The notes beneath the pieces were generated by a model that worked only from the letters and a program-made list of their open reading frames with translations, was not told the DNA's origin and made no database searches. A program made the translations under genes and the position numbers. This document shows, in pieces, positions 1 through 64,000 of a stretch of 64,000 bases of DNA. Source of the DNA: Oscillospiraceae bacterium. GTDB lineage: Bacteria > Bacillota > Clostridia > Oscillospirales > Ruminococcaceae. The stretch covers positions 124,001 to 188,000 of the forward strand of contig JAJQBX010000012.1 in assembly GCA_021203065.1 (NCBI GenBank), given 5' to 3'. Each line of letters starts with the position of its first letter. The stretch's first letter is position 1.

Positions 1-70
1 TTAGAGCAGATATGATTTCGAAAGTTGGCGACGCTAAAAAGGAGTGATAGAATTGAACTAAGACAACCGT

Positions 71-1360
71 GTGATAGTTGCTCTTCTGGCGATAGAAGTC
101 CTTACTTTTAGCATTATTTTGATACTCGCATATTCAACCGATAAATGCTTGTTTATGTTCTTTGCTTTTCTCTCCTTCGTAATATGCGTTATTACTATTG
201 CTTTCTTTGTATTGTCTATACGTAAGAAGACACGCAAGCATGATTTCAAAGCTATTCATTGCACCAAATCGCCTCTTGATAACGATGTTAAATATTTGAA
301 TGAGCAACTTGATTCGCTTGCAAAAAGAAGAAGCATTATTGAAAAAATAGAAAAGCAATCTCCGAACCCAAGTCCTGCGATGATTAGAAATCACGAAATT
401 CTAAATAACCTTTCCCTTCCACTAGAAGAAAGAAATAGAGCTTACTCTGCAATTAGAGACGAAGAAGAACAGAATATAGAAAATTTCTATGATCTCAATT
501 CAGTAGAAGGCATAGAAAGCATACCAGTCCCATGCATTCAACACAATGGCTACTATGACACTGTTACAGGAAGAGTTGAATACTATCTGAGAGTGCATGG
601 ATATTATCGCCATCTTCAAAATGGCAATAAAGATTTAGTAATCGCTTGCCTATACAAAGCGCAAGAACTAAGGTATTATTACAATGGTAGTGGTCGCAAA
701 AGTTACTTACGACTTGTTCAGTACCTATATGAATTTGGCAGAGATGAAGAAGCAGATTATGAATTAGCACGAGTAAATGAGTACTTTGAAAAACATCAAA
801 ATTTTCATGTTGATTCCACACTAAGAGGCTTGCTTGATGCCCGCAATAACAATACCGATCTAGTCCAAACTACTACATCCATAGCTTGTTGCGAAGAATG
901 CGCTAAGTATGTAAACCGAGTTTACTCGGTCAGTGGCAAAGATAAGCGATTTCCAAAATTACCATCCGAATTTTATACATATGGCGGAGGACATCATTTT
1001 TCTTGCCTTAGTGTTTGCTCGTATCATCCCGGCTTTTCTCCGTTGTTTGAGTGCTCTGATGTCATTGAATATAGTAATCGACCGTTTGTTGATGAAAGAA
1101 GTGCATATGAAATTGAACGCTATGAACAATGGCATTCAAAAATGGTTAAACGGAAGATAGCAGAAAAGAAACAAGAAGAAAGCTTATTAGAGTGGGCTAA
1201 ACAAAATAAAATTGATACAGATACATTAAATTGGATACATGACAATCTTCCAGAGTTATGTCCAAAGTCAGTTTCTTCTTTACGTCAAATACGAACGAGA
1301 AGCACTAAGACATATCAAAAGATTGTTGAGGAAGCAAAAAAGTTGGGGATGGATTTGTAA
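71..1360 (+). CDS. Unknown protein with two N-terminal TM helices and a C-terminal Cys/His cluster
   Basis: I do not recognise a named family. The 429-aa product opens with two hydrophobic segments (about residues 1-20 and 27-48), then a charged middle rich in Tyr and Leu that could form TPR-like helices (about 150-235). After it comes a Cys/His-rich module near residues 275-320 (CCEEC, then RVYSVSGKDKRFPKL, then HHFSC and C). The 'YSVSGKDKRFPKL' stretch after a CxxC resembles the zinc-binding module at the end of some phage minor-capsid/toxin-type proteins; this is only a motif resemblance. The GTG start is the first in-frame start after a stop at 56-58; its ribosome site is weak. The DUF4145-like gene follows 78 bp later on the same strand, so the two could form a module in the defence island. 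Confidence 0.6.
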   Translation: MIVALLAIEVLTFSIILILAYSTDKCLFMFFAFLSFVICVITIAFFVLSIRKKTRKHDFKAIHCTKSPLDNDVKYLNEQLDSLAKRRSIIEKIEKQSPNPSPAMIRNHEILNNLSLPLEERNRAYSAIRDEEEQNIENFYDLNSVEGIESIPVPCIQHNGYYDTVTGRVEYYLRVHGYYRHLQNGNKDLVIACLYKAQELRYYYNGSGRKSYLRLVQYLYEFGRDEEADYELARVNEYFEKHQNFHVDSTLRGLLDARNNNTDLVQTTTSIACCEECAKYVNRVYSVSGKDKRFPKLPSEFYTYGGGHHFSCLSVCSYHPGFSPLFECSDVIEYSNRPFVDERSAYEIERYEQWHSKMVKRKIAEKKQEESLLEWAKQNKIDTDTLNWIHDNLPELCPKSVSSLRQIRTRSTKTYQKIVEEAKKLGMDL

Positions 1361-1438
1361 CATATGTGCTCGTAGACGCTGAAATGAAAACAATTGCAAA
1401 ATCAAAAATCTGAAGCAAAGATAGGAAAGGAAAATCAA

Positions 1439-2374
1439 ATGTCATTTGATGAATTTATTGCTTATGTTGAGAGTAAAATTACTCCGTTTACATTAAGCGA
1501 AAGTGGTCGTTCTGATATGGCAATGTTATACAAGCAATATTCGGAAGAATCACTCAAGGAGTGCATAGATATTGGTATAAATCAATATTTTAGGTATGAC
1601 GGAAACTGCAAGCCAACTAGTGAATCTGTAGAGGAGTTCTTATGCAAACTTGGTGGAATAGCGTATAACAGATCGCTGAGTTCAATTGATCGAGAAATTA
1701 ATCATGTAAAAGCAATCGGAAGAAAGGCTTTTGACAACTGGAATGATTATCGTGCAAACGGTATTCTACATGATTATGTAGACGCCCTTAAGAACGCTTC
1801 TTGGTCTGACGATCAAATTATCAATGACTTAAGGGCAGATACGGTACGCCTAATAAGCAGATCAAGAAGTTGTTCGCAATGGTATAAGGCTATGCAAGGT
1901 TGGATTAGTGACATCCAACAGTGGAGCGAAAATGATACAACTACAATTTCAGAAGATGGCTCTATAATCCCAACACATATTTTTGATGGCGTTCGGCAAA
2001 ATATACAAAGTCTTTGCAAGCAAATAAACGCAAGTTACGAAAACAATTTGTACGATTGTACGGCTGTTATTATGAGAAGACTTTTGGAAGTACTTTTAGT
2101 ATTATCATACCAGAAACATGGACTGGAGTCAGATATTATCGATGAGAGCGGAAATCGTCATGTGACGCTCGATAAAATGATAAAAAACACCCAGCAGAAC
2201 AAGGAATTAGCATTATCTAGTAACACAAAAAAGGATATGGCTCTCTTTAAAGACCTCGGCAATTATTCGGCGCATAAAATATGGTACAACTGTACACAGA
2301 AAGACATTCAGCCTAATATCATGAAGTATCGTGTGATTATTGAGGAACTACTGTATAAGGCTGGATTAAAATAA
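1439..2374 (+). CDS. DUF4145/HEPN-like helical protein
   Basis: This 311-aa soluble protein has a C-terminal part (about residues 195-311) that looks like the DUF4145 helical domain. It has an R-R-L-L-E-V helix (YDCTAVIMRRLLEVLLVL) followed by a K-D-L-G-N-Y-S-A-H segment, the place where that family carries its G-N-x-x-A-H signature. DUF4145 proteins are often found in restriction and defence loci, but their biochemical role is not settled. I chose the ATG at 1439 because a ribosome site (AGGAAAGG, 1423-1430) sits 8 nt upstream; a TTG at 1394 would add 15 residues without one. No RX4-6H HEPN ribonuclease motif was seen. A strong hairpin terminator follows the stop. Its pairing with the preceding membrane/Cys protein is inferred only from order. 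Confidence 0.6.
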   Translation: MSFDEFIAYVESKITPFTLSESGRSDMAMLYKQYSEESLKECIDIGINQYFRYDGNCKPTSESVEEFLCKLGGIAYNRSLSSIDREINHVKAIGRKAFDNWNDYRANGILHDYVDALKNASWSDDQIINDLRADTVRLISRSRSCSQWYKAMQGWISDIQQWSENDTTTISEDGSIIPTHIFDGVRQNIQSLCKQINASYENNLYDCTAVIMRRLLEVLLVLSYQKHGLESDIIDESGNRHVTLDKMIKNTQQNKELALSSNTKKDMALFKDLGNYSAHKIWYNCTQKDIQPNIMKYRVIIEELLYKAGLK

Positions 2375-2385
2375 TTTTCTATAAG

Positions 2386-2422
2386 TCGGGAATCTATAGT
2401 TTGATATGGATTCCCGATTTTT
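2386..2422 (+). terminator. Rho-independent terminator after the DUF4145-like gene
   Basis: TCGGGAATC (2386-2394) pairs with GATTCCCGA (2409-2417) and is followed by a run of five T. It ends the first two-gene unit and lies just before the truncated mobilization gene. Confidence 0.75.
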
Positions 2423-2441
2423 AGCGAGTTAATTATGTCTA

Positions 2442-3191
2442 TTGGGAACGCTGCATTTGCACATCGACTTCGTTCCATTTACCACAGGAAGCAAGCGAGG
2501 ACTCGACACAAGGGTGTCCCTGAAACAGGCACTCGCAAATGAAGGTTTTGTCGGGAAGGGCAAAGGCGAGACGGAGTGGGCAGTGTGGGTTCGCTCTGAA
2601 AAAGAACAGCTCGCAGAGATTATGCAGAGCCACGGCATCGAGTGGGAGCAGAAAGGCGAACATCGGAAGCGTCTCAGTGTGCTTGAATACAAGCGGGAAC
2701 AGAGAGTGCAGGAGCTTGCAGAACTTACCGAGCAGACTCAGCAAAAAGAGGCGGAAGCGGCGGCTCTTGACAAGCAGATTGAGAAGACAAAGCAAAAGAA
2801 AGTGAACATCGACAGCATCGACAAAATCGAAGTCAAGCCGGTAATGCTTTCGTCGTCGAGGGTGTCTCTTGACAAGAAAGATTACGAAACGCTGTCCGTC
2901 GCCGCCAAGAAGTTCTATGCCCAAGAAAAGAAAGAATTGAAGCTCCAGAAAGCTCTCGACTCGGCAAACAAGATGGTTGGTGACCTGAAAGCGGAAAACT
3001 CCTCGCTTAAAGACGAGCTGTTCAAGTATAAATCTGTCCGCAATAAGTTGAATGCGAAAGAACTTGAGAAAGAAAATGAGCGATTGCGGGGAAAAGTCCG
3101 GATGTATGAGGATGCGATTTCACGGAATAATTTGTGGCATCTGTTTGGCGGGGAGCAGGGAATAGGGCGTATGAGGGACAATTCGAGGTGA
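2442..3191 (+). pseudogene. 5'-truncated MobV/Mob_Pre plasmid mobilization relaxase
   Basis: The frame begins abruptly with the conserved relaxase motif HLHIDFVPF (the HxHxD metal-binding region of the MobV/Pre family) and continues through the 'RVSLKQAL' segment into a long Glu/Lys-rich coiled coil (about residues 65-225), the usual C-terminal half of these proteins. Full MobV proteins have roughly 150-200 residues before this motif, including the N-terminal catalytic part. Here the only start is a TTG directly at the motif, and a terminator sits 20 bp upstream, so the N-terminal half has been lost. The product is unlikely to nick DNA. Base composition is richer in G+C than the flanking genes. 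It is the clearest sign that this block arrived on a mobilizable element. Confidence 0.8.
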
Positions 3192-3298
3192 ACGTAAAGT
3201 CATTTAAAGGCTCACATTGACACTTTAAATGACCTTTTAAAAATCCCAAAGCATCAAATGAGGCTTTAGATGAAGCTTTAAACCGCCAAGGTGGCGGA

Positions 3299-3475
3299 TT
3301 GGCGGATAAAGTATTAAATGCTATCGCCAAACTGCCGGTAGCAACAGTTCTGGAGACAGCGAACTATTGCGACTTCACAAAACGCACCGATGAACGTACA
3401 ATCAAGGCTTTGCGTGAACAAAGCAAAGTCGTCCGTGAGGGAGGCAAGAGATATAATCACTTAAAAGTATTATAA
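3299..3475 (+). pseudogene. Short orphan reading frame, probable gene remnant
   Basis: From a possible TTG at 3299 a frame of about 58 codons runs to TAA at 3475 and reads like a real protein end (K-V-L-N-A-I-A-K-L-P ... K-R-Y-N-H-L-K-V-L). The frame stays open upstream to a TGA near 3228 but has no ATG or convincing ribosome site. I do not recognise the family. It follows the truncated relaxase and is most simply a leftover of the same mobile element. The rest of 3192-3509 shows nothing else. Confidence 0.3.
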
Positions 3476-3509
3476 TCCACACTCGATTAGTCCTTTTGTA
3501 TTTGGTATA

Positions 3510-3538
3510 TTGCATTTTTAGTCGAAATGTGGTATAAT
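3510..3538 (+). promoter_or_regulatory. Sigma-A promoter of abiH
   Basis: TTGCAT (3510-3515), a 17-bp spacer, and TATAAT (3533-3538). Transcription would start near 3545. That excludes the ATG at 3527 as a start codon of the following gene. Confidence 0.8.
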
Positions 3539-3571
3539 AAATTCAAATACATCAAGAAAGAGGCGAACGCA

Positions 3572-4633
3572 GTGAATATAACATTTTTCATAGGTAACGG
3601 ATTTGACATTAACCTCGGTTTAAAGACCAGTTATTCTGATTTCTATGGTTATTTTGCCGAGAAAGCTTCCAACGACAACATGATTCGTAAATGGCTTGAA
3701 GAGGATGGTCAAAATGTGTCCTTGTGGTCTGATTTAGAGTCTGCACTTGGGCAAAAAATTGGGCGAAAAATGGAAAAAGTTAATAACGATACACTTGACA
3801 AATTCAACAATGACAAAATAGAGCTGGATAGGCTTTTGCTAGATTACTTGGAGGGTGAACAGCAACAATTATCTTTTGAAAGCAAAGAAGAAATTGCCAC
3901 CGAAATGGAAAGAAGTTTGCAGAGATATACAGATAATCTGAGTGAAGCCGATGAAACTTCTATCAAATCAACTTGCAATAAGTTCAAAGAAGAAGAGTTC
4001 AAATACTGTTTCGTATGCTTTAACTATACTGATACTTTGGATCAGATTATCGACATAACGAAAAGTCTGAAACCTAAAATTGCAACTCATGCAAGCGGTG
4101 GGCTAATTGTTAAAGATACTATTGGCGATTTAGTACATATTCATGGCAAACTTGACGAAGGTATGATATTGGGCGTAAATGACAAGGATCAGATAAACAA
4201 TGAGGAACTTTCAAATAACGATGACCTACTGGATACTTTCGTTAAAGAGTGGGCGAACGAAGCTATTGGACAGCGCAGAGTAGATCATGTTAGGGATATT
4301 CTCAAGCAAAGCCATATTATTTGCATCTTCGGAATGTCAATGGGAGAGACAGACAAGATGTGGTGGGTTGAGATTATAAATTGGTTAGAATCAAATGAAA
4401 GCAACAAAGTTATTGTTTGCAGCTTTAGTGACGAAATAAATCAGCAGAGAAGACCAGTATCCAGCATGGTTCCATTGCGAAAAGACGCAAAAAACACACT
4501 ATTGCGTTACGCCGGGTTGGACAGAGGTAGCCCAGAGTATTCAAAGCTTTCAAAACAGGTTTTGGTATCATTTAACACCAAAATCTTCGAATTCAAGGAT
4601 TTATTACTTGAACACAGTACAGAGAAAAACTAA
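3572..4633 (+). CDS. AbiH-family abortive phage infection protein
   Basis: The 353-aa product begins with the AbiH hallmark FFIGNGFDINLGLKTSYSDF (a nucleotide-binding-like GNGFD loop and the G-L-x-T-S-Y-x-D-F helix) and later carries V-H-I-H-G-K-L-D-E ... I-L-G-V-N-D and I-C-I-F-G-M-S-M-G-E-T-D, both typical of the family. AbiH was first described as a lactococcal phage-abortive-infection gene; its mechanism is unresolved. The GTG at 3572 is the start because the promoter -10 box overlaps the upstream ATG (3527), and AAGAAAGAGG lies about 8 nt before the GTG. The gene has its own promoter and is AT-rich like the restriction gene downstream, so it is probably an independent defence cassette. 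Confidence 0.85.
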   Translation: MNITFFIGNGFDINLGLKTSYSDFYGYFAEKASNDNMIRKWLEEDGQNVSLWSDLESALGQKIGRKMEKVNNDTLDKFNNDKIELDRLLLDYLEGEQQQLSFESKEEIATEMERSLQRYTDNLSEADETSIKSTCNKFKEEEFKYCFVCFNYTDTLDQIIDITKSLKPKIATHASGGLIVKDTIGDLVHIHGKLDEGMILGVNDKDQINNEELSNNDDLLDTFVKEWANEAIGQRRVDHVRDILKQSHIICIFGMSMGETDKMWWVEIINWLESNESNKVIVCSFSDEINQQRRPVSSMVPLRKDAKNTLLRYAGLDRGSPEYSKLSKQVLVSFNTKIFEFKDLLLEHSTEKN

Positions 4634-4715
4634 TGAATTGCGAGGCATTAATTCTTCACTACTGATTAAGTGGAGAATTTTCGCTTTATAATCCTCTAAA
4701 ATGGACTATAGAAGA

Positions 4716-4744
4716 TTGAAATCGCAAAGCGATTGTGATATAAT
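4716..4744 (+). promoter_or_regulatory. Upstream tandem promoter (P1) of the restriction-modification operon
   Basis: TTGAAA (4716-4721), 17-bp spacer, TATAAT (4739-4744). Predicted start near 4751, immediately before the 22-bp palindrome, so the palindrome would lie at about +5 to +26. Confidence 0.75.
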
Positions 4745-4755
4745 ATAAAATGTTG

Positions 4756-4777
4756 AAGTGTTTTTGCAAAAACACTT
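4756..4777. repeat. Perfect 22-bp palindrome between the two promoters
   Basis: AAGTGTTTTTG is followed directly by its exact reverse complement, with no loop. There is no T-tract, so it is not a normal terminator. Its position just after the P1 start and about 60 bp before P2 suits an operator for a dimeric regulator or a transcript-end structure. A 12-codon frame with a plausible ribosome site (ATG 4805, stop 4838-4840) follows it and could be a leader peptide; this is weak. Confidence 0.6.
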
Positions 4778-4836
4778 GCGAAGTATCGGGATGTAGAAAG
4801 GCAGATGAACGGCAATGGAATCCTCTCGATACAGAG

Positions 4837-4865
4837 TTGAAAAGAAAGATTCTTTGTGATATACT
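4837..4865 (+). promoter_or_regulatory. Downstream tandem promoter (P2) of the restriction-modification operon
   Basis: TTGAAA (4837-4842), 17-bp spacer, TATACT (4860-4865). The spacer ends in TTTGTGA, as in P1 (ATTGTGA), so P1 and P2 look related. The start would be near 4872, leaving about a 100-nt leader before the gene, with an AAGGAG ribosome site close to the ATG at 4970. Confidence 0.7.
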
Positions 4866-4969
4866 ATTGTGAAGAGAAAATCGCCATGATAGTAAGATTA
4901 AATAACCAGCAAATATAATTGGCAGGAAGCCGTCTTAAAAACGTAATTATTACATAAGGAGTGTAAACG

Positions 4970-7876
4970 ATGAGTAATAGTATAATGCCGTTAGAAGCTG
5001 ATACCAGAGTGTTGATAGATAATAGCCTTACTAACCTTGGCTGGAAGCTTACTGGTGTAGACCGTAATGTCTATTTCGAACAGACTCGTACTGATGCTGA
5101 GAAGAAAAAGCTTGGTGGTAAGCGCCCAGATTATGTACTTTATTCTAAGGATAGTGATAAGCCTCTCATCGTAATTGAAGCCAAAAAGAAAGGCTCTCGT
5201 ATCGATTTGGCACTAGAGCAAGGCATAAATTATGCAAGAGCTATTGAGGCTCCTCTTGTTTTCGCTACTGACGGCGTTTTCTGTAAGTCTTACCATACAA
5301 TTGCAAATCGACCGCCTATTCTTAATGGAGAAGAAGTAGACGAATTTATTCGCGAATCGCTTGCTTTGCGCTATTTAACATCTTATGAAGTCAATACAGT
5401 AAGCTCAAAAGTTCAGTACGATCGTAAAGAACTTATCCGAATTTTTGATGAGGCAAATAATATGCTTCGTGGCGAAGGCTTGCGCGCTGGTATTGAACGT
5501 TTCGGAGAATTTGCTAATATTCTGTTCTTGAAACTCGTAAGTGAAAGTGAACAGATTAAACAAGAGAGTGGAATAAAGACAGAGTTTGATATGGCATGCA
5601 GTTGGGATGCTATTAAGAATGTAAGTCTATCTGCGAGAATTGATTATATCAATAATACCGTTTACAAAAGGCTTAACAATCTGTATAAGACTGATATATT
5701 TACTCCGCTTCAAATCAGAGATGAAAGTATTTTAAAAGAAATAATGGATAAGCTTGATCCTCTTATGCTAACTGACGTTGATAGCGATGTCAAGGGAGAT
5801 GCTTTTGAATATTTCCTTAAAGCATCTACTGCTACCAAAAATGATTTAGGAGAGTATTTTACGCCTCGTCATATAGTTAAGACGATGGTTCGATTAGTCA
5901 ATCCACAGATTGGTGAGAAAGTTTACGATCCGTTTTGCGGTACTGGTGGCTTTCTAATTGAAAGCTTCCGCTATATCTACAATAGTATGGCACGCACTGA
6001 GACAAATCTTGAATTGCTTCGTGGGAAAACGATATACGGTAATGAGATCACAAACACTGCAAGGATTACAAAGATGAATATGATTCTTGCTGGTGACGGA
6101 CATAGCAATATTAAGATGCAGGACAGCCTTGCTAATCCGATAGATGGGACGACAACTTGGACAGATGAAAAAGGAAATTCTCATCATAACGGATTCGATG
6201 TTGTTCTCACAAATATGCCGTATTCTCAAAGGACTAAACATGGAGAATTATACGATTTGCCGAGCACAAACGGTGATAGCGTATGTGTTCAACATTGTAT
6301 AAAAGCGGTTAATAATACAGCGGAAAACGGTCGTATGGCTATTGTTGTTCCTGAAGGATTTCTGTTTCGGAAAGATTTAACGAAGACGAGAGAATATTTG
6401 TTGGATAATTGTCAGTTACAAAGCGTTATTTCGCTGCCCCAGGGCGTATTTTTGCCGTACACGGGCGTAAAAACTGATATTATATATGCGACAAAAGTCA
6501 ATCAAAAAGTCAAGTCATCCGATAAGAAAAAGAGCTTTTGGTATTTTGATGTCAAAAGTGATGGATATACGCTTGATAACCATAGGCGCAAGCTTGATAC
6601 GCCGAGCGATTTGAGCAAATATGAAGAATATCGCAAACTGGATGTAGATCAAGCTGAGGATATGCAAAAAGTGGGATTTGAAATTATTCCGCTTGAAAAA
6701 GTGAGAGGGAACTCTTATATTCTTGTTGGAAGTAGATACAGAAAACAGAGGCCAATTTCATCCAAGTATGAAGTTGTCAAAATAGGCGAAGTGGCTTCTG
6801 TTGTAAACGGGTACGCTTTTCCTATGTCTTTACAAGGACTGGGTGGAACAATTCCGTTTTACAAGGTTGGAGATATGAATTCTCCCGGAAATGAAATTGA
6901 AATGCACCGGAGCAACAACTATGTTTCTGATGACGTTGCTAAGTCCAGGAGGTGGAAGGTGGTGCCGACGGGAACTGTTATCTTTCCAAAGATAGGTGCG
7001 GCTATTGCTACGAATAAAAAGAGAATTCTTTCAGAACCAGCTCTCTTTGACAATAATGTTATGGGAATTGTATGCGGAGAAAGGGTTTTGTCACGGTATT
7101 TATTTTATATGATGAATGCAATTGATATTTCAAAGTGGGCATCTCTTTCAAATCCGCCGTCAATATCTAGTAGGGAGGTTTTAGAACAGGGTATTCCTTT
7201 GCCCTCTATCGAAATTCAACGTCAAATAGTTGCAGAGCTTGATGGGTATCAGCAAGTCATAGCTGGTGCTCAGAGTATTGTGTCAAGTTATAGGGCGAGA
7301 CTTGCTCCAAAAAATAATTGGAAGTCTGTTTGTTTGGGTGATTTGTTTGAGGCTGTCTCCGACACTGTTAATCCATTTGAGCAATCAGGAAAAGTTGTAT
7401 ATATTGGACTAGAGAATATTGAATCTAATACAGGAAATTTGATCGGACAGTTCGAGTGCGAAATGAACGCAATAAAAAGCATTAAGAGAGTCTTTAAGAA
7501 AGGCGATATCTTATTCGGAAAATTAAGACCAGCCCTAAATAAGGTTGCTTTTTCTGATGTTGATGGTATTTGTTCAACAGACATTATTGTTCTCCGTGCT
7601 AAGGATAGTAGCTTGGAATCAGAGTTATATAGCGTTTTACTCAGAAGTGATGAATTCAACAGCTCGGTTATGAACGGTATTAGCGGAGGTCAACTCCCAC
7701 GTGTAGACACGGAATATTTGATGCATTTGCCCATATACAAGATACCTATAGAAGAACAAAACTCTTTAATCGAACAATTGCATTATGAGCAATCCCTGAT
7801 TGAACCCTCAAAGAAGCTTATCGAAGTTTTTCGTGCTAAGATAGAGAATCGAGTTAAAGAAATATGGGGTGAGTGA
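4970..7876 (+). CDS. Single-chain restriction-modification enzyme: PD-ExK nuclease + HsdM-like methylase + two HsdS-like recognition domains
   Basis: This 968-aa protein fuses all parts of a restriction system except a translocase. Residues 1-150 form an HsdR-N-like nuclease domain with a PD-ExK site (PD at 53-54, E70-A-K72). Residues about 155-560 are an N6-adenine methylase: an HsdM_N-type helical part, the SAM motif DPFCGTGGF (from residue 320) and catalytic motif N415-M-P-Y, a variant of the usual N-P-P-Y/F. Residues about 595-770 and 785-960 are two target-recognition domains, each followed by an HsdS-type helix (IEIQRQIVAEL; IPIEEQNSLIEQL). The layout is that of Type IIG/IIB-like enzymes that cut and methylate from one chain. 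No HsdR helicase lies in the window. Two tandem promoters lie upstream, and the next gene is translationally coupled. Confidence 0.88.
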   Translation: MSNSIMPLEADTRVLIDNSLTNLGWKLTGVDRNVYFEQTRTDAEKKKLGGKRPDYVLYSKDSDKPLIVIEAKKKGSRIDLALEQGINYARAIEAPLVFATDGVFCKSYHTIANRPPILNGEEVDEFIRESLALRYLTSYEVNTVSSKVQYDRKELIRIFDEANNMLRGEGLRAGIERFGEFANILFLKLVSESEQIKQESGIKTEFDMACSWDAIKNVSLSARIDYINNTVYKRLNNLYKTDIFTPLQIRDESILKEIMDKLDPLMLTDVDSDVKGDAFEYFLKASTATKNDLGEYFTPRHIVKTMVRLVNPQIGEKVYDPFCGTGGFLIESFRYIYNSMARTETNLELLRGKTIYGNEITNTARITKMNMILAGDGHSNIKMQDSLANPIDGTTTWTDEKGNSHHNGFDVVLTNMPYSQRTKHGELYDLPSTNGDSVCVQHCIKAVNNTAENGRMAIVVPEGFLFRKDLTKTREYLLDNCQLQSVISLPQGVFLPYTGVKTDIIYATKVNQKVKSSDKKKSFWYFDVKSDGYTLDNHRRKLDTPSDLSKYEEYRKLDVDQAEDMQKVGFEIIPLEKVRGNSYILVGSRYRKQRPISSKYEVVKIGEVASVVNGYAFPMSLQGLGGTIPFYKVGDMNSPGNEIEMHRSNNYVSDDVAKSRRWKVVPTGTVIFPKIGAAIATNKKRILSEPALFDNNVMGIVCGERVLSRYLFYMMNAIDISKWASLSNPPSISSREVLEQGIPLPSIEIQRQIVAELDGYQQVIAGAQSIVSSYRARLAPKNNWKSVCLGDLFEAVSDTVNPFEQSGKVVYIGLENIESNTGNLIGQFECEMNAIKSIKRVFKKGDILFGKLRPALNKVAFSDVDGICSTDIIVLRAKDSSLESELYSVLLRSDEFNSSVMNGISGGQLPRVDTEYLMHLPIYKIPIEEQNSLIEQLHYEQSLIEPSKKLIEVFRAKIENRVKEIWGE

Positions 7877-7878
7877 AG

Positions 7879-8661
7879 ATGCCAGAAGAAGTTGACTATG
7901 AGGAAGTGCCTCATTTACAGGAAATACTCAACTTTCTTCCGATTAGTCCGATAGACGAAGAAGATGTAGCAGGCTATATTCAAAATGTTACTAATCTAGT
8001 GGCGGTGAATTATAAATATGGTCAATATCAATTCGCATACTTTGGCGTTCATCTCCTCTATATGACCTACATCTACTGTACAGCGTGGAAAATAAGCCAG
8101 ATAGAGCCGGAAAGGTATAGGGATGCTATAGTATTTGCTCGTGCTTATAATGGAAGGGATAGAGACTTAAAAATTGAGGATGCAGAGTCTATTTTTGCAT
8201 ATAGTTTAATGCCAGAAAAAGACATTGCAAAGCTATTTAAAATCATTGAGTTGGATAATTCTCAGATAGCGAATGTCGGAATTTTGGTTGACACCAGAAA
8301 TGAAATGGCTCATGCATCCGGAAAATTTGAAATATTGACGGATGATGGATTTGAAACTAAGGCAAGTAGTGTCCTTAACTCAATGGCTGTCATCCATGAC
8401 CGCATGAAAAAATTGATTCGAAAATGGTATGAGGAAGTATTGCTTAGTTACTGTGCAGGCGAATATGAGGGATATGATAATCCGCAAGATTTTATAGCTG
8501 AACAAATGATACAATCTTTTAAGCTATCAGTTAAAGAGCTACTTGTATGCAATGAGATGAGTGTTAGTCAGCTTATTACAGCTCACCGTGGATATGATAA
8601 AAAGCTAAAAGACTTTAAGAAAGCTGTAAATGACTATTGTAAAGAATGGCTGTATACATAA
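7879..8661 (+). CDS. HEPN-motif protein coupled to the restriction-modification gene
   Basis: I do not recognise a named family. The 260-aa product is predicted to be mostly helical and carries R140-N-E-M-A-H145, an RX4H motif in the sequence context (D-T-R-N-E-M-A-H-A-S-G) typical of HEPN-domain ribonucleases and HEPN-like toxins. The ATG at 7879 lies 2 nt after the restriction gene's TGA, with GGGGTGAG just upstream; a GTG at 7873 overlapping that stop is an alternative. The spacing implies translational coupling and a fixed ratio with the restriction enzyme. By analogy with anticodon nucleases linked to restriction systems it might be a back-up RNase or a toxin held by the enzyme, but that is inference. 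No terminator separates it from the next gene, 105 bp away. Confidence 0.6.
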   Translation: MPEEVDYEEVPHLQEILNFLPISPIDEEDVAGYIQNVTNLVAVNYKYGQYQFAYFGVHLLYMTYIYCTAWKISQIEPERYRDAIVFARAYNGRDRDLKIEDAESIFAYSLMPEKDIAKLFKIIELDNSQIANVGILVDTRNEMAHASGKFEILTDDGFETKASSVLNSMAVIHDRMKKLIRKWYEEVLLSYCAGEYEGYDNPQDFIAEQMIQSFKLSVKELLVCNEMSVSQLITAHRGYDKKLKDFKKAVNDYCKEWLYT

Positions 8662-8766
8662 GTTGGGTTCTTATGGTGATTTTCTTACGACTGTAGATTG
8701 AGTTTGTGGAGGGGACTATTAGGGGATGGAGTGAGAAGTTTCAAAACATCCAGATAGGAGAATAAA

Positions 8767-9849
8767 ATGAACGACTTAGACACAAGACATACAAACGAAG
8801 AATTTCTTAAAAATATCTCCGACGTCCTTGCCTCGGCAAGGAAGAACGTCAAGACAGCCGTCAATCTCTCGATGGTCTATGCCTATTATGAAATCGGGCG
8901 GAGAATCGTGGAGGAAGAACAAAACGGTGCCGACAGGGCGAGCTACGGAAAGTATCTCTTGAAAGAGCTTTCCGAATATCTCACGGGAATTTATGGCAAG
9001 GGATTTTCTCTGACAAATCTCAAGCAAATGAGGCAGTTCTATCTCACGTTTACAAACGACCAAATTGGTCAGACACTATCTGACCAATTCAAAAATCTTC
9101 CATCAACGGTTGACGGGCGGAAATTCTTCCTCAGTTGGTCGCACTATCTGATGCTGATGAGAATCAAGAACACCGACGAACGGCATTTTTACGAAATCGA
9201 AGCCGTAAAGAACGATTGGAGCCTCTCGGAGCTGAAACGCCAGTATAACAGCTCGCTGTACGAAAGGCTTGCTTTGAGTACCGACAAGGACAAGGTTTAT
9301 CGCCTGTCAACGGAAGGTCAAAAAATCGAGACTGTGCAGGATGCAATCAAAGACCCGTATGTGCTTGAATTTCTCGGACTGCCGGAATTGCCCGAATACT
9401 CGGAGACGGAGCTTGAAACCCGCCTGATTGACCACTTGCAACAGTTCCTTCTGGAACTCGGCACCGGCTTCGCGTTTGTCGGTCGTCAACAGCGGTTCAC
9501 CTTCAACGAGGAGCATTTCATCGTGGACTTGGTATTCTATAACCGACTTCTCAGAAGCTTCGTCCTGTTCGATTTGAAAATCGGCGAGCTGAAGCATCAA
9601 GACATTGGGCAGATGCAGATGTATGTGAACTATTACGACCGCAAGGTGAAGCTCCCGGACGAGAACCCGACGATAGGTATTATTCTCTGTAAGGATAAGA
9701 ATAATGCCGTCGTAGAGATGACCCTGCCGGAAGACAACTCGCAGATATTTGCGAGTAAGTATGAAACCGTCCTGCCGAGTAAGGAGGATTTGAAAAAGTT
9801 ACTGGAGGAGCAGATGGGGGAAGAAGATGGAGAACTGGGTTCTTTATAA
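8767..9849 (+). CDS. YhcG/DUF1016-family PD-(D/E)XK nuclease
   Basis: The 360-aa protein matches the YhcG family. The N-terminal DUF1016_N helical part (residues about 10-160) has A-Y-Y-E-I-G-R-R-I-V-E and Y-G-K-x-L-L-x-x-L-S. The C-terminal nuclease fold (about 215-345) has F-I-V-D-L-V-F-Y-N, F-D-L-K-I-G-E-L-K and D-I-G-Q-M-Q-M-Y-V-N-Y-Y-D. The Asp of V-D-L and the D-x-K of F-D-L-K are the expected catalytic acid and lysine. Family members are common in restriction and defence islands; their target is not established. The gene is clearly richer in G+C than its AT-rich neighbours, so it probably joined the island separately. It has its own ribosome site (ATAGGAG) before the ATG. Confidence 0.85.
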   Translation: MNDLDTRHTNEEFLKNISDVLASARKNVKTAVNLSMVYAYYEIGRRIVEEEQNGADRASYGKYLLKELSEYLTGIYGKGFSLTNLKQMRQFYLTFTNDQIGQTLSDQFKNLPSTVDGRKFFLSWSHYLMLMRIKNTDERHFYEIEAVKNDWSLSELKRQYNSSLYERLALSTDKDKVYRLSTEGQKIETVQDAIKDPYVLEFLGLPELPEYSETELETRLIDHLQQFLLELGTGFAFVGRQQRFTFNEEHFIVDLVFYNRLLRSFVLFDLKIGELKHQDIGQMQMYVNYYDRKVKLPDENPTIGIILCKDKNNAVVEMTLPEDNSQIFASKYETVLPSKEDLKKLLEEQMGEEDGELGSL

Positions 9850-9877
9850 AATTGTGTGATTGAATTTGAGGTGAAAA

Positions 9878-10840
9878 ATGAGCATTGAGTATTATTTTAT
9901 GGATGACTTTTGCAAGATGAGTAATGGGTGGCTGAAAGAATTGTACAATTCTGAAAGTAAAATGATATACCATTACACTTCACAAGATGTCTTGCTTTCA
10001 ATATTGCGAAATCAGTCCTTGCGATTTTCAGACAGATTTTACTTAAACGATAAAACAGAGGGGATATATACTCTGAATCTGGTTATAGACAACTTAGATG
10101 AAATCATATCTGATGACTCAAGGCTCGCACCTAACAAGGATAGAATAAAGAACGATTGCCAAGATTATTTGAAAGACTTTAAAGATGATAGGTACAAGGT
10201 GTATCAATGCTCATTCTCGTTGGACAATGATTGTTTACCTATGTGGAATTATTATACTAAAAACAATGAGTTGCAAGGAGTAAATATTGGGTTTAATTCA
10301 GATGAGCTCGCAAAATCCATAGATAAAAAGATACAACGTTCAGATAGGGTTGACGAAGGTCAACGATTTGTGCTTGGCGGTACTGTTGTGTATGATAAAG
10401 CGAAGCAGATTGAGATAATCAAAGGTTATGTAGCTGAGTATGAAAGATTAGTTGGTAGAGAAACGCCTGATATTCCTCTGTACAATAGAAAGGCTGCAAA
10501 GTTATTTAAGAGAGTTTTAGATCGTATCGTCTTAGCGGGAACTTTCTTCAAAGCGGATTGTTTTTCTTTTGAACATGAATATCGTTTGGCTGTTAGCTTA
10601 TACAATGAGGGCGGAACGTTTGAGGCACTAAAAGATAAGAAAGTGGAATACATAAGTCGCAACAACTTTTATATGCCATACATAGATTTATCCTTTGACT
10701 TGCCGTGTATAAAATCTATTGCACTTTCGCCAACATATAACTTTGAGAACATGAAAGATAATGTGCAGGCTATGCTCAGAAGCTTTGGCGTTAGTGATGA
10801 TGTAGAGATTGTGCAGTCTCAAATACCTGTAAGGTATTAG
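9878..10840 (+). CDS. DUF2971-family protein
   Basis: This 320-aa protein shows the DUF2971 pattern: an N-terminal Y-H-Y-T-S-Q-D-V-L-x-S-I-L (residues 31-44), then L-R-F-S-D-R-F-Y-L-N-D-K-T-E, then C-S-F-S-L-D-N-D-C-L-P-M-W-N-Y-Y-T (about 110-127) and F-E-H-E-Y-R-L-A-V near residue 230. The family is widespread near phage-defence genes and has been compared with ADP-ribosyltransferase-like folds, but the function is unproven. The ATG at 9878 follows GAGGTGAAAA, a good ribosome site. It starts 28 bp after the YhcG stop and may be co-transcribed with it. Base composition is AT-rich like the restriction genes. Confidence 0.75.
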   Translation: MSIEYYFMDDFCKMSNGWLKELYNSESKMIYHYTSQDVLLSILRNQSLRFSDRFYLNDKTEGIYTLNLVIDNLDEIISDDSRLAPNKDRIKNDCQDYLKDFKDDRYKVYQCSFSLDNDCLPMWNYYTKNNELQGVNIGFNSDELAKSIDKKIQRSDRVDEGQRFVLGGTVVYDKAKQIEIIKGYVAEYERLVGRETPDIPLYNRKAAKLFKRVLDRIVLAGTFFKADCFSFEHEYRLAVSLYNEGGTFEALKDKKVEYISRNNFYMPYIDLSFDLPCIKSIALSPTYNFENMKDNVQAMLRSFGVSDDVEIVQSQIPVRY

Positions 10841-11241
10841 GTTTAGCGACGATATTAAAATCCCTCAAAACCCTTGCGCCCCAACCACAAATATGTTATA
10901 ATCCAAGCAAAGATAAACAGCACACTTCAACCATTGCAACACAGACACCATCATACTTATCAGACCGATATGAATACGATAACTTAACTCCCGTACGGGA
11001 GACAATACGGATAATCAAGACAGCCTGAAGACCACGAAACATATTTCCTAAACAAAAAGCGTTAAGTTTTGCTTTGGGCAGCGAGTGGGAATAACCTCAA
11101 ATTTATACAACAGAGCTAGTCTATCCACGCATCTGCCATACGCTATCAGCAACCAAGCTGAATTACTTGCCATGCAAAGCAGGCTTGAACTGAAAGGCAC
11201 ATATCTGATTGGGCTGAGCGATCTGAAGTTGATGGGAAAAG
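10841..11241. other. Gene-poor stretch with a promoter and degraded mobile-element-like sequence
   Basis: No convincing gene was found. The stretch has a good plus-strand promoter (10874-10902), a perfect 14-bp palindrome CTCCCGTACGGGAG (10988-11001), and a short open frame around it ending in T-P-V-R-E-T-I-R-I-I-K-T-A at a TGA near 11027. From about 11040 the sequence runs through several interrupted frames; a 67-codon GTG frame (11085-11288) crosses the end of the next gene and has no ribosome site. I read this as a decayed element end or an untranslated RNA, and cannot decide between them. Confidence 0.4.
10874..10902 (+). promoter_or_regulatory. Orphan sigma-A-like promoter
   Basis: TTGCGC (10874-10879), 17-bp spacer, TATAAT (10897-10902). 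No intact plus-strand gene follows for more than 1 kb, so it would transcribe the gene-poor stretch and run antisense into the convergent gene at 11242-12105. Confidence 0.55.
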
Positions 11242-12105
11242 TCATTCATCATGTGGCGTATTTTTTATGCGGTCATCTTGCGGAATAGCAGTCAGAAATT
11301 CGTGGACATCTTCGACTTGATTGAGCGAATTCTCACGCTTTCGACCTGCAATGGTACTGATTTCCCTATCTGTTGTGTTGGCTTCAGTTTCGGGCTCATC
11401 GCATTCTTCTGCGTTATCTAATATTGAATCGATCAAATCATACACACCTGATTCTTCCCAGAACTTTGTGATGCCAACACTGTCAAGAACCTTGTCGCCG
11501 GTGTATTCAACAACAGGTTTACATAAGAATGTAATAATAGCAACCACAATCCTGATGGCTAGATACCACTTGCTCTTTTTGATCTTATCCCACTCGGCTT
11601 TGGGCGAAAACTGCTTTTTATGGATAATCTCTGTGATTTCCTCGTTGATGTCGTCCTGCGTTATCTCGCCGTTTTCGTACAAACTCTCGGCGACAGTGGC
11701 TGAAAAGCCATCAGCCATCATATCGTTAAAAGCGTCACCTTGAGGAAGATAATCGATGGTATTTACAATACCAGAAAAGTTCAGTTCCGATAAAGTACTT
11801 ATAACCGGTGCATTATCCCTGATTTCGGATATGATATTTTTGATATACAAGTTGTCGAATGAACTTACTTGTTCGAAAATCGGCGCATAAGTACGGTAGA
11901 TCGAATTAACTGCGTCAGAGATGGGTGCAATTGCTTTCAGAAATTCTATTTCGACTGTTTCAGCACTGATCAATGATGGATTTATGCTTTCAAGTATATT
12001 TTGCAGCTCTCTTGCAGTTGCAAACGCACCTGATGTTTCTAATTTTTGCAAGGATTCAAATGCAGGACTATTCAAAAAATCATATAAACTGTTATTTTTA
12101 CTCAT
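11242..12105 (-). CDS. Unknown acidic protein with one central TM segment
   Basis: I do not recognise the family. The 287-aa product has a long mainly helical N-terminal region (residues 1-170), a hydrophobic segment (about 180-200, W-Y-L-A-I-R-I-V-V-A-I-I-T-F-L) and a short acidic tail. The ATG at 12105 is chosen because GGGAGG lies 7 nt before it; the upstream ATG at 12144 would lie within the promoter's start region and has no ribosome site. It has its own strong promoter and lies at the right edge of the AT-rich block, with the chromosomal peroxiredoxin gene beyond. A role in defence is only guilt by location. Confidence 0.6.
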   Translation of the reverse strand: MSKNNSLYDFLNSPAFESLQKLETSGAFATARELQNILESINPSLISAETVEIEFLKAIAPISDAVNSIYRTYAPIFEQVSSFDNLYIKNIISEIRDNAPVISTLSELNFSGIVNTIDYLPQGDAFNDMMADGFSATVAESLYENGEITQDDINEEITEIIHKKQFSPKAEWDKIKKSKWYLAIRIVVAIITFLCKPVVEYTGDKVLDSVGITKFWEESGVYDLIDSILDNAEECDEPETEANTTDREISTIAGRKRENSLNQVEDVHEFLTAIPQDDRIKNTPHDE

Positions 12106-12150
12106 AATATCCTCCCTATAGGTTGAGAAAGTAAAGATACGCACAAATTT

Positions 12151-12179
12151 ATTATAACATTAACTGCTAAAAAAATCAA
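12151..12179 (-). promoter_or_regulatory. Sigma-A promoter of the one-TM protein gene
   Basis: On the minus strand: TTGATT (complement of 12174-12179), 17-bp spacer, TATAAT (complement of 12151-12156). Predicted start near 12144, giving about a 40-nt leader. Confidence 0.75.
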
Positions 12180-12319
12180 CATAGATTCTGCATTTTTTGG
12201 TCGCCAAAACAGTATTAAAGAAGATGAACGCGTAATGGCAACCGACTCACCAGAGCGAAAACATACATGGAAAAGCTTGGACTTTAGGAAGAAAATGAAT
12301 CAGCCTGAGGTGGCTTGAA

Positions 12320-12451
12320 GTGCTGATAAGGTGTCCTGAGTGCGGAAGTCAGATTTCGGATAGGGCGGAGAAATGTCCTAATTGTGGGTTTCTAAGATTG
12401 AAAACACCTTGGTTTTGTGCTATACTACCTTTGATAATACTTGATACTTAA
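12320..12451 (+). CDS. Small double-CxxC zinc-ribbon reading frame, possibly a remnant
   Basis: A 43-codon frame from GTG (12320), preceded by AGGTGG, encodes R-C-P-E-C-G-S-Q-I-S-D-R-A-E-K-C-P-N-C-G-F, a textbook zinc-ribbon with two CxxC knuckles. Such ribbons usually begin longer membrane proteins, and here the frame soon runs through the peroxiredoxin promoter and stops. It is either a tiny zinc-binding protein or the surviving N-terminus of a larger gene. The rest of 12180-12319 holds nothing I recognise. Confidence 0.35.
   Translation: MLIRCPECGSQISDRAEKCPNCGFLRLKTPWFCAILPLIILDT
12398..12426 (+). promoter_or_regulatory. Sigma-A promoter of the peroxiredoxin gene
   Basis: TTGAAA (12398-12403), 17-bp spacer, TATACT (12421-12426); predicted start near 12433, 35 nt before the ATG at 12468. 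Confidence 0.7.
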
Positions 12452-12467
12452 GATTGGAGCCACCACC

Positions 12468-12929
12468 ATGTTACCCATAACTTCAAAATCCCCCACCTTC
12501 TCCCTCCCCGACCAGAACGGGGGTATTCACACCCTCGATGAGTACAAGGGCAAAAAGCTCATCCTCTATTTCTATCCAAAGGACAACACCCCCGGTTGCA
12601 CCAAGCAGGCTGTCGGCTTTGCGGAGCGTTATTCGCAGTTTCAGGAGCTCGGCGTCGAGATTGTTGGCGTGAGTAAGGACAGCGTTTCATCGCACAAGAG
12701 GTTTGAGGAGAACTATTCGCTCCCGTTCACGCTTCTTTCGGACATGGACAAGACCTGCATCGAGGCTTATGACGTCTGGAAAGAGAAGAAAAACTACGGC
12801 AAAGTCACAATGGGCGTCGTCCGCACGACCTATCTTATAGACGAAACCGGCACCATCATCTACGCCTCCGACAAGGTAAAAGCTGCAGATAACCCCGCTC
12901 AGATGCTGGAGATGGTGGGGAAAGATTGA
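12468..12929 (+). CDS. bcp: Peroxiredoxin of the BCP/PrxQ type
   Basis: The 153-aa protein is a thioredoxin-fold thiol peroxidase that reduces hydrogen peroxide and organic hydroperoxides. The peroxidatic site is Y-P-K-D-N-T-P-G-C-T (Cys near residue 43). The usual resolving Cys five residues later is absent (G-C-T-K-Q-A-V-G-F), so this is a one-Cys form that needs an external thiol. Length fits the family. The ATG at 12468 is preferred over an in-frame TTG at 12441 that lies too close to the promoter. It marks the return to ordinary chromosomal composition after the AT-rich island. The RhuM gene starts 7 bp after the stop. Confidence 0.92.
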   Translation: MLPITSKSPTFSLPDQNGGIHTLDEYKGKKLILYFYPKDNTPGCTKQAVGFAERYSQFQELGVEIVGVSKDSVSSHKRFEENYSLPFTLLSDMDKTCIEAYDVWKEKKNYGKVTMGVVRTTYLIDETGTIIYASDKVKAADNPAQMLEMVGKD

Positions 12930-12936
12930 GGTATAT

Positions 12937-13944
12937 ATGGATAGCGAGATGCAGTTTTTGATTTATAAATCGGCAGAAGAAGACGTGTCCGTCAACGCAG
13001 TCATAAAGGATGAAACCATCTGGCTCACGCAAAGAGCCATGGCAGAGCTTTTTGGCGTTGAGGTTCCTGCTATTTCAAAGCATCTGTCAAACATCTATGA
13101 GGAGGGTGAGCTTGTCAGAGAGCGAACTGTTTCCAAAATGGAAAGTGTTCAGGCGGAAGGAAACAGGAGTGTAAGAAGACAAGTAGACTATTATAATCTC
13201 GACGCCATTATTTCCGTGGGGTATCGTGTGAATTCCCGCAGAGCTACACGTTTCCGCATCTGGGCAACAGGAATCCTGAAAGAATACATGACAAAGGGAT
13301 TCGTGCTTGATGACGACCGCCTGAAGCAAGGAAGAACAGTTTTTGGAGAGGATTACTTCAGAGAGTTACTGGAGAGAGTTCGTTCTATTCGTGCGAGCGA
13401 ACGCCGTATCTGGCAACAGATTACCGATATTTTTGCCGAATGCAGTATCGACTATGATGAGGATTCAAAGATAACGCAAGACTTTTACGCTATGGTACAG
13501 AACAAGTTCCATTATGCCATTGTAGGTCAGACTGCGGCTGAAATTGTATATACTCATGCTGACAGAAACAAAGAAAATATGGGTCTTACAACATGGAAGA
13601 ACTCGCCTGACGGCAGGATTCTGAAATCCGATGTGTCTATAGCAAAAAACTATCTTGACGAAAGACAAATCCGCCGCTTGGAACGTGCAGTCAGCGGTTA
13701 TTTTGACTACATAGAAGATCTGATTGAAAATGAAAACACTTTTACGATGGAGGAATTTGCAGCGAGCGTCAATGAATTTCTGTCATTTCGTAGGTTCGAT
13801 ATTCTGAAAGACAAGGGCAGAGTTTCTGCAAAAGAAGCCAAGGCAAAGGCAGAAGAGGAATATATCGAATTCAATAAAACGCAAAAGATTACTTCTGATT
13901 TTGATAAAGAAGTAAAAAAGATGCTTGAGAGCAATAAATTATAA
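12937..13944 (+). CDS. rhuM: RhuM-family protein
   Basis: The 335-aa product matches the RhuM (virulence_RhuM) family along its length: I-W-L-T-Q-R-A-M-A-E-L-F-G-V near residue 30 (a helix-turn-helix-like part), Y-N-L-D-A-I-I-S-V-G-Y-R-V-N-S near 90, F-R-I-W-A-T-G-I-L near 108, and an acidic helical C-terminus. Members are widespread in Salmonella pathogenicity islands, plasmids and gut Firmicutes. The name comes from a virulence screen and the molecular role is unknown; a DNA-binding, toxin-like or defence role has been suggested. It sits 7 bp behind the peroxiredoxin gene, probably sharing its transcript. Confidence 0.85.
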   Translation: MDSEMQFLIYKSAEEDVSVNAVIKDETIWLTQRAMAELFGVEVPAISKHLSNIYEEGELVRERTVSKMESVQAEGNRSVRRQVDYYNLDAIISVGYRVNSRRATRFRIWATGILKEYMTKGFVLDDDRLKQGRTVFGEDYFRELLERVRSIRASERRIWQQITDIFAECSIDYDEDSKITQDFYAMVQNKFHYAIVGQTAAEIVYTHADRNKENMGLTTWKNSPDGRILKSDVSIAKNYLDERQIRRLERAVSGYFDYIEDLIENENTFTMEEFAASVNEFLSFRRFDILKDKGRVSAKEAKAKAEEEYIEFNKTQKITSDFDKEVKKMLESNKL

Positions 13945-13968
13945 TCTAGGAAATATCGGAGAAAATTT

Positions 13969-14754
13969 ATGACCCTTACCCCCACAATCCCCTCCCTCCG
14001 CCAATCCATCCTCTCCTTGGGCGAGATAATCCTCTCGGCGGCTGGGAATGAGCTGCAGATAACCGAGAAAAGCTCGGCTCGTGACCTTGTTACCCGGTAT
14101 GACCGGCTGGTGCAGGAAAGGCTTGTTGCCGACATTTCGGAGAGCGTTCCCGGGGCGCAGTTTGTTTCTGAGGAGATGGCTGACCGGGGAGACCTCAGTG
14201 CCGAGGACACTTTCATCATCGACCCGATTGATGGGACTACCAATTTCATTCACAAGATGGGCAACTGCGCAATTTCGGTCGCTTGGTATAAGTCGGGCAA
14301 GCCCTTTTATGGCGCAGTTTATGATCCTGCTGCAAATGAATTTTTCGAGGCAAAAGCCGGCGAGGGAGCATACCTGAACGGCAAGCCGATTCACGTGAGC
14401 GATGCGCCCCTTAAAAACTCAATCGTCCTCTTCGGCACAGCTCCATATAATCCGGAGTTAGGAGATCTGACATTCAGTCTCGTCCGGAGGATTTTCGGGA
14501 AGTGTCAGGACGTTCGCCGGATGGGCTCAGCGGCTCTCGACATCTGCCACGTCGCATGCGGCAGGGCAGGGCTCTATTTCGAGGCAACCCTCTCGCCATG
14601 GGACTATGCGGCGGCGTCGCTTATTCTCAGGGAAAGCGGCGGAAGCTTCGTTGATTTTTCCGGCAAGGAAATCGCCCTGTCCCTTGAAAAGACTTCAGTA
14701 ATCGCCGGAAACAAAGATATAATCGCCGAAAGCGGCATCATTACAGATATTTGA
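13969..14754 (+). CDS. suhB: Inositol monophosphatase family protein (SuhB-like)
   Basis: The 261-aa protein carries the metal-dependent phosphatase signatures: V-S-E-E-M (about residue 66), D-P-I-D-G-T-T-N-F (about 84-92) and W-D-Y-A-A-A-S-L-I-L (about 206). These bind Mg2+ and the phosphate of inositol-1-phosphate or related sugar phosphates. Which substrate is used cannot be read from sequence; 3'-phosphoadenosine phosphatase relatives share the same motifs. The length is typical. The SDR gene begins 14 bp after the stop, suggesting a two-gene unit. Confidence 0.88.
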   Translation: MTLTPTIPSLRQSILSLGEIILSAAGNELQITEKSSARDLVTRYDRLVQERLVADISESVPGAQFVSEEMADRGDLSAEDTFIIDPIDGTTNFIHKMGNCAISVAWYKSGKPFYGAVYDPAANEFFEAKAGEGAYLNGKPIHVSDAPLKNSIVLFGTAPYNPELGDLTFSLVRRIFGKCQDVRRMGSAALDICHVACGRAGLYFEATLSPWDYAAASLILRESGGSFVDFSGKEIALSLEKTSVIAGNKDIIAESGIITDI

Positions 14755-14768
14755 GAGGAGTTTTTTGG

Positions 14769-15515
14769 ATGGTAAATGTAAAAAATCGCTGGGCACTCAT
14801 TACCGGTTCGAGCCGGGGAATCGGCAGACTTGTCGCACTATTCATGGCTGAGCAGGGCTGTAACCTCATACTTCACAGCAGGAAGCCGGAGCACACGGCG
14901 GGGCTCTTGGAAGAAGTCAGAGCCCTCGGCGTGGAGGCATACTCCGTCTTTGCGGAGCTTTCAAAGCCTGATGAAGTTGAAGCTATGCTGAGGGAGATAG
15001 ATGAAAAGGGCACACCGGTCGACATCATCCTCAATAATGCCGGACTCCAGATAGCTTACCGTGTGGACTACTATAAAACTCCGGTGTCAGACTACACTGA
15101 AAGCTTTCTTATCAACACAGTTTCGCCCATCATGATCTGCTATCACTTCCTGCCGAAGATGATTGAGCGGGGCTTCGGGCGAATCCTGAACACGACAAGC
15201 GGCATCCGCCTCGAGCCGGAGCAGGCAGGCTATTCCGCCAGCAAGGCTGCTCTTGACAAGGTGACAATCGACCTCGGTTCAAAGCTTCAGGGAACGGACG
15301 TCATGATAAATCTCACTGACCCCGGCTGGTGCAGAACCGACCTCGGCGGTCCTCACGCCCCGAACGCCCCCGAGAGTGCCATCCCCGGCGCAGTAGTCGG
15401 CGTATTCGTAGACGATAAGAAGTCGGGCAGATACTTAGGAGCCCAGAACTTCACCGGAATGACCCTCGAAGAAGCGGTCAGAAAAGCAGAAGCGGAGTTC
15501 GAGAGTCCGTACTGA
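14769..15515 (+). CDS. Short-chain dehydrogenase/reductase
   Basis: The 248-aa product is a classical SDR with the NAD(P)-binding T-G-S-S-R-G-I-G (residues about 13-20), N-N-A-G near 87, the catalytic Ser in T-T-S-G and Y-S-A-S-K near 152. The substrate cannot be assigned; 3-oxoacyl-ACP reductase-like and sugar dehydrogenase-like members look alike at this level. The ATG at 14769 has GAGAGGAG upstream; the longer TTG start at 14751 would overlap the previous gene's stop. It ends just before palindromic repeat unit I. Confidence 0.87.
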   Translation: MVNVKNRWALITGSSRGIGRLVALFMAEQGCNLILHSRKPEHTAGLLEEVRALGVEAYSVFAELSKPDEVEAMLREIDEKGTPVDIILNNAGLQIAYRVDYYKTPVSDYTESFLINTVSPIMICYHFLPKMIERGFGRILNTTSGIRLEPEQAGYSASKAALDKVTIDLGSKLQGTDVMINLTDPGWCRTDLGGPHAPNAPESAIPGAVVGVFVDDKKSGRYLGAQNFTGMTLEEAVRKAEAEFESPY

Positions 15516-15540
15516 GCTCTTTTGAGGCATTGCCAACACT

Positions 15541-15720
15541 GCTCGCCCTGCGGGCTCGCAGACCCCTCCACCACCGACTTCGTCGGCGGTCCCCCTCCCC
15601 TTTCAGGGGAGGCTTTTTATTTTTCTAACAAACTTTTGAAAGAATACAAAAAGGCTCCCCTGACAAGGGGAGCTGGCAGCCCGCAGGGCTGACTGAGGGG
15701 TGCGCCGACGCAGTCGGCGC
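15541..15720. repeat. Palindromic repeat unit I (two inverted arms)
   Basis: The left arm has a CGCCCTGCGGGCT hairpin, ACCCCTCCACC, a CCGACTTCGTCGG hairpin and CCCCTCCCC...GGGGAGG. The right arm has GGCTCCCCTGACAAGGGGAGC, CAGCCCGCAGGGCTG and GACTGAGGGGTGC. Arms are oriented head to head around an AT-rich centre containing T-runs. It is one of six related loci in the window. Confidence 0.8.
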
Positions 15721-15760
15721 ATCGACGTAGGCGGCATCAGCCACCGGAGTCGATAATGGG

Positions 15761-17611
15761 TTACAGTGGTTCAAAATCTTCCACCCCATGCTTACACAGT
15801 GGGCAGATGAAGTCTTCGGGGAGCTCGTCGCCCTCGTAGACGTAGCCGCAAATCTTGCAGACCCAGCCTTTTTTCTTCTGATCAACAGGTGCGGGCTTGG
15901 GCTTGATGTGCTTGTGGTAGTAGTCGTAAGTGACCGACGGCTTGTCGGAGAGAATCTCCGCTTCGGTGACGGTCGCCGTGAAGAGGGTGTGACTGCCTGA
16001 GTCTTTGGCGTCGACAACCTCTGCGCTCATGAAAGCGTTTGCATACTTCGGGACGTATTTCAAGCCGTTTGCGCTTCTTACGTCTGTCTCGCAATCAGCG
16101 AATTTGTCGATGTCTTTGCCGGATTTCATGCCAAAATGCTCGAAGACGCTGAACGGGGTCTCCTCTGTCAGAACAGAGACGTTGAACTTCCCGGACCTCA
16201 GAATCATATCGTGAGTGAGATTACTCTTGCTGACGGAAATCGAAATTGTAAGCGGACTGCTCGCAACCTGTGTAACGGTGTTGATGATGCAGCCGTTGTC
16301 TTTTTCGCCCTCTTTCGCAGTGAGGATGAAGAGCCCATAGCTCAGCTTGTTGAGGGCTTTCTTGTCGACGGTAGCTTCCGTTGAGCTTTCCGTGGTAACG
16401 GGAGCAGCCGAAGATGGGATAGTCTCCGCAATGGCGTCAACCAGCACATCGATTTCACCAAGCTGGCTTTCTTTAAGAGAAGACTTTATCGAAACGGTGC
16501 TCTCAAGGATGTTCATGTTCTTGAGTCCGCCGATTATCTCACGCATCAGCTTTCCGCTCGTAGCAGCCCAAGAGCCGTTTTCGATGAAAGCAACTGTGCG
16601 GTTCTGCAGGTTGTGGGAAGCGATGTCCCGAAGAAGCTCGTCCATGCTGATGAAAATTCCCGCATTGTAGGTTGTAGAAGCGAAAACAAGGTGGCTGTAT
16701 TCAAACGCCGCCGCAACTATTTCAGAGGAAGCGGTAACGGAAACGTCAAACATCTTGGTTTTGATGCCCTTGTCTCTTAATTTGCAAGCCAAGATATTGG
16801 CGGCATTTTCGGTGTTGCCGTATACGGAAGCATAGGCGATCATGACGCCTGTGACCTCCGGCTCATAGCGTGACCACTGCTGGTACTTTTCAACATAGTC
16901 GCCTATATTTCTTCTCCACACAAAGCCGTGAAGCGGGCAAAGAAGCTGGATGTCGACAGTGGCGGCTTTCTTGAGAAGAGCCTGAACCTGAGTGCCGTAC
17001 TTTCCGACGATGTTGGCATAATATCTTCTCGACTCGCCGAGATAATCCCCGAAGAAGTCGACCTCATCGGCAAAGAGTGCGCCGTTGAGAGCACCGAAGG
17101 TGCCGAAAGCGTCCGCTGAGAATAAGATCTTGTCGGTGGAATCATAGCTCACCATGACTTCTGGCCAGTGAACCATCGGAGCCATCAGGAATGTGAGCTT
17201 GTGCTTACCTGTCTCGAGAGTGTCGCCCTCGCCGACAAGGTGATAGTTCTTAACGACATCTTCGCCGAAGAACTGATTTATCATTCCCTGAATCTTCTTG
17301 TTGCAGACAACAGTCACGTCGGGATAGATCGAGAGAATCGCCTTTAAGGTAGCCGAATGGTCAGGCTCCATATGGTGAATCACGAGGTAGTCGAGAGATC
17401 TATCTCCCAAGCCGTGTTCGACGTTCTCAAGAAAAACCTTTTCAACAGCATGATCAACGGTGTCAAAGAGCACCGTTTTCTCATCTAAGAGCAGATAAGA
17501 ATTATAAGAAACCCCATCCGGCACAGAATAGACTCCCTCAAACATAGCGAGCCGTCTGTCATCCGCCCCGACCCAGAGAAGGTCAGGGGTTACATTTCTT
17601 ATGCAATACAT
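15761..17611 (-). CDS. Flavodiiron protein fused to flavin reductase and rubredoxin
   Basis: The 616-aa cytoplasmic oxidoreductase should reduce O2 to water (or NO to N2O), a main oxygen defence of anaerobes. Residues 1-250 are the metallo-beta-lactamase-like diiron domain with all ligands present (H80-x-E82-x-D84-H85, H148, D167, H228). Residues 254-395 are a flavodoxin (FMN loop Y-A-S-V-Y-G-N-T-E). Residues about 420-560 are a flavin-reductase-like FMN domain. Residues 580-616 are a rubredoxin with two CxxC pairs (C585/C588, C603/C606) only 14 residues apart, a shortened form. It starts 2 bp after a stand-alone rubredoxin gene and shares its promoter, so the protein carries an internal electron chain and has an external donor as well. 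Confidence 0.93.
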   Translation of the reverse strand: MYCIRNVTPDLLWVGADDRRLAMFEGVYSVPDGVSYNSYLLLDEKTVLFDTVDHAVEKVFLENVEHGLGDRSLDYLVIHHMEPDHSATLKAILSIYPDVTVVCNKKIQGMINQFFGEDVVKNYHLVGEGDTLETGKHKLTFLMAPMVHWPEVMVSYDSTDKILFSADAFGTFGALNGALFADEVDFFGDYLGESRRYYANIVGKYGTQVQALLKKAATVDIQLLCPLHGFVWRRNIGDYVEKYQQWSRYEPEVTGVMIAYASVYGNTENAANILACKLRDKGIKTKMFDVSVTASSEIVAAAFEYSHLVFASTTYNAGIFISMDELLRDIASHNLQNRTVAFIENGSWAATSGKLMREIIGGLKNMNILESTVSIKSSLKESQLGEIDVLVDAIAETIPSSAAPVTTESSTEATVDKKALNKLSYGLFILTAKEGEKDNGCIINTVTQVASSPLTISISVSKSNLTHDMILRSGKFNVSVLTEETPFSVFEHFGMKSGKDIDKFADCETDVRSANGLKYVPKYANAFMSAEVVDAKDSGSHTLFTATVTEAEILSDKPSVTYDYYHKHIKPKPAPVDQKKKGWVCKICGYVYEGDELPEDFICPLCKHGVEDFEPL

Positions 17612-17613
17612 GG

Positions 17614-17769
17614 TTATTCAGCCTCAAACATATCCTTGCCAACTCCGCAAAGAGGGCACTCGAAATCATCGGGGAGGTCTTCAAACTTGGTGCCGGGAGC
17701 TATTCCGTTGTCGGGATCTCCAAGCTCCTCATCATAAACATATCCGCATACTGAACATACATATTTCAT
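17614..17769 (-). CDS. Rubredoxin
   Basis: This 51-aa gene encodes a standard rubredoxin: C5-S-V-C8-G-Y and C38-P-L-C41-G bind one Fe, with the family core [11 protein letters not shown] between them. It is a small one-electron carrier, the expected donor to the flavodiiron protein encoded 2 bp downstream. GAAAGGATGA lies before the ATG at 17769. The strong promoter at 17831-17859 serves both genes. Confidence 0.95.
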
Positions 17770-17830
17770 TTAAAGTCATCCTTTCATGTAAAATCATTTT
17801 TAAGAAGCATTCCTAAAAGCTTCTACAGAT

Positions 17831-17859
17831 ATTATAACGAAACGTCCCCGACATGTCAA
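17831..17859 (-). promoter_or_regulatory. Sigma-A promoter of the rubredoxin-flavodiiron operon
   Basis: On the minus strand: TTGACA (complement of 17854-17859), 17-bp spacer, TATAAT (complement of 17831-17836); both hexamers are consensus, which predicts high expression. The leader is about 55 nt. Confidence 0.85.
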
Positions 17860-17870
17860 CACTTTCCACT

Positions 17871-17899
17871 AAAAAAATCCCGCAGAATCAACTGCGGGA
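17871..17899 (-). terminator. Rho-independent terminator of nrdR
   Basis: Read on the minus strand, TCCCGCAG pairs with CTGCGGGA around a 6-nt loop (17878-17899), followed by seven T (complement of 17871-17877). It lies just after the nrdR stop. Confidence 0.85.
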
Positions 17900-17905
17900 A
17901 GTGTA

Positions 17906-18352
17906 TTACTTTTCATTCAGCTCCGTTATAATCTTAACGAAGCTTTCCGGGTCGTCAAACTCTTTGTAAATAGACGCAAAGCGGACGTAGGCAACAAGGT
18001 CGATGTCCTTGAGGGCACTCAGGACGCTGTCGCCGATTTCGGCGGTCGTGATTTCGTTACGCATCTCGTTTGCGAGGCGGTTCTCGATTTCGTCGACGAT
18101 GTGCTCGATGGTTTCGGGACTGACGGCACGCTTCTTGGTGGCTGATGTGATGCCGACGATGACCTTTTCACGGATGAACGGCTCATAGCTGCCATCCTTT
18201 TTGATGACCATCAGAACCGGACGCTCCACAACCTCGTAGGTCGTGAACCTCCTGCCGCATTGGGTGCACTCACGGCGGCGGCGGATCTTCTCGTCGCTCG
18301 GGCGTGAATCGATAACCTTGGTGTCGTCATAACCGCAGAACGGGCATTTCAT
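17906..18352 (-). CDS. nrdR: Transcriptional repressor NrdR
   Basis: The 148-aa protein is the NrdR repressor of ribonucleotide reductase genes. The N-terminal zinc ribbon has C-P-F-C-G and C-T-Q-C-G-R-R-F-T-T-Y-E (residues 3-6 and 31-42). The ATP-cone follows (about 47-137; V-I-K-K-D-G-S-Y-E-P-F). It binds NrdR boxes when loaded with ATP/dATP. No ribonucleotide reductase gene is in this window, so its targets are elsewhere. ATG 18352 is used because the protein then starts M-K-C-P-F-C-G as in the family and GGGGAGA precedes it. Confidence 0.95.
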   Translation of the reverse strand: MKCPFCGYDDTKVIDSRPSDEKIRRRRECTQCGRRFTTYEVVERPVLMVIKKDGSYEPFIREKVIVGITSATKKRAVSPETIEHIVDEIENRLANEMRNEITTAEIGDSVLSALKDIDLVAYVRFASIYKEFDDPESFVKIITELNEK

Positions 18353-18408
18353 GATAGTCTCCCCTTCCATAGAGTAGGTCAATGTGCTTTGAAATATATC
18401 CTGCAATA

Positions 18409-18437
18409 ATTATAGCACATTTTCGTGACTTTTGCAA
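18409..18437 (-). promoter_or_regulatory. Sigma-A promoter of nrdR
   Basis: On the minus strand: TTGCAA (18432-18437), 17-bp spacer, TATAAT (complement of 18409-18414). The start near 18402 leaves a leader of about 50 nt. Confidence 0.75.
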
Positions 18438-18470
18438 CAGAAAAATCCCGGTTTCATGCCATTTTTTCGC

Positions 18471-18839
18471 CTATAGTATCCTCCCGAGGCTGGGAATCTC
18501 ACGATCCAGAATTCTTTTCGCATAGGACCTGACAAGCTCCAATTGCGCTGTGAATTCGTCCGAGCTCGACTCAAACATTGGCTTAAGCATGTAAACCGCT
18601 CCCTCCATCTCCTCCAAAATATCCTCATCGACAATGCAGGAAAGCCTCTTCGAATATTTCCGGAACGCTTCTTCAAGCTCGTCAAGAGCCTCTTCTGCCT
18701 CTTCATCTGTGCCGGAATTCAGAACCTCCTCGATAGCACCATAGATTTTTGTGTTCTCCGCCTCAATTCCTGCGATGGCGAAGCACCCTGCCGCAACGAT
18801 AAGGGCGATGATTATAATGCTGATAAGAATCCGTTTCAC
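18471..18839 (-). CDS. DUF4363-family membrane-anchored protein
   Basis: The 122-aa product has one N-terminal membrane segment (I-L-I-S-I-I-I-I-A-L-I-V-A-A-G, residues 4-22) and an acidic helical extracytoplasmic part, as in DUF4363 proteins, which are typically encoded next to DUF421/YetF genes in spore formers. The GTG at 18839 overlaps the TGA of the DUF421 gene (GTGA), the usual translational coupling; the longer start at 18893 would lie inside that gene. Function unknown; a link to the spore envelope is inferred from family context. Confidence 0.75.
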   Translation of the reverse strand: MKRILISIIIIALIVAAGCFAIAGIEAENTKIYGAIEEVLNSGTDEEAEEALDELEEAFRKYSKRLSCIVDEDILEEMEGAVYMLKPMFESSSDEFTAQLELVRSYAKRILDREIPSLGRIL

Positions 18840-19513
18840 TTTCCAGTCTCCTTCGGTATTATATAGAGGCTTTTGTCCGGTCGTATCATGCAAAGAAGAA
18901 CCTCCGACGGTTCAAGGTGCTTTCTTTTCAGCTCTTTTCGGAGCTCCTTTTCGTCAAGCCCTGCCCCGTTCATTCCGCTTGCGATGATGTCGCCGTCGGA
19001 AATAAGCACCTGAGGCGGATCGCTGGTTGTTTCAGGCGTAGAAAGAGTTTCCGGAGTGACCGGTCGGTTGGGGGCTTTCAAGAGAACGCTGATAGTCCCC
19101 GTCGTCTCAACAACCGCATACTGAACTTCATCAATGTCGAAAACTCCGCTGTTTCTGAGTGCTGAACAGACGTCGTCAACCGTGAACCGAAGCTCTTTCA
19201 TGACCGATTGGTTCAGCTTTCCTCCTGAGATGATGACCTTTGGTCTGCCGGAGATGATATGCCTGAGCTTTCTTGATTTGAGTGCCGCAAAAGAAGCAAG
19301 AATGTCGAGGCAGACAAGGGTTAAGATCGGCACAACTCCTGTTATAAGCGAAGCCTCCGGGTCTTCCATCGCAAGGGTGGCTATGTTCGAAATAAGAATT
19401 GTGATGACAAGCTCGGACGGCGAGAGTTCACCTAATTGCCTCTTTCCCATAACACGGGTGGCGAATATCACGAGAAAATAAACTATGATTCCCCTTATGA
19501 AAACTATCAGCAT
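18836..19513 (-). CDS. DUF421 (YetF/YrbG-type) membrane protein
   Basis: The 225-aa protein has three N-terminal TM segments (to about residue 80), including the family signature R-V-M-G-K-R-Q-L-G-E-L-S-P-S-E-L-V, and a soluble C-terminal domain with S-G-R-P-K-V-I-I-S-G-G. DUF421 proteins such as YetF have been linked to spore membranes in Bacillus. The ATG at 19513 follows AAAGGACAAAG and gives the normal family start. It is divergent from gerAA with a 100-bp shared upstream region and is coupled to the DUF4363 gene, so the three spore-related units may share regulation. Confidence 0.88.
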   Translation of the reverse strand: MLIVFIRGIIVYFLVIFATRVMGKRQLGELSPSELVITILISNIATLAMEDPEASLITGVVPILTLVCLDILASFAALKSRKLRHIISGRPKVIISGGKLNQSVMKELRFTVDDVCSALRNSGVFDIDEVQYAVVETTGTISVLLKAPNRPVTPETLSTPETTSDPPQVLISDGDIIASGMNGAGLDEKELRKELKRKHLEPSEVLLCMIRPDKSLYIIPKETGK

Positions 19514-19613
19514 TTCTTTGTCCTTTCTTTGGTTCTGAGTATATTTTTGCCGGAACGCACCCGAATATCCGGGACATCTATGCAAAAACTATCCGAAAAG
19601 AAAGGGTGATGAA

Positions 19614-21071
19614 ATGAATATAAGCGAAAATCTTGAGCGGACGATCTTAGGAATCCGTGAGCTTTTCGGAAGCTCTGATGATCTGAACATAGTCAGATTT
19701 GAAGCGTCGGGGATAAAATGCGCCGTCCTGACTCTTGAGGGGATGACATCAAGTGCCGACCTCTCAAAAATGCTCTTTTCTCCGCTGATGGATTTCAAAA
19801 AGCTTTTAGCTCAGCCGTCGGATATTTATAGCTTCCTCATGCGAAAGGGCTTGTTCTCGACAGAAAGTAAGCCGGTGAGAACCTATTCTGACATTTCACA
19901 GAGACTTTGCTCCGGCTTTGCAGTTGTCCTCATAAACGGCGAGAAGAGGGGAGTGGCATTCGGCGCACAGGGCTTCAAAACAAGAAGCATCTCCGAGCCG
20001 TCGACCGAGAACAACCTGAAAGGCTGTATGGAGGCTCTTTCCGACAACTTAAAAACCAGCATGTCTCTTATTCGTCGCCGCTTAAAGAGCCCCAAGCTTC
20101 GCTTTGAGACAATGAAAGCCGGCGAAATAAGCCAGACCGAATTATGCATCGTCTATATCTCCGGGAAAGCTCCCGAAAGCCTTGTGGGGGAAGTAAAATC
20201 CTGCCTTGGCAAAATCAAGCTTGATGTCATATCAGGCACTGGCTGCCTCGAGCCGTTTCTGTCGAATAATCCGGGCTCGTTCTTCTCCGGCTGTTCTACA
20301 ACCGAAAGACCGGATGTTTTGGCGGCGAAGATTAACGAGGGAAGAATTGCAGTTCTTGTAGACGGCGTGCCGTTTGCAGTCGTCTGCCCTGCACTTTTTA
20401 TGGAGAATTTTCAGGCGGTCGACGATTATGAGGAGAAGCCGTATTTTGCATTCCTGCAGAGGCTTCTTCGCTATCTCTCATTCCTTATGGCTGGTTTCCT
20501 CCCGGGAATATATCTCGCCGCAACGATTCACCATCCGGAAATCTTGGCAAAGACAATACTCACGAACTTAATCGCCTCCGAGGAGGACACCCCGTTTCCG
20601 CTCATGCTCGAAATGCTCATTGTCGTGACGCTCTTCGAGATTATGCGTGAGGCGGGACTCCGGCTTCCGAAAGCCGTCGGTGGTGCAGTCTCGATTGTGG
20701 GAGGGCTCGTGATAGGCGACGCCGCAGTCACAAGCGGGCTAATCTCCTCGCCACTACTCATCATAATCGGAATCACCGCAACATGCTCTTTCGTCCTCCC
20801 GAGCCTCAACCCCCAGCTGACTATACTTCGGTATATCGGAGTTTTCGCCGGGGGCTTGGCAGGCTTTTTCGGGATGGCAGTATTTTCGCTTGTGATACTT
20901 GTGAACGCCTCAGCCGGCGACTGCCTCAGTGTCCCGTATCTTTCGCCAATAGCACCGTTCACTCTGAAAGCAACCCGTGACTTACTTTTAAGAGCGGGCT
21001 ATAGAAAGATGCAGAAGCAGAAAATTACAGTAGAAAGCCTTAACGGCTCGGGAGGTAATAATGAAACCTAA
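19614..21071 (+). CDS. Spore germination receptor subunit A (GerA/GerKA family)
   Basis: The 485-aa protein is the A subunit of a nutrient germinant receptor in the inner spore membrane. A soluble N-terminal part (residues about 1-270) is followed by four to five membrane helices (about 285-450); the family segment Y-F-A-F-L-Q-R-L-L-R-Y-L-S-F-L near 280 and the E-E-D-T-P-F-P stretch near 323 are present. AAAGGGTGATGAA precedes the ATG. The gerAB gene overlaps its end by 11 bp. Its short length and divergence make the cognate germinant unpredictable. Confidence 0.92.
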   Translation: MNISENLERTILGIRELFGSSDDLNIVRFEASGIKCAVLTLEGMTSSADLSKMLFSPLMDFKKLLAQPSDIYSFLMRKGLFSTESKPVRTYSDISQRLCSGFAVVLINGEKRGVAFGAQGFKTRSISEPSTENNLKGCMEALSDNLKTSMSLIRRRLKSPKLRFETMKAGEISQTELCIVYISGKAPESLVGEVKSCLGKIKLDVISGTGCLEPFLSNNPGSFFSGCSTTERPDVLAAKINEGRIAVLVDGVPFAVVCPALFMENFQAVDDYEEKPYFAFLQRLLRYLSFLMAGFLPGIYLAATIHHPEILAKTILTNLIASEEDTPFPLMLEMLIVVTLFEIMREAGLRLPKAVGGAVSIVGGLVIGDAAVTSGLISSPLLIIIGITATCSFVLPSLNPQLTILRYIGVFAGGLAGFFGMAVFSLVILVNASAGDCLSVPYLSPIAPFTLKATRDLLLRAGYRKMQKQKITVESLNGSGGNNET

Positions 21072-22122
21072 GGTAAGGATAAGCCCCGGGCAGATGTTCA
21101 TCCTCCTCATCCTTGCCCGGATTATGCACACGATGGTCTTTCATTCTGAAGACTTTTCCGCCGGAACTTTCATGATGCCTACGCTATTGGTGACGACCCT
21201 CATCGAAGCCGCACTCTCGCTCCCGGCACTGATTCTGATTGATAGTGGAAGTGATATTATAGCTGAGCTTTCCCACGGTTCAAGGAGGCTCTATACGTTC
21301 CTGAGGGCTCTTTATAGCCTATATTTTCTCTATATCGCAACCGGAACTGTCAAGTATATCGCCGAATTCATGCGCAGCGAGTTTCAGCGTGTCATAAGCC
21401 CGGTTGCAGTTATCGTGATTCTTGCTCTTGCCGCCGCATACTGTGCACACTTGGGAATAGAAGCCCTCGCCAGAGCGGGAACTGTCGTCTTCTGGATTTT
21501 CATTGCTCTCTTTGTCTCGATGGCATCTGTCAGTGAGGGCACTTTTCATCCGGAAAATCTCACCCCCATAACCGGGAACGACTTCCCGGCGATTCTCGAC
21601 TATGCTGTAAGAGACCTCTCTTCGAGCTGGTGGCTTCCGATGCTGGTTGTCTTGGGAGTTCACCTGAACAGCTCAAAAGACGGCGCAAAGAAAGCGGCGG
21701 CGGGATACCTCATAACCAAGCTCGTAATGCTCGAGGTGCTTGTACTGCTGATAATACTTGTACTCGGCAGGTTCTCCGACATCCTTGGCTATCCGCTTCT
21801 TTCGCTCGGAGCATATGCAAGAACGGTATTTGTCCGGAGCTTCAACGCCGTAAACATGTTCGTCTGGTGCATGAATGCCGTGCTGGTCTGCGGGGTATAT
21901 CTTTTTATAGCGACCGGCGGCGTGAAAAACGGTAAGCGCACCTTTTCTGCCATGATAGTCACCATAGTCGCCGCAATATTTGCATATCGTGCAAATTCTG
22001 ATTTTAACGGAGAAGTAGCCATCCTGATAAAAACAGCAGGAATACTCCTCTTGGGTGTAATTCTGCCGCTTGTGCTGATGATAGAAAGGGGAGTGCGTAG
22101 ATGCGTAAAATCGTTGCAATAG
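21061..22122 (+). CDS. Spore germination receptor subunit B (GerAB family transporter-like)
   Basis: The 353-aa protein has about ten TM helices and the family start K-V-R-I-S-P-G-Q-M-F-I-L-L-I-L-A-R. GerAB subunits are APC-superfamily-like proteins thought to bind the germinant within the membrane. It overlaps gerAA by 11 bp and gerAC by 22 bp, so the three are translated as one operon. Nothing is missing relative to the usual length of about 360 residues. Confidence 0.92.
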   Translation: MKPKVRISPGQMFILLILARIMHTMVFHSEDFSAGTFMMPTLLVTTLIEAALSLPALILIDSGSDIIAELSHGSRRLYTFLRALYSLYFLYIATGTVKYIAEFMRSEFQRVISPVAVIVILALAAAYCAHLGIEALARAGTVVFWIFIALFVSMASVSEGTFHPENLTPITGNDFPAILDYAVRDLSSSWWLPMLVVLGVHLNSSKDGAKKAAAGYLITKLVMLEVLVLLIILVLGRFSDILGYPLLSLGAYARTVFVRSFNAVNMFVWCMNAVLVCGVYLFIATGGVKNGKRTFSAMIVTIVAAIFAYRANSDFNGEVAILIKTAGILLLGVILPLVLMIERGVRRCVKSLQ

Positions 22123-22652
22123 TTATATCAATGCTTCTTCTTACCGGTTGCCGGAGCACCGATATTCAGAAGCGGATCGTTGTGACGGCGATAGGAATCG
22201 GAGACGACAGCATCACCTATCAGACATTTTCGCCTGAGAACGAGATTGAAATCTACACTTTTTCCTGCGATTCTCTTTCCGAAGCGGAGGAAAAGCTTGC
22301 GCTTGAAACCGGAAAAGAGGTCTTCACGGGCGATGTAGAGCTGATTGTTTTCTCGGGAAAAGAGAATATTGAGCCGTATCTTGACTATCTCTGGCACAGT
22401 CCGGACATCTATATGGGCACTCCGGTGGCGTTCGCAGAAAGCGAAAAGCTTCTTGAAACAGAGTCGGAAAAGCTTGTGGGGATTCTCAACACGGCAGGCG
22501 CAAAGGTTGGCTTGATAGATTTCTATAACGACATATATTCTGCGGACAGCAGTGCGAAGCTGCCGTTATTTTCATCCTCCGGTGAAATTTCGGGCGAAAT
22601 ACTCTTGAAATCGTCATTAGAATGTGGTATCATAGCTTTGTATAATGAGTAA
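22101..22652 (+). CDS. Short GerAC-like germination lipoprotein
   Basis: The 183-aa product has a lipoprotein signal (L-L-L-T-G-C, Cys near residue 17) and the N-terminal GerAC domain (R-I-V-V-T-A-I-G-I-G-D-D near 25). Normal GerAC proteins have about 350-400 residues with a conserved C-terminal three-domain body; here the protein ends after the first domain and there are only 65 bp before the next gene, so no frameshifted remainder exists. Either a minimal C subunit is enough in this lineage or the gene is a stable deletion product. It overlaps gerAB by 22 bp. Confidence 0.8.
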   Translation: MRKIVAIVISMLLLTGCRSTDIQKRIVVTAIGIGDDSITYQTFSPENEIEIYTFSCDSLSEAEEKLALETGKEVFTGDVELIVFSGKENIEPYLDYLWHSPDIYMGTPVAFAESEKLLETESEKLVGILNTAGAKVGLIDFYNDIYSADSSAKLPLFSSSGEISGEILLKSSLECGIIALYNE

Positions 22653-22717
22653 ATGCGGCTTCGGGGAGAAATCCCCGGGCTTTCGAAAAATCCTGATGAA
22701 AGGGATGGTACTTTTTA

Positions 22718-23089
22718 ATGATAAAGATTGAGAACCATTTGGGAGCGATAACGATAACCGATTCCTATCTCATGTCGCTCATCGGGCACGCCGCAACAAG
22801 CTGCTTCGGCGTTGTGAGGATGAGCCCGGTAGGAGCAAGGCAGGGCGTCAGAACCAATCTTTTAGGCTTGGGCGGAATCGACAATGGCGTCAGAATCTAC
22901 ACCCCCGCAAGAAAAGACAAAGAGAATCAGAACAAGATGTCCATCGACCTGCACATCTGCGTCACCTACGGCATCAACGTGAACGCTATTGTTGACAGCA
23001 TCGTGAACAAGGTCCGCTACGTAGTCGAAAGCGAGACAGGCATCGAGGTAAAGAAGATAAACGTCTATGTTGACGGGATGGAGTCGTGA
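22718..23089 (+). CDS. Asp23/Gls24-family envelope-stress protein (YloU-like)
   Basis: The 123-aa protein matches the Asp23 family: G-A-I-T-I-T-D-S-Y-L, H-A-A-T-S-C-F-G-V-V (residues about 24-33) and I-D-L-H-I-C-V-T-Y-G-I-N-V. In Bacillus yloU sits directly upstream of yloV/fakA, as here (39 bp to fakA). The role is unclear; relatives coat the membrane or respond to envelope stress. AAGGGATGG precedes the ATG. Confidence 0.88.
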   Translation: MIKIENHLGAITITDSYLMSLIGHAATSCFGVVRMSPVGARQGVRTNLLGLGGIDNGVRIYTPARKDKENQNKMSIDLHICVTYGINVNAIVDSIVNKVRYVVESETGIEVKKINVYVDGMES

Positions 23090-23127
23090 GGCTCGTGATT
23101 ATACAAAAAAAGGATTGGTACTGAACA

Positions 23128-24795
23128 ATGATAACAGGTAGTATGCTGAGGGACGCTTTTATAAGTGCCTCAAACTGCATTTCAAACAACAAAAAATCCA
23201 TCGATGAGCTGAATGTCTTCCCCGTCCCTGACGGCGACACCGGCACAAACATGTCGATGACCCTTTCAAACGCTAAAAAAGAGCTTGAGCTGATGGCGGA
23301 TGACGTAACCGTTTCACAGGTTGCCAAAGTCATGGCTTCGGGACTTTTAAGGGGAGCACGTGGAAACTCGGGAGTCATCACATCGCTTCTTTTCAAGGGC
23401 TTTGACAAGGCACTTTCGGGGCAGGAAACAGCCGACATCGAGCTTATGACCCAGTCGCTTGAAAAGGGCGTCGAGAGAGCCTACAAGGCGGTAATGAAGC
23501 CTACAGAGGGAACTATTTTAACTGTTGCCCGGCTTGCGTCAGTCAGAGCAAGAGAGCTTGCCGGCGTTGAAACCGACCTCGTTTCCTATTGGGAGCAGGT
23601 CTGCATTGAGGCTGAAAGAGTCCTCGACACCACGCCTGACCTTCTTCCTACACTCAAGAAAGCCGGAGTCGTGGACGCAGGCGGCAAGGGACTCTGCATG
23701 ATTTTCAGAGCAATGCTCAAGGTATTCAAGGGCGAGGGAATTGTCCCGGACGAGTCGCAGAAAAAGCAAGCGGAGGCGGTCACAATCGAAACCTATGCAT
23801 CTGTAGTCGGAAGCTTTGAGGACGAGATTCACTACACCTACTGCACCGAATACATAGTCAAAAAAGACGTAAAAGCTGAGGGCGGAGCACTCAAACTCAG
23901 GGCATACTTAGAATCAATCGGCGATTGCGTCGTGGTTGTCGAGGACGACGAGATTATAAAGGTTCACGTTCACACCAACAATCCCGGTCTTGCGGTCGAA
24001 AAGGGTCTTGAATTCGGCTCTATGACGCTTCCGAAGATTGAGAACATGCGCTATCAGCATGAGGCAAAGAAGGACGAGAAAAAGAAAGTCACCGTTTCGA
24101 GCTCGAACAAGGTTTATAAGTCCGTTCCTCCCGAGAAGGACTACGGCTTTGTAGCCGTCGCAACCGGCGAGGGAATTGAAGCTATGTTCAAGGATGCCGG
24201 TGCTGACTGCATAGTCAGAGGCGGTCAGACGATGAACCCGTCCACCGAGGATATATTGGCGGCAATCCAGTCGACTCCCGCAAGAACCGTCTTCGTTCTC
24301 CCTAACAACAAGAACATCATCATGGCGGCTGAGCAGGCTGTAAAGCTTGCCGACAGAAAGGTCTGCGTCCTCCAGACGAGAACCATTCCACAGGGTCTTT
24401 CTGCACTCCTTGCATTCGATCCGACAGCCGATTATAAAACCAACAGCACCGAGATGACCAAGGCTTTCGAGAGGGTCCAGACCGGACAGGTAACCTTTGC
24501 GGCTCGTGACAGCGAATTTGACGGCGTTGAAATCCATCAGGGCGAAATCCTCGCCATGGACAACGGCAAGCTTTCGCTCGTCGAAAAGGATGCAGTCAAG
24601 GCTGCATATCGCCTCACCAAGCGTCTCATAAAGCCGGACAGCGAATTCATCTCCGTCATCTACGGCAAGGACGTCAAGGAGTCGGAGGCAGAAGCACTCC
24701 GGGCAAAGCTTGAAGAAAAGTTCGGCACCAGACTTGACATCAACGTCATCAACGGCGGTCAGCCGGTGTACTACTACATTATCAGTGTAGAGTGA
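23128..24795 (+). CDS. fakA: Fatty acid kinase ATP-binding subunit FakA (DAK2/YloV)
   Basis: The 555-aa cytosolic kinase subunit phosphorylates fatty acids carried by FakB/DegV partners so they can enter phospholipid synthesis. The N-terminal DAK2/DhaL domain (residues 1-200) has the Mg-ATP binding N-V-F-P-V-P-D-G-D-T-G-T-N-M and R-G-A-R-G-N-S-G-V-I. The middle and the DegV-like C-terminal region follow in the usual order. Length matches the family (about 550). No fakB gene is nearby, so its partner is elsewhere. Confidence 0.93.
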   Translation: MITGSMLRDAFISASNCISNNKKSIDELNVFPVPDGDTGTNMSMTLSNAKKELELMADDVTVSQVAKVMASGLLRGARGNSGVITSLLFKGFDKALSGQETADIELMTQSLEKGVERAYKAVMKPTEGTILTVARLASVRARELAGVETDLVSYWEQVCIEAERVLDTTPDLLPTLKKAGVVDAGGKGLCMIFRAMLKVFKGEGIVPDESQKKQAEAVTIETYASVVGSFEDEIHYTYCTEYIVKKDVKAEGGALKLRAYLESIGDCVVVVEDDEIIKVHVHTNNPGLAVEKGLEFGSMTLPKIENMRYQHEAKKDEKKKVTVSSSNKVYKSVPPEKDYGFVAVATGEGIEAMFKDAGADCIVRGGQTMNPSTEDILAAIQSTPARTVFVLPNNKNIIMAAEQAVKLADRKVCVLQTRTIPQGLSALLAFDPTADYKTNSTEMTKAFERVQTGQVTFAARDSEFDGVEIHQGEILAMDNGKLSLVEKDAVKAAYRLTKRLIKPDSEFISVIYGKDVKESEAEALRAKLEEKFGTRLDINVINGGQPVYYYIISVE

Positions 24796-24814
24796 GTAAG
24801 AATCTAAATATCTG

Positions 24815-24842
24815 GAATGCCGTTCGTTATGGAACGGCATTC
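24815..24842. repeat. 11-bp perfect inverted repeat before the ABC exporter genes
   Basis: GAATGCCGTTC (24815-24825), a 6-nt loop, and GAACGGCATTC (24832-24842). No T-tract follows, so it is a poor terminator for fakA. It ends 17 bp before the ABC gene's ATG and beside its ribosome site (GGAGGA), where it could affect translation or bind a repressor. Confidence 0.6.
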
Positions 24843-24858
24843 GTTATCGGAGGATTAT

Positions 24859-26580
24859 ATGCGAAAGCTTCTGAAATATTTCAAGGGCTATAAATTGCAG
24901 GCGGTGTGTGCGCCGTTGTTTAAAATTATCGAGGTTGTGTTTGAGCTTCTGGTGCCGCTCGTGGTGGCTGACATCATCGACACAGGAATCCCGGCAGGGG
25001 ACAAGCCGTATATCTATAAGATGTGCGGCGTACTTGTGCTGTTCGGGGCTTGCGGACTTGCGAGCACGCTTGTGGCGCAGTACTTTTCGGCGAAAGCCTC
25101 GGTCGGCTTCACGGGTGCAGTGAGACAGGCTCTTTTTGATCACATCCAGTCGCTGTCGTTTACGGAGATTGACAAGCTCGGCACTTCGACCCTCATCACC
25201 CGCCTCACAAGCGACTTGAACCAGATTCAGACCGGCGTCAACCTGACTCTTCGGCTTCTCATCCGCTCGCCGATGGTCGTTTTCGGCGCAACGGTCATGG
25301 CGTTTCGCATCGACGTCAAGGCGGCACTCATCTTTGTTGCCGTAATCCCGATTCTGTCGGTGGTAGTTTTCGGAATCATGCTGGGAACTATTCCGCTCTA
25401 TACCGCCGTCCAGAAAAAGCTTGACGCAGTGCTTCTCAGAACGAAAGAGAACTTAACCGGCGCAAGAGTTGTAAGGGCTTTTTGCATGGAGGAAGAGGAA
25501 ACCAAGGATTTCAACGAGAAGAACAATGCACTTGCGAAATCCCAGAAGTTTGTCGGGAAGATTTCTTCGGTCATGAACCCGATGACCTATGCAATTGTGA
25601 ATATAGGAATAGTGGTTCTCATCTACACGGGAGCTATCAAGGTCAGCACCGGTGTCCTCACACAGGGTCTTGTGATTGCGCTTTATAATTACATGTCGCA
25701 GATCCTTACCGAGCTCGTGAAGCTGGCAAACCTCATAATCAGCATCACAAAGAGCCTTGCATGCGCCAGAAGAATCGAAGAGATAATGGAAATCCAGCCC
25801 TCAATGGAGAGCGGAAGCTATAAGGGCGAGAATACTTCTGAGAGCGAATACGCAGTGGAGCTCAGCGACGTTTCGTTCAGATATTCGGGAGCTTCGGCAG
25901 ATTCGCTCGAGAATATCAATATCCAGATTAAAAACGGCGAGAAGATTGGCATCATCGGCTCAACCGGTAGCGGAAAGACCACTCTTATCAGTCTTGTGCC
26001 CCGTTTCTATGACGCTACTGACGGTTATGTAAAAGTAGAGGGCGTAGATGTCCGGGACTGGGACGAAGAAGCCCTCAGAAACAACGTCGCAGTAGTGATG
26101 CAACGCTCCTCCCTCTTCTCGGGAACTATAAGAGATAATATTCGCTTCGGCAGTGAGAATGCTACTGATGATGAAATTATGGAAGCTATCAGGGACGCTC
26201 AGGCGGAAAACGTCGTAGAGGCAAAGCCTGAGGGGCTTGACAGCATGATAGAGCAGGGCGGAAAGAACCTCTCCGGTGGTCAGACCCAAAGGCTCACCAT
26301 CGCAAGGGCACTTGTGAAGAAGCCGAAGATTCTGATTCTTGACGACAGTTCATCCGCACTTGACTTTGCAACCGATGCGGCACTCAGAAAATCAATATCA
26401 GGTCTTGACTACCACCCGACAGTATTGACTGTTTCGCAGAGGGTTTCAACGGTCATGCACTCTGACAGAGTCCTTATGCTTGAGGACGGCGTCGCAGTCG
26501 GCTTCGGGACGCATGAAGAGCTCCTTGAGAGCTGCCCTGAATATCTGGAATTATATCAGTCCCAGATAAAGAATTCGTAG
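24859..26580 (+). CDS. ABC exporter half-transporter, degenerate-site partner
   Basis: The 573-aa protein has six TM helices (to about residue 310) and an ATPase domain. Walker A is G-S-T-G-S-G-K-T-T (about 365) and the signature N-L-S-G-G-Q is canonical. The Walker B end reads I-L-D-D-S (Asp where the catalytic Glu belongs) and the H-loop reads V-S-Q-R-V-S (Gln for His). The next gene has a canonical Walker B and H-loop but an L-S-A-G-Q signature. Together they form a heterodimer with one working and one degenerate ATP site, as in LmrCD/BmrCD-type multidrug exporters. The ATG at 24859 follows GGAGGA. The partner starts 16 bp downstream. Confidence 0.9.
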   Translation: MRKLLKYFKGYKLQAVCAPLFKIIEVVFELLVPLVVADIIDTGIPAGDKPYIYKMCGVLVLFGACGLASTLVAQYFSAKASVGFTGAVRQALFDHIQSLSFTEIDKLGTSTLITRLTSDLNQIQTGVNLTLRLLIRSPMVVFGATVMAFRIDVKAALIFVAVIPILSVVVFGIMLGTIPLYTAVQKKLDAVLLRTKENLTGARVVRAFCMEEEETKDFNEKNNALAKSQKFVGKISSVMNPMTYAIVNIGIVVLIYTGAIKVSTGVLTQGLVIALYNYMSQILTELVKLANLIISITKSLACARRIEEIMEIQPSMESGSYKGENTSESEYAVELSDVSFRYSGASADSLENINIQIKNGEKIGIIGSTGSGKTTLISLVPRFYDATDGYVKVEGVDVRDWDEEALRNNVAVVMQRSSLFSGTIRDNIRFGSENATDDEIMEAIRDAQAENVVEAKPEGLDSMIEQGGKNLSGGQTQRLTIARALVKKPKILILDDSSSALDFATDAALRKSISGLDYHPTVLTVSQRVSTVMHSDRVLMLEDGVAVGFGTHEELLESCPEYLELYQSQIKNS

Positions 26581-26596
26581 GAAAGGGGAGCTATAT

Positions 26597-28357
26597 ATGA
26601 GTAGCAAATCGAAAGTACAGACAAATCAACCGGCTTCCCAGACAATAAAGAAGCTTCTGGTGTTCCTGAAAAAATACCGTGTTCTTCTTGTTCTCTCGAT
26701 AGTTTTGGCGGCGGCTTCGGTAATACTCACGCTCTACGTCCCGATTCTCTTCGGCGACGCTATCGACTATATCACCGAAAACGGCGTAGATCTTGCGATG
26801 GTTGTCAGCTTTCTCGTAAGAGCGGCTATAACCGCTCTGGTGGCGGCTTTGTTACAGTGGATCATGAACGTCATCAACAACCGCATCACCTATGAGACGG
26901 TAAGAGACCTAAGAGAGAAAGCATTTCTGAAGATAGAAAGCCTGCCACTTAAGTATATCGACTCCCACCCTCACGGCGACTTGGTGTCAAGAGTAATCTC
27001 CGATGTCGACCAGCTTGCCGACGGCTTGCTCCTTGGCTTCACGCAGTTCTTCACAGGCATTGCAACCATCATCTGCACACTTCTCTTCATGCTCTCAATA
27101 AGCTGGAAGATAACTATAATAGCAGTGGTTCTGACGCCTTTGTCTTTGTTTGTCGCAAGATTCTTGGCGACTTCTACCTATAATCTCTTCAAGAAGCAGT
27201 CGGAGATAAGGGGAAGCCAGACCGCACTTATCGATGAGATGATAGGCGGCGCAAAGACGGTCAAGGCGTATAACTACACCGAAAGAAGCCACGACCGCTT
27301 CAAAAAGATAAACGACGACCTTACCGAAACATCGTCGAAAGCCATCTTCTATTCGTCTCTCGTCAACCCGTCGACCCGTTTTGTAAACGCAGTTGTCTAT
27401 GCCGCAGTGGGACTTGCAGGCGCACTTTCGGTTGTTGCAGGAACTGTCACCGTCGGCGGACTCACCTGTATTCTAAGCTATGCCAACCAGTACACCAAGC
27501 CCTTTAATGAGATAAGCGGCGTCATAACCGAGCTCCAGAACGCAATAGCATGTGCCGGAAGAATCTTCGAGCTGATCGAGGCTGAGCCCCAGCCGTCGGA
27601 TGAGGGATTCCCGGAGCTTTCGGACGTAAGCGGCAATATCGAGCTTAAGGACGTTTCGTTCTCCTATTCTCCCGACATAAGCCTTATCGAAAACTTCAAT
27701 CTTTCTGTCAAAGCCGGTCAGAGGATCGCCATTGTCGGTCCTACAGGTTGCGGAAAGACGACATTAATCAACCTCCTCATGCGCTTTTACGACGTCGACA
27801 GCGGCAGTATTTCGGTTGAGGGCGAGGACATCCGTGACATAACCCGCCACAGTCTCCGTGAGAACTATGGTATGGTTCTTCAGGACACATGGCTAAAGTC
27901 GGGGACAATCCGGGACAATCTCAAGATTGGCAAGCCCGATTCAACCGACGAGGAGATGATAGCCGCCGCCAAAACCACCCATGCCGACAGCTTCATCAGG
28001 CGTCTGCCTCAGGGCTATGACACCCCGATTGGCGAGGATGGCGGTAACCTCTCAGCAGGTCAGAAGCAGCTTCTTTGCATAACCCGGGTCATGCTCACAA
28101 AGCCCCCGATGCTGATTTTAGATGAGGCGACCTCCTCGATAGACACCAAGACCGAATTCCGTGTTCAGCGTTCGTTTGAAAAGCTGATGCAGGGAAAGAC
28201 CACGTTCATAGTAGCCCACCGTCTCTCAACTATCATGAGTGCAGACCTGATTCTCGTCATGAAAGACGGTCACATAATCGAGCAGGGGAAGCATGACGAG
28301 CTCCTCGAAAAGCACGGCTTCTATTATGAGCTCTATAACAGCCAGTTTGCGCACTGA
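26597..28357 (+). CDS. ABC exporter half-transporter, catalytic partner
   Basis: The 586-aa protein has six TM helices and an ATPase domain with Walker A G-P-T-G-C-G-K-T-T, Walker B L-I-L-D-E-A-T-S-S-I-D with the catalytic Glu, and the His switch V-A-H-R-L-S. Its signature motif is altered to N-L-S-A-G-Q. In the heterodimer its Walker B/His pairs with the partner's L-S-G-G-Q to give the active site. The substrate is probably a drug, peptide or lipid and cannot be read from sequence. AGGAAAGGGGAG precedes the ATG. A heptamer repeat begins 5 bp after its stop. Confidence 0.92.
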   Translation: MSSKSKVQTNQPASQTIKKLLVFLKKYRVLLVLSIVLAAASVILTLYVPILFGDAIDYITENGVDLAMVVSFLVRAAITALVAALLQWIMNVINNRITYETVRDLREKAFLKIESLPLKYIDSHPHGDLVSRVISDVDQLADGLLLGFTQFFTGIATIICTLLFMLSISWKITIIAVVLTPLSLFVARFLATSTYNLFKKQSEIRGSQTALIDEMIGGAKTVKAYNYTERSHDRFKKINDDLTETSSKAIFYSSLVNPSTRFVNAVVYAAVGLAGALSVVAGTVTVGGLTCILSYANQYTKPFNEISGVITELQNAIACAGRIFELIEAEPQPSDEGFPELSDVSGNIELKDVSFSYSPDISLIENFNLSVKAGQRIAIVGPTGCGKTTLINLLMRFYDVDSGSISVEGEDIRDITRHSLRENYGMVLQDTWLKSGTIRDNLKIGKPDSTDEEMIAAAKTTHADSFIRRLPQGYDTPIGEDGGNLSAGQKQLLCITRVMLTKPPMLILDEATSSIDTKTEFRVQRSFEKLMQGKTTFIVAHRLSTIMSADLILVMKDGHIIEQGKHDELLEKHGFYYELYNSQFAH

Positions 28358-28361
28358 TTAT

Positions 28362-28413
28362 AATGTACAATGTACAATGTACAATGTACAATGGCGGTGT
28401 CGGCTTCGCCGAC
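28362..28413. repeat. Heptamer tandem repeat (AATGTAC x4) plus hairpin, copy 1
   Basis: Four head-to-tail copies of AATGTAC (28362-28393 with a partial fifth) are followed by a GTCGGC-TTC-GCCGAC hairpin (28399-28413). The same arrangement occurs inverted at 37348-37400. It lies between the ABC exporter genes and the DUF4830 gene. Confidence 0.8.
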
Positions 28414-28485
28414 GATTTTCACACTTCTAACTGCATTCAGACATGCATATACTTCACCAAAAGACAACTTTTCGGAGGGATAGGT

Positions 28486-28944
28486 ATGTTTGTCAAGACG
28501 GTCAAGGTTAAAAAGGCGGTTCAGGTGCTTGGGTATATCCTGATGGCACTTTTGCTGGTGTTCGTTGCGGTGTTTCTCTTCAACAGATTTTATGGCGGAT
28601 CGAAAGCAATTTCGCTTCCTGATGAGGCGTCTCAGCTCGAATTTCTGCACGACTTGGGCTGGGAAACGTCCGAATCGGCGATAGATGTCAGAAGCGTCAT
28701 AATCCCGGAGGAGTGGAACGACGTTTACGAGCAGTATAATGCACTTCAGCTTGAGCAGGGGCTGGACCTCTCCGACTACAAGGGCTGTGCTGTTGAAATC
28801 TACACGTACGAAATCTATAACTATGCGGACGAGGACAATATCGTCGTGAACTTAATGATATGCGACGGCATTCTCATCGCCGGCGACGTCTGCTGCACCG
28901 AGCTCGGCGGCTTCATGCAGGGGCTTGTCAAAACTACAGCATAA
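28486..28944 (+). CDS. DUF4830-like membrane-anchored protein
   Basis: The 152-aa product has one N-terminal TM helix (about residues 13-35) and an extracytoplasmic domain with L-G-W-E-T near 63, V-I-I-P-E-E-W-N-D-V-Y-E-Q-Y-N-A-L-Q near 78 and G-L-D-L-S-D-Y-K-G near 100, the pattern of DUF4830 proteins of Oscillospiraceae. Function unknown. The ATG at 28486 follows GGAGGGATAG; the longer upstream frame runs through the repeat and is not credible. Confidence 0.75.
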   Translation: MFVKTVKVKKAVQVLGYILMALLLVFVAVFLFNRFYGGSKAISLPDEASQLEFLHDLGWETSESAIDVRSVIIPEEWNDVYEQYNALQLEQGLDLSDYKGCAVEIYTYEIYNYADEDNIVVNLMICDGILIAGDVCCTELGGFMQGLVKTTA

Positions 28945-28957
28945 ATGGTGATGAAAG

Positions 28958-29653
28958 ATGTATAAAACCTGTATATTCGACTTCTACGGAACTCTCTGCG
29001 ACATCAGAACCGATGAGACAAAGCCTGAGCTATGGGAAAAGCTCTCGCTCTTCTATGGCTTCCAAGGTGCAGGATATACTCCCGAAGAGCTGAAAAATGC
29101 TTATTTTCAGATAGTCTCTGAGCTTGAAACCCAGTTCCGGGAAATCAGAATCGAGCAGGTCTTCAAAGAGCTTTTTATAAGAAAGGGCGTCACTGCTGAT
29201 GATGCCCTCGCCATACACACAGGGCAGTTCTTCCGGATTCTTTCAATAGAGCATCTAAAGCTCTATGACGGAGCGAGTGAAATGCTCGACAGGCTCAGAG
29301 CAAGCGGCAGGAAAGTGTATCTTCTTTCGAACGCACAGCGGATCTTCACCGAATTTGAGATGAAATACCTCGGAATCTGGTTCTCGTTCGACGACATCTT
29401 CATCTCGTCCGATCATAACTGCAAAAAGCCGGATACTGAGTTCTACAACAAGCTTATAGAAAAGCATAATATCGACCGTGAAACGGCAATCATGATAGGA
29501 AACGACGGCACTTGCGACATCCGTGGCGGGAAATCGGCAGGGCTTTCGACAATGTACATTCGCACCGATATTTCGCCTGACGAGCTTTTGCCTGACGCCG
29601 ACCATCTTCTTATGAACCCGGATATGGCGATGGTGGCTGATATACTATTATAA
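28958..29653 (+). CDS. HAD-superfamily hydrolase
   Basis: The 231-aa protein has the four HAD motifs: D-F-Y-G-T-L (nucleophile Asp near residue 8), L-L-S-N-A near 115, K-K-P near 150 and I-G-N-D near 172. The cap resembles phosphoglycolate-phosphatase and 5'-nucleotidase (YjjG) types. The substrate cannot be assigned. It lies 13 bp after the DUF4830 gene and 14 bp before the pseudouridine synthase, suggesting a shared transcript. Confidence 0.88.
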   Translation: MYKTCIFDFYGTLCDIRTDETKPELWEKLSLFYGFQGAGYTPEELKNAYFQIVSELETQFREIRIEQVFKELFIRKGVTADDALAIHTGQFFRILSIEHLKLYDGASEMLDRLRASGRKVYLLSNAQRIFTEFEMKYLGIWFSFDDIFISSDHNCKKPDTEFYNKLIEKHNIDRETAIMIGNDGTCDIRGGKSAGLSTMYIRTDISPDELLPDADHLLMNPDMAMVADILL

Positions 29654-29667
29654 AAGGAAGATTGAAA

Positions 29668-30387
29668 ATGCCACAGCTGAGACTGGACAGATTTTTATCG
29701 GGACAGCTGCCCGAGGTTTCCCGAAGCGACGCCAAGGAGCTCTTAAAAAAGGGCTTGGTCACCGTCGACGGCGTCACCGTCAAAAGATATGACCATAAGC
29801 TCGACCCCGAAAAGGCGGTTGTCGCCGTTTCGGGCAACGTGATTACATACCGTGAGCACCTCTACATAATGCTCAACAAGCCGTCGGGCGTCGTCTGCGC
29901 AGTTCGGGACAGGGTGACTCCGACGGTCATGGAGCTTCTGCCGCCCAAGATGAGGCGTCAGGGGCTTTTTCCTGCGGGAAGACTGGACAAGGATTCGGTC
30001 GGTTTCGTGCTCTTAACCGACGACGGTGAGCTTGCGCACCGGATGCTTAGCCCAAACAGCCACGTCCCGAAAGAGTACTTCGTCCGCCTTGAAAAACCGG
30101 TCACAGAGGACGTGGCGGAGCTGTTCAGAGCAGGCATGACTATTGACGGCGGCGAGAAATGTCTCCCCGCAGAGCTCGAGATTTGCGAGCACAATATAGA
30201 GTGCTTTGTGACGCTTCACGAGGGCAAATTCCACCAGATAAAGCGCATGTTTGATGCAACGGATAATACCGTTCTGTATCTCAGACGAATCCGGATTGGA
30301 GGAGTTATTTTGGACGATAGCCTTGAAGAGGGAGAGGCTCGGCTTCTGGAAGAAAATGAGATTAAAGGGCTGTTATGCTATGATTAA
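29668..30387 (+). CDS. rsuA: RsuA-family pseudouridine synthase
   Basis: The 239-aa protein has an N-terminal S4 RNA-binding domain (residues about 3-55) and a catalytic domain with G-R-L-D-K-D-S-V-G-F-V-L-L-T-D-D-G near residues 105-120; the Asp is the catalytic residue. L-N-K-P-S-G-V-V precedes it and F-H-Q-I-K-R-M-F follows. The length and the short C-terminus fit RsuA, the enzyme for 16S rRNA pseudouridine 516, rather than RluB. The usual T-x-G-L after the catalytic Asp reads S-V-G-F here. The ATG at 29668 is used with AAAAGGAAG upstream. Confidence 0.88.
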   Translation: MPQLRLDRFLSGQLPEVSRSDAKELLKKGLVTVDGVTVKRYDHKLDPEKAVVAVSGNVITYREHLYIMLNKPSGVVCAVRDRVTPTVMELLPPKMRRQGLFPAGRLDKDSVGFVLLTDDGELAHRMLSPNSHVPKEYFVRLEKPVTEDVAELFRAGMTIDGGEKCLPAELEICEHNIECFVTLHEGKFHQIKRMFDATDNTVLYLRRIRIGGVILDDSLEEGEARLLEENEIKGLLCYD

Positions 30388-30455
30388 TATACTTTTACAA
30401 GTACTATAGTCATTTTGCATAAAAACGCACCGTAAACTTTGGTGAAATCGCCGTC

Positions 30456-30484
30456 TTGTAAAGGCGGGCTCAATATAGTATAAT
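30456..30484 (+). promoter_or_regulatory. Sigma-A promoter of the UgpC/MsmX-type gene
   Basis: TTGTAA (30456-30461), 17-bp spacer, TATAAT (30479-30484); start near 30491, leader about 56 nt with AGGAGG before the ATG. Confidence 0.8.
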
Positions 30485-30546
30485 TATCACAGACGCTAAT
30501 CGAATAGATTGGCAAGTTTTAAAAAATTCGGCGAGGAGGCCTTTTG

Positions 30547-31689
30547 ATGGCAAGCTTATCACTAAAGCATATTTACAAGAAGTATCCCGGCGGCGTTGTC
30601 GCAGTATCTGACTTCTGCCTCGAGGTTAAGGACAAGGAATTCATTATCTTTGTAGGACCTTCAGGTTGCGGCAAATCCACCACCTTAAGAATGATCGCAG
30701 GTCTTGAGGAAATCACAGACGGCGAGCTCTATATCGGCAACAGACTGGTTAACGATATTGCTCCGAAGGACAGAGACATCGCAATGGTATTCCAGAACTA
30801 CGCTCTCTATCCCCATATGACAGTTTTCGAGAATATGGCGTTCGGTCTTAAGCTGAGAAAGACCCCGAAGGATCAGATTGCCCGTAAGGTTGAGGAAGCT
30901 GCAAGAATCCTCGACATCTCCCACCTCCTCGACAGAAAGCCGAAGGCTTTGTCCGGCGGTCAGAGACAGCGTGTTGCTCTGGGTCGTGCACTCGTTCGTG
31001 AGCCTCAGGTATTCTTACTTGACGAGCCGTTGTCGAACCTCGATGCTAAGCTCCGTGCTCAGATGAGAACTGAGATCACTCTTCTTCATAAGAGACTTGG
31101 AACTACGTTTATCTACGTAACCCATGACCAGACCGAGGCTATGACCATGGCTGACAGAATCGTCGTTATGAAGGACGGCTTCATCCAGCAGGTCGACACT
31201 CCTCAGAACCTTTACAGCTATCCCTGCAACCTCTTCGTAGCAGGATTCATCGGATCTCCTCAGATGAACTTCATCGACAGTAAGCTCATCAAGGTTGACG
31301 GCAAGTGCAACATCGAATTCGGTTCAGAAGACACCAAGGAAACCAGAGGAAGAAAGTTCTATATCGAGCTTCCCGAGGCTAAGGTTGACGAAGAAGCTTT
31401 GGCTCCTTATCTCAACAAGGAAGTCATCTGCGGCGTTCGTCCCGAGTGCATCCACGATGAGGAAATGTTCATCTCCTCCGCAAAGACCGGCATCATCGAG
31501 ACCACCGTTAACGTAGCTGAAATGATGGGTGCTGAGACCTATCTCTATCTCACCTGCGAGGGAATCAACCTCACTGCCCGTGTTTCCAACCGTTCCACCG
31601 CAAGACCTCAGGATGTCATCACCTGCGCTATCGACGCAAACAGAATCCACATCTTCGACAAGGAAACCGAGAAGACCATCATCAACTGA
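30547..31689 (+). CDS. ugpC: Sugar ABC importer ATPase, UgpC/MsmX type
   Basis: The 380-aa protein is an importer ATPase: Walker [11 protein letters not shown] (about residues 36-45), Q-loop [10 protein letters not shown], signature L-S-G-G-Q-R-Q-R, Walker [13 protein letters not shown] and an H-loop T-H-D-Q. A C-terminal TOBE/MalK regulatory region completes it. No permease or binding-protein gene lies beside it and it has its own promoter and terminator, so it is probably a shared ATPase serving several sugar importers, as MsmX does in Bacillus. Confidence 0.93.
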
Positions 31690-31718
31690 TAGTTACCATT
31701 ACGAACATATAGAATTTA

Positions 31719-31750
31719 ATGCGGCTGCTCAACCAGTAGCCGCATTTTTC
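31719..31750 (+). terminator. Rho-independent terminator after ugpC
   Basis: AATGCGGCT and AGCCGCATT pair around a short loop with inner extra pairs, followed by TTTTTCTT. Confidence 0.85.
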
Positions 31751-31767
31751 TTAAGAAAGGAACAGTT

Positions 31768-32982
31768 ATGAAGAAAATCGTATCAATACTTTTAGCAGTT
31801 TGCTTACTGTGCGGGTGCTTCACCGCCTGCGGAAAGGAGACCTCTGTGGCTCTTGAAACTATCGAAAATCCCGAATCCTATGAGGATTACCTCAACAATG
31901 CAAAAATTATCTCCCTCACTCAAACCGGCAACACCTATCGCCTCAAGCAGGCTATCGCCAAAGCCGAAAGTGGTGAGGACTGCAACATCGTCTATATCGG
32001 CGGCTCCATCACCGAGGGCGAGGGTCTTGAGACCTGCTATGCCTACCGCTCGTTCACCTATTTTCAGGAGAAGTTCGGCAAGGGCAAGGGCGACAACGTC
32101 CACTACTACAACTCCGGCATAAGCGGCACTCCCTCAACCTTGGGAGCACTTCGGTTTGAGGACGACGTTGCGGCATATAGCCCCGACGTAGTCTTCATTG
32201 AATTCGCCGTCAATGACAGTAACAGTGAAGAATACTATGACGCTTTTGAAAGCCTCATCCGTGACTGCCTCGAGCTTGACAGCCAGCCTGCGGTAATCCT
32301 ACTCTTTGCCCGGATGGAGGAGGGCTACACCTCTCAGGAATGGAAAAAAGAAATCGGCGAGTACTATGACCTGCCGATGATAAGCTATGCTGACGGTATC
32401 ACCTATATGCTCGATAACGGTGCTCTTGAGTGGAGCGAGTTTTCCGACGACTACACCCATCCGAACGCCGACGGCAACGCAATTGTCGCCGACTTCATTG
32501 CCTACTTCTTTGACGAGGTTGACCGCCTTGACGGAAGCGAATCGGACATCACCATCCCTGAAGCCATGTATGACTGTTCATACCAGAACGCCCACATGCT
32601 CCAGCATTCGACCTATGATGCGGAAGACCTCGGTTCATGGAAGAAAAAGAGCACCGGCTACAGCTACACCGACGGCTGGACAAAGACCTATGACGAGTCT
32701 AATGACCCTCTCGTCTTCACCTTCACCGGCACAAACGCCTATGTGGTCTATCCGACCTCTTCCGGCTCAGAATACGGCATACTTGAAGCAAAGGTCTACT
32801 ATAATGACGAGCTCGTCAACACCGAGATATTCAACGAGTACGACTCAAGCGGCTGGCTCTGTCCGACTGTTGGCATCCTCTACAAAGCCGACGAACCGGG
32901 CGAATACCGCATCGAATTCACCGCCTATGGCGACAACATAAAGTGCGACCTGCAGGTTCTGGCGGTGGCGTATACGGACTGA
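31768..32982 (+). CDS. SGNH/GDSL-hydrolase-like lipoprotein
   Basis: The 404-aa product has a lipoprotein signal (lipobox L-L-C-G-C, second Cys close by) and an SGNH hydrolase domain (about residues 65-245). Block I is I-G-G-S-I-T-E-G with the nucleophile Ser, then N-S-G-I-S-G, F-A-V-N-D-S (the Asn block) and D-Y-T-H-P-N with the catalytic Asp/His. A second beta-rich domain (about 270-404) probably binds carbohydrate. Such surface esterases usually deacetylate glycans. AAGAAAGGAAC lies just before the ATG. Confidence 0.87.
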   Translation: MKKIVSILLAVCLLCGCFTACGKETSVALETIENPESYEDYLNNAKIISLTQTGNTYRLKQAIAKAESGEDCNIVYIGGSITEGEGLETCYAYRSFTYFQEKFGKGKGDNVHYYNSGISGTPSTLGALRFEDDVAAYSPDVVFIEFAVNDSNSEEYYDAFESLIRDCLELDSQPAVILLFARMEEGYTSQEWKKEIGEYYDLPMISYADGITYMLDNGALEWSEFSDDYTHPNADGNAIVADFIAYFFDEVDRLDGSESDITIPEAMYDCSYQNAHMLQHSTYDAEDLGSWKKKSTGYSYTDGWTKTYDESNDPLVFTFTGTNAYVVYPTSSGSEYGILEAKVYYNDELVNTEIFNEYDSSGWLCPTVGILYKADEPGEYRIEFTAYGDNIKCDLQVLAVAYTD

Positions 32983-33000
32983 GCTATCACCAGCCGAGCG

Positions 33001-33180
33001 GCTCGCCCTCCGGGCTCGCCGACCCCTCCACCGGCTTCGCCGGTCCCCCTCCCCTTGACAGGGGAGGCAATAGCATCCTGACTTAGGAGTTTTTGGAGGA
33101 GGCAGTTATGGCTCCCCTGCCAAGGGGAGCTGTCAGCGAAGCTGACTGAGGGGTGCTATTTTCGGCAACGCCGAAAATAG
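33001..33180. repeat. Palindromic repeat unit II (two inverted arms)
   Basis: The left arm (33001-33068) has GACCCCTCCACC, a CCGGCTTCGCCGG hairpin and CCCCTCCCC...GGGGAGGC. After a 40-bp centre (GCAATAG...TTATGGCTCCCC) the right arm (33109-33154) has GGCTCCCCTGCCAAGGGGAGC, a TCAGCGAAGCTGA hairpin and CTGAGGGGT. A further CTATTTTCGG/CCGAAAATAG hairpin lies at 33157-33180. It fills the gap between two convergent genes. Confidence 0.8.
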
Positions 33181-33202
33181 CAAGTTTGGCATCAGCCAAA
33201 CT

Positions 33203-34012
33203 TCATTTCCCCATCACCCTCGACTTCTCCACGCACGCCTCAACCGCCTGCAGAATAGTATCCTCAAATCCCTGCTCTTCCAGCACCTTCACCGCTTCTA
33301 TAGTGGTGCCGCCGGGGGAGCAGACGTTTATTTTCAGCTGTTCGGGGGAAATGTCACTCGCAAGCACCATCTCCGCCGCACCCTTGACCGTCTGTGCCGC
33401 AAGGAGCTTGGCGGTTTCTTCGCTCATTCCGTTCCCGATTCCTGCTTTTATGAGCCCGTCGATGAACATATAGACATAGGCAGGACCTGAACCGCTGATT
33501 CCGGTCACGATGTCCATAAGGCTCTCGTCCACAACTGCCGCTTCTCCGAAAGATGAGAAAATCCCGACAATTTCCGACATCTCATCATCTGAGACATTCC
33601 CATTTCTGCAGATTCCGCTCATCCCGACTCCGACGAGTGCCGGAGTGTTCGGCATCACCCGGACAATCTTCGCATCAACGCCAAAATATCCCTCAAGCGT
33701 AGAAATCTTCTTTCCTGCGAGAATGGAGACGATAACCGCCGACTTCTTTATTTCGCCGATTTCAGCTACCAACTCCTCCAGCGATTGCGGCTTGACAGCG
33801 AGTATCACGAGGTCAGCGTCATTAACCGCCTCCCGAGCCTCAGAAAAAGCGGCTACTCCCAAGCCCTCAGCCTTTTTTCTGCAAGCTTCCGACCTGTCAG
33901 CTCCCTTAACAGCCTCCGCCGGAAGTATTCCTCCCGAAACAATCCCCGAAAGAATCGCTCCGCCCATATTCCCAAGCCCTATAACAGCGGCTTTTTTTAT
34001 TTCAGTATTCAT
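33203..34012 (-). CDS. proC: Pyrroline-5-carboxylate reductase
   Basis: The 269-aa enzyme makes proline from pyrroline-5-carboxylate with NAD(P)H. The Rossmann motif G-L-G-N-M-G-G (residues about 12-18), A-V-K-P-Q near 73, R-V-M-P-N-T-P near 118 and the family signature G-I-S-G-S-G-P-A-Y-V-Y ... S-P-G-G-T-T (about 168-235) are all present. Length is normal. GGGAGGT lies before the ATG. No other proline genes are nearby. Confidence 0.95.
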   Translation of the reverse strand: MNTEIKKAAVIGLGNMGGAILSGIVSGGILPAEAVKGADRSEACRKKAEGLGVAAFSEAREAVNDADLVILAVKPQSLEELVAEIGEIKKSAVIVSILAGKKISTLEGYFGVDAKIVRVMPNTPALVGVGMSGICRNGNVSDDEMSEIVGIFSSFGEAAVVDESLMDIVTGISGSGPAYVYMFIDGLIKAGIGNGMSEETAKLLAAQTVKGAAEMVLASDISPEQLKINVCSPGGTTIEAVKVLEEQGFEDTILQAVEACVEKSRVMGK

Positions 34013-34167
34013 AACTGCGACCTCCCTTATTGAGAGTATGATAGCACAAACAGCTTAAAAAGGCAACTCCCCGCAAAAAATAAGTGCTATTACTTATGCA
34101 AAATGCACAATTAATTTCCGGCAAAGTTTCTGTTAACTATTATGCAACCGAAATTCCACAAAATCGC

Positions 34168-34196
34168 TTGCAATGCGGGCTTTAGTGTGGTAAGAT
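34168..34196 (+). promoter_or_regulatory. Promoter of the repeat-rich surface protein
   Basis: TTGCAA (34168-34173), 17-bp spacer, TAAGAT (34191-34196); start near 34203, leader about 48 nt ending in GAGGAGG. The rest of 34013-34167 holds no gene; ATGCAAAATGCACAA occurs at about 34097-34111. Confidence 0.6.
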
Positions 34197-34250
34197 TAAG
34201 ATAGCCCTTAACAGAGGGGAGCATTAAAAGATATTTTGAGGAGGATTACT

Positions 34251-37205
34251 ATGAAAGGATTCAAACGACTTCTGAGCGTCCTGCTTGCCGTCATCATGGC
34301 ATGCACGACCTTGTGCGTCACGAGCTTTGCGGCGACAACGTATTACGCTTCCGTATCGATAAACGGCGGCACAGCGACGAAATATACGACTATTGCAAAG
34401 GCTTTTGCCGCAATTGAGGATCTTTCAGAAAGCGATACAGCGGTAATAACGTTACTGCGTGATACATCTTATGCTGGAACTGCAAGCCTTACCCTCAGCG
34501 GCAACGTGACCTTTGATTTGGGGGGGTACACGCTCAAAGGCACCAAGGCTTCGATTGCTGGTGTTCTTGCGCTGGATGATGGAGCGGTCGCCGTTGTCAA
34601 GAACGGTACGATTACCAGCAATTCCTATTACGGAGTCATTTATGCATCCAAGCAGGGAACACTTACTCTTGAAGATCTTACCGTCAACAATACCGATACA
34701 TCCAGTACCGGTAAAGCGGCAAAGCGTTCGGCTGCTATCCTTATTGAAGACGGCAAGGGTGCTACTGTTACTGCTACAAACTGCACTTTCACCAATAAGA
34801 ATACATACGCTACCTATAGCGCACCGGTTGCAAGTGGTCCTTCCACCAGCACAGCTTCCTATGTAGCTGACTGCAACGTTACTCTGACCAACTGCACCAT
34901 TTCCGGTGTGGTATACAGCATGTACTTCTCAGGCGATGACAACGACGCTACAACTACTATAGTAACCGTCAACGGCACAGAAGATAAGTCCGTTTCCGGT
35001 ACTTTGAATATCGCCGCCAGCGGTGTTTCGTTTACTGTTTACGACGGCACTTATGACGATGAGAATGTGGCTAACTATGTCGCTACTGGGTATGAGATTA
35101 TTACACTGGGGACAACCTCTTGGAAAGTTGATCCCATTATAAGCGAAATCACTGTTGATGCGTCAACCGGCGGCTCGGTCGATGTAACTGTTGACGATGA
35201 GGAAGTCTCAGAGGTCGCTTATAGCGAGACCGTTACCATCACCGTCACTCCTGATACCGGCTATGAAATCACCACTCTGACCGTCACCGGCGACGTGAGC
35301 GAGGATGAGTATACCGTCACCACAAACACCGACGGCACTTATTCGTTCACCATGCCTGCTGAGGATGTTACTGTCACGGTGGAGTTTGCGCTGGTTGACT
35401 ACACCGTAACTATTGCTGAGTGCACGAATGGTTCGGCTTCGATATATGGATCTTCCACCACCGCTAATATGGGCGACTTTGTCGACATTATTACAAGTCC
35501 TAACACAGGTTATGAGGTTGACAGCGTAACTGCAGTAGGAGCGAGCGGAACTGCGGTTACGGTCACCAAGACCGCCTTGAACGGTTATCGCTTCACCATG
35601 CCTGCTGATGACGTTACCGTTACAGTTACTTTCAAGCTTGTTGATTACACTGTAACTGTTGCGGAAACTACTAATGGCACGGCTACAGTATCTAAGACAA
35701 CTGCCAACTACCAAGATGAAATTACTATCACTGTAACTCCTGCTGATGATTATGAGGTCAAGAAAGTAAGCGTTGACGCCAATTATCTCGTTGTTGTCAC
35801 CCCGAACACCGACGGCACTTATTCATTCACCATGCCTGCCGATAACGTCACAGTCAATGTCACTTTCAAGCTTATTGACCATGATGTAACTACTACAACT
35901 ACTTCAAATGGCTCGTACTCGACTGACGTCAGCACCGCCAACACCGGCGATACCGTTATAATCACCACTTCTCCCGACATCGGGTATGAGGTTGACACTA
36001 TAACCGTTACCGGAGCAGTGAGTGGGGATACGGTTACTGTTACTGCCGGTAGCAGTGGAACTTACACATTCACCATGCCGTCTGAGCAGGTCAGCATCAG
36101 CGTGACTTACAAGATGACTGACTATGAGGTAGCTGTTATTGAGACTGCCAATGGCGAAGTAAGCGTATCTTCGGACACTGCCAACTACGGCGACGTCGTC
36201 ACCATCACCGCTACTCCTGAGGCTGGCTACAAGGTCGGAACAGTTACTGTCAATGGCACTGAGATTTCCGGATTGACATTCACTATGCCGGCTGAGGATG
36301 TAGAGATTGAGGTTACATTTGTCCTTGATGATCTTGGACTGGTGACTGAAGCTGTCACCGGAGGAACGGTTGAGGTTTCTGAGAGCCTTGCAACCGCTCA
36401 GCTTGGCGATACCGTTACATTCACAGTAAGCGCAAGTGCGGGTTATACAGTAGCAGGCGTATCCATTTCCTATTACAACACAGCAACCGGTACGACAGAG
36501 TATATTACTGATTATACTTATGACAGCAGTACCGGAACCTACAGCTTCACAATGCCTGCATATGCAGTAAGCATCACGCCCTCATACAATGCAATCATCT
36601 ACACGACTTCTGAAACCGAGTCGGTGACTGTTGATCACGGCTATTACACCGTCAGCTCAACTACTGCAACTGTCGGTCAGACTGTATATATCTACACCTA
36701 TCCCGATACTGTCTACAGGGTAAGCTCAATCACTGTTGTTGATGAAAACGGCAACACCTACACGCCTTCTCTTGTCAGCAGTGGAGTCTACAGCTTCACG
36801 ATGCCTGCGAGCAACGTGACCATCAGCGTTATTTATGAGCAGTATGCGCCGAATGTGACCGGGATGATCTACGTCAATGAGCAGTATCATGGCTACTTCA
36901 TCGACGGACATCTGGTCTGCATCGAGCATACCGTTGACGAGAACGGCTACTGCACCGTCTGCAAGGAGTATATCGGCGTAGAGGCTGAGGAGACCGTCGC
37001 TGAGACTGAGATTGTCGAGGAGACCGTTGAGATTGAAGAGCCTGTCGAGGACACCGACACCGAAACCGAGGTTGATGAGACTGAGGAATTGGAGGTTTCG
37101 GACGTTGATTCCGAGCCCGAAACCAACCCGACAACCGGTCTTAGCCTTGCGCTTCTCCCAATGGCAATAGCAGTTGCGGGAGCGGCTTTTGGGAAGAGAA
37201 AGTAA
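34251..37205 (+). CDS. Large surface protein with seven FTMP-ending repeats and a sortase-like C-terminal signal
   Basis: The 984-aa secreted protein has a signal peptide (residues 1-27, cut after S-F-A-A). A right-handed beta-helix-like Thr/Ser-rich part follows (about 30-270). Then come seven divergent repeats of about 75 residues (about 290-835), each with P-x-x-G-Y-E-V and ending F-T-M-P-A-x-x-V, as in bacterial InlB-B-like repeats. A short H-L-V-C ... Y-C-T-V-C Cys module near 900, an acidic Thr/Glu stalk and N-P-T-T-G near 959 with a hydrophobic stretch and G-K-R-K tail complete it. The tail looks like a sortase signal of the NPxTG type. A role in adhesion or glycan contact is likely but unproven. 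No sortase gene is in the window. Confidence 0.85.
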   Translation: MKGFKRLLSVLLAVIMACTTLCVTSFAATTYYASVSINGGTATKYTTIAKAFAAIEDLSESDTAVITLLRDTSYAGTASLTLSGNVTFDLGGYTLKGTKASIAGVLALDDGAVAVVKNGTITSNSYYGVIYASKQGTLTLEDLTVNNTDTSSTGKAAKRSAAILIEDGKGATVTATNCTFTNKNTYATYSAPVASGPSTSTASYVADCNVTLTNCTISGVVYSMYFSGDDNDATTTIVTVNGTEDKSVSGTLNIAASGVSFTVYDGTYDDENVANYVATGYEIITLGTTSWKVDPIISEITVDASTGGSVDVTVDDEEVSEVAYSETVTITVTPDTGYEITTLTVTGDVSEDEYTVTTNTDGTYSFTMPAEDVTVTVEFALVDYTVTIAECTNGSASIYGSSTTANMGDFVDIITSPNTGYEVDSVTAVGASGTAVTVTKTALNGYRFTMPADDVTVTVTFKLVDYTVTVAETTNGTATVSKTTANYQDEITITVTPADDYEVKKVSVDANYLVVVTPNTDGTYSFTMPADNVTVNVTFKLIDHDVTTTTTSNGSYSTDVSTANTGDTVIITTSPDIGYEVDTITVTGAVSGDTVTVTAGSSGTYTFTMPSEQVSISVTYKMTDYEVAVIETANGEVSVSSDTANYGDVVTITATPEAGYKVGTVTVNGTEISGLTFTMPAEDVEIEVTFVLDDLGLVTEAVTGGTVEVSESLATAQLGDTVTFTVSASAGYTVAGVSISYYNTATGTTEYITDYTYDSSTGTYSFTMPAYAVSITPSYNAIIYTTSETESVTVDHGYYTVSSTTATVGQTVYIYTYPDTVYRVSSITVVDENGNTYTPSLVSSGVYSFTMPASNVTISVIYEQYAPNVTGMIYVNEQYHGYFIDGHLVCIEHTVDENGYCTVCKEYIGVEAEETVAETEIVEETVEIEEPVEDTDTETEVDETEELEVSDVDSEPETNPTTGLSLALLPMAIAVAGAAFGKRK

Positions 37206-37217
37206 TTATTTTCTGCG

Positions 37218-37292
37218 GAGATGCGCCGACTGCGTCGGCGCACCCCTCAGTCAGCCCTGCGGGCTGCCAGCTCCCCTTAACAGGGGAGCCTT
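37218..37292. repeat. Palindromic repeat arm III
   Basis: GCGCCGACTGCGTCGGCGC, ACCCCTCAGTCAGCC, a CTGCGGG hairpin and AGCTCCCCTTAACAGGGGAGC with a following T-run. It is the reverse complement of the right arm of unit I. With TTTTT after it, it probably terminates the surface-protein transcript. Confidence 0.8.
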
Positions 37293-37300
37293 TTTGTGCC

Positions 37301-37329
37301 TTGACACAACACTTGATTTCTATTATAAT
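37301..37329 (+). promoter_or_regulatory. Sigma-A promoter of tatD
   Basis: TTGACA (37301-37306), 17-bp spacer, TATAAT (37324-37329), both consensus. The predicted leader (about 37336-37418) contains the hairpin and heptamer repeat copy 2. Confidence 0.85.
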
Positions 37330-37347
37330 ATCCATAGCATCTAAATT

Positions 37348-37400
37348 GTCGCCGAAAGGCGACACATTCATTGTACATTGTACATTGTACATTGTACATT
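37348..37400. repeat. Heptamer tandem repeat plus hairpin, copy 2 (inverted)
   Basis: A GTCGCC-GAAA-GGCGAC hairpin (37348-37363) is followed by four copies of ATTGTAC (37370-37397), the reverse complement arrangement of 28362-28413. It lies in the tatD leader, ending 18 bp before the ATG. Confidence 0.8.
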
Positions 37401-37418
37401 TAAACTCCGGAGGTATCT

Positions 37419-38225
37419 ATGCTCTCACACATCTTTGACACCCATTCCCACTATGACGACCCGAAGTTCGACGGCTTGCGGGACTATCTTATACCGGCTC
37501 TGTTTGAGCTCAGTATTTCTGGGATAATGCATGCGGCTACCGACATTAAATCCTCCGAATTCGGTGTAAAAATGGCTGAGAAATACCCGAGATACTACAC
37601 CGCCGTCGGGGTTCATCCGGAGAATCTTTATGACGCCAAGGACGGCTATATCGACCGTCTTAAGGAGCTTGCAGTCACCGGTCAGGCGAAAGCCATCGGT
37701 GAAATCGGGCTCGATTATCACTATGAGGGCTATGACCGGGAGGCGCAGATAAGGGCTTTCCGGGAACAGATAGAGCTTGCAAATTCACTTGACTTGCCGG
37801 TAATAGTCCACTGCCGTGACGCCACGGGGGACTGCATGGAGATTCTTAAGGCATTCAAGCCCAAGGGCGTCATGCACTGCTTCTCCGGCTCAGTGGAGAC
37901 GGCGAGGGAGGTAATCGATCTCGGCATGTATATCAGCTTCACCGGCGTCCTGACTTTCAGGAACGCAAAGAAGTCGGTAGAGGTTCTTAAGTCCATCCCG
38001 ATTGACAGATACTTGCTTGAAACCGATTGCCCCTACATGTCCCCCGAACCCCACCGTGGCAAGATATGCGACAGCGCAATGATTATGTACACGGCAAGAA
38101 AAGCCGCAGAGATCTTAGGTGTGAGCTATGAGGATTTGGTTATGAGGACGGAAGAGAATGCACGGCGGCTGTTCCTTGGGGAGAACCCCTCAGTCTGCGC
38201 CTGCGGCGCAGCCAGCTCCCCTTGA
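37419..38225 (+). CDS. tatD: TatD-family metal-dependent DNase
   Basis: The 268-aa TIM-barrel hydrolase has D-T-H-S-H-Y (residues 7-12), G-V-H-P-E near 69, G-E-I-G-L-D-Y near 93, V-H-C-R-D near 130, H-C-F-S-G near 155 and L-E-T-D-C-P-Y near 205, which supply the metal ligands. TatD proteins are 3'-5' exonucleases acting in DNA repair and turnover. The last 13 codons (P-S-V-C-A-C-G-A-A-S-S-P) are read from a palindromic repeat copy, so the C-terminus was extended or replaced by the repeat. GGAGGT precedes the ATG. Confidence 0.93.
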   Translation: MLSHIFDTHSHYDDPKFDGLRDYLIPALFELSISGIMHAATDIKSSEFGVKMAEKYPRYYTAVGVHPENLYDAKDGYIDRLKELAVTGQAKAIGEIGLDYHYEGYDREAQIRAFREQIELANSLDLPVIVHCRDATGDCMEILKAFKPKGVMHCFSGSVETAREVIDLGMYISFTGVLTFRNAKKSVEVLKSIPIDRYLLETDCPYMSPEPHRGKICDSAMIMYTARKAAEILGVSYEDLVMRTEENARRLFLGENPSVCACGAASSP

Positions 38226-38235
38226 CAGGGGAGCC
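38185..38235. repeat. Palindromic repeat arm IV, overlapping the end of tatD
   Basis: ACCCCTCAGTCTGCGCC, a GCGCCTGCGGCGC hairpin and AGCTCCCCTTGACAGGGGAGC. It is colinear with arm III. The tatD stop (TGA 38223-38225) lies inside its GGGGAGC hairpin. Confidence 0.85.
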
Positions 38236-38271
38236 AATTCGATTAGTGGCGACATTTCTTAATATCTAGGC

Positions 38272-38300
38272 TTGACAAACGCCCCGAAATATGATATTGT
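38272..38300 (+). promoter_or_regulatory. Sigma-A promoter of the ACT-domain gene
   Basis: TTGACA (38272-38277), 17-bp spacer, TATTGT (38295-38300). The start near 38307 is followed by GAGTAC-AGTT-GTACTC (38310-38325), an inverted repeat that may be an operator. Confidence 0.7.
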
Positions 38301-38359
38301 ATTCATGCTGAGTACAGTTGTACTCACTACGTGAACTACTGCGGGAGAAGGTGATTATT

Positions 38360-38797
38360 GTGGACGAAAAATATGTCGTTGTCAGGGCTGATGTCCTGCC
38401 GGATGTAATCTTAAAGGTAATAGAGGCAAAGAAGCTTCTCGCTACCGGCGAATGCAAATCCTCATCCGAGGCTTGCCAAGCTGCCGGCATTTCGAGGAGT
38501 GCTTTCTATAAATACAAGGATTCGGCGTTCATGTACAGCGACGGCTTCGGCTCCCGTATCGTCACCTATTATCTCACCCTGTGCGACAGGGCAGGAGTTT
38601 TCAGTGAAGTGCTCCGCTGTCTCTACAGCCACGGCGCAAATATCTTGACCATGAATCAGAACATCCCCATAGACTCCGCCGCCACCGCCACCGTCACCGT
38701 CCGTTTCGACGACGGCGACTATAACGCCGCCTCAATCTGCGAGGAGCTTTCCGGAATTGACGGAGTGATTCGAGCGGGGACATCTTATGGACGATAG
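38360..38797 (+). CDS. pheB: ACT-domain protein, PheB/UPF0735 family
   Basis: The 145-aa protein has an N-terminal helix-turn-helix-like part (S-S-E-A-C-Q-A-A-G-I-S-R-S-A-F-Y-K-Y-K near residues 40-58) and a C-terminal ACT domain (about 70-145; L-C-D-R-A-G-V-F-S-E-V-L). ACT domains bind amino acids. PheB-like proteins in clostridia sit next to homoserine dehydrogenase, as here (216 bp, with a repeat unit between), so an amino-acid-sensing regulatory role is likely. The GTG at 38360 follows GAGAAGGTG and gives the usual family start (M-D-E-K-Y). Confidence 0.85.
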   Translation: MDEKYVVVRADVLPDVILKVIEAKKLLATGECKSSSEACQAAGISRSAFYKYKDSAFMYSDGFGSRIVTYYLTLCDRAGVFSEVLRCLYSHGANILTMNQNIPIDSAATATVTVRFDDGDYNAASICEELSGIDGVIRAGTSYGR

Positions 38798-38800
38798 GAA

Positions 38801-38985
38801 TATGCGCCGACTTCGTCGGCGCACCCCTCCACCACCGACTTCGTCGGCGGTCCCCCTCCCCTTGACAGGGGAGGCAATAGCTATCCTATGCAAGAATTTA
38901 TGATAGGAGCAATTATGGCTCCCCTGTTAAGGGGAGCTGTCGCCGCAGGCGACTGAGGGGTTTGCGAGCCCGCAGGGCGAGCGTG
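38801..38985. repeat. Palindromic repeat unit V (two inverted arms)
   Basis: GCGCCGACTTCGTCGGCGC, ACCCCTCCACC, a CCGACTTCGTCGG hairpin, CCCCTCCCC...GGGGAGG, a centre beginning GCAATAG and ending ATTATGGCTCCCC, then GGGGAGCTGTCGCC, a hairpin and CTGAGGGGT. Its centre shares edges with that of unit II, which shows that the two arms move or are copied as one unit of about 180 bp. Confidence 0.85.
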
Positions 38986-39013
38986 CATATAACATATTTC
39001 GGAGGAAAGAATA

Positions 39014-40264
39014 ATGGCAGTTACACAGATTGCAGTAATGGGTTTCGGAGTCGTTGGCTCGGGAACTGTTGAGCTTTTTTATCAGAATAAGGACGTCATC
39101 GAGAAGCGTTGCGGGCGGGAGCTTGATATAAAGTATATTCTCGATCTGAGGGATTTCCCGGGAAGCCCGTTCCAAGATAAATTTACAAAGAATTTCGACG
39201 ATATTCTCAACGACCCCGAGATAAAAGTGGTCGCCGAGGTCATGGGCGGAAAGACGTTTGCCTATGACTACACGAAGAGGCTTTTAAGCAAGGGTGTAAG
39301 CGTTGTGACCTCCAACAAAGAGCTTGTCGCTACCCACGGCGCAGAGCTTTTGAAGATTGCGAAAGCTAATAACTGCAACTACCTCTTCGAGGCGAGCGTT
39401 GGCGGAGGAATCCCCATCATCCGACCTCTTCACCAGTGCCTTGCCGCAAACCGTTTCAGCCGCATTGCAGGAATCCTCAACGGCACGACAAACTATATTT
39501 TGACAAAGATGATTTACGACCAGCGTTCGTTTGATCAGGCACTCGCTCAGGCTCAGCAGCTTGGCTATGCCGAGAAAGATCCGTCTGCCGATGTTGACGG
39601 TCACGACGCAACAAGAAAGCTCTGCATTTTGGGCTCACTTGCTTTCGGAAAGCATATCTATCCCGAATATGTCCACTGCTCCGGCATCCGTGAAATTACC
39701 CTTGACGATGTTGAGTACGCTGAAAGTGCGGGCTATGCCATCAAGCTCATCGGTCTTATCGAGAACACCGAGACCGGCATTGTTGCTACTGTCTGCCCGA
39801 GGCTCGTCAGCGTCAACAACCCTCTTTCGAGCGTCAACGACGTCTATAATGCCATCATGGTGACCGGCGATGCCGTCGGCGATTGCCTCTTCTATGGCAG
39901 GGGAGCAGGAAAGTTCCCGACCGCCTCTGCAGTTGTAGGCGATATAATCGATGCCGCCAAGCACGAGGGCAGGGATATAATTTCGCTGAACTGGGAGGAG
40001 AGCGAGGGGAGGGACTTCATCCGCCCCTACAAGACCGCCGAGGTCAGTATCTACGCCCGAATCCGCACTGAGAACCAAGACGCCGACAGCTTGAAGAGCG
40101 AGATAACCAACCTCTTCGGCTACGTCGACTTCATCCCCCGCAAGCAACGCTCCCAGCACGAGCTCGCATTCATCACCCCCACGATGGTTGAGAGTGAAAT
40201 TGACGAAAGGCTTAAGAAGCTTACAGAAGATTGCAAGCTGATGAAGAAGATAAGGCTACTCTGA
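39014..40264 (+). CDS. hom: Homoserine dehydrogenase
   Basis: The 416-aa enzyme reduces aspartate semialdehyde to homoserine, the branch point to threonine and methionine. The NAD(P) motif G-F-G-V-V-G-S-G (residues 10-17), V-T-S-N-K-E-L near 100, the catalytic signature near 150-220 (G-I-L-N-G-T-T-N-Y-I-L-T and P-S-A-D-V-D-G-H-D-A-x-R-K-L) and a C-terminal ACT domain (about 340-416) are present. It follows the PheB-like gene. AGGAAAG precedes the ATG. Aspartokinase, the first enzyme of the pathway, is encoded at 58925-60250. Confidence 0.95.
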   Translation: MAVTQIAVMGFGVVGSGTVELFYQNKDVIEKRCGRELDIKYILDLRDFPGSPFQDKFTKNFDDILNDPEIKVVAEVMGGKTFAYDYTKRLLSKGVSVVTSNKELVATHGAELLKIAKANNCNYLFEASVGGGIPIIRPLHQCLAANRFSRIAGILNGTTNYILTKMIYDQRSFDQALAQAQQLGYAEKDPSADVDGHDATRKLCILGSLAFGKHIYPEYVHCSGIREITLDDVEYAESAGYAIKLIGLIENTETGIVATVCPRLVSVNNPLSSVNDVYNAIMVTGDAVGDCLFYGRGAGKFPTASAVVGDIIDAAKHEGRDIISLNWEESEGRDFIRPYKTAEVSIYARIRTENQDADSLKSEITNLFGYVDFIPRKQRSQHELAFITPTMVESEIDERLKKLTEDCKLMKKIRLL

Positions 40265-40269
40265 TAATA

Positions 40270-40304
40270 AATCCCCAAGCCACACCGGTTTGGGGATTAA
40301 CTTT
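40270..40304 (+). terminator. Terminator hairpin, copy 1 (after hom)
   Basis: AATCCCCAA and TTGGGGATT pair around a CCGG-containing loop region, with a short T-rich stretch after. It is one of four near-identical copies in 40.2-43.5 kb. Confidence 0.85.
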
Positions 40305-40378
40305 TGTACAACCTCCACAATTTCTGCCGTAAAATCTGCGACAATATTCGACAAAAGAGCGAAAATGTGTCGATGGCG

Positions 40379-40408
40379 TTGACAAAACGCTCCCTTAAAG
40401 GTTAACAT
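40379..40408 (+). promoter_or_regulatory. Promoter of the first small-family gene
   Basis: TTGACA (40379-40384), 18-bp spacer, TAACAT (40403-40408). The downstream GAATCGAG and ATAAATTTC elements recur upstream of the third family member, so the upstream region is duplicated with the genes. Confidence 0.6.
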
Positions 40409-40472
40409 ATTTCTATCGATTCAAGAGTTTTTATAAGGGTGAATCGAGAATAAATTTCAGGGAGATGTATTT

Positions 40473-40613
40473 ATGAGAACTATAAAGCCGAATTGTGGCG
40501 GGAGCAAGACAACCCCCGACAGCACTGGGACAGTTTACTGCGGTGTCTGCGGAGCTAAAAACTACTACAAAAATCAGGTCTGCGTAAACTGCGGACATGT
40601 GCTGAACCACTGA
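40473..40613 (+). CDS. Mini zinc-ribbon protein, short paralogue of the next gene
   Basis: The 46-aa protein begins M-R-T-I-K-P-N-C-G-G, like the N-termini of the proteins at 40639 and 42168, then ends with a zinc ribbon (Y-C-G-V-C-G-A-K-N ... C-V-N-C-G-H-V-L) like the C-terminus of the 40639 protein. The TM region between them is absent, so it looks like an internal-deletion paralogue. CAGGGAGATG lies before the ATG. It is 25 bp upstream of the next gene and shares its transcript. Confidence 0.7.
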   Translation: MRTIKPNCGGSKTTPDSTGTVYCGVCGAKNYYKNQVCVNCGHVLNH

Positions 40614-40638
40614 ATACACCATAGAGGAGACATGCATA

Positions 40639-41208
40639 ATGAAACGTTTTAAACCAAATCACGGATATGAAGTCCAGACCATAGCGGACATAGTTTTCAA
40701 GATTTTTGCGGGAATTTCAATCGTCGAGGGCATTGCAATCTTTGGCATTGGCTGTGCCGCAAGCGATGGCGATTTTGGAGCGATCTTCGTGGGGCTGATA
40801 ATTGGAGTAATAATTGCCGGCATAGGATGCCTTGCCGCTTGGCTGGCAACACTGCTTCTTCGCACCTACGGCGAAATAGTCCAGTATACTGCTGAGAACG
40901 CCTCATACCTTGAGGATATTAACAATAAGCTTTCGCAGATAGTGCCCGACCAGACGCCCGCCAACGGGAAGAAAGCTTCCGCTCCTGCCATCGCCCCGAG
41001 AGTGACTCCAGCACCCGCTTCTCCGACGCCGACCCAAGCCCCCTCATCGTCAGGAGCATCAGGAACAACAGGAGCATCAGGAACGTCAGGAGGAACTCAC
41101 CTGACTTCCCACGCCAATTATGGCGTAGTTTACTGTGGAGCCTGCGGAGCCGCCAATCACTCCGCCAACACCAAATGCGTCATCTGCGGACGCCCATTGA
41201 GCCGTTAA
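40639..41208 (+). CDS. Two-TM protein with Pro/Ser/Gly linker and C-terminal zinc ribbon
   Basis: The family is not recognised. The 189-aa protein has M-K-R-F-K-P-N-H-G, two TM helices (about residues 15-42 and 47-73), L-L-L-R-T-Y-G-E-I-V-Q-Y-T-A-E-N-A-S-Y-L, a low-complexity linker rich in Ala, Pro, Ser, Gly and Thr (about 105-150), and a zinc ribbon (Y-C-G-A-C-G-A-A-N ... C-V-I-C-G-R-P-L). It is paralogous in its N-terminal half to the 42168 protein. AGGAGAC precedes the ATG. The ribbon is expected on the cytosolic side, perhaps as a binding site for a partner. Confidence 0.75.
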   Translation: MKRFKPNHGYEVQTIADIVFKIFAGISIVEGIAIFGIGCAASDGDFGAIFVGLIIGVIIAGIGCLAAWLATLLLRTYGEIVQYTAENASYLEDINNKLSQIVPDQTPANGKKASAPAIAPRVTPAPASPTPTQAPSSSGASGTTGASGTSGGTHLTSHANYGVVYCGACGAANHSANTKCVICGRPLSR

Positions 41209-41212
41209 AATC

Positions 41213-41241
41213 AATCCCCAAACCACATTGGTTTGGGGATT
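41213..41241. terminator. Terminator hairpin, copy 2 (between convergent genes)
   Basis: AATCCCCAAACC and GGTTTGGGGATT around a 5-nt loop. It lies between convergent stops at 41208 (+) and 41247 (-), so it can serve both strands. Confidence 0.85.
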
Positions 41242-41246
41242 ATACT

Positions 41247-41648
41247 TTACCACTGCAAAAACTCTGCCGCAGTCATAATTCTCGGGTACTTGATTCCGGA
41301 TTCTAAAAAGTCTTTATCTCCGGTCAGAATCACATCAGCGTCGGCACTGAGTGCTGCTCTCAGAATAGTTCGATCGTTTTTATCACGGATTTTCTGCTCG
41401 TCAAAGTCCTCTTCTTCCGGAACGGGAACGAGTTCAAGCGTCATTAAAGCCATTGACAAGAAACGTTCAAAATCAGCGATTTTCTTCGGAAATTTGCGAT
41501 TATAGATCCGTCTCATCTCGTCGACATTTTGCTCACAGACCATCCCGTGATTCGGATAGGTTACCGCCTTGAGATAGGCTTTGCATGGCGTGCCGTTCGG
41601 ATTAAGGGCGGCAGAAATGAGGATGTTCGTGTCGATAAGAACTTTCAT
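41247..41648 (-). CDS. PIN-domain toxin ribonuclease
   Basis: The 133-aa PIN protein has L-I-D-T-N-I-L (residues 4-10), E-M in the middle and a C-terminal D-x-x-D block (A-D-A-D-V-I-L-T-G-D-K-D-F, about 103-115), the acidic residues that hold Mg2+ in PIN RNases. Its antitoxin gene lies directly upstream; the ATG follows that stop with no gap. It matches the 'putative toxin, PIN family' group paired with AbrB-like antitoxins. Confidence 0.9.
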   Translation of the reverse strand: MKVLIDTNILISAALNPNGTPCKAYLKAVTYPNHGMVCEQNVDEMRRIYNRKFPKKIADFERFLSMALMTLELVPVPEEEDFDEQKIRDKNDRTILRAALSADADVILTGDKDFLESGIKYPRIMTAAEFLQW

Positions 41649-41921
41649 TTATGCCTTGCCCTCACTTCTGACTTCTTTGACGAGAGCAAGAATATCCTCT
41701 TCGGAGGTGAGACCGGCTTTTTCGGCTTCGCCTTGCATCTGAATCTGTAGCACCTGCATAGCATAGACGGCGGAATTCACCATCCGGACGGTGTTGCCCT
41801 CAACGATAAAAGTCACCCTGTCACCGTTGGAAACGCCCAAAACCTCCCGGACGTCCTTTGGAATAGTGACCTGTCCTTTTGACATGACCTTTGCATTATC
41901 GACAAACGCCTGATTTTCCAT
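41649..41921 (-). CDS. AbrB/MazE-type antitoxin
   Basis: The 90-aa protein has a SpoVT-AbrB swapped-hairpin DNA-binding domain (residues about 8-52): M-S-K-G-Q-V-T-I-P-K-D-V-R-E-V-L-G-V, G-D-R-V-T-F. The rest is an acidic helical toxin-binding tail. It should repress its own promoter, which carries a perfect inverted repeat over the transcription start. AAAGGAGG precedes the ATG. Confidence 0.9.
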   Translation of the reverse strand: MENQAFVDNAKVMSKGQVTIPKDVREVLGVSNGDRVTFIVEGNTVRMVNSAVYAMQVLQIQMQGEAEKAGLTSEEDILALVKEVRSEGKA

Positions 41922-41943
41922 ATAAAAGCCTCCTTTGTAGGAA

Positions 41944-41994
41944 AAGTAGGGTTTACCCTACTTATATTATACCTCATCACTGCCCGATTGTCAA
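41944..41994 (-). promoter_or_regulatory. Promoter and operator of the AbrB-PIN operon
   Basis: On the minus strand: TTGACA (complement of 41989-41994), 17-bp spacer, TATAAT (complement of 41966-41971). Directly downstream is AAGTAGGG-TTTA-CCCTACTT (41944-41963), a perfect 8-bp inverted repeat covering the start, the likely antitoxin operator. Confidence 0.85.
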
Positions 41995-42082
41995 CAGTTT
42001 TTAATTTTGTGCAAGTTATACAAATACTGTTGCGATTGTTATCTCGAAGATTAAGCATTTCGTTGAAAATTTGTTGAAAACA

Positions 42083-42111
42083 TTGACAAAAGGGGGTGCG
42101 GGGGGTAACAT
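42083..42111 (+). promoter_or_regulatory. Promoter of the third small-family gene
   Basis: TTGACA (42083-42088), 17-bp spacer, TAACAT (42106-42111), matching the arrangement at 40379-40408, including GAATCGAG and TTTC-GGGGAG further down. The rest of 41995-42082 shows nothing else. Confidence 0.6.
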
Positions 42112-42167
42112 GTTTGTGCCGGTTTGTATATTGTATGAATCGAGTATAATTTCGGGGAGCGATATGC

Positions 42168-42776
42168 GTGAAAAGTATTAAACAAAACTGTGGTAAGAGC
42201 ATACAAGGCGTTGCGAATGTAATTTTTGCGATTGGGGTAGTCATTGCCGTGATTGAGGGAATTATAGTTCTGGCGATAGCAATCAGATTAGATGAGATTG
42301 GAATCGGTTTTGCTTTATGCGCAGTTGTCGTAGGAGTTGGATGCCTTATATCATGGGTCAGCACGCTACTGCTTCGTGGCTTCGGCGAATTGGTGTGGTA
42401 TACTGCTGAAAACGCTACATATCTTGAAGCTACCAGAAAGCAATCGCCTCCTAAGCCAAAGGCTAAGATTAAAGAAGCTAAAGCGCAAGTCAAAGATGTT
42501 GCGGATGTCGAGGAAATCTGGTCTGATGAAAGCGTTGACACCTTGGTGGATATGTGCGACAAGGCTCTTGAAGTTAATGACCCTATGGAAGCTCAAAGAC
42601 TTTGTGCTGAGATTTCAGATTTATGGGAAGAAATTCTTGAAGAAGTCGATTCCGGAAACATAGATCTATCTGCTGAGGAACAGGATGACATAGAATCGCA
42701 GATGAGTACAATGTATAATCACTTCATTGAAATAGGATATGACCCATATTCGGATGAGATCACCGGTAAACGCTAA
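42168..42776 (+). CDS. Two-TM protein, paralogue of the 40639 gene with a different C-terminus
   Basis: The family is not recognised. The 202-aa protein starts at GTG after GGGGAGCG and shares M-K-x-x-K-x-N-x-G, the two TM helices and L-L-L-R-x-x-G-E-L-V-x-Y-T-A-E-N-A-x-Y-L-E with the 40639 protein. After residue 90 the sequence is unrelated: a Lys-rich linker followed by an acidic helical domain (about 115-200) with no zinc ribbon. The pair suggests that one membrane module is joined to interchangeable cytosolic ends. Confidence 0.75.
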   Translation: MKSIKQNCGKSIQGVANVIFAIGVVIAVIEGIIVLAIAIRLDEIGIGFALCAVVVGVGCLISWVSTLLLRGFGELVWYTAENATYLEATRKQSPPKPKAKIKEAKAQVKDVADVEEIWSDESVDTLVDMCDKALEVNDPMEAQRLCAEISDLWEEILEEVDSGNIDLSAEEQDDIESQMSTMYNHFIEIGYDPYSDEITGKR

Positions 42777-42795
42777 TCTTTTTACGGTAAATTGT

Positions 42796-42824
42796 AATCC
42801 CCAAACCACACCGGTTTGGGGATT
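42796..42824 (+). terminator. Terminator hairpin, copy 3
   Basis: AATCCCCAAACC and GGTTTGGGGATT around a 5-nt loop, then ATTTAATT; follows the stop of the 42168 gene by 20 bp. Confidence 0.85.
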
Positions 42825-42873
42825 ATTTAATTGCTTTCGCACACAAAATGCACAATAAATGCACAAATTATGC

Positions 42874-42902
42874 TTGACAAATAAGGTGCAATGCCGTATA
42901 AT
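42874..42902 (+). promoter_or_regulatory. Sigma-A promoter of the RelB-YafQ operon
   Basis: TTGACA (42874-42879), 17-bp spacer, TATAAT (42897-42902), both consensus. Two direct copies of ATGCACAA lie just upstream (42848-42866) and could be antitoxin or regulator sites. Confidence 0.85.
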
Positions 42903-42922
42903 ATATTCAGGAGGCGATTATT

Positions 42923-43192
42923 ATGGGTCAGAGTGTAAATGTTACTTTCAGAGTTGACAGTAATCTCAAGAAGCAGGCTGACATCTTGTTCAGCGACCTT
43001 GGCATGAATCTTTCTACTGCCTTTACCGTATTTTTGAAGCAGTCGGTGCGGGAGCAGGGTATTCCGTTTGAAATCAGCAAGAACACGCCTAACGCAGTCA
43101 CACTTGCGGCAATGGAATCTGCTGAAAAAGGCGAAGATGTTTATGGACCATATGAATCTATAGATGACCTTATGGAGGCTTTGAATGCTTAA
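42923..43192 (+). CDS. RelB/DinJ-family antitoxin
   Basis: The 89-aa ribbon-helix-helix antitoxin has V-N-V-T-F-R-V-D-S-N-L-K-K-Q-A-D-I-L-F (residues 5-23) and L-G-M-N-L-S-T-A-F-T-V-F-L-K-Q (about 26-40), as in DinJ. It neutralises the YafQ-type RNase encoded 8 bp inside its end and should autoregulate the promoter at 42874. AGGAGGCG precedes the ATG. Confidence 0.92.
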   Translation: MGQSVNVTFRVDSNLKKQADILFSDLGMNLSTAFTVFLKQSVREQGIPFEISKNTPNAVTLAAMESAEKGEDVYGPYESIDDLMEALNA

Positions 43193-43463
43193 AGTAGAGT
43201 TCACCGGACAGTTTAAACGGGACTATAAGCTTTGCCTTAAGCGAGGCTGTGATCCAAATGAATTGCAGGCAGTAATCACGGTTCTGGCAAATGAGCAGCC
43301 ACTGCAAGCTAAATATCGTGATCATGCCCTGACCAATTCGGGCGGCTACAAAAATATGCGTGAGTGCCACATTCAGCCGGATTGGCTGTTGGTGTACCAA
43401 GTAATAAGTGATGTTCTGACGCTAAAGCTAATCCGTACAGGTTCACACAGCGATTTGTTCTGA
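43185..43463 (+). CDS. YafQ-family (RelE superfamily) toxin
   Basis: The 92-aa mRNA-cleaving toxin has F-K-R-D-Y-K-L (residues 10-16), the Y-R-D-H-A-L-T-N-S-G-G-Y block near 44-55, R-E-C-H-I-Q-P-D-W-L-L-V-Y (about 58-71) and a C-terminal L-I-R-T-G-S-H-S-D-L-F; these hold the catalytic His residues of YafQ. It overlaps the antitoxin gene by 8 bp. Its stop is followed by terminator copy 4. Confidence 0.93.
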   Translation: MLKVEFTGQFKRDYKLCLKRGCDPNELQAVITVLANEQPLQAKYRDHALTNSGGYKNMRECHIQPDWLLVYQVISDVLTLKLIRTGSHSDLF

Positions 43464-43469
43464 CTACAA

Positions 43470-43498
43470 AATCCCCAAACCACACCGGTTTGGGGATT
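43470..43498. terminator. Terminator hairpin, copy 4 (between convergent genes)
   Basis: AATCCCCAAACC and GGTTTGGGGATT around a 5-nt loop. It sits between convergent stops (43463 plus, 43513 minus) and can work in both directions. Confidence 0.85.
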
Positions 43499-43512
43499 TG
43501 CTTTACAATAAT

Positions 43513-44922
43513 TTATTCACTTTCGCTCTCGTCCGTCGCCTGAATCGACCCTGTCGTATCCTCCTCAAGCTTGAACGTTATCTCAAACTCATCCCAGTTG
43601 CCGTCTTCGTCCATTCTCAGGACAGTGGCGGTGATTTCGTCGCCGGGACTGTACTGGAATATTATTGCGTAGACGTCGTCGGCAGAGGTTACCGTCGTGC
43701 CGTCCATTTCGGTGATGACGTCGCCGACTTCGAGGTCGGTGTTCGAGATGTCGCAGTCCTCGTCGATGGCGGCGATATAGAGACCGGCAGGGAGGTCATA
43801 GATGGAAGCCATGGTTTCGGAGATGGCATAGAAGCTGATTCCTACTTTCGGTCTTCCTAAGATTCCGCCGTTCTCGATGAGCTCTTCTATAATTGGAATA
43901 GCGGCGTTGATGGAGATGGCAAAGCCGATGTTGTCGTACTCAACAGCCTCAAGCTTTGAGGAGGTAATCCCCACAACCTGTCCCCACATGTTGACAAGAG
44001 CACCGCCCGAGTTTCCGGGGTTGATGGCGGCGTCAATCTGGATGCACTCCATGCTGATGTTGTCCGATTCAACGCTTATCATACGGTTCAGACCCGAGAC
44101 GATACCGGTTGTGACTGTCGATTCAAGCCCTGCGGGCGAGCCGAGGGTGACAACCTGCTCTCCGAGCTCAAGCTGGTCGGAGTCTCCGAACTGGGCAGGA
44201 GTGAGGTCGGTGGCGTTTATCTTTAAGACTGCCAAGTCGGTTCTTGAATCGCTTCCGACAACCGAAGCGTTGTATTCTGAGCCGTCATAGAGGCGGACGA
44301 TGATGGTTAAATCCGCATCCTCAATGACGTGAGCGTTTGTAATGATGTAGCCGTCGGAGGTCATGATGATTCCGGAGCCCTGAGAGTAGGACGCATAAAT
44401 AGTGCCTCCGGTGTATGCCTCGATGGTGACGATTGAGGGGAGACAGGTCTTGGCTACTCCCTCAACGGTGTATCTTCCGTCATCCTGATAGTATTTGTCC
44501 TCAAGCTCCTCGTGCTGGACAACGGGGATGGTGAACGACTGGAAGTTTCCAGTGCCGTTTATCATGTTCTTTATCCAGCCCTTGCCAAAGACGCTGTTCG
44601 CCGTGACGAAGAAGAGAACTATAAAGAGAATGAAGAAGAACAGGAAGCTGAATAAAAACGGGTGTCCGTTCTTTCTCACCTTGGTTATCGGCTTCGGGAG
44701 ATAGTCAAGATCCGCCGCCTCCAGATAGGCAAGCTCTCTTAATTCATCCTCGACCGACTGCTCTTCACGGACTCTCTTTTTCTTCGGAGTCGCCTTTTCG
44801 GGAGCGGGCTCATCGGCGACGGTTTCAGTCACTTCCTCCATAGGAGTCTCATTGGGGGAAAGATTTTCTTCGGCTTCTACGTTATCATTCCTGATTTCAT
44901 TCTCTGGGGTAAATTCGTTCAT
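43513..44922 (-). CDS. htrA: HtrA/DegP-type membrane-anchored serine protease
   Basis: The 469-aa protease has an acidic cytosolic N-terminus (1-85), one TM helix (about 88-110), an extracellular trypsin-like domain (about 150-355) and a PDZ domain (about 360-445). The catalytic residues are in T-N-A-H-V-I-E (His), R-T-D-L-A-V-L (Asp) and N-P-G-N-S-G-G-A-L (Ser). HtrA proteins degrade misfolded exported proteins. It is the last gene of an operon with the acidic membrane protein and the response regulator, which suggests that the regulator answers to envelope stress. Confidence 0.93.
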   Translation of the reverse strand: MNEFTPENEIRNDNVEAEENLSPNETPMEEVTETVADEPAPEKATPKKKRVREEQSVEDELRELAYLEAADLDYLPKPITKVRKNGHPFLFSFLFFFILFIVLFFVTANSVFGKGWIKNMINGTGNFQSFTIPVVQHEELEDKYYQDDGRYTVEGVAKTCLPSIVTIEAYTGGTIYASYSQGSGIIMTSDGYIITNAHVIEDADLTIIVRLYDGSEYNASVVGSDSRTDLAVLKINATDLTPAQFGDSDQLELGEQVVTLGSPAGLESTVTTGIVSGLNRMISVESDNISMECIQIDAAINPGNSGGALVNMWGQVVGITSSKLEAVEYDNIGFAISINAAIPIIEELIENGGILGRPKVGISFYAISETMASIYDLPAGLYIAAIDEDCDISNTDLEVGDVITEMDGTTVTSADDVYAIIFQYSPGDEITATVLRMDEDGNWDEFEITFKLEEDTTGSIQATDESESE

Positions 44923-44948
44923 AGGTTTGTTGCCTTTCCGGAAATCGC

Positions 44949-45662
44949 TTAGTCGTCGTCTTTCCTGTCGAGCAGCTTTACAGCGGCGGCAGTAGCCGCA
45001 ACGATTGCGCCGACCTGCAGGAGAGTACGGGTGTTGATGCTGACGGTGTGATCGTTCTTTTTGGGCTTACGGACAGTCTTTCTGACCGTTTTCGTGGTTT
45101 TCTGCGGCTTCTTGTATAACTCGGGATACTTGTATGCAGGGGTTTCCTCCTCGGCAAAGTATCTTTCGTCATATTCATAGTTGAATCCGGGCTCATTTTC
45201 CGCTTCATTTGCTCTTGCCTGCTCCAAAGAATCAACAGCTCGCTCCATATTGTCGAGCTTTTCAAGCAGTCTCTGCAGCTCTTCGTGAAGAGAATTGTCC
45301 GGCTCGTCGGGGATTTCTACTATCTCCTCCGGCTCGGGAACTTCTTCGGGAGCTTCTTCGACTTCCGGTTCAGGTTCGGGAACTACTTCCGGCTCTGGTT
45401 CAGGCTCTGGCTCAGGCTCTGGCATAACCTCTTCAGAAAGAATTTCTGTAGGTTCTTCCGAGTAGAGAATCTCTGTCGGCTCATCATCCGGAGAGATAAC
45501 TTCGGTAACTTCTTCCGGCTCTTCTGCTTCTGCGGCTTCTGCCTCTGCTTTTGCAGCTGCTTCGGCTTCCGCCTCTCTGGCTTTCAGCTCCTCGGCGTAC
45601 CTTTTCTGGAGCTCCTCCTGCTTTTTTGTCAAAGGGAAATCTTCGTCAAAGAAATCTATCAT
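44949..45662 (-). CDS. Acidic Glu/Pro-rich protein with a C-terminal TM helix
   Basis: The family is not recognised. The 237-aa protein has an Ala/Glu coiled-coil start (20-50), a long Glu-Pro-Val low-complexity stretch with (P-E)n runs (about 75-115), a second coiled coil (about 125-155), a Lys-rich segment and a C-terminal hydrophobic helix (about 215-232). Low-complexity stretches like this often form extended spacers on the cell surface or in the periplasm-like space. It overlaps the regulator gene by 4 bp (ATGA) and is 26 bp upstream of htrA. Confidence 0.7.
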   Translation of the reverse strand: MIDFFDEDFPLTKKQEELQKRYAEELKAREAEAEAAAKAEAEAAEAEEPEEVTEVISPDDEPTEILYSEEPTEILSEEVMPEPEPEPEPEPEVVPEPEPEVEEAPEEVPEPEEIVEIPDEPDNSLHEELQRLLEKLDNMERAVDSLEQARANEAENEPGFNYEYDERYFAEEETPAYKYPELYKKPQKTTKTVRKTVRKPKKNDHTVSINTRTLLQVGAIVAATAAAVKLLDRKDDD

Positions 45663-46381
45663 GGCTTTTTCCTTTCCTTTTCATTATCGGCGTCTGAGCG
45701 AAGCTCAAACTTGTATCCGACGCTCCAGACCGTCGTAAGCTTCCAGTTTTCCGAAACCCCGTCAATCTTCTTGCGAAGCCTCTTTATGTGAACGTCAATC
45801 GTCCGGGAGCTTCCATAGTAGTCGTATCCCCAGACCTCGTCAAGAAGCTGATCACGGTTGAATACCGTGTTCGGGTGCGACGCCATATAATATAGTAGCT
45901 CCAGCTCCTTCGGCGGAGTAGGGACTATTTCGCCTCTGACTTTAAGCTCATAGCGGTTCATGTCGATGTCAAGACCGTCATAGTGGATCTCTTTCTGCTT
46001 CTCCGACGGCTTTGAAAGCCCGTAACGCCGGAAAACAGCCTTGACCCTTGCCGCAACCTCACGGGTGTCAAACGGCTTTAAGATGTAGTCGTCCGCTCCA
46101 AGCTCCAAGCCCAAGACCTTGTCGAAAATCTCCGACTTCGAGGTGATGAAGATAACCGGGATGTCCGACTTCTTTCTTATCTCCCGGCAGATCTGCCAGC
46201 CGTCGGTGGTGGGCAGTGTTACTTCTAAAAGAACCATATCCGGCTTGAGGGCGTAGTACTGTGTAATGCCCTCGCCGCCGTCAAGGGCAATCATAACGCT
46301 GTAGCCCTCTTTTTCGAGGCTGAGCCTTATAAGCTCGCAAATATTTCTGTCACTGTCTATTATAAGAATCCGTCCGTTCAC
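45659..46381 (-). CDS. OmpR-family response regulator with Glu at the phosphorylation site
   Basis: The 240-aa protein has a receiver domain (1-120) and a winged-helix DNA-binding domain (about 130-230; N-R-D-Q-L-L-D-E-V-W-G-Y, R-T-I-D-V-H-I-K-R-L-R-K-K-I). The receiver reads L-L-E53-V-T-L-P where the family has the phospho-acceptor Asp, and the first acidic pair reads D9-S10 instead of D-D. The switch Thr and L-K-P-F Lys remain. It should therefore work without classical phosphorylation, and no histidine kinase gene is nearby. GTG 46381 is used because GAGGGAG lies 9 nt upstream; the TTG at 46390 touches that ribosome site. Confidence 0.88.
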   Translation of the reverse strand: MNGRILIIDSDRNICELIRLSLEKEGYSVMIALDGGEGITQYYALKPDMVLLEVTLPTTDGWQICREIRKKSDIPVIFITSKSEIFDKVLGLELGADDYILKPFDTREVAARVKAVFRRYGLSKPSEKQKEIHYDGLDIDMNRYELKVRGEIVPTPPKELELLYYMASHPNTVFNRDQLLDEVWGYDYYGSSRTIDVHIKRLRKKIDGVSENWKLTTVWSVGYKFELRSDADNEKERKKP

Positions 46382-46416
46382 AAATACCAACTCCCTCCGA
46401 GATTATCCTACCATAT

Positions 46417-46445
46417 ATTATAGTCGATAGTTCGCCTTTTTTCAA
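46417..46445 (-). promoter_or_regulatory. Sigma-A promoter of the regulator-htrA operon
   Basis: On the minus strand: TTGAAA (complement of 46440-46445), 17-bp spacer, TATAAT (complement of 46417-46422). Leader of about 30 nt. Confidence 0.75.
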
Positions 46446-46645
46446 GGGTTTCTGCGAATTTTGTTGCCAAAAGATTAATAAAAGCTAAAACGCAGAATTT
46501 ACACATTCACCCGAGATTATTGCCCGGAACGGGGATTTAAACGCTTTTCCGGACTTTTGACGGTGCAAGTTGGGAATTTTTAATCGTATCAAAGCCCGTT
46601 TTGTTGTGCAAACCGCCGAAAATGAAGTTTTAGCCGAAATATCCC
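46446..46645. other. Intergenic region between divergent promoters
   Basis: About 200 bp between the regulator promoter and the groES promoter. I see no gene, repeat or RNA structure that I can support. Confidence 0.5.
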
Positions 46646-46673
46646 TTGATTTTTCTGCAGGGCGTGGTACAAT
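46646..46673 (+). promoter_or_regulatory. Promoter of groES-groEL
   Basis: TTGATT (46646-46651), 16-bp spacer, TACAAT (46668-46673), a vegetative promoter whose start falls inside the CIRCE operator. Confidence 0.75.
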
Positions 46674-46677
46674 ATAT

Positions 46678-46704
46678 TTAGCACTCGGGAGCAAGGAGTG
46701 CCAA
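46678..46704 (+). promoter_or_regulatory. CIRCE operator (HrcA binding site)
   Basis: TTAGCACTC, a 9-nt spacer, GAGTGCCAA: the consensus CIRCE with one change in the right arm (C for T). HrcA represses chaperonin genes through it. hrcA itself is not in the window. Confidence 0.95.
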
Positions 46705-46746
46705 AACTAAGATTTTATATTATAATCCATAAAGGAGGAAACAATC

Positions 46747-47031
46747 ATGACATTAAAACCGTTGTTTGATCGTGTTGTTGTCAGGATGACCGAAGCTGAG
46801 GAGACCACCAAGGGTGGCATTATCCTCACAGCATCAGCCAAGGAAAAGCCGCAGGTTGCAGAAGTAGTAGCAGTAGGAGACGGCTCTCCCCGTGACGGCA
46901 AGGAAACCGCTATGAAGGTCAAAGTAGGAGACAAGGTTCTTCTTTCGAAATATTCCGGAACTGAGGTAAAGGTTGACGGAGAAGAATACACCATAGTAAG
47001 CATGGGCGATATTCTCGCAATAGTAGAGTAA
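46747..47031 (+). CDS. groES: Co-chaperonin GroES
   Basis: The 94-aa protein is the heptameric lid of the GroEL chamber. It shows L-F-D-R-V-V-V-R (residues 6-13), the mobile loop E-E-T-T-K-G-G-I-I-L (about 18-27) that docks on GroEL, and G-D-K-V-L-L-S-K-Y-S-G-T. Its own CIRCE-controlled promoter lies upstream and groEL follows 34 bp later. AAAGGAGG precedes the ATG. Confidence 0.97.
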   Translation: MTLKPLFDRVVVRMTEAEETTKGGIILTASAKEKPQVAEVVAVGDGSPRDGKETAMKVKVGDKVLLSKYSGTEVKVDGEEYTIVSMGDILAIVE

Positions 47032-48696
<1,665 letters not shown>

Positions 48697-48726
48697 TAAA
48701 CCTCAACAGTTAGTATACCGCCATAT

Positions 48727-48770
48727 GAATTCCGCCGTCTCTTGTACGCAGAGACAGCGGAGTTCTTTTT
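48727..48770 (+). terminator. Rho-independent terminator of groES-groEL
   Basis: GAATTCCGC...GTCTCT pairs with AGAGAC...GCGGAGTTC (48727-48765), followed by TTTTT. Confidence 0.85.
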
Positions 48771-48777
48771 GTCACCG

Positions 48778-48855
48778 TTTGTGCAAATTGCACAAAAATA
48801 TTTTTATTGTTTGGCTGGATTGCCCATAGAAATCACAGAAAACCTGTGATATAAT
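48778..48855 (+). promoter_or_regulatory. Upstream region of the first CBM9-like gene
   Basis: TTTGTGCAAATTGCACAAA (48778-48796) is a near-perfect palindrome. Further down, ATCACAG-AAAAC-CTGTGAT (48832-48850) is a perfect 7-bp inverted repeat that runs into the -10 box TATAAT (48850-48855). No good -35 hexamer is at the normal spacing, but TTGCCC-ATAGAA lies upstream of the -10 at the same distance as in the paralogue's promoter. An activated promoter with an operator over the spacer is likely. Confidence 0.55.
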
Positions 48856-48889
48856 GTAGTTTGAAAATATCTCAGGAGGTATCTATATT

Positions 48890-50605
48890 ATGAAGAAACT
48901 TATTGGCATCATCTGCGTAGTAGCGGCTCTTTGCCTTACTATGACAGTATTTTCGTTTGCGGCAACCGCAGACATCGTAAACACATCAGTGGAGGGAACT
49001 GCCGTTGTCGACGGCGTCAAGGACGAAGCCTACGACAACGCAGAAGCACTCGAATTCGTCCAGAAAGGCGTCAACTATGGCGCAAACGTCGTTTTGGACG
49101 AGCCGATAGGCTATGCCTACATCATCAACGACAGCGAGTGGGTCTATGTCTATATCGAAGTCATTGACGACACCATCGACAAGTCAAACGTCAACACCTA
49201 CGAGCAGGACTCGACAGAGGTCTTCTGGATGGACGACAACGTCAAGTATCAGCTGAGGTGCAACTTTGACAGCGAGACGAGCGTTTCCGGAAACGGCAAG
49301 GACTGGGCTGAAAAGGGCGCAGAGGTTGTCGGCGTCACAACCGACACCGGCTATGCAGTCGAGTACAAATTCCCTATAACCGACGTTCTTAACAATCAGA
49401 TTGAAATGTGCATCCAGATCAATGTCTGCTCCAACGGCACACGTAACTACACCTGCTACATTTTGGGCAATCAGGATGGCGACAATGCTGTCCGTAGACT
49501 CAGCCGTGACGAAACCGACTGGGACGTCTGGTGGACACTCACCTTGGCAGGAGAATTCGAGGATACAAGAGAAGAGACCGAAGTACCGGCATTGGAAATC
49601 ACTGTGGATAACTATCAGGAAATTCAGGAGATGTCACTTGCGGCTCAGGTTTACGGTCAGGAATCGGTTTCTTGGAGCAACTGGACTACAGTCGGCTATA
49701 ACACTATAGATTTCGGCGAAACCGTCGACATCAGCTGGGATTTCGACCAGTACACACTAAGTGGGCTATTTACTGCTGATAATACGAACAACTGGACGGT
49801 AACGCCAGCCTTTGCGATTCAGATCTCGGATAACGGCACCCTTCAGCTTCCCGACGACGCCGAAGTCGGCGACACTGGCGACAGTGCGAGATTCACATAC
49901 ACCTATTCGGATGTAACGATCACCGCCACTGGCTATGACGATGTCGTCATCTCCGGCGAAACGGTCACCTCCAACTGGACAATCAAGGAGGAGGGAGGCT
50001 GGCAGTCAGGTATTTCCAGAACCATAGACCTCATCAATCCGATAATGGAGACCTTGGGACTGGACTTGCAGACGACTGTCGAAGAGTATCTTCCCGCTAT
50101 CACCAACGTCTCCCTGAGCGTTTCGTATGACGCTTATGAGCTTGTAACGCTTGCTGACATCGAAGAATTCTTAGTACAGCTCGATGCTGAGGACGAGGAG
50201 CTTTTAGCTTCACTTCAGGAATACATAGACAGAGTCGACGCCGCCGAGGAAATCATAAACGACGAGAATTCCACCCTTGAGGAAAAGGAAGACGCTCTTG
50301 ACGATGCCACCAAGGCGGCAAACCGTGCCACAAAGCTGAGTGAGGATTATGAAAAGTCATCCGCCGCTGCAGCAGAGCTTAAGGAAAGAGTGGAAGAACT
50401 CACCGCAACGGTCGAAGCCCTTTCCGGTGACACAACCGAGGAAGAGGCATTGGAAACCGAAGAGGAGGTAGCTGAGGACACCGACAGCAGCAGTTCTTCT
50501 TCAGATTCCGGTTCAACCGGCTTGGTTGTCGGAATTGTGATTCTCGTAGTAGTAATAGTAGTTGTCGTAGTTGTAGTTGTGCTCGGTAAGAAGAAAAAGG
50601 CATAA
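48890..50605 (+). CDS. Secreted CBM9-like protein with coiled coil and C-terminal membrane anchor (paralogue 1)
   Basis: The 571-aa protein has a signal peptide (1-24). A carbohydrate-binding family-9-like (DOMON-type) domain follows (about 30-225; T-A-V-V-D-G-V-K-D-E-A-Y, A-Y-I-I-N-D-S-E-W-V-Y-V-Y-I-E-V, Q-D-S-T-E-V-F-W-M-D-D-N). Next are a second beta domain (about 235-410), an acidic coiled coil (about 425-510), a Glu/Ser linker and one C-terminal TM helix (about 542-565) with G-K-K-K-K. CBM9-like domains bind sugar ends; no catalytic domain was seen, so it is probably a cell-surface glycan-binding or structural protein. AGGAGGT precedes the ATG. The next gene is a close paralogue. Confidence 0.8.
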   Translation: MKKLIGIICVVAALCLTMTVFSFAATADIVNTSVEGTAVVDGVKDEAYDNAEALEFVQKGVNYGANVVLDEPIGYAYIINDSEWVYVYIEVIDDTIDKSNVNTYEQDSTEVFWMDDNVKYQLRCNFDSETSVSGNGKDWAEKGAEVVGVTTDTGYAVEYKFPITDVLNNQIEMCIQINVCSNGTRNYTCYILGNQDGDNAVRRLSRDETDWDVWWTLTLAGEFEDTREETEVPALEITVDNYQEIQEMSLAAQVYGQESVSWSNWTTVGYNTIDFGETVDISWDFDQYTLSGLFTADNTNNWTVTPAFAIQISDNGTLQLPDDAEVGDTGDSARFTYTYSDVTITATGYDDVVISGETVTSNWTIKEEGGWQSGISRTIDLINPIMETLGLDLQTTVEEYLPAITNVSLSVSYDAYELVTLADIEEFLVQLDAEDEELLASLQEYIDRVDAAEEIINDENSTLEEKEDALDDATKAANRATKLSEDYEKSSAAAAELKERVEELTATVEALSGDTTEEEALETEEEVAEDTDSSSSSSDSGSTGLVVGIVILVVVIVVVVVVVVLGKKKKA

Positions 50606-50612
50606 TCAGGGG

Positions 50613-50689
50613 TTGTGCAAAGTGCACAAAAAACGGGTTTTTATTTGTGCAAGTTGTCAATAGAATATCCCGACGATTTGTGTTATAAT
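50613..50689 (+). promoter_or_regulatory. Upstream region of the second CBM9-like gene
   Basis: TTGTGCAAAGTGCACAA (50613-50629) repeats the palindrome found before the first paralogue, at a similar distance from the start codon. TTGTCA-ATAGAA and TATAAT (50684-50689) keep the same unusually long spacing (24 bp between the TTG hexamer and the -10). The Shine-Dalgarno AGGAGGTAT is the same as upstream of paralogue 1. Confidence 0.5.
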
Positions 50690-50725
50690 ATATCTCGCCA
50701 AATACTTTTAGGAGGTATTATAATA

Positions 50726-52432
50726 ATGAAGAGGCTAATTGGTATTATTTGCGTAGTCTTGGCTCTCACCTTGGCTATGACAGCTATCGCATTCGCCGAT
50801 CCCTCGACTGTTAACACATCCGTTGAAGGAACTGCAACAGTTGACGGCGTAAAGGACGATGCTTATGACGCTGCTACCGCTCTTGAATTCGTTCAGAAGG
50901 GCTCAAGCAACGGCGGAAGCGAAGTTCTCGACGATCCGATAGGACGCGCTTACATCATCAACGACAGTGAATATGTATACGTCTGGTTTGAGGTATATGA
51001 CGATTCACTTGATCAGGCTTCTGCCAACACCTATGAGCAGGACTCTGTTGAGTTCTTCTGGATGGACGATAACTCTAAGTATCAGATCCGTGTCCGTTAC
51101 GACGGAAGCATCTCTGCTGATACCGGCTCTGACTGGGCTGACAAGGGTGCTGAGTTCGTTGCAATCGAGACCGAAAACGGCTTTGCTGTAGAAGCTAAGT
51201 TCCCGATCACCGACGTCAAGGACAACCAGATTGAAATGACCTTGCAGATCAACGCCTGCACCGACGGTAGCCGTGATTACACCTGCTACATCCTCGGCAA
51301 TGACGACGCTGATAACGCATATCAGAGAACCAGCCGTGACACCGATTACGATGTTTGGTGGACTCTGACCCTCGCTGGCGAGTTCGAAGACACCAGAGTT
51401 GACACCGCTGATCTCCCGATGGAGCTCACTGCTGACAACTATGAAGAAGTTCTCTCCGTTCCTTTCCATGTTCAGGGCTACATGCAGGATCATGTAAACT
51501 GGAGCTGGAATTCTGCCGGAACCTACACCAGCGGCGTTCTGGGTGACACCCTCGAAATCAGCTGGGATTACGATGCTTATTCGTTCGACGGTTATCTGAC
51601 TTCGGATAACACATCTGAATGGACATCCAACCCGACATTCGCTATTTCCGTTGGTGACGGCGGCTATCTCCAGCTTCCTGATGGCGCCGAGGTTGGCGAC
51701 ACCGGTGACTCTGCAAGATACAGCTTCACCTATTCAGACATAACCATCACAGCTACCGGCTATGACGATGTAGTCATCTCTGGCGGCACAATTGATGGAA
51801 CCAGATTCACAATCAAGCAGGAGAGCGGCTACACCTCTGGTACTTCAAAGGACATCGATCTGCTCTCCGGAATTCTCAGCCAGACCGGCTTGACTTTGGA
51901 GCAGTTCGCTACCGAGTATCTCCCGAACCTCACAAACATTTCGTTCAGCATCACCTTCGACGCTTATGAGCTCGTAACTGTTGCTGACGTTGAGGAATTC
52001 ATGGTTGAACTCGATGCAGAGGACGAAGAGGTCTTGGCTTCCTTGCAGGAATACATAGACAGAGTTGACGCTGCTGAGGAAATCATCAACAACGAAGAGT
52101 CCACCGCAGAAGAGATGGAAGAAGCTCTTGACGATGCCAAGAAGGCTGCTAACCGTGCAACCAAGGCTGCTGAGGGCTACACCAAGGCTACCGCTGCTGC
52201 TGACGAGCTTCAGGACAGAGTAACCGAGATGACCGCTACTGTTGAGGCTCTCACCGCTACCGAAGAGGAAGAGGTAGCCGAGGAAGAGGAAGACACTTCT
52301 TCCAGCTCCAGCTCATCTTCTAGCTCCAGCTCAAGCTCCACCGGAGTAGTTGTTGGAATCATAATTGTTATCGTAGTAATCGTTGTCGTTGTCGTCGTAG
52401 TAGTCGTCACCGGCAAGAAAAAGAAGAAGTAA
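50726..52432 (+). CDS. Secreted CBM9-like protein with coiled coil and C-terminal membrane anchor (paralogue 2)
   Basis: The 568-aa protein repeats the layout of paralogue 1 with close identity: signal peptide (1-23), CBM9-like domain (T-A-T-V-D-G-V-K-D-D-A-Y; Q-D-S-V-E-F-F-W-M-D-D-N), second beta domain, acidic coiled coil with E-Y-I-D-R-V-D-A-A-E-E-I-I-N, poly-Ser linker (about 520-538), TM helix and G-K-K-K-K. The main differences are in the linker and in surface loops. The ATG at 50726 follows AGGAGGTATTATAATA; earlier in-frame starts precede the signal peptide and lie in the upstream regulatory region. The codon use is strongly biased, suggesting high expression. Confidence 0.8.
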   Translation: MKRLIGIICVVLALTLAMTAIAFADPSTVNTSVEGTATVDGVKDDAYDAATALEFVQKGSSNGGSEVLDDPIGRAYIINDSEYVYVWFEVYDDSLDQASANTYEQDSVEFFWMDDNSKYQIRVRYDGSISADTGSDWADKGAEFVAIETENGFAVEAKFPITDVKDNQIEMTLQINACTDGSRDYTCYILGNDDADNAYQRTSRDTDYDVWWTLTLAGEFEDTRVDTADLPMELTADNYEEVLSVPFHVQGYMQDHVNWSWNSAGTYTSGVLGDTLEISWDYDAYSFDGYLTSDNTSEWTSNPTFAISVGDGGYLQLPDGAEVGDTGDSARYSFTYSDITITATGYDDVVISGGTIDGTRFTIKQESGYTSGTSKDIDLLSGILSQTGLTLEQFATEYLPNLTNISFSITFDAYELVTVADVEEFMVELDAEDEEVLASLQEYIDRVDAAEEIINNEESTAEEMEEALDDAKKAANRATKAAEGYTKATAAADELQDRVTEMTATVEALTATEEEEVAEEEEDTSSSSSSSSSSSSSSTGVVVGIIIVIVVIVVVVVVVVVTGKKKKK

Positions 52433-52466
52433 TATCGATTAGCCGATAATAGATAACTCTTAAAAG

Positions 52467-52499
52467 ACCGCCACCTGTAAAGGGTGGCGGTGTTTTTTT
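52467..52499 (+). terminator. Rho-independent terminator after the CBM9-like pair
   Basis: ACCGCCACC (52467-52475) pairs with GGTGGCGGT (52483-52491) and is followed by seven T (52493-52499). Confidence 0.9.
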
Positions 52500-52528
52500 G
52501 CGTGATGTCTCTTTCGCTCGCTTCGCTT

Positions 52529-52650
52529 GCGCCCTCTCAGTCAGCTTCGCTGACAGCTCTCCCAGAGGGAGAGCCAAGTAGTTTCGCATATCTCAAATCT
52601 TGGCTCCCCCTTTGGGGGAGCTGTCGCCGATAGGCGACTGAGAGGGCGCT
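52529..52650. repeat. Palindromic repeat unit VI (variant, two inverted arms)
   Basis: GCGCCCTCTCAGTCAGC, a CTTCGCTGACAG hairpin, CTCTCCCAGAGGGAGAGCC, a 23-bp AT-rich centre, then GGCTCCCCCTTTGGGGGAGC, a GTCGCCGATAGGCGAC hairpin and TGAGAGGGCGC. It follows the same plan as units I, II and V but with GAGAGGG ends instead of GAGGGGT. It fills the gap between convergent CBM9-like and rpoD genes. Confidence 0.8.
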
Positions 52651-52682
52651 CTGTAGGGGCGGTCGGAGAAGCCGACAAATAT

Positions 52683-53807
52683 TCAATCTATAAAATCCTT
52701 AACCTTGTTGGACCTGTTCGGATGTCTGAGCTTTCTTAGAGCCTTCGCTTCAATCTGCCTGATACGTTCCCTTGTGACGTTGAACATCTGCCCGACCTCC
52801 TCAAGAGTGCGGCTTCTGCCGTCTTCAAGACCGAACCTGAGCCGGAGAACCTTCTCTTCACGCTCAGTAAGAGTTCCCAAAACCTGATTTATCTGCTCCT
52901 TTAGAAGAACCTGCGAAGCGGCTTCCGTCGGCTCGGGGGCGTTGTCATCGGGGATGAAGTCGCCGAGGTGGCTGTCCTCCTCCTCGCCGATAGGCGTCTC
53001 AAGGGAAACGGGGTCCTGAGCTATACGCATAATCTCTCTTACCTTGTCGACCGGCATGTCTAACTCTTCGGCAATCTCCTCAGCCGTCGGGTCTCTGCCA
53101 TTCTGGTGGAGAAGAGTGCTCGAGGCTTTCTTCACTTTCGTTATCGTCTCAACCATGTGAACGGGGATTCGGATTGTTCTTGCCTGATCGGCAATTGCCC
53201 TTGTTATCGACTGGCGAATCCACCATGTTGCGTAGGTCGAGAATTTGAAGCCCTTGGTGTAGTCAAACTTCTCAACAGCCTTGATGAGTCCAAGGTTTCC
53301 CTCCTGAATGAGATCCAAAAAGCTCATGCCTCTTCCGCCATATCTTTTGGCAATCGAAACGACGAGCCTGAGATTTGCCTCGGCAAGACGCTTCTTCGCA
53401 TCCTTGTCGCCCTCCTGAATCTTCTTGGCGAGCTCAATCTCCTCTTCGGAGGTGAGAAGCGGAACTCTTCCTATCTCCTTGAGATATATCTTGACCGGGT
53501 CGTCGATGGCGATTCCCTCTGCAAGGGAGATGTCGTAGTCGTCCTCGTTTATGTCGGGGACTTCGCTGTCGTCCGGGAGGTCTTCAAGCTCCATGTCGAG
53601 GTCGATCTCCGAAAACGGGTCGGGCTCAATCTCGACGTCGTCGATTATCTCAATTCCGTTTGTCGAACAGGAATCGTAGAAACGGTCAATCTGCTCGGCG
53701 TCAAAGTCGGCGTCCTCAAGGGCGTCGGTAATCTGCTGAGTCGAGAGCTTGCCGGTCGCCTTGCCGGTTTCTATGAGATTGTCGATTACATTTTTCTTAT
53801 CACTCAT
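52683..53807 (-). CDS. rpoD: Primary sigma factor RpoD (sigma-A)
   Basis: The 374-aa sigma factor has region 1.1 and an acidic linker (1-95), region 1.2 ([12 protein letters not shown]), region 2 ([29 protein letters not shown]), region 3 and region 4 ([20 protein letters not shown]). It directs RNA polymerase to promoters of the type found all over this window. ATG 53807 is used because GGAGG lies 8 nt before it. It is 19 bp after dnaG, the classical macromolecular synthesis operon arrangement. Confidence 0.97.
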
Positions 53808-53826
53808 GATTAATTCCTCCATTTTG

Positions 53827-55590
53827 TCAGTTCTTCGTCTGTCTGAGTTTCGATGTATAGTCAAGAAAATCATCGTCCGACATCTTTGAAGCGTCAGCCG
53901 GAGTATCGCTTTCCTCGTCAAGAATGCGGATATAGTCCGCAAGAGTGTTTTCGTCAATCATTATTTGCTGCGATTGAATGTAAATATGGCTTATTCTGTC
54001 CATATATTCGCCGTTAAATTCGTTCTCGAGGGCCGTAACGGTCGCATAGCCGCCTTTTTCGTAGCAGGATTTGAGAATTTCGTACGCTTTCCGGTTGAAT
54101 TCGTCCGAAAATCTGTCCGGAGCTAACCTCTGGAATACCCAGCTCTGCCATTCGTGATGCCTTAGAAGCCCTGCAATAACGCCCTCCTCAGCCTTTTCCC
54201 GCTTGGTAAGAGCACGGTTCGGGTTCGCATAGCTTGTGCTGACAGTTCTCATGAGATCCCGGTCGTCTTTCTTCTTGGCTTCCCGGGTGCGCTTTCTTAA
54301 GTAGGAGTCGACCTCCGCCGTCAGCGAGTCTTTCGTGACTCCGTTCTCAAGAGCGACCTTCGAGATGTAAACCTCTCTCTGGACACGGCTTTCGATTCCT
54401 GCAAGAACTTTAACCGTCCGACTGAGATACTCGACTTTTCCGATGTCGCTCTCAACATCCAAGCCCTCACGGCACTTCGAAAGTTCAAACTCAACCGAGC
54501 CCTCCGAGCCGTTCAGAAGTAGCCTGAATCGGTCTGCACCGAGCTTATTTATGTAGTCGTCGACGTCCTTGACCCCGTCGCCCGAAATCCTGACGACCTT
54601 CGAGCGAAGCCCGGCAGCAGTCAGAAGCTCAATCGCCGCCGAGGTCGCTTTCTGCCCGGCTGAATCAGCATCATAGCAGATATAGACCTCGTCGCAGTAT
54701 TGCGCCATAAGCCTTGCATGCTCTGAGGTGATAGCCGTTCCGCAGGTGGCGACCGCTTCGGTGAAGCCAGCCTGATGAAGAGTGATGACGTCGAGGTTTC
54801 CCTCGCAGAGGATAAGCCGCTTAGTCTTAGCCGCAGTGTTTTTGGCGAAATTCATCGCAAAAAGGGTTCTGCTCTTCTCATAAACCGGAGTTCCACGGGA
54901 ATTCAAGTACTTCATCCCCTGAGGGTTCGCTTCAAGCGTCCTCCCCGAAAATGCAACCACGTTTCCCCGAAGATCAAAGATAGGGAACATGACCCGGTTC
55001 ACAAAGAAGTCAAAGCATCTGCCGTTCTTTTTGCTTATAAGAGAGCCCGCCATAAGCTCGTCCTCGGTGTATCCAAGAGAAAGCATGTGATTGGTAAGGC
55101 TTGTCCACCGGTTCACGGCAACTCCCAAGCCAAAGCTCTTTATCGTCTCCGGGCGAAGTCGCCTCTTCTTAACGAGATATTCAAGCCCCGCTTTTCCGTC
55201 GGGGGTTTTTAGGTTAGAATAGAAGAACTTTGCGGCGTCCTTGTTCATCTGCAGGAGTCGCTTTTTACTTTCAGCCCTTGCGTCCTCATAGCCGTTCTCC
55301 GGAACGGGAATCCCGGCTCTGTCGGCTAAGAACTTCACCGCCTCCGCAAAATCAAGGTTTTCAATTTTACTTATAAATGTTATAACACTGCCGCCTGCGC
55401 CGCAGCCGAAGCAGTAGAAGCTCCCGTTGTCCGGATAGAAAACGCATGACGGAGTCTTTTCCGAATGGAAAGGGCAGTTGCACTTGTAGAGCCGCCCTGC
55501 ACGCTTGAGGTCGACATACTGCCGGGCAACGTCGTCAATCCGGTTTGCGTCCTTTACCCGCTCCAAAAAATCGTCCGAAAACCTCGGCAT
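53827..55590 (-). CDS. dnaG: DNA primase
   Basis: The 587-aa primase makes RNA primers for replication. The zinc-binding domain has C-P-F-H ... Y-C-F-G-C-G (residues about 40-63). The TOPRIM core (about 255-345) has L-C-E-G-N-L-D-V and C-Y-D-A-D-S-A-G-Q, and the C-terminal helicase-binding region follows. Length and order are normal. It lies between dgt (51 bp upstream) and rpoD. Confidence 0.97.
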
Positions 55591-55641
55591 TATTCTCCCT
55601 CCTTCGCACCTGTTTTCGTGGTATTATATCAGTAGATACTG

Positions 55642-56652
55642 TCAGCAAACGCTCCAGCTCTTCGGAACGTATAAGTCCATGAAGAGGTTGATGCAGAACT
55701 TGTCGGTCATTCCGGCGATATAGTCGCAGACCGCCGTGTCGGCATCGAATCTGTCGGCAAGAGCGATATAGTCTACTGGAAGCCGGTTTGGCTCATCAAG
55801 GAAGTACTTATAGAGCTTTTCCAGCATGACCCTTGCCTTTTTCTCCTCCGACTTGCAGACGGGATTTGTGTAGACTTGTTCATACATGAATTTGTGGAGA
55901 ATGTCCTCAGCATGTCCGATGTCCTCATCGAAATGGACATCTTCGGCACCGTTTTTAACAAGATTTGAAACGAGAGTCGTGATTCTTTTTGATTTGGTAT
56001 CGCCCAAAACCTCAACAGCCTCTTTCGGGAGGTCTTCGTTTCGAAGAACCCCCGCTCTGATGGCGTCCTCGATGTCGTGGTTGATATAGGCGATGACGTC
56101 CGCAAGCCGGACAACATAGCCCTCTCTCGTTTCGGCGATCTGGTTTGTGTGCTTCAGGATTCCGTCCCGCACCTCATATGTAAGATTGAGCCCCAAGCCG
56201 TCCTTTTCGAGAACGTCTACAACCCTCAGGCTCTGCTTATAGTGCTTGAAGCCCTTGGGGGAGAGTTCATTCAATACCGCCTCGCCGGCATGCCCGAAAG
56301 GCGTGTGCCCTAAGTCATGCCCGAGAGCGACAGCCTCGGTCAGGTCTTCATTGAGCCTTAAAGCCCTTGCAATAGTCCTCGCAATCTGGCTCACTTCGAG
56401 GGTGTGCGTGAGCCGGGTTCTGTAGTGATCTCCTGTAGGGTTCAGGAAAACCTGCGTCTTCTGCTTGAGCCGGGAGAATGCGTTGCAGTGAATAATTCTG
56501 TCCCGGTCTCTCTGATAACAGGTTCTGAGCGGGTCGGGAGCAAGATAGCTCTGTCTGCCCTTTGAGTCCTTCGACTTCGAGGCAAACTCGCAGAGCACCT
56601 TCTCTTCAATCATTTCTGTATAAACTCGTGCATCATTGATATTTTCGCTCAC
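55642..56652 (-). CDS. dgt: dGTP triphosphohydrolase (HD superfamily)
   Basis: The 336-aa enzyme removes triphosphate from dGTP and related dNTPs and keeps pools balanced. HD motifs: R-L-T-H-T-L-E-V near residue 81, the metal-binding G-H-D-L-G-H-T-P-F-G-H near 110, and a C-terminal helical part with R-F-D-A-D-T. The family start D-P-x-R-T-x-x-x-R-D-R-D-R-I-I-H is present. It is the first gene of a dgt-dnaG-rpoD unit. GGAGGGATAT precedes the ATG. Confidence 0.94.
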   Translation of the reverse strand: MSENINDARVYTEMIEEKVLCEFASKSKDSKGRQSYLAPDPLRTCYQRDRDRIIHCNAFSRLKQKTQVFLNPTGDHYRTRLTHTLEVSQIARTIARALRLNEDLTEAVALGHDLGHTPFGHAGEAVLNELSPKGFKHYKQSLRVVDVLEKDGLGLNLTYEVRDGILKHTNQIAETREGYVVRLADVIAYINHDIEDAIRAGVLRNEDLPKEAVEVLGDTKSKRITTLVSNLVKNGAEDVHFDEDIGHAEDILHKFMYEQVYTNPVCKSEEKKARVMLEKLYKYFLDEPNRLPVDYIALADRFDADTAVCDYIAGMTDKFCINLFMDLYVPKSWSVC

Positions 56653-56757
56653 GTATATCCCTCCTTATGTGGTTCTATTACTTTATACAAATTAAAACAC
56701 GAATTTCCTCTGTTCAGTTTGCATAAAAAGAGAAAATTCGTATGGATGAACAATTAT

Positions 56758-57381
56758 TCAGGAGAAATCAATCGTCAGTTCGTCAGATTTGCACAAGCTA
56801 ATTCCGCCGTTTGTCAGGTCAGTAAGCGTTTCAATAAGCTCGTCGCATATCTCCGCTCTGACAGAAGCGGTTATCTTCACATTCTCCGTGAATTCGGTCT
56901 TGTCAACCCTTGCGCCCTTTTCTCCCAAGCACCTGATGATTGTCTCATACCTCGAATAGTCGCTCTCGATTGTGAGACAGTACCCCGAAAGCATTTCTAC
57001 AACCTCGGCGGCATTAACTGCCAATGAAGCTGCATTCGAATAAGCTCTCGTGAGTCCGCCTTTTCCGAGGAGAATCCCCCCGAAATATCTCGTCACGACG
57101 ATGCAGACGTCAGTGAGCCCTGTTTTCTGAATAACGTCGAGAATCGGAAGCCCAGCAGTTCCCTGAGGCTCGCCGTCGTCAGAATACCTCGAAATAAAGC
57201 CGTCTTTTAAGACATAGGCATAGCAGTTGTGCCGGGCTTTACGGTGCTCAGCTCTGACGCTTTCGATAAACGCCACAGCCTCTTCATTTGTCCTGACGGG
57301 GCATATAACACCTATAAACTCGGATTTTTCGATGGTTATGCTGCTGCTTGCACGATTTCTCACTGTTTTATAGCTCATCAT
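56758..57381 (-). CDS. yigZ: YigZ/IMPACT-family protein
   Basis: The 207-aa protein matches UPF0029/YigZ: S-E-F-I-G-V near residue 21, H-N-C-Y-A-Y near 53, D-D-G-E-P-Q-G-T-A-G-L-P-I (about 68-80), V-V-T-R-Y-F-G-G-I-L-L-G-x-G-G-L-x-R-A-Y (about 97-116) and a C-terminal DUF1949-type ferredoxin-like fold. Its IMPACT relative in eukaryotes regulates translation through GCN2; the bacterial role is unclear. GGAGGG lies before the ATG pair (57381/57378). Confidence 0.92.
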   Translation of the reverse strand: MMSYKTVRNRASSSITIEKSEFIGVICPVRTNEEAVAFIESVRAEHRKARHNCYAYVLKDGFISRYSDDGEPQGTAGLPILDVIQKTGLTDVCIVVTRYFGGILLGKGGLTRAYSNAASLAVNAAEVVEMLSGYCLTIESDYSRYETIIRCLGEKGARVDKTEFTENVKITASVRAEICDELIETLTDLTNGGISLCKSDELTIDFS

Positions 57382-57461
57382 ATTACCCTCCAATCATAAA
57401 GCAAACGAACAAAGCGGCAAACCGGAAAGCGGCTGCCGCTAGAGCGCATCTTCAAGCAAAA

Positions 57462-57677
57462 TTACTTGTTGTCCTTGTTCAAGCCATAACGCTTGTTGAA
57501 TCTGTCAACACGTCCGCCGGTGTCTACAAGCTTCTGCTTGCCGGTGAAGAACGGATGGCACTTCGAGCAAATTTCAACCTTGATGTCCTTCTTGGTGGAA
57601 CCGGTGTGGATAACGTTGCCGCAAGCACAGGTGATGGTTGTTTGCTGATAGTTAGGATGGATTCCTTCCTTAGCCAT
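57462..57677 (-). CDS. rpmE: Ribosomal protein bL31
   Basis: The 71-aa protein has [10 protein letters not shown], a zinc-binding C-A-C-G and [12 protein letters not shown], and ends in a basic tail R-V-D-R-F-N-K-R-Y. It is the Cys-containing (zinc-binding) form of bL31. AAAGGAGGAAA precedes the ATG. The promoter lies 115 bp upstream with a leader of about 105 nt. Confidence 0.96.
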
Positions 57678-57788
57678 GAGATTTCCTCCTTTCTGAACTT
57701 ATAAACATAGTAGCCCATCTTCCTAAGTTCAGACAGTAGTACTATGGAATTAACTTAATAACTGCAATCGCAGTTTTGCACGGTAGAT

Positions 57789-57817
57789 ATTATAGCACAA
57801 ACCAAAACGAAATGCAA
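57789..57817 (-). promoter_or_regulatory. Sigma-A promoter of rpmE
   Basis: On the minus strand: TTGCAT (complement of 57812-57817), 17-bp spacer, TATAAT (complement of 57789-57794). The leader holds an AACTGC-GATT-GCAGTT inverted repeat near its start, which may matter for regulation. Confidence 0.8.
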
Positions 57818-57825
57818 GAACTTTT

Positions 57826-58872
57826 TTAATCAGCCCCAATATTTATCGCCGCCAGATCCACTCCCTCAAGGCTGCTCCTGTCAACCGCAACCGCAAGTAG
57901 ATACCACAGCGTATTCGCTTCGTCGTAGTCGTAGGTGAGGTTTTCAACCGTCACGAAAATCTGTCGGTTATAGATGAAAACGTCGGTGACAGAGGGCTTT
58001 GAAAGGGTCCTGTCAAATGGCAGAACCATTACAAACAGCACATACTCCTCAAACATCGCTTCGTCGAAAACTGCGCCGAAGTACTTGACAAACAGCGTGT
58101 CGAGGTCGAAGTCGCCCTTGTAGGTTTCATAGAACCCGAGCATTTCGTCGTAGGTTTCGAGAGAATCGACATGCGTGCTGACGTCCTCGATAAGTGCCGG
58201 GGTTTTGAATGTAAAAGCCCAGTACTCAGGATATACATAGGTGAACCGCTCCGAGTCGTATGCGCCCATGCTCTCCGAGTCGATTATCTCCGTAATGTCG
58301 ACAACAACGTTGTCCACGTCGATGTCGTCAAAGCCGCCCTTTGGAGCTGTGAATACGAGATGGTAAACCGTTCCGTCGCTCAGGGGTGCATCCTCCGGAA
58401 TATGCCGTGTAAGGCTTATTCTGAAAGAGCCGTCCTCAAAGAGCTCCATTCCGTCAACCGAATGGCTTACATAAACCGACGGTTCACTGATGACGACGAT
58501 GAGAACGTCGTTATCCTCAAAGTAATCATCGGTGAAGGACGCCATTGTGATGGTGAACCGAGCTCCGAACGAATAGGTTCTCTCGGTTGCGTAGTAGTAT
58601 TCCTCAACCTCCGAATAGGAGTGCATGACATATGCCATCGGATAGTCGTTAGTGTCGTTTGAGGTGAGAACCATCGTAAGAAAGCTCCCGTAAAAGCTTC
58701 CGTCATGCGGTGTTCCCGAAATAGAAAGTATGTCCTCAGGGTCGGCGGTCTGCGTAAGCTCCTCGCTGAGATCCTCAGTAATGACCTCCGTCTTGTTCTC
58801 AACCCTCGAACAGCTGCTGAAAATGGATATTATCATCAGGCAGGCGACGAAAACTGCCGTAATTCTATTCAA
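57826..58872 (-). CDS. Unknown lipoprotein
   Basis: The family is not recognised. The 348-aa product has a lipoprotein signal (I-F-S-S-C, Cys near residue 21) and a mainly beta, acidic extracytoplasmic region with many Asp, Tyr and Val. No catalytic motif stands out. GAAAGAGGGC lies further upstream of the ATG and the ribosome site is moderate. It lies between aspartokinase and rpmE with no clear operon partner. Confidence 0.7.
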   Translation of the reverse strand: MNRITAVFVACLMIISIFSSCSRVENKTEVITEDLSEELTQTADPEDILSISGTPHDGSFYGSFLTMVLTSNDTNDYPMAYVMHSYSEVEEYYYATERTYSFGARFTITMASFTDDYFEDNDVLIVVISEPSVYVSHSVDGMELFEDGSFRISLTRHIPEDAPLSDGTVYHLVFTAPKGGFDDIDVDNVVVDITEIIDSESMGAYDSERFTYVYPEYWAFTFKTPALIEDVSTHVDSLETYDEMLGFYETYKGDFDLDTLFVKYFGAVFDEAMFEEYVLFVMVLPFDRTLSKPSVTDVFIYNRQIFVTVENLTYDYDEANTLWYLLAVAVDRSSLEGVDLAAINIGAD

Positions 58873-58924
58873 AACAGTTCCCGTACTACCAGCCCTCTTT
58901 CCTGTGTTAATTCAAACCTACGGT

Positions 58925-60250
58925 TTAAAGATTCTGCGTCACAAAAATGTCGTAGATAGCCTTGATGGAGGTCTCGAAGTCCTCGTTAGAAATGCCTACG
59001 ATGATATTGAGCTCGCTTGAACCCTGATCGATCATCTTTACGTTTACCTTTGCGTGCGCAAGGGCAGCAAAGATTCTTGCCGCAGTACCACGCTGCTTTC
59101 TCATGCCTCGTCCGACGACCGCAACAAGCGCAACATCCCTGTCGACGTCAATTCTGTCCGGGTGGACGCTCCTTTCAAGAGCGCGGATAATCTGCTCTTC
59201 CTTTTCCTCATACTCGCTCTTGTGGACAACGATGCTCATCGTGTCGATGCCGGACGGCATATGCTCAAACGAAATGCCATAGGTCTCGAATACTTCGAGA
59301 ACCTTCCTGCCAAATCCGAGCTCCGAATTCATCATGTCCTTTTCGATGGTGACCGTCACGAAGCCGCAGTGACCGGCAATGCCTGTTATGACATACTGGC
59401 TCGTGTCTCCGCCGTCGTGCTCGACAATCATCGTTCCCGGGTCGTCAGGCTTGTTGGTGTTCCGGATATTTATAGGAATACATGACTTTCTGACGGGGAA
59501 GATGGCGTCCTCGTGCAAAACTCCCGCACCCATATAGGAAAGCTCCCTCAGCTCCTGATAGGTGATGGTTTTTATCGGAACGGGGTCGGGGACAATTCTC
59601 GGGTCACAGACCAAGAATCCCGAAACGTCGGTCCAGTTTTCGTACAGATCCACGCCCATAGCTGCCGCAACAATTGAGCCGGTTATGTCAGAGCCGCCAC
59701 GTGAAAAGGTCTTGATGGTGTCGTTCGGCATTGAGCCATAGAATCCGGGGATGACCGCATTTCCGACCTCGTCGAGACGCTCCTTCACCGCATGGCAGGT
59801 CTCCTCCAATTTCAATTTCGAATCATTTGCAAAGAATATGACCTCCGCCGCATCGACGAACGAAAAGCCAAGATACTCCGCCAAGATTCTGCCGTTAAGA
59901 TATTCTCCTCTTGAAGCGGCATAGTCACGTCCTGCTCTTGCCTTGAAGCCACGCTCGATGGTTTCGAATTCGTCATCAAGGCTTAAATTGAGCCCGAGAC
60001 CGTCGATTATATCCATATAACGCTTCTTTATCTGGGAGAACATTCCCTCAAAATCTCCGCCACGGGTTGCCATGTCATAGCAGGCATAGAGCATATCGGT
60101 GACTTTTGTGTCTTTTGAATTTCTCTTGCCCGGAGCTGACGGCACGACATACTTTCTTGCCGGGTCGGCTTTTATTATGTTTGCAACTTTTATAAACTGG
60201 TTGGCGTCGGCAAGAGAACTTCCGCCGAACTTGACTACTTTTACTGACAC
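58925..60250 (-). CDS. Aspartokinase
   Basis: The 441-aa enzyme phosphorylates aspartate, the first step to lysine, threonine and methionine. The N-terminal V-K-F-G-G-S-S-L-A (residues 4-12), the S-R-G-G-S-D near 205 and two C-terminal ACT domains (about 290-441) for feedback inhibition are present. GTG 60250 follows AAGGGAGATTTCA; the earlier ATG at 60328 coincides with the predicted transcription start and cannot be used. Homoserine dehydrogenase is encoded separately at 39014. Confidence 0.93.
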   Translation of the reverse strand: MSVKVVKFGGSSLADANQFIKVANIIKADPARKYVVPSAPGKRNSKDTKVTDMLYACYDMATRGGDFEGMFSQIKKRYMDIIDGLGLNLSLDDEFETIERGFKARAGRDYAASRGEYLNGRILAEYLGFSFVDAAEVIFFANDSKLKLEETCHAVKERLDEVGNAVIPGFYGSMPNDTIKTFSRGGSDITGSIVAAAMGVDLYENWTDVSGFLVCDPRIVPDPVPIKTITYQELRELSYMGAGVLHEDAIFPVRKSCIPINIRNTNKPDDPGTMIVEHDGGDTSQYVITGIAGHCGFVTVTIEKDMMNSELGFGRKVLEVFETYGISFEHMPSGIDTMSIVVHKSEYEEKEEQIIRALERSVHPDRIDVDRDVALVAVVGRGMRKQRGTAARIFAALAHAKVNVKMIDQGSSELNIIVGISNEDFETSIKAIYDIFVTQNL

Positions 60251-60331
60251 ACTGAAATCTCCCTTATTGTCTATTGAATGCCGCTCTTGAGGTTGCATAA
60301 GAGCAAAGCCCTCCTGAAAACGGCTCATAAC

Positions 60332-60360
60332 ATTATATTACTCTGTGCGCCCATAGTCAA
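60332..60360 (-). promoter_or_regulatory. Sigma-A promoter of the aspartokinase gene
   Basis: On the minus strand: TTGACT (complement of 60355-60360), 17-bp spacer, TATAAT (complement of 60332-60337). Start near 60325, leader about 75 nt. Confidence 0.8.
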
Positions 60361-60475
60361 CAGATTTTCGCCTGAAAACTCAAAAAATTCTTTCCCAAGA
60401 GTGCAGCTGTGCGCCACTCACGGACAAATTCCCGCAATCGTTTCTTGAGGATGAGTGCTTCAGGCGGTTCAGGTA

Positions 60476-60958
60476 TTACTGCTGCTGACTCTGCTCCGCC
60501 TCAACCTGCTTGCCGGCGGCTTTTATGGTTTCACGCATCGACCTGATTTCGTTAAGGGACTTGGTGAGTGACTTCTCTGTGTCGCCTAATATGTTATCAA
60601 GCTTTTCGACCATGGCTTTCTTGATGGAAATATCCATGGCGTGCGACTGAGCGGTCAGATCCTGAGCGGCAGCCTTTGCCTGCTTGACAATCTCTTCCTC
60701 TGAAACGATCTTCTTTGCCTTTTCCTCGGCGTCCTTGATAATTCCCTCCGCCTTTTCGTTGGCATCCTGAATGATCGAAGAACGGTCGGCGACCATCTCC
60801 TTAGCCTTTCTTATCTCTGTCGGGAGATTGTAGCGGATGTTGTCAATGCAGTCACGGAGCTGGTCGGTGTCAACCATGCTCTTCTTGTTCGAAAAGGGAA
60901 CGGTTACCGCCTTGTCGAGCAATTCGTCCATCATCTCAAGGATTTCATCAATAGTCAT
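60476..60958 (-). CDS. Coiled-coil protein of the coaD operon
   Basis: The 160-aa soluble protein is almost entirely helical: an acidic start, M-V-A-D-R-S-S-I-I-Q-D-A-N-E-K-A-E-G-I-I and an Ala/Lys/Glu heptad region (about 55-105) resembling subunit-b/H-type stalks of ATP synthases and DivIVA-like coils. It is often annotated loosely as an ATPase but no nucleotide motif is present. It overlaps the coaD stop by 1 bp and follows it in the same operon. A partner role in cell envelope or division is only a guess. Confidence 0.7.
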   Translation of the reverse strand: MTIDEILEMMDELLDKAVTVPFSNKKSMVDTDQLRDCIDNIRYNLPTEIRKAKEMVADRSSIIQDANEKAEGIIKDAEEKAKKIVSEEEIVKQAKAAAQDLTAQSHAMDISIKKAMVEKLDNILGDTEKSLTKSLNEIRSMRETIKAAGKQVEAEQSQQQ

Positions 60959-61491
60959 TAGTTTTCTACTCCTTCATTTGTTATACTGTCCGCACTCAGA
61001 CTTGTGAGTCTTGCGGCGATTCTCTCCTTAATTTCAGCCGGCACGAAGTCGGAGATGTCCCCACCGAAGTAGGCAATCTGCTTGACCATGCTCGAGCTTA
61101 AATACATGTTTTCAGAGCGGGTTATGAGAAATATCGTCTCCGCCTCAGGGCAGAGCTTCTTGTTTGCAAGAGCCATCTGGAATTCATATTCAAAGTCGGA
61201 AACAGCCCGAAGTCCCTTTACGATAGCCGTTGCGCCACGACTTCTTACAAAGTCGGCAAGAAGCCCTCCTGATGCCTCAACCTCGACATTCGGGAGGTTC
61301 TTTGTGACCGTTTTAATCATCTCAACCCGTTCCTCCGGCGAAAACATCGGCTCTTTGGTGGGGTTTATCGAGACTAAAACTATCACCCTGTCAAAGACAG
61401 CCGCCGCACGCTGGATAATGTCCACATGTCCGAGAGTGACCGGGTCAAAGCTTCCGGGACAAACAGCAATACGCTGATTATCAGCCATCAT
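60958..61491 (-). CDS. coaD: Phosphopantetheine adenylyltransferase
   Basis: The 177-aa enzyme makes dephospho-CoA from phosphopantetheine and ATP. It has the nucleotidyltransferase site C-P-G-S-F-D-P-V-T-L-G-H (residues about 10-21) and I-S-S-x-x-V-K-like L-S-S-S-M-V-K near 130, with K-G-L-R near 92. Its start overlaps the rsmD stop (ATGA), the usual rsmD-coaD pair. Confidence 0.96.
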   Translation of the reverse strand: MMADNQRIAVCPGSFDPVTLGHVDIIQRAAAVFDRVIVLVSINPTKEPMFSPEERVEMIKTVTKNLPNVEVEASGGLLADFVRSRGATAIVKGLRAVSDFEYEFQMALANKKLCPEAETIFLITRSENMYLSSSMVKQIAYFGGDISDFVPAEIKERIAARLTSLSADSITNEGVEN

Positions 61492-62054
61492 TCATCCGCC
61501 TCCCCTTTGTCTTTTATGAACACGCTGAGAGCGGTTTTCCTGCCGCAGCTGTAACGTTTTCTTAATCTCAGCCCTGCGAATTTCTCCGGCAGGACGAGCC
61601 CTGCTTCATGCTCGCAGACTATGATGCATTTATCGCTCATGACCGCTTCGCACAGCTCAAGCGACTTTTCCGTCAAGCCCTCCTCATACGGGGGATCCAT
61701 CAGGATAATGTCGAACTTCTCGTGTCCGCTCGCCGCCATCTTGAGATAGTTTATGGCGTCGGTCGTGATTATCTTCGATTTGTCCGAAAGATTGCAGGCT
61801 TTCACATTCTCTTTTATGATGCCCACAGCATCCCTTGCTCTTTCAACGAATACTGCGCTGTTTGCCCCTCTCGAGAGAGCCTCGATTCCAAGCTGTCCGC
61901 TTCCTGCATAGAGGTCAAGTACTCTTGTGTAGGGGATGTCGAACTGTATTATTGAAAAGATTGTGCCCTTTAATTTGTCGGTTGTCGGTCTTGTCTCTTC
62001 GCCCTCAAGGGCTTTGAGCTTTCTTCCTCTCAGACTGCCGGTAATAACCCTCAT
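61488..62054 (-). CDS. rsmD: 16S rRNA (guanine966-N2)-methyltransferase RsmD
   Basis: The 188-aa enzyme methylates G966 of 16S rRNA. M-R-V-I-T-G-S-L-R-G-R-K-L opens it; the SAM motif V-L-D-L-Y-A-G-S-G-Q-L-G-I-E (about 45-58) and the catalytic M-D-P-P-Y near 118 are present. It precedes coaD with a 4-bp overlap. Confidence 0.95.
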   Translation of the reverse strand: MRVITGSLRGRKLKALEGEETRPTTDKLKGTIFSIIQFDIPYTRVLDLYAGSGQLGIEALSRGANSAVFVERARDAVGIIKENVKACNLSDKSKIITTDAINYLKMAASGHEKFDIILMDPPYEEGLTEKSLELCEAVMSDKCIIVCEHEAGLVLPEKFAGLRLRKRYSCGRKTALSVFIKDKGEADE

Positions 62055-62077
62055 ACCTTAGCCGCCTTTCTTCTGAT

Positions 62078-62755
62078 TTATTTTTGTGTGTTGTATCTGT
62101 CACGGTATTTTCTCATCGATTCGGCAAAGACCTCGCCGTTCGACGGCGGAGTGTAGGTGATTGCATTTGCGCCTGCCGCTATTGTCTCTGAGATTGATTC
62201 GTCCGTCGGTCCTCCTGTAGCAATTATCGGGAAATCGGGGAATTCCTCACGTATCATCCTGACTAAGTCGGGGGTCTTTGTAGACGCCGCAACGTTGAGG
62301 ATGTCGGCACCTGCGGAGATTCTTCTTCTGATGTCCTGCTTTTCCGAGACGACGGTCGCCACAACGGGAATGTCTACCTTTGTCTTGATCTGCGTTATAA
62401 TCTGCGGGTCGATGGGTGCGTTCACAACTACAGCAAATGCTCCCTGATTCTCTGCAGTTTCAGCAAGTCTCACAGAGCGTTCGCCGCCGGTCACTCCTCC
62501 TCCGACGCCGACGAAAACCGGAACGTCCGAAACCTCGATTATCGCCTGAGAGATAACCGGCTGAGGGGTGAACGGATAGACTGCGATTACTGCATCCGCA
62601 TTGATATTTTTGATGATTGCCACGTCGGTGGAGAAGACAAGCGACTTTATCCGCTTGCCGAAAATCACTATTCCCGAACACTGGTAAATTGTATCTGGCA
62701 CGCTGAGAATATGGCTTCTCAGGACTCCCTGATATTCGGGTATCTTTTTTGTCAT
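62078..62755 (-). CDS. TIM-barrel protein of unknown function
   Basis: The 225-aa product has a repeating beta-alpha pattern with G-V-G-G-G-V-T-G-G near residue 88, V-A-T-V-V near 132, A-G-A-D-I-L-N-V-A near 148, and I-A-T-G-G-P-T and A-G-A-N-A-I-T-Y near 180-198, which look like phosphate-binding loops of a TIM barrel. It is often annotated only as 'hydrolase' in Clostridia; I cannot assign a reaction. It lies between uvrC and rsmD, 26 bp after the uvrC stop. Confidence 0.65.
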   Translation of the reverse strand: MTKKIPEYQGVLRSHILSVPDTIYQCSGIVIFGKRIKSLVFSTDVAIIKNINADAVIAVYPFTPQPVISQAIIEVSDVPVFVGVGGGVTGGERSVRLAETAENQGAFAVVVNAPIDPQIITQIKTKVDIPVVATVVSEKQDIRRRISAGADILNVAASTKTPDLVRMIREEFPDFPIIATGGPTDESISETIAAGANAITYTPPSNGEVFAESMRKYRDRYNTQK

Positions 62756-62781
62756 TTCAAATCCTTTCTATGGAATATATG

Positions 62782-64000
62782 CTATTGTAACTGGTCGATA
62801 AACTTTTCTTTGACCTCCTGCGCCTTTTCGGGGCTGATTTTCATCACTGCCGCTATATCTTCAATAGTCGCTGATTTTAGCTGCTGCTTGGTCTTGAATT
62901 CATTCAAAAGTGCCTGAGCTTTCTTCTCTCCGATGCCGTAAATTTTGGTGAGCTCAGTTTCGTGGGTGTGGGTGGAACGCTTCTGCTTCTGGAAAGTGAT
63001 GGTATATCTATGCACCTCGTCCTGAAGCTTCGTTAAAAGTGCAAAAACTGAGCGAGACCGGGAAATCACTATTTCGCTTCCGTCGGCGGTGACGACAGCA
63101 CGGGTGTGGTGCTTATTGTCCTTGACAAGCCCGAAGAGCGGAATGTCGAGCCCATACTCCCCGAGTAATGGCAGAACAGCCGAAACATGCCCTTTTCCGC
63201 CGTCAAGGAAGATGACATCGGGAAGCCTCTTGAAGCCATCGTCTTTACATTCCGGGTCGAGATAGTTCTCAAGCCGCCTTGAGATCACTTCACGCATGCT
63301 GGCGTAGTCGTTCTGCTCCTGAACGGTTTTTATGTTGAATTTCTTATAGTACTTCTTTGCGAACCGACACTTGTCCATAACGACCATCCCGGCAACCATG
63401 TCTTGGGAGCCTAAGTTTGAAATGTCGTAGCACTCGATATAGTTCGGCGTTTTCTTAAGTCCCAAGAGCTCGCCAAGCTCCTCAAGCACAGCGACCTCTT
63501 TTCCGGTTCTTCCTATCCTGACGGAAAGCTGCTCGACTGCGTTCTTTTCGGCGAGATCGAGTAAGCCTTTCATCTCTCCACGCTTCGGATTTGAGATGCT
63601 CACGGCATGCCCCGATTTCTCCTGAAGATAACGCTTTATGTTGCTGCTCTCCCTTAGTTCTTCGTCGATATAGATTTCACGTGGAATCTTGACGGCACGG
63701 TCGTAATACTGGATGAGAAAGTCCTCCCTCGTCGAAATATCGTCGGTGGTCTCACCCAAGATGAAATCTTGCTTATCGTAAAGTCTGCCCAGACGGTAAT
63801 TAAGAACTGAAATGCATGTGATGCCGCCGTTTTTGGCGAGAGCGAAAATGTCCGTGTCGGGCATATTCTCCTCAAAAATCTTCTGGGTGTCGGCGGCACG
63901 GTTTATGGCGACGATTCTGTCCCGGAGGACTGCCGCTTTCTCAAACTCAAGGTTTTCCGAAAGCCGGTTCATCTCCTCCGTGAGAGCCTCGACCGACTGC
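62782..64000 (-). CDS. uvrC: Excinuclease ABC subunit C, C-terminal part (runs off the window)
   Basis: The frame stays open to the window edge, so the start lies beyond 64000; about 406 residues are visible. It begins in the UVR helix pair (E-E-M-N-R-L-S-E-N-L-E-F-E-K-A-A-V-L-R-D-R-I), then the central UvrC_RNaseH endonuclease domain (Y-I-E-C-Y-D-I-S-N and D-V-I-F-L-D-G-G-K-G-H) and a C-terminal helix-hairpin-helix tail (I-Y-G-I-G-E-K-K-A-Q-A-L-L). UvrC makes both cuts in nucleotide excision repair; the 3'-incision GIY-YIG domain would be in the missing part. The internal ATG at 63972 is not the true start. Confidence 0.95.
   Translation of the reverse strand, partial: QSVEALTEEMNRLSENLEFEKAAVLRDRIVAINRAADTQKIFEENMPDTDIFALAKNGGITCISVLNYRLGRLYDKQDFILGETTDDISTREDFLIQYYDRAVKIPREIYIDEELRESSNIKRYLQEKSGHAVSISNPKRGEMKGLLDLAEKNAVEQLSVRIGRTGKEVAVLEELGELLGLKKTPNYIECYDISNLGSQDMVAGMVVMDKCRFAKKYYKKFNIKTVQEQNDYASMREVISRRLENYLDPECKDDGFKRLPDVIFLDGGKGHVSAVLPLLGEYGLDIPLFGLVKDNKHHTRAVVTADGSEIVISRSRSVFALLTKLQDEVHRYTITFQKQKRSTHTHETELTKIYGIGEKKAQALLNEFKTKQQLKSATIEDIAAVMKISPEKAQEVKEKFIDQLQ

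Follow-up and report, generated by a model that had tools for sequence, protein, structure and literature searches.

A HEPN-family gene coupled to a one-chain restriction-modification enzyme: a candidate two-protein defence unit

The locus and its enzyme

A small gene directly behind that of a restriction-modification (RM) enzyme raises the question of whether the two work as a pair and, if so, whether the enzyme would hold the small protein back or set it to work. The window is the whole 64,000-nt stretch of DNA that was analysed, and all coordinates follow its numbering. In a preliminary description, an RX4H gene had been placed 2 bp after the stop codon of a nuclease-methylase-specificity fusion. 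Both parts of this statement were confirmed: the open reading frame is present with ATG at 7879, 2 bases behind the TGA (7874-7876) of the enzyme gene, and Pfam matched a nuclease domain, a methylase domain and two Methylase_S stretches in the enzyme (Table 1).

Table 1 Features of the two-gene unit (window numbering).
Feature	Position	Strand	Basis
Stem-loop resembling a terminator, after the preceding AbiH gene	4650..4679	+	Consensus scan; weak
Promoter-like site, extended -10, TTGAAA-17-TATAAT, 11/12; candidate promoter of the two-gene unit	4716..4744	+	Consensus scan
One-chain RM enzyme, 968 aa, nuclease~methylase~specificity fusion	4970..7876	+	ORF, Pfam, PADLOC
HSDR_N-type PD-(D/E)XK nuclease domain, residues 47-102	5108..5275	+	Pfam E=9.7e-7
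N6-adenine methylase domain (N6_Mtase), residues 271-596	5780..6757	+	Pfam E=6.8e-51
Specificity domain 1, residues 598-762	6761..7255	+	Pfam Methylase_S; diverged from 91% sibling L037
Specificity domain 2, residues 780-962	7307..7855	+	PADLOC Specificity_I; Pfam Methylase_S (2 stretches)
GTGA overlap: alternative GTG (7873) start of the HEPN gene within the enzyme-gene stop	7873..7876	+	Read from sequence
Likely RNase effector of the HEPN family, 260 aa	7879..8661	+	ORF, alignment, models, linkage
RX4H motif R-N-E-M-A-H, residues 140-145	8296..8313	+	R and H each in 71/72 rows
C-terminal helical extension, residues about 202-256, invariant S217	8482..8646	+	AlphaFold model; S217 in 72/72

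The coupling of the two genes is tight, and a -4 offset between the RM stop and the HEPN start was seen in homologues too. The promoter-like site before the enzyme gene ranked best among the 28 found on both strands (14.0 expected from shuffles), and no plus-strand site above 9/12 was found by the consensus scan in the 1 kb preceding the HEPN gene. Hence, a single transcript for both genes fits, as judged by consensus only. The stem-loop scan gave 4 structures, against 2.6 expected in shuffles.

PD..EAK, DPFCGTG and N-x-P-Y were each present in all 28 one-chain enzymes tested. Methylase motif IV, usually NPPY/F, read NMPY in 27 of these enzymes and NIPY in 1. The enzyme probably acts as a methylase on its own DNA and as a nuclease on foreign DNA.

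The sibling locus L037 is 91% identical to the window over 4687-6739 and 7851-9825, and its specificity domains are unmatched except for 87 bases between them. Because the two loci match only outside the specificity domains, save for these 87 bases, the RM-HEPN unit seems to travel as a block with changing target recognition. The enzyme gene of L037 is open and its HEPN gene falls into two frames, possibly by an assembly error. An AbiH gene (3527-4633; Pfam E=6.2e-42) lies in the window between the enzyme gene and a 249-aa gene (2442-3191), which, judging by eye, we take to be relaxase-like. Since the AbiH stretch is missing from L037, where the 249-aa gene and the RM unit are almost side by side, it looks like an insertion. 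The genes downstream, namely a DUF1016/YhcG nuclease (8767-9849), DUF2971 (9878-10840) and RhuM (12937-13944), form a defence island. A 326-aa protein encoded at 1394-2374 had weak matches below cut-off to DUF4145, a HEPN-type family, and DUF5677, and is possibly a second HEPN-like gene product.

The HEPN-family protein

The preliminary description had taken the RX4H motif as a sign of a HEPN ribonuclease. The motif by itself was rejected as evidence: in shuffles of the 260 aa, RX4H occurred in 15.3%, which is not significant, RX4-6H in 39.5% and RNX3H in 0.8%. What gives the R/H pair meaning is its conservation across homologues, and here the description held. In alignment A2, in which the query is joined by 71 homologues with 21-79% identity to it, R140, N141 and H145 were each retained in 71 of the 72 rows, and R140/H145 is the only RX4-6H pair in the protein. 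A2 was built without the truncated or broken copies L026, L032, L037, L038, L041, L042 and L087, without L009, L011 and L014, and without the plasmid, phage and genome-search loci L001-L007. In a second HEPN clade, which has a Type I-like partner, the corresponding R127, N128 and H132 were invariant (44/44 rows).

This conservation bears on the improbable reading that the protein is a non-catalytic subunit, which would bind RNA or the enzyme and tune restriction or modification with the HEPN fold as a scaffold. HEPN domains without catalysis are known, according to the available portions of one survey (PMC3710099), and one homologue (L040) keeps an open HEPN gene with K and R where R and H are expected. 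However, scaffolding needs no such retention of R, N and H at 21-79% identity, and the Type I-like core is also found without HEPN.

With two AlphaFold models, both mainly helical, HEPN structures were ranked first among those listed, at modest Z. The structural matches stop at about residue 180, before the C-terminal extension (Table 1), which is a candidate docking part. A Pfam HEPN family matched weakly in 55 of the 72 A2 members; the window protein scored 15.6 bits with HEPN_RiboL-PSP (PF18735), below the curated cut-off of 28.4. Sequence searches of the PDB gave no HEPN row, the rows being weak (1 in one search and 5 in another), and in PHROGs two of the three proteins tried had no match and the third reached E=0.08. 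Phytochelatin synthase and the other weak Pfam matches of the window protein were rejected, as only 1 to 4 of the 72 members agreed. Taken together, the protein carries a HEPN family signature at the sequence level and is likely a ribonuclease.

Linkage, partner cores and the slot behind the specificity domain

Homologues were gathered by HEPN sequence alone (the main search kept 80 of 91 relatives and was joined by smaller searches), and 83 loci were counted after L014 and L054, whose contigs are the same as those of L006 and L007, and L037 with its split gene had been dropped. RM genes lay upstream of the HEPN gene in 78 of the 83 loci, in agreement with the proposed tie between homologues and RM genes. 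An RM reading frame was directly upstream in 73, and in 72 of these 73 the HEPN start codon was at most 60 bases from the RM stop. Other genes intervened in L061, L069, L075 and L082, and in L041 a broken HEPN gene lay behind an RM fragment. Seen from the HEPN side, the linkage is thus very strong. In the four interrupted loci, the M~S and HEPN genes were separated by AAA_21, SIR2-like, putAbiC and weakly DUF4145-like genes. Among the five loci without upstream RM genes, L012 and L087 border a contig end, L026 and L032 have a HEPN gene truncated at its 5' end, and L066 looks intact; the RM absence in L032 is unsure, its sequence being partly N, also upstream of the gene, and RM-like genes occur in other places of the L066 genome.

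The count from the RM side was made in 396 family genomes. A HEPN gene followed the window enzyme and its three close relatives (at least 53% identity, one of them matched over residues 319-968 only) in 4 of 4 cases. The other 26 loci with enzyme relatives had no HEPN gene within flanks of about 1.5 kb, a range in which one lying farther away would be missed. One-chain relatives about 43% identical in the nuclease and methylase part were found in 33 Acinetobacter phage records, one Geobacillus plasmid and one Acinetobacter plasmid. No HEPN gene was present in the stretches examined of one of these phage records (L174; 760 aa) and of the Geobacillus plasmid (L175; 752 aa), whose enzymes are shorter than that of the window. 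A scan of viral contigs with the one-chain enzyme gave a single locus (L173), in which the match was confined to residues 1-320 and a HEPN gene was absent. The 43% relatives and the 26 short-flank loci count against a strict pair as seen from the enzyme side.

The proposed fixed pair with a Type IIG-like enzyme was partly supported. A second, Type I-like partner was found. The 73 adjacent loci comprised 26 with the one-chain enzyme, 34 in which an HsdR helicase (about 845 aa) accompanies an M~S fusion, and 13 untyped ones, in which the upstream gene was mostly cut by the contig. In a tree of 63 rows with a methylase stretch above 250 aa and a whole HEPN, the HEPN proteins divided by RM core with an SH-aLRT of 100 for both sides, and the methylases of the two cores were on average 28% identical. 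L039 crosses this division: its HEPN protein is 48.5% identical to the one-chain clade and 19.6% to the other, whereas its methylase shares 58% identity with the Type I-like clade and 28% with the other. Barring an assembly error, the HEPN gene has moved between RM cores. The nuclease, methylase and specificity parts are common to both cores, whereas a helicase is missing from the one-chain enzyme; the contact surface for HEPN should therefore lie on one of these parts and off the helicase. In this way, two architectures and a natural swap narrow down the contact location.

In the same 63 rows, HEPN and methylase diverged together, with correlations of 0.82 overall and of 0.70 and 0.27 inside the clades, in part because a linked cassette shares ancestry; 0, 0 and 2 of 999 permutations were as high. 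A defence island surrounds the window's unit (AbiH, DUF1016, DUF2971, RhuM), as would be expected if the HEPN gene were a chance neighbour with no functional tie to the enzyme. This shared divergence and the upstream RM genes in 78 of 83 loci, across many phyla, make such a coincidence barely credible.

The place behind the specificity domain also holds other genes in some copies of the Type I-like core. In an E. coli F-type plasmid (L119, 5406-12954; the one record examined among 54 whose methylase is 60-80% identical), the gene in third place, after the same R + M~S core, encodes a 951-aa ATPase (Pfam AAA_21, SMC_N) with, presumably, a PHP-like start, judged by eye. The prophage contigs L167 and L169 share 89-90% identity on either flank of the slot, which holds a 1018-aa metallophosphoesterase-STAND gene in L167 and a diverged HEPN gene (RNKHLH) plus a DUF3644 gene in L169; the two also differ in the latter part of the specificity region. 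Type I-like cores on viral contigs carried HEPN in 6 of 13, a partly redundant set (L160 is the contig of L088, and L164 and L065 share 99.96% identity); the 7 without HEPN include one that breaks off before its end (L172) and two that resemble each other (L162 and L163). A search for further M~S cores around G508 (29 genomes) gave only G508's own as a close one. Separately, in a Type I system of a prophage (L171, 7001-10335), whose M and S are encoded by individual genes, a diverged HEPN gene (RDPMAH) lies behind S. We tentatively suggest that M~S fusions might carry a plug-in slot for interchangeable effectors behind the specificity domain, with the M~S module as the sensor and HEPN swapping cores. 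If M~S were the sensor, HEPN would need no NTPase and could accordingly cross between cores with 28% identical methylases.

The HEPN gene is rare. It was found in 2 of 197 genomes of the family and, at phylum level, in 2 of 398, each pair including the genome of the window; among 72,556 plasmids and 50,697 phage records it occurred once each. Viral contigs scanned with the single window HEPN gave no relative, and those scanned with a 5-row HEPN alignment gave 1 locus. Two copies are on contigs labelled Micrarchaeota (L031) and Nanoarchaeota (L046), through either transfer or a binning error. The surroundings of relatives are mobile and include a plasmid with recombinase and transposition genes as well as prophage contigs. 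This mobility, the patchy distribution among family genomes, the gene order and the coupling would suit an addiction module, in which HEPN is a toxin retaining the RM cassette, the enzyme is its antitoxin and HEPN has little part in infection. We regard this as unlikely: RM enzymes are already addictive on their own, and HEPN was lost or disabled in L037 and L040 while the enzyme stayed.

Mechanism and relation to known systems

Since the HEPN relatives nearly always follow DNA-cutting systems, the HEPN gene is probably a second, more drastic antiviral line. Our preferred reading, to which we give a probability of about 0.5, is that the RM enzyme restrains or switches an RNase effector and lets it go when blocked itself, much as EcoprrI does with PrrC, except that the effector lacks the ATPase of PrrC. 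The one-chain enzyme would methylate its own sites and cut unmethylated foreign DNA. The HEPN ribonuclease would be made in step with the enzyme and kept harmless by binding to it. A virus that blocks or occupies the enzyme would then free the RNase or switch it on, and the RNA cleavage that follows would halt both cell and virus.

The linkage and motif data serve equally a somewhat doubtful alternative, in which the RM enzyme, on meeting unmethylated DNA, would switch the HEPN RNase on as an allosteric effector. Csm6 serves Type III CRISPR in this manner. Activation is also suggested by the ATPase and metallophosphoesterase-STAND genes in the slot, which resemble triggered effectors, and by the intact HEPN gene of L066 with no neighbouring RM genes, as a free toxin would be costly. 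On the other hand, Pfam matched no second-messenger domain, and two of the three copies without upstream RM genes are 5'-truncated, as expected of a free toxin, although the numbers are small and one copy is beside N sequence. Because the enzyme without HEPN is tolerated and HEPN without the enzyme is truncated in these two of three cases, the order of loss, from a handful of cases, leans towards restraint.

PrrC, which is silenced by EcoprrI and cuts tRNA-Lys, is a worked example of an RM enzyme restraining a lethal RNase, with an ATPase of its own. AloI-type enzymes, a close counterpart of the partner, cleave the DNA to either side of their bipartite site. They join R~M~TRD~TRD in one chain as single-chain Type IIG/IIB enzymes, according to the available portions of one review (PMC3874165); the window enzyme has the same order with its two Methylase_S stretches, but differs in its length (968 aa versus about 1250), HsdR-type nuclease and HEPN partner. 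HepT/MntA (HEPN/MNT) toxin-antitoxin pairs likewise have an RX4H HEPN with the partner gene first, as described in the accessible text of two papers (PMC3710099; PMC7641770). This assignment was rejected: no MNT was found among the 10 window proteins scanned, and the RX4HXY tyrosine is absent, all 72 rows having N, S or T at position +2 after H. Portions of two other reports describe standalone HEPNs as backup effectors in BREX-related systems (PMC12839542) and small HEPN genes with restriction endonuclease genes in Thermus proviruses (PMC11437467).

The pair had been proposed as an undescribed two-part system. The general theme is known: the available portions of Anantharaman et al. 2013 (PMC3710099) link at least 16 HEPN clades to RM systems with a guard-like proposal, and share with our locus the HEPN-RM association, proposed there in general. 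The portions of Table 1 available from that paper list no family with both RM cores, and the family found here may overlap one of those 16 clades. The listed titles and starts of abstracts, a scope outside which bioRxiv, most subscription papers and supplements fall, gave no published account of a HEPN and one-chain pair. What seems new is the HEPN family itself, the helicase-free partner and the swappable slot behind the specificity domain; PrrC/EcoprrI, the RM-linked clades and the AloI architecture were known before.

A close relative in design is PrrC, a HEPN RNase encoded inside the EcoprrI RM operon and acting as a backup when the RM enzyme is blocked, as stated in the accessible parts of PMC3710099 and PMC3874165. 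The window HEPN is also encoded in an RM operon. However, PrrC combines HEPN with an ABC-ATPase, and membership in PrrC/RloC was rejected for the 260-aa protein, which had no ATPase match in Pfam and nothing at all in PADLOC. The partners differ too: EcoprrI is Type IC, and those found here are a one-chain fusion or R + M~S. If the preferred reading is true, a small HEPN protein lacking an ATPase and a one-chain enzyme lacking a helicase would make up a simpler, two-protein system.
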